Virus record (IMG/VR): IMGVR_UViG_3300008266_008973
Coordinates: 1-23,881 of that record
Direction: 5' to 3' (one strand)
DNA from: a virus
Length of the DNA: 23,881 nt
Shown: positions 1 to 23,881 of the stretch, piece after piece
How the letters are laid out: every line of letters begins with the position of its first letter
Position numbering within the stretch: position 1 is the stretch's first letter
Position numbers and translations under genes: made by a program
The notes under the pieces: generated by a model
Told to the model about the DNA's origin: nothing
Databases searched by the model: none
What the model saw: the letters and a program-made list of their open reading frames with translations, nothing else

Positions 1-1
1 C

Positions 2-826
2 GTGTGCGCCGTCGAGTGGAACGCCTACGCCGCAGGCGTACTCGTCGCACGGCAAAATGACGGACTTCTCCCGCCTTTCCCGATTTGGGATGACGTGCAG
101 TCCTTTGACGGACGCCCATGGCGAGGCCGTGTTGACGTGGTTTCAGGCGGCTTTCCCTGTCAGGACATCAGCGTTGCAGGCAAAGGCGCAGGGCTCGACG
201 GAGAACGCTCCGGCATGTGGCGGCACATGGCGCGGATCGTTCGCGAGGTGGAGCCCCGATACGTCTTCGTGGAAAACTCGCCAGCCCTCACTTTTCGAGG
301 ACTCGACCGAGTGCTCGGTGACTTGGCCACGATGGGGTACGATGCGCGATGGGGCGTGCTCGGAGCGGACGACGCCGGTGCCCCGCACAAGCGCGAACGG
401 ATCTGGATTGTGGCCGACGCCAGTCGCCGATGGCGACCGAGCGACCAACTATGCGCAAGGCGGGACGAGCCTTGGGTTTGCGGTGAGAAACTGGCCGACG
501 CCAACCAGCCAAGGGCACGATGCGGGCGGAACAGACCCGAGGCGCAGCCTTTACACGGCTGTCAGGGCAGTGTGGCCGACGCCGACAGCAAGCGACGGAG
601 TGGGCGGCGGGGCGCAGTGGTCGAAAACGCAGATGACGTTGACGACCGCCGTGCTTGCGCCAAACGGCGTTCGCTTGGAGGAAACGCGTGGTGGAGCACT
701 GAACCCGACGTGGGTCGAGTGGCTCATGGGGTGGCCGCTCGAGTGGACCGCCTTCGCGCCATTGGAAACGGACAGGTTCCAGCAGTGGCGGCGCTCGCAT
801 GGCAAATTCTGAGCGAGGAACCATGA
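2..826 (+). CDS. dcm: C5-cytosine DNA methyltransferase (Dcm-like), 5' truncated
   Basis: Transfers a methyl group from S-adenosylmethionine to C5 of cytosine in DNA, probably protecting phage DNA from host restriction. Visible motifs, numbered from the GTG at 2, are motif IV GGFPCQDIS (catalytic Cys53), GAGLDGERSGMW (64-73), motif VI VFVENSP (88-94), motif VIII HKRERIW (129-135) and motif X RAIGNGQVP (252-260). Between motifs VIII and X lies a low-homology stretch with repeated ADA/ADAN/ADAD triplets, where the target-recognition region should be. The N-terminal SAM-binding FxGxGG motif I is absent, so the gene almost certainly starts before the window and the GTG at 2 is only the first in-frame codon. 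The stop overlaps the next start (ATGA at 823-826). A second long ORF runs through most of the same DNA in another frame. Confidence 0.93.
   Translation: MCAVEWNAYAAGVLVARQNDGLLPPFPIWDDVQSFDGRPWRGRVDVVSGGFPCQDISVAGKGAGLDGERSGMWRHMARIVREVEPRYVFVENSPALTFRGLDRVLGDLATMGYDARWGVLGADDAGAPHKRERIWIVADASRRWRPSDQLCARRDEPWVCGEKLADANQPRARCGRNRPEAQPLHGCQGSVADADSKRRSGRRGAVVENADDVDDRRACAKRRSLGGNAWWSTEPDVGRVAHGVAARVDRLRAIGNGQVPAVAALAWQILSEEP
57..812 (+). CDS. Overlapping-frame phage protein with WPTP repeats, embedded in the methyltransferase gene
   Basis: A 251-residue ORF from ATG 57 lies entirely inside the methyltransferase gene in another + frame. It does not read like a random shadow. It has LSRFGMTCSPL near the N-terminus, PRWGTMRDGACSE at about 91-103, three WPTP motifs (119-122, 146-149, 173-176) and a C-terminal block LNPTWVEWLMGWP (215-227). 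From memory, these features match a conserved phage protein family found next to or overlapping dcm-type genes, but no search was run here. Each WPTP falls on the DNA that encodes VADA or LADA in the methyltransferase frame, so both products constrain the same bases. Function is unknown; a role linked to methylation or anti-restriction is only inferred from position. No clear Shine-Dalgarno precedes ATG 57. The alternative is an unusually clean shadow ORF. Confidence 0.66.
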   Translation: MTDFSRLSRFGMTCSPLTDAHGEAVLTWFQAAFPVRTSALQAKAQGSTENAPACGGTWRGSFARWSPDTSSWKTRQPSLFEDSTECSVTWPRWGTMRDGACSERTTPVPRTSANGSGLWPTPVADGDRATNYAQGGTSLGFAVRNWPTPTSQGHDAGGTDPRRSLYTAVRAVWPTPTASDGVGGGAQWSKTQMTLTTAVLAPNGVRLEETRGGALNPTWVEWLMGWPLEWTAFAPLETDRFQQWRRSHGKF

Positions 827-1014
827 GCCGCGCGCACCTGACCGTCCACCAGCTCCAAGGCACGAAGAACCTCGTGCTCTATTGCGGCCACTGCACGGGC
901 GCACTGCGCCTCGCGCTGCCCGTGCCGGCCTCGGAACTTGTAACCGCTACTGAGCAGTTCGCCGGGCGCCACGGCGCATGCAAGGCCGAGGAAAAGCCCG
1001 CGGGACCGTTTTGA
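823..1014 (+). CDS. Small Cys/His protein, possible zinc binder
   Basis: A 63-residue ORF. ATG 823 is chosen over the in-frame ATG 799 because it forms an ATGA overlap with the methyltransferase stop and has AGGA just upstream (short spacing). The protein has CGHC around residues 20-23 and a later GRHGAC (about 49-54), giving a possible C-C-H-C zinc site in a very short fold. The family is not recognised and function is unknown. The translational coupling to the methyltransferase makes it likely to be a real gene. Confidence 0.6.
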   Translation: MSRAHLTVHQLQGTKNLVLYCGHCTGALRLALPVPASELVTATEQFAGRHGACKAEEKPAGPF

Positions 1015-1049
1015 TTGCCTGAGCAGGCTAACAGGCGTAGAAAGACGAC

Positions 1050-1080
1050 GCCCCCGAAGCGCGACCAACGCTCCGAGGGC
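1050..1080 (+). promoter_or_regulatory. Imperfect 12-bp hairpin in the leader of the replication gene
   Basis: Bases 1050-1061 and 1069-1080 are complementary at 10 of 12 positions, separated by a 7-nt loop. The hairpin sits in the 97-bp gap between the small Cys/His ORF and the replication protein ORF. No T-run follows, so it is not a standard intrinsic terminator. It could be an RNA processing, stability or regulatory structure. Confidence 0.4.
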
Positions 1081-1111
1081 AGAAACCAAACAGCACCGAG
1101 AAGCCTACGCG

Positions 1112-1786
1112 ATGCCCGCGTGGTCGTCAACGTGCGCTCGCATGGATGACGTTATGGCAGGATGGTACAAGCAACACACAAGCGAGCTCGCATCGCTTGA
1201 GGCGTTCGCACAGTGCGGACGCATCGACCTCGTGCTCGCGTGGCTCCGCGTCACGCGGTGGACGGTCGACCAGGAGAGCGACGAGCTGCCCGAGCTCCTC
1301 GAGGCCGACGCCGCGGCGCTTCGGGCGGCAGGGCTCGGCGTCACGTTCAAGACGCGGTGCAAGAAGCTCCTCGACCAGCGCGAGGCAATGGCGGCAAAGC
1401 GTGAGTCGAAGAGAGCTCACGTGAGCTCAAGTGAGCTCACATCGGTTCACGTGAGCTCAAGTGATCATCAAGACAAGACAAGACAAGACAAGACAACAAA
1501 GACCAAGAAGACGACAGAGACGGAAATCCCACACGATTGGAAGCCGACCGAAGAGCACGCGGCCAAGGCCGCAGAGCTCGGCGTGACGCTGGCCTACCAG
1601 GCCGAAGCGTTCCGCCTGCACGCGGAAGCGAACGCGCGACGTTGCGCGCGCTGGAACGCGGCGTTTACGCAGTGGCTCCTGCACGCAGACCCGAAGCGCG
1701 AGCCGACGCACGCCAAGCCGCGTCCCGTCGTCAAAGGCTGGGACGACGGCGACATGATGCTGGGCATCCCCAAGGGCAAGGTATGA
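1112..1786 (+). CDS. DnaT/DnaD-like phage replication (helicase-loading) protein
   Basis: A 224-residue ORF directly upstream of a DnaB-like helicase and coupled to it by ATGA at 1783-1786. The C-terminal part (about 143-194, from PHDWKPTEEHAAKAAELG to RWNAAFTQWLLHA) resembles the DnaT/DnaD-type domain with its Trp-Pro-x-x-Glu start and terminal WNxxFxQWL. Residues 1-95 form a helical N-terminal domain. Between them is a low-complexity linker of repeated VSSS and QDKT units, encoded by a DNA repeat cluster that may be the replication origin. The likely role is recognising the origin and loading the helicase. Start choice is uncertain: ATG 1112, 1142 and 1154 are in frame and none has a strong Shine-Dalgarno. 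Confidence 0.72.
   Translation: MPAWSSTCARMDDVMAGWYKQHTSELASLEAFAQCGRIDLVLAWLRVTRWTVDQESDELPELLEADAAALRAAGLGVTFKTRCKKLLDQREAMAAKRESKRAHVSSSELTSVHVSSSDHQDKTRQDKTTKTKKTTETEIPHDWKPTEEHAAKAAELGVTLAYQAEAFRLHAEANARRCARWNAAFTQWLLHADPKREPTHAKPRPVVKGWDDGDMMLGIPKGKV
1411..1494. repeat. Phased 10-bp and 5-bp tandem repeats, candidate replication origin
   Basis: Bases 1411-1470 read as six 10-bp units close to GTGAGCTCAC/A, two of them degenerate. GAGCTC recurs at 1413, 1423, 1433 and 1453. Seen at a larger scale, an 18-bp unit at 1417-1434 is repeated exactly at 1447-1464. Immediately after, AAGAC is repeated five times (1470-1494), opening an A-rich, almost T-free stretch to about 1525 in an otherwise GC-rich genome. 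Iterons plus an AT-richer region inside the initiator gene's linker is the layout of lambda-type origins. Confidence 0.6.
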
Positions 1787-3126
1787 GTACCCTAATCGAC
1801 GTTGAAGCCGAGCTTGCGGCCTGCGTGTTCGTCACGAGCACCAGCGCCAAGGCAAGAGCGCAGCTCTTTGCCGCCGTCGAAGCCGAGCACTTCGCGCAAC
1901 AGCCGTGCGCCGACTTTTGGCGCCAGGCCAAGGCTTACGAGGCCGAGGGCACGAGCACGGCGTGGATCCGCGTCACCAGCGCCTTGCAGGCCAGCAAGGC
2001 GTCGCACCCAAATAGCCGCTCGTGGAGCGATTGGTTCCACGCCATTCGCGACCAAAGCGCACACTTCCTCGCCCGCGGCGGGCTGACGCCCGACGAGCGA
2101 GCCGAGGAGCTTGAGCGCGACCTGCGCAACGCGCACGAGCGGCGGGAGATCCGCCGCGTGTGTCTCGAAGGCGCGGCCCGCGCCGAAGAGAAGCGCGAGG
2201 CCGGCGACGCGCTACGCGTGGAGCTCGTGGAGCGCCTCGTGCCCCGCACCGTGCAGGCGGACGATGGCCTCGTGTCGACCCGCGACGCGGCGAGGCAGCT
2301 CCTCGAGCGCCTCTCCTCGCAGACCAGCGCCGCGACGCCGAGCCCGTGGCCAAGCGTCGACCGGCACGCCCCGCTGACGCCCGGCAGCCTCACGGTGCTC
2401 GCGGCCGCCACGGGCGTCGGTAAGACCGTGCTCGGCATCCAGTACGCTCGCGCGTGCCACGCCTCCAAGGCGTGGTGCATGTTCGTGGGCCTCGAGATGG
2501 GGCCTGACCAGAACCTCGCGCGCGTGGCGCGGCAGGAGTACGGCGTCGAGCACCGCCCGGAGCTCGTCGTCCCGACGCTGCGCGCCCGAGCCTACTCGGA
2601 ATTGACGCAGGCCATCGCGCGCCTCGTCAACGACGGCTTTCGGTGCGAATGGGCGTGCAGCCCGGTGCAGAGCACCGAACACGTTGCGATGCGCGCAAAG
2701 CTCCTCGCGGCACGGCTGGCCGAGGAGGGCGAGCGGCTCGGCCTCATCGTCGTGGACTACCTGGGTATTCTCTCGCCGACCAGCGAGGACACGCGGCAGC
2801 GCCGCGAGCGCCACGAGCTCTTCGGCGAGTACGCGCTGCGCCTCAAGCTCCTCGCGCGTCAGCTCAAGGTGCCCGTCGTCGCGCTGGCTCAGCTCAACCG
2901 CGAGGCCGAGAAGGCCGGAACAAAGGCTACACGCGGAATGATCGGCGATTCCTATGCCATCCTGCGGCACGCGGATAACGTGCTCATCCTCACCCGCCCG
3001 ATCCCGGGCACCGAAAGCGAGGGCGCAAGTGAACCGCGCCTCTCGATTCAGAAAGCCCGCGAGGGCTCGCCTGCTTGGTTCACGCTCACCTGGAACGAAA
3101 CGCACGAACGATACGAGGGGCCATGA
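1783..3126 (+). CDS. DnaB-like replicative DNA helicase
   Basis: A 447-residue ATPase predicted to unwind DNA at the phage replication fork. ATG 1783 is used because it overlaps the previous stop (ATGA) and starts with the typical DnaB N-domain phrase VEAELAACVF. The RecA-like core has Walker A ATGVGKT (209-215), GLEM (236-239) with the likely catalytic Glu, Walker B VVDYL (323-327), and ALAQLNRE (367-374) as in the DnaB/RadA family. The end carries DNVLILTR (398-405). The N-terminal domain (1-95) and a charged helical linker (about 100-185) precede the core. Length matches DnaB-type helicases (about 440-470). An open upstream extension to 1537 in the same frame overlaps the replication protein and is not credible. 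Confidence 0.93.
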   Translation: MSTLIDVEAELAACVFVTSTSAKARAQLFAAVEAEHFAQQPCADFWRQAKAYEAEGTSTAWIRVTSALQASKASHPNSRSWSDWFHAIRDQSAHFLARGGLTPDERAEELERDLRNAHERREIRRVCLEGAARAEEKREAGDALRVELVERLVPRTVQADDGLVSTRDAARQLLERLSSQTSAATPSPWPSVDRHAPLTPGSLTVLAAATGVGKTVLGIQYARACHASKAWCMFVGLEMGPDQNLARVARQEYGVEHRPELVVPTLRARAYSELTQAIARLVNDGFRCEWACSPVQSTEHVAMRAKLLAARLAEEGERLGLIVVDYLGILSPTSEDTRQRRERHELFGEYALRLKLLARQLKVPVVALAQLNREAEKAGTKATRGMIGDSYAILRHADNVLILTRPIPGTESEGASEPRLSIQKAREGSPAWFTLTWNETHERYEGP

Positions 3127-3362
3127 TTGACCTGGGAAAACATCACTTGAACCGCATCGACGCTATCGCAGCCGCAACGAAGGAGACGGACGTGGACGTG
3201 CTCGCGCGTGCGCTCCTCGAGCTCGGCCCGACGCCGAGCGCCGGGGCGCTGACCGATTGGCTTTGGCAGGAGAGCATCCGATGCGGGCTCGAGAAGCGCA
3301 GCGACTTCCGCGACAAGGCCGCAGCCGTCAAGGCGTGGCAGGCCGTCGAGGTGACGCCATGA
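3123..3362 (+). CDS. Small protein of unknown function between helicase and resolvase
   Basis: A 79-residue ORF joined to the helicase stop (ATGA at 3123-3126) and to the next start (ATGA at 3359-3362). The sequence is mostly helical and mildly charged, with TDWLWQESIRCGLEKRSDF at about 46-64. No motif or family is recognised. Tight coupling on both sides and position inside the replication operon support it as a real gene, possibly an accessory replication or recombination factor (inference from position only). Confidence 0.68.
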   Translation: MIDLGKHHLNRIDAIAAATKETDVDVLARALLELGPTPSAGALTDWLWQESIRCGLEKRSDFRDKAAAVKAWQAVEVTP

Positions 3363-4009
3363 CGCGCCGCATTCTCGCCGAGGATATTCACGTACCGAGC
3401 TTCGCGCACGACGTGCCAGGCGGCTACCCGGTGCAGGTCGAGACGAGCCCCGGCCTCGGCTGGGACATGGTGATCCACGTCTTCGGGCCGCACATGTCGA
3501 GCCCGCGTCCGCGCGTCACGAGCCGCGGCACGTTCATGCCGGCCGACTATCGCAAGCACTGCGAACGGCTGGGCGCCTCGCTGGCCTACGCTCGCGGACT
3601 GGTCGAGGCCGATGGCCTGCGATGGCGCTCCGATGCGCCCATGCGCCTCGACCTGGCCTTTTGGGGCGAGCGCCAGTGCGGCGACCTCGACAACCTGAGC
3701 AAGACCGTGATGGACGCCGGCCAGCTTCACCGCGGCGAAAAGCCCGGCGCCGAGCTCTGGGCGAACGACCGGCAGATCCGAAGCCTCTCGGTGGACTGGA
3801 TCGACGTGGAGGATGACGCAGCATGGTGCCAGCTCGTCATTCGGGTGCGCATGCTCCAGACCAGGGAGGCAGACATACCGATTGCCGCCGCCAGGATGAC
3901 CCGTAAACGCGTCGTTGAGGCGCGGACTGGCGACGACCCGCCGAAGCGCGCAAAGGCCCAGGAAGGCGCCACCAAGGCGCGGCAACGCACGCGCAAGGGA
4001 AAAGCCTAG
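3359..4009 (+). CDS. RusA-like Holliday junction resolvase
   Basis: A 216-residue endonuclease predicted to cut four-way DNA junctions made during phage recombination and replication. The RusA signature GDLDNLSKTVMDA is at 108-120, followed by LWANDRQI (133-140). The acidic residues Asp109, Asp111 and Asp137 correspond in pattern to the metal-binding Asp triad of E. coli RusA, with a slightly longer insertion between them here. Residues 32-62 form a beta-rich start with GPHMSSPRPR. The C-terminal 40 residues are Lys/Arg-rich and probably contact DNA, an extension beyond the usual RusA length of about 120-140. ATG 3359 is coupled to the preceding stop. Confidence 0.88.
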   Translation: MTRRILAEDIHVPSFAHDVPGGYPVQVETSPGLGWDMVIHVFGPHMSSPRPRVTSRGTFMPADYRKHCERLGASLAYARGLVEADGLRWRSDAPMRLDLAFWGERQCGDLDNLSKTVMDAGQLHRGEKPGAELWANDRQIRSLSVDWIDVEDDAAWCQLVIRVRMLQTREADIPIAAARMTRKRVVEARTGDDPPKRAKAQEGATKARQRTRKGKA

Positions 4010-4446
4010 TGCGCCCAGCGGTCAACATCACGGGCCAGCGGTTCGGGCGCCTGACGGCGTGCGAGCGCGCGCCTACGCCGCGCACCGACACGAAGAAGAA
4101 CGCATGGTGGGAGTGCGTGTGCGAGTGCGGCGAGCGCGTGAAGGTGCGAGCAACGCACCTGCGGGCGAAGCAAGTGCGCTCGTGCGGGTGCATGCGCCGC
4201 GAAGACCTATGGGGCCAGCGGTTCGGGCGCCTGGTGGTCGAAGACCTGGCGGCCGAGAAGGACGAGCGAGGAGGCCGGCCGTGGATCTGCCGATGCGATT
4301 GTGGCGCCGTCGTGCGTCGCAGCGGTTGGCAGCTCACGAGCAAGGACACCACGTCGTGCGGGTGCGCGATGCGCGACGCGCAAGCATCGTTCGGCCGCAG
4401 GTCAAACGGTGCTATCCGAAGGGCAAGGACATGCCCGAGCCCATGA
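4009..4446 (+). CDS. Tandem-duplicated Cys-rich phage DNA-binding-type protein
   Basis: A 145-residue protein from GTG 4009, which overlaps the resolvase stop (TAGTG). It contains two copies of the same domain. Copy 1 is residues 8-61 (TGQRFGRLTACER, then CVCECG, then SCGC) and copy 2 is 68-119 (WGQRFGRLVVEDL, CRCDCG, SCGC). From memory, this GQRFGRLtV...CxCDCG...SCGC block is common in small phage proteins and in the N-terminal parts of some HNH/AP2-type proteins, and is probably zinc-binding. No HNH nuclease motif is seen. A DNA-binding or regulatory role is inferred. The last 25 residues are Arg-rich and partly overlap the next ORF. Confidence 0.75.
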   Translation: MRPAVNITGQRFGRLTACERAPTPRTDTKKNAWWECVCECGERVKVRATHLRAKQVRSCGCMRREDLWGQRFGRLVVEDLAAEKDERGGRPWICRCDCGAVVRRSGWQLTSKDTTSCGCAMRDAQASFGRRSNGAIRRARTCPSP

Positions 4447-4622
4447 CGAGCTTCGCCGAGTGGAAGTGCAGCGAGTGCGGGCGCCTCGAGCTCGCCGAAA
4501 CGGTGTGGAACCGCAAGGCCCGCGTCCCGCGCTGGCCGGTCGGCTGGCGCGTCGTGACCAGCGAGACATTCGCCCGCGTCGTGTGCCCGCGCTGCGTGGA
4601 CGCGAGGCCCGAAGCAGGCTAG
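4443..4622 (+). CDS. Small zinc-ribbon-like protein
   Basis: A 59-residue ORF. ATG 4443 gives an ATGA overlap with the previous stop; an in-frame ATG 4431 with a purine-rich upstream stretch (gaaggg) is an alternative that adds four residues. Two Cys pairs, WKCSECG (7-13) and VVCPRC (about 47-52), form a typical C2-C2 zinc ribbon spacing. It is the second of three consecutive short Cys-rich proteins. Specific function is unknown; nucleic-acid binding is the usual role of such ribbons. Confidence 0.66.
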   Translation: MTSFAEWKCSECGRLELAETVWNRKARVPRWPVGWRVVTSETFARVVCPRCVDARPEAG

Positions 4623-4742
4623 ACCGTGCAGGCGAGCGGAAGGGAATTCGACCCCGCCGCCGCTCGTCGTGCTCTCCTGCACAATTCCCGCCCGGTGCGC
4701 ATCCCCTCGCGCATCGGGCGGGGCCTATTTGGCGAGGTAACG

Positions 4743-4937
4743 ATGAACCGAACCGACGTGCGAAGCAGGTACGATTGTCCCGCGTGTGGAGCCAAGGCCG
4801 GCGAGCCGTGCCTGGGCGTCCTTCGCTCGAGCGGCCAGAGGCGGAAGCGCCTCGGCTGCCACCAGGAGCGATGGGACGAAGCCTCGCGCGCGCACGCGGG
4901 CGCGCTTCTTACTGGATCGTACTGCCCTGATCCGTGA
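4743..4937 (+). CDS. Small phage zinc-finger protein (CPACG...C...H type)
   Basis: A 64-residue ORF. ATG 4743 is preferred over the upstream in-frame GTG 4626 because GAGGTAACG sits just before it. The sequence YDCPACGAKAGEPCLG (about 9-24) followed by CHQERW (about 38-43) matches a short zinc-finger pattern common in phage proteins (CPxCGAxxGxxC...HxxR). Exact function is unknown. If the GTG 4626 start were used, the protein would be 103 residues with an unconvincing Arg/Ala-rich N-terminus. Confidence 0.68.
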   Translation: MNRTDVRSRYDCPACGAKAGEPCLGVLRSSGQRRKRLGCHQERWDEASRAHAGALLTGSYCPDP

Positions 4938-5168
4938 CCAACCTTCAACCGGAGTGGGTTTTTGCGAGCTGTGCGAGCGAAAACTAGGCGGGTCCGGGCC
5001 GGCTATGAGGCCCGGAAGCCTTCGATCGAATGAGAAGCGCGCACGCGCGCGAAGCAAGAACGCTCACGGTTCGGAGCGCGTGTCAAGCGTCAAGTTTTCG
5101 ACTTGTGGAAAGCTCAAGGGAAGAGTACGAACAAATCGACCTCACCAGCTCCGAGGAGACCGCCCAGC
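4938..5168. other. Mostly non-coding gap before the terminase genes
   Basis: About 230 bp with no convincing gene, the largest gap in the window. It holds a perfect 8-bp hairpin (4993-5016), a 5-bp inverted repeat (5091-5095 with 5101-5105) and GC-alternating tracts around 5037-5052. It separates the replication module from packaging. A packaging site, a late promoter or a leader RNA are all possible; none can be assigned from a recognisable consensus. Confidence 0.45.
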
Positions 5169-5223
5169 ATGGCACGCCCTTCACTGTTCACGCCCGAGCG
5201 AGTCGCGACGATTCTCGACCTGA
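4954..5223 (+). CDS. Doubtful small ORF with a CxxC motif
   Basis: An 89-residue ORF from GTG 4954 begins with VGFCELCERKLGGSG, which looks protein-like, and then becomes very basic (KRARARSK). It has a lone later Cys (STCGK) and overlaps the small terminase by 55 bases in another frame. No usable Shine-Dalgarno precedes it. It may be a fourth small zinc-type protein or only an open stretch in a non-coding gap. Confidence 0.22.
   Translation: MGFCELCERKLGGSGPAMRPGSLRSNEKRARARSKNAHGSERVSSVKFSTCGKLKGRVRTNRPHQLRGDRPAWHALHCSRPSESRRFST
4993..5016 (+). promoter_or_regulatory. Perfect 8-bp GC hairpin upstream of the terminase genes
   Basis: TCCGGGCC at 4993-5000 pairs exactly with GGCCCGGA at 5009-5016 across an 8-nt loop. 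No T-run follows, so it is not a canonical intrinsic terminator. It could still slow or end transcription, or serve as a protein-binding site. Confidence 0.4.
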
Positions 5224-5621
5224 TTCGGCAGGGCAACACGAGGCGATGCGCTGCGGAGGCCTGCGGCGTAGCGTATAACACGCTGCGTAATTGGGCACGC
5301 CTGGGGCGCAACGGCGACCCGGCGTTTGCGTCATTTTGGACGGAGCTTGTAAAGGCCGAAGCAGAGGCCGAGGCCTGGCACGTCGCGAACATCAAGCGGC
5401 ACGCCGAGACCATGTTCGCGGCGAGCGCGTGGTGGCTGGAACGGGTGCGTTACAAGACCTACGGCAAGCGAGATGTGAGCTACGAGCGCGAGCGGCGCAT
5501 GGAGCGCATGGCGAGCAAGATGCAGCTCGAGGAGATCCCGCTGGCAGACCTTGAGGCCATGGTCGCAGCGGAGAAGCGACGGCGAGGCATCCCCCTCGAC
5601 GTGCCGGCGGCCGTTCAGTGA
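5169..5621 (+). CDS. terS: Terminase small subunit-like protein
   Basis: A 150-residue protein predicted to recognise phage DNA for packaging and hand it to the large subunit. ATG 5169 is chosen for the GAGGAGA Shine-Dalgarno nine bases upstream. Residues 8-42 form a helix-turn-helix (TPERVATILDLIRQGN, then AAEACGVAYNTLRNWARLG), followed by a helical section with FASFWTELVKAEAEAEAW (54-70), which is the usual layout of phage small terminases. The rest (95-145) is charged and helical, suited to oligomer formation. The large subunit lies about 400 bp downstream. The stop overlaps the next start (GTGA at 5618-5621). A general HTH regulator is the alternative. Confidence 0.8.
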   Translation: MARPSLFTPERVATILDLIRQGNTRRCAAEACGVAYNTLRNWARLGRNGDPAFASFWTELVKAEAEAEAWHVANIKRHAETMFAASAWWLERVRYKTYGKRDVSYERERRMERMASKMQLEEIPLADLEAMVAAEKRRRGIPLDVPAAVQ

Positions 5622-6016
5622 TCCGCGTGCGTCAGGCTCGCAAGAGCGATGCGGCGTACGTGGCCGCCACTGCCTTGAAGCAGGCGCCTCGCTTCGTGCG
5701 TGGCGTCGACCGCGAGGAGCTCGCGCTCACGGTGCGGGCGATGCTGAACGCTTCGCATATCGTCGTGGCGTGCTCGGAGACCGACGAGGACACGCTTCTA
5801 GGCTGGTCGGCCGCCATCGGCGGCGTGTCGTGGTTCGTGTTCGTGTCGAAAGACGCAAGGCGCAACGGCATCGGCGCGCGCCTGCGCCTGGAGGTGACCC
5901 GTGGAAGTATGGATCAGGCTGGTCTCGGGAGTACACATCGACGGCCGAATGGCCGAGACGATCAGAGCGGAAGCGGAGCGCGTGACCTTCTCGCCGCATG
6001 GGGTGCTCGTCAATGA
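5618..6016 (+). CDS. GNAT-like acetyltransferase fold protein inserted in the terminase module
   Basis: A 132-residue ORF from GTG 5618, overlapping the small terminase stop. The N-terminus IRVRQARKSDAAYVA fits the first strand and helix of GNAT proteins; TLLGWSAAI and WFVFVSKDARRNGIGARLR (about 71-90) fit strand 4 and the acetyl-CoA-binding R-x-x-G-x-G/A loop. From memory, short GNAT-like proteins are often found near phage terminase genes; their substrate is unknown. After about residue 92 the sequence stops looking like a GNAT, where another ORF with a strong ribosome binding site begins (5901). The C-terminal 40 residues may therefore be a read-through tail or reflect a frameshift. The stop forms ATGA with a candidate large-terminase start at 6013. 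Confidence 0.68.
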   Translation: MIRVRQARKSDAAYVAATALKQAPRFVRGVDREELALTVRAMLNASHIVVACSETDEDTLLGWSAAIGGVSWFVFVSKDARRNGIGARLRLEVTRGSMDQAGLGSTHRRPNGRDDQSGSGARDLLAAWGARQ

Positions 6017-6242
6017 CGCCGCGGGGCCAGGTAGCACGCTCCTCCCGTGGGCGCGCGTCGAGCACGTCCGTTTCCCCTCTTCTCGCGGCCTACCGACGAC
6101 ACCAGAGCCTCGAGGTGCTGGGCTCGCTGGAGAGCCTTTTGACGCACCCGCTGGGCTTCGGCTTGACGACGGCGACGCCGCTGCAACGGCAGCTAGCGCG
6201 CCTGCTCGACGGCGATCCAAGGCTCGACCCGACGCATCCTGA
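5901..6242 (+). CDS. Small beta-rich protein of unknown function between terminase genes
   Basis: A 113-residue ORF from GTG 5901 with a near-perfect Shine-Dalgarno (GGAGGTGA at 5890-5897, good spacing). Residues 1-60 read as a natural beta-rich protein (MEVWIRLVSGVHIDG, then RVTFSPHGVLVND, then LLPWARVEHVRFP). After that the composition turns to Ala/Arg/Pro-rich and overlaps the large terminase in another frame. It overlaps the end of the GNAT-like ORF by 116 bases. The real product may end up being short-tailed as drawn, or a frameshift near 6070 could join it to the terminase frame. No family is recognised. Confidence 0.55.
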   Translation: MEVWIRLVSGVHIDGRMAETIRAEAERVTFSPHGVLVNDAAGPGSTLLPWARVEHVRFPSSRGLPTTPEPRGAGLAGEPFDAPAGLRLDDGDAAATAASAPARRRSKARPDAS

Positions 6243-7632
6243 CCTGGTGGCCGCGGTCGGCGATGCGTCCGAGCTCGTGGGCGTGCGGCCGTCCGAGGTG
6301 ACCATGGTGGCCTCGGTGCGCTCGGCAAAGACGATGCTCGCGGCAGCCGTGGCCGTGCGGGCAACGCAGACGGTCGACATCGGCGACCTCCAGGCCGGCG
6401 AGATCCCGCGCTTCTCGATCCTCTCGCTCACGCTCGACCTGGCGCAAGTGGCGCACCAGCACATCGCCGGGACCATCATGGCGAGCCCGGTGCTGCGCGA
6501 GCTGCTCCTCGAGGAGCCCCGCGCCGACTCGGTGCTCTTGCGGAACCCGCAAGGCCGGCCCGTGGAGATCGCGACCATCGCGGGCAAGCGCAGCGGTTCG
6601 AGCACGATCTCGCGCTGGTCGGTCGGCGCCATCCTCGACGAAGCGCCGCGCATGGCCGCCGAGGGCGAAGCGGCCGTAAACTTCGACGAGCAGCGCCGCG
6701 CGCTCATGGGCCGCATGCGCCCCGGCTCGCAGTTCCTCGCCATCGGCAGCCCGTACGCGCCCATCGGCCCGATCTTCGAGCAGGTGCAGCGCGAGTGGCG
6801 CAAGCCTACGCGCCAGCGCGTCGTGGTGCGCGCGCCAGGGTGGGCGATGAATCCGAGCTATTGGACGCCCGAGCGCATGGCCGACCTCAAGGCCGCCGAC
6901 CCGGACGCGTTCCGCGTGGACTGCGAAGCCGAGTTCGCCGCGCCTGATGCGGCGCTCATCCCGCCCGATGCGCTGGCGTCGGCGACGCGCCACGAGGGCG
7001 ACCTCGCGCCCGACCCGCTGCGCTCGTACGTGGCCGGCATGGACGCCGCGACGCGCGGCAACGCATGGACGTTCATCATCATGTCGCGCTTTGGCGACAA
7101 GCGCCGAATCGACGTGGCGAAGGAGTGGGTCGGCAGCAAGAACGCGCCGCTCCAGGCCGCGGAAGTGTTCAAGGACATTGCGCGCCTTTGCCACGCGTAC
7201 CGCATCCAGGCCGTGCACTGCGACCAGTGGGGCGCCGACCCGCTTTCGGAGCTCGCGCTGCAACAGGGCGTGACGCTCCTCCCGCGCATGACACCGAGCA
7301 AGGACCGATGGGAGCAGGCCAGCCGGTTCCGCACCGAGCTCCTCGAGGGGCGCCTCGAGATGCACCCGCACCCGCGCATGCGCGAAGACCTCTTGCGCGT
7401 GCGCAAGGTGGCGACCATGGCCGGCGTGCGCCTCGAGCTACCGATGGGCGGCGATGGCCGGCACTGCGACTTTATTCCGGCGCTCATGATGGCGACCGCC
7501 CAGTGGATTACCGACAAGCGACCAGCGCCGAATGAACGCGGCACGGAAGCGTGGTACGAAGCCGAAGCGGCGCGCATGGAGAGCGCAGCCGACGAGGCCG
7601 CGCGACGGTCGCAGCAAAAACGGAGATGGTAA
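6013..7632 (+). CDS. terL: Terminase large subunit (packaging ATPase/nuclease)
   Basis: A 539-residue motor protein that pumps DNA into the prohead and cuts it. ATG 6013 overlaps the GNAT-like stop (ATGA); GTG 6115 is the main alternative, as residues 1-22 look unstructured. The ATPase domain has a deviant Walker A SVRSAKT (101-107), Walker B AILDE (206-210) and a coupling-type motif AIGSPYA (243-249). The nuclease domain shows the RNase H-like acidic set in AGMDAA (Asp344), VHCDQWG (Asp404) and HCDFIPA (Asp486). Length is typical for large terminases (about 500-600). The stop TAA overlaps the portal start (TAATG). Confidence 0.9.
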   Translation: MTPRGQVARSSRGRASSTSVSPLLAAYRRHQSLEVLGSLESLLTHPLGFGLTTATPLQRQLARLLDGDPRLDPTHPDLVAAVGDASELVGVRPSEVTMVASVRSAKTMLAAAVAVRATQTVDIGDLQAGEIPRFSILSLTLDLAQVAHQHIAGTIMASPVLRELLLEEPRADSVLLRNPQGRPVEIATIAGKRSGSSTISRWSVGAILDEAPRMAAEGEAAVNFDEQRRALMGRMRPGSQFLAIGSPYAPIGPIFEQVQREWRKPTRQRVVVRAPGWAMNPSYWTPERMADLKAADPDAFRVDCEAEFAAPDAALIPPDALASATRHEGDLAPDPLRSYVAGMDAATRGNAWTFIIMSRFGDKRRIDVAKEWVGSKNAPLQAAEVFKDIARLCHAYRIQAVHCDQWGADPLSELALQQGVTLLPRMTPSKDRWEQASRFRTELLEGRLEMHPHPRMREDLLRVRKVATMAGVRLELPMGGDGRHCDFIPALMMATAQWITDKRPAPNERGTEAWYEAEAARMESAADEAARRSQQKRRW

Positions 7633-9431
7633 TGGCGACTCAATCGATCCGGTGGTGGGCTCTCGAGGGCAAGGCGGCGCTGGATGGCGTGTGGGCGACC
7701 GTGCGCGAGCTCCAGGACGCAAGCGAGACGCGCCTCGACGCGTACGCGCGCTATATCGAGCAGTACGACGTGGAGCTCCCGACGAGCGGGGCCCGTCGCG
7801 CAGGCCCTTACCGCCGCGTCGACGAGGAGGTGCTCACGCCTAACAAGTACCGGCGCATCCTCGACACGGTGCACGCCAAGATCATCCGAAACAAGATCCT
7901 TCCGCAGACCGTGAGCACGGGCGGCGACTACTCGACGCGCGCCAAGGCCAAGGGCTTTTCGCTCTTCCTCGAGGGTATGTTCTCGACCATTGGCATCGAC
8001 GCGCTGGCGGATATGGCCGTTCGTGACGCTGAGCTCTGCGGCTTCGCTGCGCTCAAGGTGACGCCGGGCGTCGGCCGCGTCGAAGCCGAGCGCCTCAAGC
8101 CGTGGTGCCTCTTCCTGCGCGACGCCGAGTGCAACGGCGGCATGCCGCGGCGCCTCTACTACGTGGACGACTTCGACCGCGGCGCCCTCGCGGACATGTT
8201 TCCCGAGCACGAGACCGCGATCATGCTTGCGCCCATGCCGGCGAACGTCACGAGCACTCGCCTCACGAGCAGCTACAACCCCGACGCCGTGCGCGTCGTG
8301 GAGGCGTGGAGCCTCGGCACCGAGGACAAGCCCGGCCGGCATGTGATCGCCATCGAAGGCCACGAGCTCCTGAACGAAGAATGGACGGAGCCCGAGTTCC
8401 CGGTGGCCGTGCTGCGCTTCTACGCGCCGCCGGTCGGCTTCTACCCGGTTCCGTTGGCCAAGCTCCTCCTGCCGATCCAGCGCGAGCTCGAGTTCACCGC
8501 GGCCAAGCTCCAGCGCACGTTCCGCATCATGAGCTCGGCGCATTTCATCGTGGCGCCGGGCGTGGAGTTCAGCACGGAGCAGATGACGAACGAACCGGGC
8601 ACGATCTGGCGCGCGAGCCCTGGCCAAATCCAGCCGTTCAGCCCGCCCGCCGTGGCGCCGGACCTCTACCGCTACTTCACCGACCTCGGCCCCATGATGA
8701 CCGAGATGTCGGGTGCCTCGGCCATGAGCGTGGCGAACCAGAAGCCGGGCGGCGTGACCAGCGGCATCGCGCTTCAGACCCTCGACGACGTGGAGGCCGA
8801 GGGCTTCCTGGCCATGCACCGCGCCTTCCAGACGTGGCACGTCGACATTGCGCGCCTGGCCATCCGAGCGTGCGCCGTAGTCGCCGAGGAAAATCCGAAG
8901 TTCGCGGTGCGCGTCATGGGCAAAGGCCGGGCGCAGACGATCCGCTGGCGCGACGTGGCCATGGAGGATGACGAGTACGAGATCCGCGTCATGCCGACGA
9001 GCCAGTTTGCGCGCGACTTCGCAGCCCGCATCGACCAGGGCGAGAAGCTCCTCCAGCTCGGCGCGCTAACGGTGCCGCAGTTCCGAGAAGTGCTCGACCT
9101 GCCCGACCTCCAGGCCGAGAACGACCTGGACCTGAGCGACTTGCAGATCATCGACCGGAACATCGAGGCGATCCTCGTGCGCCAGTTCCCGATCATCGCC
9201 GAGCCGTTCGACAACCTGGCGCTCATCCTCCAGCGCGGCGTCAAAGCCTACAACCTCGCGCGCCTGAACGACGCCGACCCCGTGGCCCTCGAGCTCCTGC
9301 GCCGGTACATCCAGAGCGCGCAGGACCTCCAGGCCGCGTCCCAGCCTCCCGCCCCGCCCGCCGCTCCTGGCGGCGCGGGCCTCCCGCCTGACCTGGCGCA
9401 GCTCGCCGGGCAGGCACCCGCACTAGCCTAG
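7632..9431 (+). CDS. Portal protein
   Basis: A 599-residue protein predicted to form the dodecameric ring at the head vertex through which DNA enters and leaves. ATG 7632 is used because GGAG lies six bases upstream and it overlaps the terminase stop; ATG 7626 is also in frame. Recognisable portal-type blocks are HAKIIRNKILP (about 80-90), a wing region with DAELCGFAALKVTPG (about 133-147), RELEFTAAKLQRTFRIMSSA (about 283-302) and GGVTSGIALQTLDD (about 373-386), where the long portal helix should lie. The C-terminus is Pro/Ala/Gly-rich and disordered. Position directly after the large terminase and before the scaffold supports the call. Length fits podovirus-type portals. Confidence 0.86.
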   Translation: MATQSIRWWALEGKAALDGVWATVRELQDASETRLDAYARYIEQYDVELPTSGARRAGPYRRVDEEVLTPNKYRRILDTVHAKIIRNKILPQTVSTGGDYSTRAKAKGFSLFLEGMFSTIGIDALADMAVRDAELCGFAALKVTPGVGRVEAERLKPWCLFLRDAECNGGMPRRLYYVDDFDRGALADMFPEHETAIMLAPMPANVTSTRLTSSYNPDAVRVVEAWSLGTEDKPGRHVIAIEGHELLNEEWTEPEFPVAVLRFYAPPVGFYPVPLAKLLLPIQRELEFTAAKLQRTFRIMSSAHFIVAPGVEFSTEQMTNEPGTIWRASPGQIQPFSPPAVAPDLYRYFTDLGPMMTEMSGASAMSVANQKPGGVTSGIALQTLDDVEAEGFLAMHRAFQTWHVDIARLAIRACAVVAEENPKFAVRVMGKGRAQTIRWRDVAMEDDEYEIRVMPTSQFARDFAARIDQGEKLLQLGALTVPQFREVLDLPDLQAENDLDLSDLQIIDRNIEAILVRQFPIIAEPFDNLALILQRGVKAYNLARLNDADPVALELLRRYIQSAQDLQAASQPPAPPAAPGGAGLPPDLAQLAGQAPALA

Positions 9432-9441
9432 CGGAGACCCC

Positions 9442-10485
9442 ATGATCGAAATGACCGCACCCATCGCCACCGGCTCGCAGCAGACCGAGCAGGCGGCCCA
9501 GTTCGTCGGCACCAACGGAGACGACCGCGCAGACCGCCGCAGGGCGGCCCTCGACGCGCTCAAGGCCGCGCAGAAGCCCGCGAAGGCCGCACCGGCCCCG
9601 CAGGCCGCACCGGAGCCCCGCCAGGAGGCCGAAGAGGCCGAGGACGACGGCGAGGCCGTCGACGAAGCGCCGGCGCTCCTGCGTGGCGCAGGGGCGCAGC
9701 AAGAGGCCACCGAGGAGGCCGACGACGAGCCGAAGCTTGCGGCCGTGGTGCGCGCGCGCGAGAAGGCGAACCGGATGCGCCGCGAGGCCGAGGCGCAGCG
9801 CATGGAGATCGAGCGCGACCGCATGCGCCTCGACATGGAGCGGCGCGAAGTGGAGCAGCTCCGCAAGGCCCGCGAGGCCATGGCGCGCGACCCGCTCGCG
9901 GGCCTGAAGGAGCTCGGCGTGGACCTGCGCGACCTGACGGAACGCGCGGCCATGGAGGGCACGCCGGACGCCCAGCTCCGCGAGCTCCGCGAGGCGCTCG
10001 AGGCACAGCGGAAGGAGCTCGAGGACTACCGACGCGGCCAGACGGCCCGCGAAATGGAGCAGACCCGGGCGAAAGCCGAGGCCGAGTTCTTCGGCATGGC
10101 CAAGCAGGAGGAGCAGTTTCCGTTCCTTGCGGCTCGCACCGAGCTTCACCCGGAGCTCGTGAAGGCGCAGGCGTACCAGCTCCAGGAGCAGTACTACAAG
10201 CAGACCGGCAAGGTGCCGACCCTGCAAGAGATTGCAGAGGCGCTGGACTACCTGGCAAGCGAGGAGTATCGTCATGTCTCAGAGCGCGAAGCTCGACGCG
10301 GCGCCAGCAAAGCCGCGGAACCGGGCAACGGCCCCGCAGCAGGCAAGCCGAGAACCTCCCGCACCCTGAGCACCGCTCGAGCCGGCGAGAAGAGCACCGC
10401 GGCCCCCGACCTCCGGGGCATGAACCGCGACGCGCGCAAGGAATACGTCGCGCAGCTCTTCAAGGCCGGACGTCTCGGCGGCTGA
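9442..10485 (+). CDS. Capsid scaffolding protein
   Basis: A 347-residue, highly charged protein rich in Glu, Ala and Arg, located between portal and major capsid genes as scaffolds usually are. GGAG precedes ATG 9442 at good spacing. Residues 30-95 are acidic and disordered, 95-215 form a long predicted coiled coil (REKANRMRREAEAQRME and following), and 215-275 hold a more ordered part with EQFPFLAARTELHPELV. The last 40 residues are basic, ending in MNRDARKEYVAQLFKAG, a plausible capsid-binding tail. No protease motif is seen. The family is assigned by composition and position, not by a diagnostic motif. Confidence 0.8.
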   Translation: MIEMTAPIATGSQQTEQAAQFVGTNGDDRADRRRAALDALKAAQKPAKAAPAPQAAPEPRQEAEEAEDDGEAVDEAPALLRGAGAQQEATEEADDEPKLAAVVRAREKANRMRREAEAQRMEIERDRMRLDMERREVEQLRKAREAMARDPLAGLKELGVDLRDLTERAAMEGTPDAQLRELREALEAQRKELEDYRRGQTAREMEQTRAKAEAEFFGMAKQEEQFPFLAARTELHPELVKAQAYQLQEQYYKQTGKVPTLQEIAEALDYLASEEYRHVSEREARRGASKAAEPGNGPAAGKPRTSRTLSTARAGEKSTAAPDLRGMNRDARKEYVAQLFKAGRLGG

Positions 10486-10487
10486 TT

Positions 10488-10530
10488 CTCCGAGGCGGGA
10501 GACCTCACCACCCTCTCGCCTGTTTCGGAG
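10488..10530 (+). promoter_or_regulatory. Hairpin that would pair with the capsid gene's ribosome binding site
   Basis: In the gap between scaffold and capsid genes, CTCCGA (10488-10493) pairs with TCGGAG (10525-10530), and GGCG..AGA (10494-10502, 2-nt bulge) pairs with TCTCGCC (10514-10520). The right arm contains the GGAG Shine-Dalgarno of the capsid start at 10537. No T-run follows. The fold could modulate capsid translation or protect the transcript end. Confidence 0.5.
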
Positions 10531-10536
10531 TCTCAC

Positions 10537-11853
10537 ATGGCCGTTTTGGACGTTTCTACCGCTACCAACATCATCAAGTTCCTGTACCCGGACTACACGG
10601 TTCCCCGTGAGCTTCGGAAGACCAACCCCTTCTTCGCCATGCTCGCGAAGAAGACCAACTTCGTCGGTAAGTCGGTTGAGGTTCCGCTCACCATCAACAC
10701 GACGCAGGGCGGCTCGGCGCTCTTCAGCGCGGCGAAGACGGCCAACGAGCTTTCGACCTCGTACAGCGACACCTACAAGACCTTCACGCTGACGCGTAAG
10801 AGCGACTACTCGCTCGCGACGATCAGCGGCGAGGCTATGAAGGCCGCCGTTATGGACGAGGGCGCCATGGTCGACCTTTTCCAAGACACCATCGATTTGG
10901 CGATGATGACGGCGATGCGTTCGATCGCTCGCAACCTCTTCCGCGACGGTTGCGCGTGGGCGGGCAAGGTCGGCAGCGTCTCCGGCTCGACGATCACGCT
11001 CGCGACGCCCTCGGATGCGTTCAACTTCGACCTCGGCGAGCGTGTCGAAGTGTTCTCGTCGACGACCTACCTCATGGACAATATCGTCGCCGGCACCGCT
11101 GGCGCGACCGTACGCCGCATTACCGCGGTGGACCGCAAGGCCGGCACGATCACGCTCAACGACATTTTGAACGTGGCTTCCCCGCAGTACATCGCGCGCG
11201 CGGGCGATCGCATCGCGTCGACCAGTGACGCAACCGTGTTCACCGATTCGCGCGTGGTCACCGGCGTTTCGCAGTGGCTCGCGGGCTCGCAGACCGGCGC
11301 GGTCACGGGCGCGAACGCGGGTGCGCAGTTCCAGGCAGCGATCTACGGCGTGACCCGCACGACCGACAAGACCTCGCTCGCGGGCAACTCGCTCGATTGC
11401 ACGGGCGCGGCGCCGGACGAGGCGATCATCCAGCTCGCGAGCGACATCAACGCGGAAGGTGGCCGCCCGGACCATTGCTTCATGAACCCGCGCGACTTCG
11501 CGTCCCTCGTGAAGTTCCTCGGCTCGCGCACGGTCTACGACCGCGCCGTAAGCATCGAGGACGCGGAAATCGGCTTCCAAGCCATCACCCTCATGGGCGA
11601 CGCTGGCCCGGTCAAGTGCGTCAGCGACATCAACGTTCCGCAGAGCCAGATCTTCGCGCTTCAGCTCGACTCGTGGGACCTCTTCTCGCTCAACGCGGCG
11701 CCGCACATCCTCGATTACGACAACCAGCAGATCCTCCGCGTCTCGGATGACGACGCGTATCAGATCCGCATCGGCAGCTACGCGAACCTCCGCTGCCGCG
11801 CCCCGGCCTTCAACGGTCGCGGCTTCAACTACCTCGCGACCACCACCTACTGA
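10537..11853 (+). CDS. Major capsid protein (HK97-fold type)
   Basis: A 438-residue protein predicted to build the icosahedral head shell. The N-terminal arm has LYPDYTVPRELRKTNPF (16-32) and KSVEVPLTI (about 46-54), typical of phage coat proteins with the HK97 fold. Residues about 145-220 (GKVGSVSGSTITLAT and GTITLNDILNVASPQYI) look like a beta-barrel insertion domain. HCFMNPRDFASLVKFLG (about 309-325) and the beta-rich C-terminus fit the A-domain. No N-terminal delta domain is seen, in line with a separate scaffold gene. Codons here include more T-ending choices than neighbouring genes, which may reflect high expression. GGAG at 10527-10530 serves ATG 10537. Confidence 0.87.
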   Translation: MAVLDVSTATNIIKFLYPDYTVPRELRKTNPFFAMLAKKTNFVGKSVEVPLTINTTQGGSALFSAAKTANELSTSYSDTYKTFTLTRKSDYSLATISGEAMKAAVMDEGAMVDLFQDTIDLAMMTAMRSIARNLFRDGCAWAGKVGSVSGSTITLATPSDAFNFDLGERVEVFSSTTYLMDNIVAGTAGATVRRITAVDRKAGTITLNDILNVASPQYIARAGDRIASTSDATVFTDSRVVTGVSQWLAGSQTGAVTGANAGAQFQAAIYGVTRTTDKTSLAGNSLDCTGAAPDEAIIQLASDINAEGGRPDHCFMNPRDFASLVKFLGSRTVYDRAVSIEDAEIGFQAITLMGDAGPVKCVSDINVPQSQIFALQLDSWDLFSLNAAPHILDYDNQQILRVSDDDAYQIRIGSYANLRCRAPAFNGRGFNYLATTTY

Positions 11854-11864
11854 GGACAACCCAG

Positions 11865-12251
11865 ATGGCCGCCCGCTCTTTCGTTCAGCTCCTGGGCGCC
11901 GCCGATCCGGGCGTCGTCGTACTCGGTGTGTCGTTCGCGCCTAACGGCACGAGCGCAGTCGATCAAGCCTCCATTCGTGGCCGTGGCGTTGCAAGCGTCG
12001 CGCGCACGAACGTCGGTCTTTTCACGGTCACGCTCGCCGATGTGTATCCTACACTTCTCTCCTGCACGGCGACGCTTCAGCTCGCCACGTCGGATGACAA
12101 AGTGGTGGCGAACATTGGCACGGTGGATCTCAACGCGCGCACCATCGTCGTGCGCGTGTTCGACATCAGCAGCCCCGGCCTTGCGGACGTGGCCGCCGAT
12201 GCGAACAACCGCATCAACCTCACGCTCATCCTCAAGAACTCGCAGGTCTGA
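11865..12251 (+). CDS. Head decoration-like virion protein
   Basis: A 128-residue, Val/Ala/Thr-rich beta protein directly after the capsid gene, with GAGGA overlapping the capsid stop region upstream of ATG 11865. Key stretches are RGRGVASVARTNVGLFTVTL (about 39-58), ADVYPTLLSCTATLQLA and a hydrophobic C-terminal strand NRINLTLILKNSQV. The alternating strand pattern and the position suggest a capsid-stabilising or decoration protein, or a small structural protein of the head-tail junction. No diagnostic motif is seen. Confidence 0.62.
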   Translation: MAARSFVQLLGAADPGVVVLGVSFAPNGTSAVDQASIRGRGVASVARTNVGLFTVTLADVYPTLLSCTATLQLATSDDKVVANIGTVDLNARTIVVRVFDISSPGLADVAADANNRINLTLILKNSQV

Positions 12252-12253
12252 CC

Positions 12254-12454
12254 ATGAAGAAGCCCGCGCTTCTTATCGCTCTCGGCCGCGGGCCGAAGGG
12301 CGGAATGGACGACGAGGAGGAGGCCCCGGCCTCCGAGAACTACGCCGAGGAAAAGAAGGCCCTGGCCGCGGACGTGATGACCGCGATCAAGGACGGAGAC
12401 AAGGAAGCCCTCGCCGACGCCCTCGAGGCGTTCGTCATGGCCTGCTCGGAGTGA
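12254..12454 (+). CDS. Tiny acidic protein in the head module
   Basis: A 66-residue ORF that starts two bases after the previous stop, with an AGGT-type site upstream. The start MKKPALLIALGRGPKGG is followed by an acidic helix pair (DDEEEAPASENY, then KEALADALEAFVMACSE). Small proteins of this shape occur in phage head operons; function is unknown. Close spacing on both sides supports it as real. Confidence 0.64.
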   Translation: MKKPALLIALGRGPKGGMDDEEEAPASENYAEEKKALAADVMTAIKDGDKEALADALEAFVMACSE

Positions 12455-12461
12455 GGTAAGG

Positions 12462-13151
12462 ATGGCACGCAGTCGAACGCTTGGACAAATGCGCTCAGAT
12501 GTTCGGCTGCGTGCCGACCTTGTTGGTAACCAGTTCGTCTCGGACTCGGAGATTAACGAGTACATTAACCAGAGCCTCGCGGAGCTCTACGACCGGCTGA
12601 TCGGCTCGCGCGGCCAGGAATATTACGCGAAGGAGCAGACCATCGCGACGACCGGCAGCGAGACCTACGCGCTGCCGTCCGACCACTACCAGACGCTGTA
12701 CGTGGAGCTCGATTACGGCGGCTCGCGCATGCGCCTGGGCTCGTATTCGTTCCACGAGCGCGCGGCGCTCCTGGGCACCAGCGTGCCCAATCCTGGCGTG
12801 CCCGCGGCCTTCCGCATCATCCAGGACAACCTCAGCCTGCTGCCGGCCCCCACGGGCGGCTACACGGTGCGGCACTGGTACATCCCAGCGTGCGCGCGTC
12901 TCGTGCTCGACGCGGACGCGTTCGACGGCGTGGACGGCTGGGAAGAGTATGCCATTTGGCGCGCGGTCGCGTACGTGCAGCAAAAGGAGCAGGTCGACCC
13001 GAGCTTCGCGCTCTCCTTCGTGAGCAGCCTTGGCCAGCGCATCGATCGCCTGGCGCCGTTCCGCGCCACGCAGAATACCGAGCGCGTGACGGACGTATAC
13101 CGCGGCAACTACTACGACGCCGATCCCTCGCGCTTCCTCCCGCGGCCCTGA
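12462..13151 (+). CDS. Head-tail adaptor (connector) protein
   Basis: A 229-residue protein that probably docks under the portal to join head and tail. GAGGTAAGG precedes ATG 12462. The N-terminal helix set LGQMRSDVRLRADLVGNQFVSD with EINEYINQSLAELYDRLI is characteristic of phage adaptors (P22 gp4/T7 gp11/HK97 gp6 type). The middle is beta-rich (ETYALPSDHYQTLYVELDY) and a C-terminal helix follows (WEEYAIWRAVAYVQQKEQVD). Position between capsid and nozzle genes agrees. Which adaptor family it belongs to cannot be decided without structural comparison. Confidence 0.78.
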   Translation: MARSRTLGQMRSDVRLRADLVGNQFVSDSEINEYINQSLAELYDRLIGSRGQEYYAKEQTIATTGSETYALPSDHYQTLYVELDYGGSRMRLGSYSFHERAALLGTSVPNPGVPAAFRIIQDNLSLLPAPTGGYTVRHWYIPACARLVLDADAFDGVDGWEEYAIWRAVAYVQQKEQVDPSFALSFVSSLGQRIDRLAPFRATQNTERVTDVYRGNYYDADPSRFLPRP

Positions 13152-13154
13152 CCG

Positions 13155-13592
13155 ATGGCAAAGCCACTAACCGGCCGCCCGGAGCTCGTCGGCAAGACCG
13201 TTACGACGCTGCGCACCGTGCCGACGCGCGTGCTGCGCACCGACGAGGCCGCGACAACGGACGCCCAGCGCCAGAGCCAGATGGGCTTCACGCGCATGAA
13301 CGAGGTGGTCAAGGCCATCAACGATTTGCAGCAAGTGCCATTCGGCAGCGGGCAGCTCCTGACCGTGCCGACCGGCACCGGGAGCCGAAACGAGCTACTC
13401 ACGTTCCCCGCCGCGGGCACGTACACGTTCCCGCATACGCTCGGCCGGCCGGTGGAGGGCTTCGTCGTGGTCGATTGCCAGGTGAACGGAAACCACCGCA
13501 TCCACCGCATTGCGCGCACGCGCAGCGAGGACGAGCGTAGCGTACAGTTTGACGTTCAGGCCGGGTGCAGCCTGAAGATTTGGGTATGGTGA
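13155..13592 (+). CDS. Small virion-associated protein
   Basis: A 145-residue ORF starting just after the adaptor stop. Residues 1-60 are polar with a helix FTRMNEVVKAINDLQ; the C-terminal half is a beta domain with TYTFPHTLGRPVEGFVVVD (about 92-110) and a final aromatic strand LKIWVW. The HxLGRxPxGFVVVD phrase recurs in small phage tail and virion proteins (recalled, not searched). It lies between adaptor and nozzle genes and is likely structural. Confidence 0.64.
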   Translation: MAKPLTGRPELVGKTVTTLRTVPTRVLRTDEAATTDAQRQSQMGFTRMNEVVKAINDLQQVPFGSGQLLTVPTGTGSRNELLTFPAAGTYTFPHTLGRPVEGFVVVDCQVNGNHRIHRIARTRSEDERSVQFDVQAGCSLKIWVW

Positions 13593-13596
13593 CGCC

Positions 13597-16500
13597 ATGG
13601 CAGAGCAGAGCAAACCCGGTCAAGGCGTTATCGTTCGAGCCGACTTCGGCGGCGGCATCGACCAGAGCATGGACGCGTGGCGCGTCCCGCCGTCGCAGCT
13701 CTCCGAGCTCGTGAACGGGCGCCTCGAGCGCGTGGGCAGCGTGCGCAAGCGCACGGGCTACCAGCCCGTGGACCCGCCGAAGGCAAGCGGCGGCACGGCC
13801 GACGCAGGCGACCCCATCGCGGCCTACGGCGCAGCAGCGCAAACCGTCGTGATCGACCGCGCGCGAGACAACACGCTCGACAACTGGGCGCACCTGTACC
13901 CAAGCGGAGCCCGTATCGCGAATGAGTGCGGACGCGTGGCGCGTCAGTATACGCCGAGCACGACCTCGGCGACGAACGGTTGGACGACGACCGGGCCGGC
14001 CTCCGACGTGATCGGCGACGTGATCGTGCTCGACGGCAACGCGGGGAACATCGACGAATGCGTGGACTACGGCGCGGCGGAAGGCTTCTTCTTCGCCGTG
14101 AAGGTCACGCGCTCAAGCTCCATCGGAAGCCCAAGCACGCTCACGCTCTCGCAGTATGATGCCCAAACGTTCGCCTTGGTCTCTGAGGTATCGCAGAGCT
14201 GGAGCGGAGGCCTCGGCACCCCTGGTGCGAACACCGCGCGCGTCTATCCGAAGCTCATCGTCTACCCAACGCTCAGCCGTATCGTGGTCGCCGCTGCGTA
14301 CAACTCGGCCGCGGGCGTCGCGACGGCGCAGTTTTACCTGTTCTCGTATGCAGCGACAGGTCTCGCGCTCGTGGCCACGCCGGCCGCAACGACTCGCCAG
14401 ACGAGCGTGGACTACTTCGACGCAACGGCCTACGCGACCGTGCCCGAGGCTCGTTACCGGCCTGTGTGCCCGTGGGACGTGTGCAAGGTCGACACGGACG
14501 GCCTCTTCTTTGCGCAGTACAACACTTCGGCAGCCGCGATCCGTGTCGAACGCTTCACCGTCTCCACCACGACGATCACGTCGACGGCCAACGACGACCT
14601 AAAACCGGCAGGCGTCAACGCACTCCAGGCGCTCAGCATCGCCGAGACCTCTGAAGGCGTCGCACTGGTCGGCATCGCGATCCCGTTCAACTCGGCGCTA
14701 ACGCCACCCTACCAGACCGGCACTATTCAAGTGCCCCTGGTGACCATGGACGGTTTGACCACGGCGATCGTCGCGCACAACGTCAACGCACTCGCGCTTT
14801 CGGTGCCCGGCTCGATTGCGATCCCTGGTCGCCTGACGGTCGGCCAGTACCAGGCAAAGGACGCGCAGGAGATCCGCATCGTCGGGCTCGTCGAGGAGCT
14901 CGAGTACGCCACCGGCTTCATTTACGCGCACCGCCTCGTGCGCGTGGGAATGGGTTGGGGGAACGTTACCACGCCGGATTCGGTGACCGTGCGCAGCTAC
15001 GGCATTCCCGCGGGGCGCCTCTTCTCGCTGGACTACTACGCCACGGTGCCGAGCACGGACCGGCGGCCCCTTCGCCTGCCGCTCGTCGTGGGTGCGTCGC
15101 AGCAGACGTTCCTCGGCCGCGTGGCGCTCTCAAATGACCCCTATACGGAGTATGCCGGCAACTATTCTGGCGTGATCGGCACGCAGCTCCTCGTGGGCAC
15201 CGAGGAAATGACGCTGACGGCGTGCAATGGCCCCGTGCAGACCTTCGCGCCGCGCCTCCAACCCTGCCCACCTCCCTCGGCTTTCAAGCTTGCCAACGTC
15301 TGGTATGCGCCGCACCTGGTCGCGCTCGAGGGTGGCAGCGGCTTTGGCATCGGCCTCGTGCGCCTCGACGCCCGGGCCTCTGGTGACGCGCAGCCAGGCG
15401 CCTACGCAACGTTGCCCATGTTCCCCGCGGGCGTTCTCCAGCAGGCGGACGGCGAGCGCTTCGCCGAGGTGACGCTGGTTGACCGCCCGACCATCGGCGC
15501 GATCATCGGCACGAACACGGGCACGGCCAACGACTTCACCGAGGGCGACTATCTCGTGCAGTGCGTCGCCAGCTACCGCGACGCCTACGGCAACGTTCAC
15601 CGCTCGACGCCATCGGATCCGTACCGCTACGTCTCCGTGGCCGCGCCGAACACGCCGCGCGTGTGGACGATCCACTTCTCGTATCAGAGCTACACGAACC
15701 GCAACGACGTGCAGCTCGACTTCTACGTGACCGAGGCGAACGGCACGATCCTGCGGTACTGGTTCAGCGCTCCCAACGACGTTGGGCAGGCAAACGGCCA
15801 GGTGGCGCGCACCGATTCGGCCGTCGCAGGTGGCACGGGCCTCCCGGCTCTCGACGCGCCGACGCTCTACACCACGGGCGGCGTGCTGCCCTACGTACCC
15901 GTCCCGTCGTCGCGCTTCGCCGTGCTCTACAAGAACCGCCTGATCGTCGGCGGCAGCGACGACCGCCGGAGCATCTACTACTCGAACGCGCCGCTCTCCT
16001 ATCAAGGCGCATCGTTCGCCGTGGGCAACGTGCTGCGCATCGAGCACGAGACGGGCGCGACCGCCGCAGGCGCCCTCGGCGACAAGCTGATCCTGTTCAC
16101 CGAAAACTCGGTGTGGGCCATTTTCGGCCAGTTCCGCGACCAGACCGGAGCCGGCGACGCCATCAGCGAGCCCGAGCAGATCCACGATTACATCGGCTGT
16201 ACGCAGCCCATGTCCGTAATCGGCGTGTCTACGGGCCTGATCTTCTTCGGGACGGACTCGCGCTTTTACCTGATCGACGACCGCCTAGGCATCGTGCCGA
16301 TCGGCCTGCGCATTCAGGACCTGACGCGCGGCAACGGACTCGTGCGGTACGACGAAATCCAGGCCACGGTACACATCGAAGCCGAGCGCGAGGTGCGTTT
16401 CTTCGTACGCGAGACGCTCAGCGGCTCGATTGGCATCCTGGTCTATAACTACCAGGTGGACCAGTGGTCGCTGGACCGCGTGACGCTGCCCAACCAGCCG

Positions 16501-16995
16501 TTTATCGGCACATGGGGCGCCGCATGCTGGTCGCCGAGCTTCGGCGTGCTCGCCATGACGAACGGCGATTGGGTGAAGGACGACGGCACGACCTGGAAGG
16601 ACGGCACGTCATGGATCACGCTCACGGCCTCGACGGCGTGGATCCAACCCGCCGGCACACAGGACTACTCGCGCTTCCGCTACGCGCAGGTGCTCGGCCG
16701 CTCCGTCGCCGACCATAACTTGACGGTCACGGTCAAGGTGGACTTCGACGAGAACACGACCGTCGCGACGGGCACATGGACGGCGGCGCAGCTCGCGCCC
16801 ATTGCCTCGACGGTCTACCCCGAGCAGGTGCGGCTCCAGGTCGGCACCCAGAAAACGCAAGCGGTGAAGATCACGATCGCCGACGCGGCGCCCAGTGGTG
16901 CTACAAGTGGGCAAGGCCCCCAGCTCGTCGGCCTTGCGCTTGAGATGCTCCCGCTGGGCGGCATGCGGCGCCTCCCAGACGCCCGCAAGAAGTAA
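13597..16995 (+). CDS. Large tail protein, nozzle/P22 gp10-like
   Basis: A 1132-residue beta-rich protein, the largest in the window. The N-terminus FGGGIDQSMDAWRVPPSQL followed by VNGRLERVGSVRKRTGY (about 39-55) is the typical opening of podovirus nozzle proteins (T7 gp12, P22 gp10), where it binds the adaptor ring. Long stretches of alternating strands follow, with a fibronectin-like phrase YLVQCVASYRDAYGNVHRST (about 652-671) and a possible propeller-type section at 760-980 (NRLIVGGSDDRRSIYYSN, GDKLILFTENSVWAIFG). The end has VGLALEMLPLGGMRRLP. It is longer than T7 gp12 (about 790), so extra domains are present. Likely function is closing the tail tip and contacting the cell. Confidence 0.77.
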   Translation: MAEQSKPGQGVIVRADFGGGIDQSMDAWRVPPSQLSELVNGRLERVGSVRKRTGYQPVDPPKASGGTADAGDPIAAYGAAAQTVVIDRARDNTLDNWAHLYPSGARIANECGRVARQYTPSTTSATNGWTTTGPASDVIGDVIVLDGNAGNIDECVDYGAAEGFFFAVKVTRSSSIGSPSTLTLSQYDAQTFALVSEVSQSWSGGLGTPGANTARVYPKLIVYPTLSRIVVAAAYNSAAGVATAQFYLFSYAATGLALVATPAATTRQTSVDYFDATAYATVPEARYRPVCPWDVCKVDTDGLFFAQYNTSAAAIRVERFTVSTTTITSTANDDLKPAGVNALQALSIAETSEGVALVGIAIPFNSALTPPYQTGTIQVPLVTMDGLTTAIVAHNVNALALSVPGSIAIPGRLTVGQYQAKDAQEIRIVGLVEELEYATGFIYAHRLVRVGMGWGNVTTPDSVTVRSYGIPAGRLFSLDYYATVPSTDRRPLRLPLVVGASQQTFLGRVALSNDPYTEYAGNYSGVIGTQLLVGTEEMTLTACNGPVQTFAPRLQPCPPPSAFKLANVWYAPHLVALEGGSGFGIGLVRLDARASGDAQPGAYATLPMFPAGVLQQADGERFAEVTLVDRPTIGAIIGTNTGTANDFTEGDYLVQCVASYRDAYGNVHRSTPSDPYRYVSVAAPNTPRVWTIHFSYQSYTNRNDVQLDFYVTEANGTILRYWFSAPNDVGQANGQVARTDSAVAGGTGLPALDAPTLYTTGGVLPYVPVPSSRFAVLYKNRLIVGGSDDRRSIYYSNAPLSYQGASFAVGNVLRIEHETGATAAGALGDKLILFTENSVWAIFGQFRDQTGAGDAISEPEQIHDYIGCTQPMSVIGVSTGLIFFGTDSRFYLIDDRLGIVPIGLRIQDLTRGNGLVRYDEIQATVHIEAEREVRFFVRETLSGSIGILVYNYQVDQWSLDRVTLPNQPFIGTWGAACWSPSFGVLAMTNGDWVKDDGTTWKDGTSWITLTASTAWIQPAGTQDYSRFRYAQVLGRSVADHNLTVTVKVDFDENTTVATGTWTAAQLAPIASTVYPEQVRLQVGTQKTQAVKITIADAAPSGATSGQGPQLVGLALEMLPLGGMRRLPDARKK

Positions 16996-17005
16996 GGAGA
17001 CGACG

Positions 17006-17764
17006 ATGGCTGATTTCTTCGACATCGTAAACGCGCCGGTCAAGGCGATTGCGGGCGCGGTGGCCCCGGAAACGCGCAGGATGCCCCGGCAGACCGTGCT
17101 CGGCGTCGGCGAAATCGGCGGCGACCCCGGGCGCGTGGAAGACGAGTACCAGCGCCGATTGCGCGAGCAGCTCGCGGGGCGCCAGCGCGAGCAAGAGACG
17201 GCCCTTTTCGAGCAGCAGCGCGGCCGCATCCTCGGCGCCATGCAGCCGTCGACCGTGGCAACCGAGGCCGCTCGCGAGCAGGCCCGCGAAGCCGGCCAGG
17301 CGACCATTGGCGCAGCCCGCTCGCAAATGGGCGTGGCAGGTACGCAGACGGCCGCACTCGGCGCCCTGGGCGCCGGCCAGGCGCAGCAATTCGGCATGGC
17401 CGAGGCCCGCCAGGTGCAGGCGCAGGAGGAGCAGCGCGGCGCGCTCGCGCAGGCCCAGCTCGCCGAGATGCTGCGCCAGCAGGAGCTCGCGCGCATGGGC
17501 CTTGAGCGTGGCGACGTGGCGCAGGCCCTCGGCGCGCAGCGTGCGCTCATGATCCCGGAGCTTGAGATGCAGCAGCAGTACGCCGCCGCGGAGGCCGAGC
17601 GCGCCCGCCGCCGCCAGGCCGCAACGGTCTCCGGCATCGCGTCGCTTGGCGCTGCCGGCTACGACGCGTATGCGTCCTACCAGCAGCAACAGACCCAGGA
17701 CCAGCAAGCGCGGGAAGCCTACAACGCAATGACGGAAGAGGAGCGGCGCCGCCGTTTCGGGTAA
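17006..17764 (+). CDS. Gln/Ala-rich helical protein, candidate ejection protein 1
   Basis: A 252-residue protein with an ideal AAGGAGA Shine-Dalgarno five bases before ATG 17006. It opens MADFFDIVNAPVKAIAGAV, continues as long charged helices (about 45-210) rich in Gln, Ala and Arg, and has a weakly hydrophobic stretch near the C-terminus (ATVSGIASLGAAGYDAYASY) before a polar tail. It is the first of four similar genes after the nozzle. Podoviruses carry three or so internal virion proteins here that are injected with the DNA and form a trans-envelope channel; that role is inferred from order and composition. Confidence 0.62.
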   Translation: MADFFDIVNAPVKAIAGAVAPETRRMPRQTVLGVGEIGGDPGRVEDEYQRRLREQLAGRQREQETALFEQQRGRILGAMQPSTVATEAAREQAREAGQATIGAARSQMGVAGTQTAALGALGAGQAQQFGMAEARQVQAQEEQRGALAQAQLAEMLRQQELARMGLERGDVAQALGAQRALMIPELEMQQQYAAAEAERARRRQAATVSGIASLGAAGYDAYASYQQQQTQDQQAREAYNAMTEEERRRRFG

Positions 17765-17774
17765 GGAGATCACG

Positions 17775-18515
17775 ATGGCCCGTTCCCCGTTCGAAATGCA
17801 GCGCCAGGCCGCAACCTTCGGCCAACCGCGCCAGGCCGCTCAGGAAGCACCCCCGGCCAGTTTGGTGCCCGAAGAAATTCGCGGCATGATGGAGGAGGAG
17901 GCGCGCAACAAAGAGGCAGAGCGCGCAGCGTACCAGCAGCAGATCGGCGCACTGCGTGGCCTCCAGGCGAGCACGGTGGAGCGCTTTGCCGCCGGCCGTG
18001 CGCCGCAGGTGGCCGCGGTGGAGGCCCTCGGCCAACGAGCCAGCACGCTTGAGGGTGGCGCGGCCCTGCTCCAGACGCAGGCCGCTCGCGAGCAAGCCCA
18101 GGCAAGCGCCATGGCCGCAGGCCGCACCATGTACGGCAACAGGGAAGCCGGACCGGAAGCCGCCATCCTTGGCGGCCAGATCGGCGCAACGCAGGCGCAA
18201 GCCATGGGCGCGCTCGAGCAAGAGGCCGCGGCGCGTCAAGCGGCGTACCTGCGCGGCGTGCAGGCCCTCGGCGCGGGCCTCATGAGCGAAGCCGAAGAGC
18301 GACGCCTGATCGAGCAGGAGCAGATCCGCGACATGCAGGCCCGTTTCCTCGCGGCGCAGCGCATCGCGGCAGGCCAGCAAGAGCGCGCAGCCGCATCGCG
18401 CCAGCAGCTAATGGGCTCGATGGCGCAGCTTGGCGGAACGATTCTCGGCGCCGCGGTCGGCGGCCCCGCTGGCGCGGCTATCGGCGGCAAGCTCGGCGGC
18501 TCTTTCGGAGGTTAA
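17775..18515 (+). CDS. Helical protein with C-terminal glycine zipper, candidate ejection protein 2
   Basis: A 246-residue Ala/Gln/Glu-rich protein with AAGGAG upstream of ATG 17775. Most of it (25-215) is predicted helix. The final 28 residues are a glycine-zipper segment (GGTILGAAVGGPAGAAIGG, then KLGGSFGG) able to insert in membranes. This fits an injected channel component rather than a capsid part. No enzymatic motif is seen. Confidence 0.62.
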   Translation: MARSPFEMQRQAATFGQPRQAAQEAPPASLVPEEIRGMMEEEARNKEAERAAYQQQIGALRGLQASTVERFAAGRAPQVAAVEALGQRASTLEGGAALLQTQAAREQAQASAMAAGRTMYGNREAGPEAAILGGQIGATQAQAMGALEQEAAARQAAYLRGVQALGAGLMSEAEERRLIEQEQIRDMQARFLAAQRIAAGQQERAAASRQQLMGSMAQLGGTILGAAVGGPAGAAIGGKLGGSFGG

Positions 18516-18518
18516 AAG

Positions 18519-20396
18519 ATGGCAAACGGTTTCATGTCTCCGGTTCCTTCGCCGCTCGACTTCGACCCCATGCGCGGCTACTCGTCGCAAATGCCGGTGC
18601 TTGGCCAGGGACCGCTCGCGTCCACAACGCCGGTCGCCGGTCCCGCCATGTCGGTGCTCGGCGCTGGCCCGGTCGACCTGGCGGCGCTCGAGCTTCCGCG
18701 CCCAGGCGAGGCCCGGCCCGCACCGGCCCCCGTGGTCCCTCGTGCCGTGCCGCTCGCGTCGGCCCTCGCGCAGTTCGGCATCGGCGCCACACCTCCAGCG
18801 CCGATGGCGGCCCCTGGCGGCCCAGTGGCGCCTCCCGTAGCCGCAGCCGCCACTGCGCCTGCCGCAGCGCCTCCGGCGCGCGCCATGGCCCGCCCAGGCG
18901 CCGCAACGGGCGGCGTTCCCGATACGTTCATGGGCGTGGACCTGACGGGCGCGAAGCAGGCTCTTGCAGGCTTCCAGCGCGAGCAGCCCAAGAGCGAGCT
19001 CGGCCGCATCGCGTACGGCGTACGCTCGGCCGAAGCCGACGCAGCCCGCGCGGCCCTGACGCGAGCCGGCGAGGAGCAGGCGGGCGCAGTGCAGACGCTC
19101 GAGCAGGCCCAGGCGGCCGAGCGCGAAGCGCAAGCCGCGCGCGCCGACCTTGCCGCGCAGCAAGCGGAGCAGGCCCGCCAAGAAGAAGCCGCAGCGGCCG
19201 CGGAGCGCGAGCGCCGCCGCCAGCTCGTCGAGGAGACGACGCAGAAGCTCGACGCGGCAAACAAGGCCCTCGACGACTCGAAGATCGACATCGAAGCGGC
19301 CTACGGCGGCGCGGCTGGCCGTATCTTCGCGGGCCTCGCGGTGGCCCTCGGCTCTTTCGGCGCGAGCATGACGGGCGGCCCCAACTACGCCATGCAGCTC
19401 GTGAACCAGCGCATCGACCGCGAGATCGACGCGCAGAAAACCGAGCTCGACAAGAAGAAAGGCAAGGTTACGCAGCTCGGCCAGCTCCTCCAGCGCAACG
19501 AGGGCCTGCTTGGCGACGCGGAGCAGGCGCGGCGGCTCGCGAAGGCGCAGACGTTCAAGGCCTTGGCCGACGACGTGGAAGCCCGCAACAAGGGCCGCGC
19601 CCTCACGCCGCAACAGGCGCAGGTGCTCCAGACGCTTCGCTCGCAGCAAGCGAAGGAGACCGCGGACCTTGAGCTCGGCGTGCAGCGCGCGGTGGCAACG
19701 CGGCAGATGGTCGGCGCGGAAGAGCGCCAGCGCCAGGCCGTCGCAGCGGGCGCCGAGGCGAAGCGCCAGCGCGACATCCGCGATAAGCGCGCCCAGCAAG
19801 CGTTCGAATCGGGCCTCAAGGTCGAGGAGGCGCTCGGAATCGAGGCCGGCAAGCGCGCCATGGACGAGGGCGGCCCGCCGCAACCCGGCCAGGCGCCGCC
19901 GAAGGCCGTGGAAAAGGTGCTCGACATCGTGGCCAAGCCCGCGCTCGGCACGAAGGATCTGATCGGCGCGCTCCGTTCCCTCGGCACGCTGGAGGGCGCG
20001 ATCATGGCATACGGAAGCCCAGAGGCGGCGCCGGGCGGCTCGACGCGCGGATTCGTGCAGACGATCACGCCGGACATTACCGAGAGGGCGCGCGCGCTCA
20101 CGCAAACGCGTACGTCCAATATCCTCGACTACCGCAGGGCGCAGACGGGCACCGCGGCAGGCGTCGAGGAAGAGAAGCGCATCACCTCGGCCGCAGGTGG
20201 CGACGACCCGGTGGCGAACATGCGCTGGCTCAATCAGCAGCGCGGCAAGCTCCTCGCGGAGCTCGACACCGCGCTCAAGGCGATCCCGGCCGGGCAACGT
20301 GACGCCGTGCGCGCCACAATCCTCCAGCAGGCAGGCGAAACGGCAGGCGTAGCCTCCGCAGCATTCGAGCCGGTTCGCAAATCGGCAGGTAAGTGA
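18519..20396 (+). CDS. Large coiled-coil protein, candidate ejection protein 3
   Basis: A 625-residue protein with GGAGGT upstream of ATG 18519. Residues 1-130 are Pro/Ala-rich and disordered, 165-255 form a long coiled coil, and 263-283 are a Gly/Ala-rich hydrophobic segment (GRIFAGLAVALGSFGASM). This is followed by PNYAMQLVNQRIDREIDAQK (288-307) and further coiled coil. The hydrophobic segment plus N-x-A-x4-N-x2-ID-x-(E/D)I-x-AQ pattern is, from memory, a recurring block in internal virion proteins of podovirus-like phages. The C-terminal part (about 470-625) is more mixed. No lytic enzyme motif is seen. Confidence 0.62.
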   Translation: MANGFMSPVPSPLDFDPMRGYSSQMPVLGQGPLASTTPVAGPAMSVLGAGPVDLAALELPRPGEARPAPAPVVPRAVPLASALAQFGIGATPPAPMAAPGGPVAPPVAAAATAPAAAPPARAMARPGAATGGVPDTFMGVDLTGAKQALAGFQREQPKSELGRIAYGVRSAEADAARAALTRAGEEQAGAVQTLEQAQAAEREAQAARADLAAQQAEQARQEEAAAAAERERRRQLVEETTQKLDAANKALDDSKIDIEAAYGGAAGRIFAGLAVALGSFGASMTGGPNYAMQLVNQRIDREIDAQKTELDKKKGKVTQLGQLLQRNEGLLGDAEQARRLAKAQTFKALADDVEARNKGRALTPQQAQVLQTLRSQQAKETADLELGVQRAVATRQMVGAEERQRQAVAAGAEAKRQRDIRDKRAQQAFESGLKVEEALGIEAGKRAMDEGGPPQPGQAPPKAVEKVLDIVAKPALGTKDLIGALRSLGTLEGAIMAYGSPEAAPGGSTRGFVQTITPDITERARALTQTRTSNILDYRRAQTGTAAGVEEEKRITSAAGGDDPVANMRWLNQQRGKLLAELDTALKAIPAGQRDAVRATILQQAGETAGVASAAFEPVRKSAGK

Positions 20397-23300
20397 TGGC
20401 AATCGTTTACGCTCGCACGCCAGACGGACAGATTGTCCAAGGCCCCGAGGAAAACCTGGCAAAACTCCAGGCCGCGGTGCCTGGTGCCGTGCCGCTCACG
20501 CAGGCCGAGGCCGATGCGGAGCTCGCCAAAGCGAGGATGCGCGAAGAGGAAGGCGGCCTAACGGGTGCGGCCAAGCAGTTCGTCGCCAGCGCCCTTGAAG
20601 GCGGCACGATGGTTCCCATCGCGCAGGGCCTCGAGCGCGCCTACGGCTACATCACGGGCGGCGAGAAAGGCCAGCAAGAGGCCATTGAGCGGATGCGGAT
20701 CCGCGAGCAGGAGCAACAGGCCGCAGCCTTCGCGGGCTCGGCGCTGGGCTTCGGCGCGGGCGTCTTCACGGGCGCAGCGGAGACGGGGGCGCTCGCGCGC
20801 GCTGCAACGGTGGGCGCTCGCGGCGTCATGGGCCTTGGTGCTCGTGCGGCCGAGAAGGCCACCGCGCGCATGGCCGAGGACAGCCTAAAGCGCGCCATCG
20901 TCGGCGCGGCCGCGCGGGGTGCGGCCGAAGGCGCTGCGCTCGGCGTCGGGCAAGCCGCAAAAGAGGCCGTGCTCGGCGAGGATCTGAGCATCGACCTCGT
21001 GACGAACCACCTGGTAACTGGCGCGCTCCTCGGCGCTGGCGGCGGGCTTCTGTTCGAAGGTCTCGGCTCCGCAGCCGCCAAGGCATCGGAGAAGGTCGGC
21101 GCCGAGAGCGTGGGCGCCATGGTCGGCGCGGGCCTCGGTGGCGCGATGGGCGGCATCCCGGGCGCCATCGGCGGCGGCATCGTGGGCAAGAAGGCCGGCG
21201 CGTTCCTCGGCCGTTCTGCGGCCGCTGGCGAGCGTGCGGCCATCCAAGAGCTCGCAGACCGCGAGGCCCGCGCCGCGCAGGATGCAGCCGGCGAGGTGGC
21301 GCGTCGTGACATGAGCGCAGCCGAGCGCCGCGCCGTGCTCGACGCGGACCGCGAGGAGCTCCTGGCGCGCGAAGCACTGCGCGAGGAAGAGATTGGAGGC
21401 GGGCTCGACGCAGCGGAAGGCGAGCTACAGCGCCAGCGCCAGGCGGCGCTCGAGCGCATGCAACGGGAAAACTTCGCGGCCGCGGAGGACATGGGGCCTC
21501 GCGTCGAAGAGCTCGCGCGTCTCATGCAGGACGAGAACAGCGAGCTCGCACGCCAGATGCGCGCACGCCTCGCGACGGCCGAAAAAGACATGGACGACAT
21601 CGCCCGCGGCCTCGGCGACTTCCGCGAAGGCCTCATGGCCAAGGCCATGAAGGGCTACCAGTCTGCCTATGAAGGCGTCACGGGCACGGCCAAGTTCAAG
21701 CAGGTGCAGCGCCTCGCGTCGGAGATCCCCGCCGAAGAGGCCGCGAGCCTGGCCAGCATCGCGCGTGACCGCGTGACCGAAGAGCTTACGACGTTCGCCG
21801 ATGCGCTCGAGCGTGACGTGGCCGGCTTCCCCGGCATCAAGGGCACGATCACGAAGCAGATCGACCAACTCCGCAAGGCCGCAACAGGCGTGCAGCGTGT
21901 CGCCTTTGAGGCCGAGCCGCAAAAGGCCCTGGCCGAGATTCACAACCTCGGCGACCGTGCAAAGCGCGAGCTTGATCGCGTGCTCGCAAAGGGACCGGGC
22001 GGAAACGCCACGCTCGACGAGCGCGATTTCTTCCGGCGCTTGACGCGCGAGGACGGCGCGACGGGCCTACGCTCCGCGCTCACGGACGAAGCCATTTTCG
22101 GCGAGGGCATTGCGGCGCTCCAGAGCGAGGTGAACCAGGCCTGGCGCAAGAGCATCAACGAGCTCAAAGACACGTCGCGCCGCTACATGCGCGAAGGGCT
22201 CGACCCCAACGAGCTCGACCCGTACCTCGTGGATCAGATCGTCGACCCGTCGAAGATCATCCCGCAGATCAAGGCCATCGGCACGCCCGAGCAGGCCGCG
22301 AACCTGGAGACGCTGCGCCGCTTCGTGGAGTCGCAAAAGCGCCTACAGCGCGTCGCGGCCGAACGTTTCGACCTCTCGCCGCGCCAGCGCGAGCGCGTCA
22401 TGGCGAGCCTTTCGGCACTCGACAAGATGGGCACCGAGCTCCAGCGCGCGTCGACGGCCAGCCAGACGCTCGAGGCGGCGCGGTTCCTCAAGCAAGACGC
22501 CATGGAGCAGCTCAAGATCGGCATCGCGGGCAAGATCCCCGGCATCGGGCAAGCCGTGACTGCACTCCTCGACCTCGAGCGCCGCGCCACCATGGAACGC
22601 GCATTGTCGGGCCTCGTGGGCAACGCAGACAAGCGCATCAACGACGCCGTGAGGGCGTTCGTGCGTGGCGCCGAGCGCCCGGGCAAGATCATCGCCGAGG
22701 CCGCTCGTGGCGCCGCCGTCGAGGCCGGCACGAAGCCCGCGCCGCAGATCAAGCCGAAGGAAGCCGTGGCGAAGGAGCTCGCCACCGCAGCGCCGAAGGA
22801 GACCCGCGAGGCCATGGCCCGCGATGCGCTCAAGCAGATCGCGACGGTCACGGCCGTTGTGGGCACGCCTGGCGCCCTCGACGCCTTCGCCTTCGCAGGC
22901 ACTGGCCCGATGCAGTTCACGACGGACCCGCGCCTTGCGACGAGCGTCGCAAACGCCAGCGCGCGCGCCATGACGTTCCTCTACGCGAAGCGCCCTCCGA
23001 CCTTCGAGAGCGACACGCTGCAACCGAATCTCGTGGCGCGTCAGCTCTCGGACGGCCAGCTCTCGACGTGGCGAGCGTACGCCACGACGGCCGCGCAGCC
23101 GCTCTCGGTGCTCGACGACCTCCAGCGCGGCACCGTGCGCCGCGAGCAGGTGGAGACACTGCGTGCCCTGTACCCGGCGATCTACTCGTCGATTCAGAGC
23201 AAGATCCTCGACGAGCTGCACACGTCGCGCGCGCAGATCAGCTTCAACCAGCGCGTGCTCCTGTTCCAGCTCTTCGGCTCGGCAACGGACCCGAGCCTTA

Positions 23301-23458
23301 AGCCGCAGACCATCGCGGCCATTCAATCCAGCTTCACGCCGGCGCAGCCTGCCCCCTCTGGGGCGCCTCGTGCTACGCCGGGCAGGGTGCGCGGTTCGTT
23401 CGCGGCCGACCTGCGTACCTCCACCGAGTCTCTCTCCGCGCGAGGCAATCTCCCATGA
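20396..23458 (+). CDS. Very large helical protein with glycine-zipper segments, candidate ejection protein 4
   Basis: A 1020-residue protein. ATG 20396 overlaps the previous stop; GTG 20393 is one codon earlier. Residues 1-50 form a small polar domain. Between about 110 and 275 lie several Gly/Ala-rich hydrophobic stretches (FAGSALGFGAGVFTG, LVTGALLGAGGGLLFEGLG, GLGGAMGGIPGAIGGGIVG) with GxxxG spacing, suited to membrane insertion. Residues 280-760 are long charged helices and the last 250 are mixed, ending in a Pro/Ser-rich tail. No transglycosylase Glu motif, peptidase motif or ATPase motif was found. By size, order and make-up it resembles the largest injected protein of short-tailed phages (T7 gp16, P22 gp16 role), but sequence alone does not prove it. 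The stop overlaps the next start (ATGA). Confidence 0.62.
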   Translation: MAIVYARTPDGQIVQGPEENLAKLQAAVPGAVPLTQAEADAELAKARMREEEGGLTGAAKQFVASALEGGTMVPIAQGLERAYGYITGGEKGQQEAIERMRIREQEQQAAAFAGSALGFGAGVFTGAAETGALARAATVGARGVMGLGARAAEKATARMAEDSLKRAIVGAAARGAAEGAALGVGQAAKEAVLGEDLSIDLVTNHLVTGALLGAGGGLLFEGLGSAAAKASEKVGAESVGAMVGAGLGGAMGGIPGAIGGGIVGKKAGAFLGRSAAAGERAAIQELADREARAAQDAAGEVARRDMSAAERRAVLDADREELLAREALREEEIGGGLDAAEGELQRQRQAALERMQRENFAAAEDMGPRVEELARLMQDENSELARQMRARLATAEKDMDDIARGLGDFREGLMAKAMKGYQSAYEGVTGTAKFKQVQRLASEIPAEEAASLASIARDRVTEELTTFADALERDVAGFPGIKGTITKQIDQLRKAATGVQRVAFEAEPQKALAEIHNLGDRAKRELDRVLAKGPGGNATLDERDFFRRLTREDGATGLRSALTDEAIFGEGIAALQSEVNQAWRKSINELKDTSRRYMREGLDPNELDPYLVDQIVDPSKIIPQIKAIGTPEQAANLETLRRFVESQKRLQRVAAERFDLSPRQRERVMASLSALDKMGTELQRASTASQTLEAARFLKQDAMEQLKIGIAGKIPGIGQAVTALLDLERRATMERALSGLVGNADKRINDAVRAFVRGAERPGKIIAEAARGAAVEAGTKPAPQIKPKEAVAKELATAAPKETREAMARDALKQIATVTAVVGTPGALDAFAFAGTGPMQFTTDPRLATSVANASARAMTFLYAKRPPTFESDTLQPNLVARQLSDGQLSTWRAYATTAAQPLSVLDDLQRGTVRREQVETLRALYPAIYSSIQSKILDELHTSRAQISFNQRVLLFQLFGSATDPSLKPQTIAAIQSSFTPAQPAPSGAPRATPGRVRGSFAADLRTSTESLSARGNLP

Positions 23459-23688
23459 CGCAACGAATCGGCACCGGCGCAAACGCCGAAATCACGGTCT
23501 ACGCCGTGACGCTTTCCACGACGCAGCGGCAGCTCGAAACCAGCGTGCCCGTGGGCGGCGCCATCGGTGCGCTCACGTCGCAGAGCCCGAGCCCCACGGC
23601 CTCGCGCGCGCTGAACACGAACCGGCTCGACGGCATTTACCTCTTCTCGACGGCCGGCACGCCGATCGTCAAAGTGATCGGGGTCTGA
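23455..23688 (+). CDS. Small virion-type protein upstream of the tail fibre
   Basis: A 77-residue ORF coupled by ATGA to the previous gene. It is Thr/Ala/Val-rich and beta-type (ITVYAVTLSTTQRQLETSV) and ends GIYLFSTAGTPIVKVIGV. Position right before the fibre gene suggests a small tail part. No family is recognised. Confidence 0.58.
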   Translation: MTQRIGTGANAEITVYAVTLSTTQRQLETSVPVGGAIGALTSQSPSPTASRALNTNRLDGIYLFSTAGTPIVKVIGV

Positions 23689-23689
23689 C

Positions 23690-23881
23690 ATGGGCGCACC
23701 TCAATACGAGCAGGCAGGCGCCGACATCGGCGGCACCGGCACCACGAACTACATCCCCCGCTGGACCGGGCCGAGCACGTTGGGGGATTCGGGCATCACC
23801 GACAACGGCACGGTGATCGGCGTGGCCAATGGCACGCGCACCCTCGCGTTCAATTTGTTGCAGATTTCTGGCAACACGTTG
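23690..23881 (+). CDS. Tail fibre or spike protein, 3' truncated by the window end
   Basis: An open frame from ATG 23690 to the last base (64 codons, no stop). It begins MGAPQYEQAGADIGG and contains GTGTTNYIPRWTGPSTLGD and SGITDNGTVIGV. The GTTNYIPRWTGxxTLGxSxI-x-DNG phrase is a frequent opening of phage tail fibres and related trimeric stalk proteins, which often end in an intramolecular chaperone domain. That end lies outside the window. It should be the receptor-binding part of the tail. Confidence 0.76.
   Translation, partial: MGAPQYEQAGADIGGTGTTNYIPRWTGPSTLGDSGITDNGTVIGVANGTRTLAFNLLQISGNTL

Follow-up and report, generated by a model that had tools for sequence, protein, structure and literature searches.

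In the two-polypeptide m5C methyltransferase M.EcoHK31I, the gene for the smaller chain lies inside the gene for the larger one, in another frame. The larger chain of this enzyme (YGGCCR; Lee, Kam and Shaw 1995) carries motifs I to VIII and X, the smaller chain carries motif IX, and the recognition domain was predicted to lie in the larger subunit (PMC3404938). M.AquI is also divided, into an alpha subunit with motifs I to VIII and a beta subunit with part of the variable region and motifs IX and X (PMC3404938).

The DNA analyzed here, referred to as the window, is the whole 23,881-nucleotide stretch of IMG/VR virus record IMGVR_UViG_3300008266_008973. At its left end, two frames on the + strand, M and W, are open over the same DNA, with W in the +1 frame relative to M. 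Comparison with related loci makes it quite likely that M and W are subunits of a single m5C DNA methyltransferase, an orphan phage enzyme encoded in two frames of the same DNA.

Layout and homology of the two frames

M (positions 2 to 826, 274 codons) carries motifs I to VIII and X of a C5 cytosine DNA methyltransferase and is the putative large, catalytic subunit. W (3 to 812) is a second protein, a member of phrog_1008, with a predicted recognition region and motif IX. In relatives, the starts of both genes lie further upstream, so the window copies are truncated by the left window edge, with about 70 nt of the 5' part of M lost. The initial annotation began W at the ATG of a 251-codon ORF (57 to 812). 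That start was rejected; no stop separates it from the left edge, and relatives begin about 40 codons earlier.

The motifs first reported for both frames are all present. M has FPCQ (152 to 163), VENSP (269 to 283), HKRERIW (386 to 406), and motif X, GNGQVP (764 to 781), which is conserved in loci with both frames. In W, SRFGMT (78 to 95) lies in an N-terminal domain (57 to 422) that is overprinted on the M motifs, has a fold without known match, is less constrained than M, and contains a core of about 70 residues (WSPDTSSWKT..TWPRWGTM, 249 to 344). Three WPTP repeats with a period of 81 nt follow in the recognition zone (411 to 584, at positions 411, 492, and 573), each on DNA that M reads as VADA, LADA, and VADA (at 410, 491, and 572). 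A motif IX-like segment of W, LNPTWVEWLMGWP (699 to 737), is read in the M frame as EPDVGRVAHGVAARV.

M matched PF00145 (E = 3.7e-25) over residues 3 to 138 only and phrog_363 with an E value of 1e-57. The PF00145 match, the catalytic PCQ, and an ENSP-type motif VI identify M as a C5 methyltransferase, and it departs from the usual, though not universal, pattern of a single chain that also holds the recognition domain and motif IX, being unconstrained between motifs VIII and X. An AlphaFold model of M from the close relative L007 matched only the large domain of M.HhaI and M.HaeIII, with residues 171 to 262 predicted to be disordered and no small domain. W matched phrog_1008 (E = 1.2e-34); Pfam and NCBIfam contained no model for it, and a PDB profile search gave no match. 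Modeled as a single chain, W had a mean pLDDT of 55.9 and no confident fold, and this low-confidence model resembled no PDB structure.

The identity of the C-terminal part of W comes from other enzymes. In Mycobacterium phage Rita gp76, which is one polypeptide, the M profile aligned to residues 1 to 162 and the W profile to residues 200 to 355 (W probability 97.4), and phrog_1008 covered residues 196 to 388. The last stretch of gp76 aligned to W is a motif-IX-like segment immediately ahead of motif X, and the LNPxWVEWLMGWP stretch of W aligns to the segment between the gp76 repeats and motif X. At four further loci (L179, L207, L203, and L169), M ends after motif VIII, and motifs IX and X follow each other in the W frame. 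Because of the gp76 alignment and the W frame of these four loci, the C-terminal part of W is read as a recognition region plus motif IX; by sequence comparison, its homologue in single-frame methyltransferases is the half that carries recognition and motif IX.

No cognate restriction gene was recognized beside M and W in the window, where the neighbors are replication, RusA-like, HNH, and packaging genes. An HNH endonuclease-like ORF (phrog_374, 4009 to 4446) lies upstream of the terminase small subunit gene (5103 to 5621), and short repeats (gtgagctca and acaag runs, 1410 to 1500) lie within a replication initiation ORF (1112 to 1786).

Selection on the two frames

W is under selection, and the proof is comparative. 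In the window alone (65% G+C), synonymous shuffling of M showed the open W frame to be only mildly unexpected (P = 0.04). Across the best 80 IMG/VR loci, ABMM1, and the window, no W-frame stop was found, against an expected median of 4.5 per locus. In 60 loci found with W, some of them picked by the WVEWLMGW pattern, 0 stops were observed versus 290 expected from the shuffling. Ascertainment bias from W-based searching was checked with 13 loci retrieved by M only, and these agreed, with 1 stop observed versus 57 expected (N region, 1 versus 30.7; middle, 0 versus 13.0; C region, 0 versus 8.9). The third frame had overall more stops than shuffling predicted, and the W core profile score exceeded all 30 synonymous shuffles in 60 of 60 window-type loci.

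Substitutions show where each frame is constrained. Over motifs I to VIII, M was strongly and W moderately constrained; in uncorrected pairwise counts among loci that share ancestry, W gave an NN/NS of 0.63 (0.53 to 0.73) and, from small SS site counts, an SN/SS of 0.36 (0.30 to 0.45), compared with 1.40 and 0.81 in the third-frame control, which was unconstrained. In the recognition zone, from motif VIII to motif X, constraint fell on W alone (NN/NS of 0.22 for W, NN/SN of 1.57 for M, by the same counts). The 1,032 differences among 45 independent pairs in this region were distributed 664/204/164 over M codon positions 1/2/3, M position 1 being the wobble (third) position of W, and the window's own pair (L006/L007) showed 17, 7, and 1. 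Over the C-terminal 30 codons, both frames were constrained about equally (0.17 to 0.19 for W, 0.22 to 0.25 for M). Purifying selection in the recognition zone thus acts in the W frame and not in the M frame, as expected from the initial annotation's suggestion that W shapes the methyltransferase repeats. Its claim of two real proteins in different frames was correct and understated, with W stops absent across loci and both frames constrained.

W also has a conserved start. In 174 of 184 relative loci, an ATG or GTG for W occurs 4 nt after the first codon of M, in the pattern xTG-A-ATG. Where the codon after the M first codon specifies Asn, it is AAT in 151 of 151 cases, compared with 36% AAT elsewhere in the same genes, and this choice creates the ATG of W. 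The M first codon was ATG in only 86 of 184 loci and was something other than ATG, GTG, or TTG in 32. By a loose test run without a shuffle control, a Shine-Dalgarno-like 4-mer was present upstream in 150 of the 184 loci. Closely spaced starts in two frames are used by E. coli ribosomes (PMC9841429). In actinophage split genes (L316 to L344), GTG and ATG are interchangeable in the W frame at a fixed site about 176 to 179 nt before the M stop (SVPK/SMPK), which is likely a start codon.

Distribution and variant loci

Searches with W (tblastn) matched 114 phage records at an E value of 1e-5 and 208 at 1e-3, including phages of Acinetobacter, Salmonella, Pseudomonas, Streptomyces, Mycobacterium, and Paenibacillus. 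Homologues were present in at least 599 IMG/VR stretches, on a Leptospira plasmid, in E. coli chromosomes reached via a Salmonella phage locus, and in contigs from bacteria and archaea (archaeal MAGs) of many phyla. In a frame-by-frame profile survey, both frames were complete in 187 of 212 locus records, with some contigs counted twice and a few of the 187 having a single stop in one frame, and the relative frame was the same throughout. Retrieval by the W core alone recovered both proteins in 70 of 80 loci. The core was not found outside the M overlap, with 80 of 80 core-found loci on the M domain and one exception cut by the contig end, so the N-terminal domain looks overprinted. Lack of homologues outside the overlap was one of two outcomes that the initial annotation had set against its own proposal, and it holds for this N-terminal part; the other, constraint confined to the methyltransferase frame, does not hold, both frames being constrained, and the proposal is not refuted.

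Existing annotations of these loci vary. Pseudomonas phage phPA-G (L126, 1378 to 2103) has the W frame only, as a hypothetical protein; Paenibacillus phage DevRi (L127, 1306 to 2010) has both nested frames called methyltransferase; and many other records have M only. In a prophage copy from E. coli PCP07014 (L298, 2001 to 2762), labeled a pseudogene, both frames have stops next to each other at a single site. An earlier phage description of the overlap was not found in the openly licensed literature.

In a minority of loci, the 3' module has moved into other frames. A one-base shift, common to several independent contigs (L110, L117, L118, L119, L125, L241, L249, and L281), fuses the N-terminal part of W to the motif X end of M and leaves motif IX in the third frame. 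At L112, L120, and L254, the M catalytic part shares an ORF with the C-terminal part of W (recognition and motif IX), and motif X is in the third frame; L123 is similar, with only the first part of the M catalytic part fused. These four are possibly natural frame-swap chimeras or decayed copies. In single-ORF actinophage methyltransferases (L299 to L314; L213, 1414 to 2580), a W core of the form YDPDTSSWK..TWPxSGM occurs in the +1 frame and scores above all synonymous shuffles. The M codons across the W core of Rita include CGA and ATA.

A proposed methyltransferase divided between two frames

In the proposed enzyme, M would contribute the AdoMet-binding and catalytic motifs I to VIII plus motif X, and its stretch between motifs VIII and X would be a passive linker that need only stay open. 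W would contribute the target-recognition region with the WPTP repeats and motif IX; the N-terminal domain ahead of these appears to have arisen by overprinting of the older catalytic gene and probably serves to dock W onto M. One Shine-Dalgarno region would guide ribosomes to the starts of both proteins, which lie in tandem 4 nt apart. We infer that the two products are translated and form an active complex, an orphan enzyme methylating the phage's own DNA. Its most likely use is protection from host restriction, given that no cognate restriction gene was recognized nearby. Two points count against a simple two-subunit reading. The recognition domain of M.EcoHK31I was placed in the larger subunit (PMC3404938), opposite to the division seen here. 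The W core is also kept in 20 single-ORF methyltransferases that have motifs IX and X in their own frame, and W must therefore do more than supply motif IX. The chances are about even that these loci represent a very widespread, obligately dual-coded class of orphan m5C enzymes, with catalysis in one frame, recognition and motif IX in the other, and tandem starts, in which the W core has a further function such as assembly, activity control, or specificity switching.

The retention of the core at loci with a complete single-ORF methyltransferase, and the lack of any solved structure resembling W, could also mean that W is an independent protein (for example, a regulator, an anti-restriction factor, or a DNA-binding partner) that merely overlaps a methyltransferase. 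This is unlikely, given that W was not found without an overlapping methyltransferase, that the homologue of its C-terminal part is the recognition/motif-IX half of such enzymes, and that M constraint is lost exactly where W supplies the region. Neither an independent role of W by itself nor the anti-restriction role first suggested for it is supported; W is better read as the missing part (recognition and motif IX) of the same enzyme.

Slightly less probable again is a single polypeptide made by ribosomal frameshifting, starting in M and shifting +1 into W after motif VIII to join catalysis to recognition and motif IX. Enzymes of the Rita type do have that order in a single ORF, and the N-terminal part of M is fused to the C-terminal part of W in one ORF at L112, L120, L254, and L123. 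However, W has its own highly conserved start, its N-terminal domain is constrained over the catalytic motifs and would be needless in a frameshift product, and motif X in M at window-type loci would demand two shifts. By eye, the M stop of actinophage split loci shows neither an evident slippery site nor a conserved stop context. The possibility that W is a shadow, held open and similar by chance through the codon usage and protein sequence of M, is consistent with the window's own P value and with the survival of half of the W-core profile score under synonymous shuffling (55 of 110 bits), but it is scarcely credible beside the missing stops, the substitution classes with their third-frame control, and the invariant AAT at the W start, and is refuted by the W-wobble pattern of the recognition zone, barring misaligned loci.

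A two-subunit enzyme would explain why some phage C5 methyltransferases carry two annotations, others one, and others one in the alternative frame, and would mean that the apparent recognition domain of the enzymes annotated in the M frame is probably not real. To our knowledge, proof that two selected genes overlap almost completely over a long stretch of the same strand is rare outside small viruses. The hundreds of diverged copies examined here show base by base which frame selection protects, with catalysis in one, recognition in the other, and both at the end. This extends an arrangement known from one described enzyme to a common type retained in phages and across many bacterial phyla. 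It also provides a naturally split methyltransferase in which the recognition subunit might be exchangeable.

In PHROGs, phrog_1008 (W) and phrog_363 (M) are both labeled DNA methyltransferase and treated as separate proteins, with their overlap and division of labor unstated. Rita gp76 has, in one frame and one chain, an N-terminal half that resembles M, then LPTP repeats, a motif-IX-like segment, and motif X, yet the W core is still conserved in its +1 frame. A split between motifs VIII and IX like that of M.AquI is found at L179, L207, L203, L169, and actinophage pairs such as Euratis gp33/gp34, whereas the window M retains motif X and its frame overlaps that of W almost completely. The initial annotation regarded a role of W in methylation as new, and M.EcoHK31I is a published precedent for the arrangement (PMC3404938). 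Compared by published motif description, M likewise has motifs I to VIII and X, with motif IX on a second polypeptide, W. Unlike M.EcoHK31I, the window has no restriction gene recognized beside M and W, and its recognition zone is constrained in the W frame only, not in the large chain.
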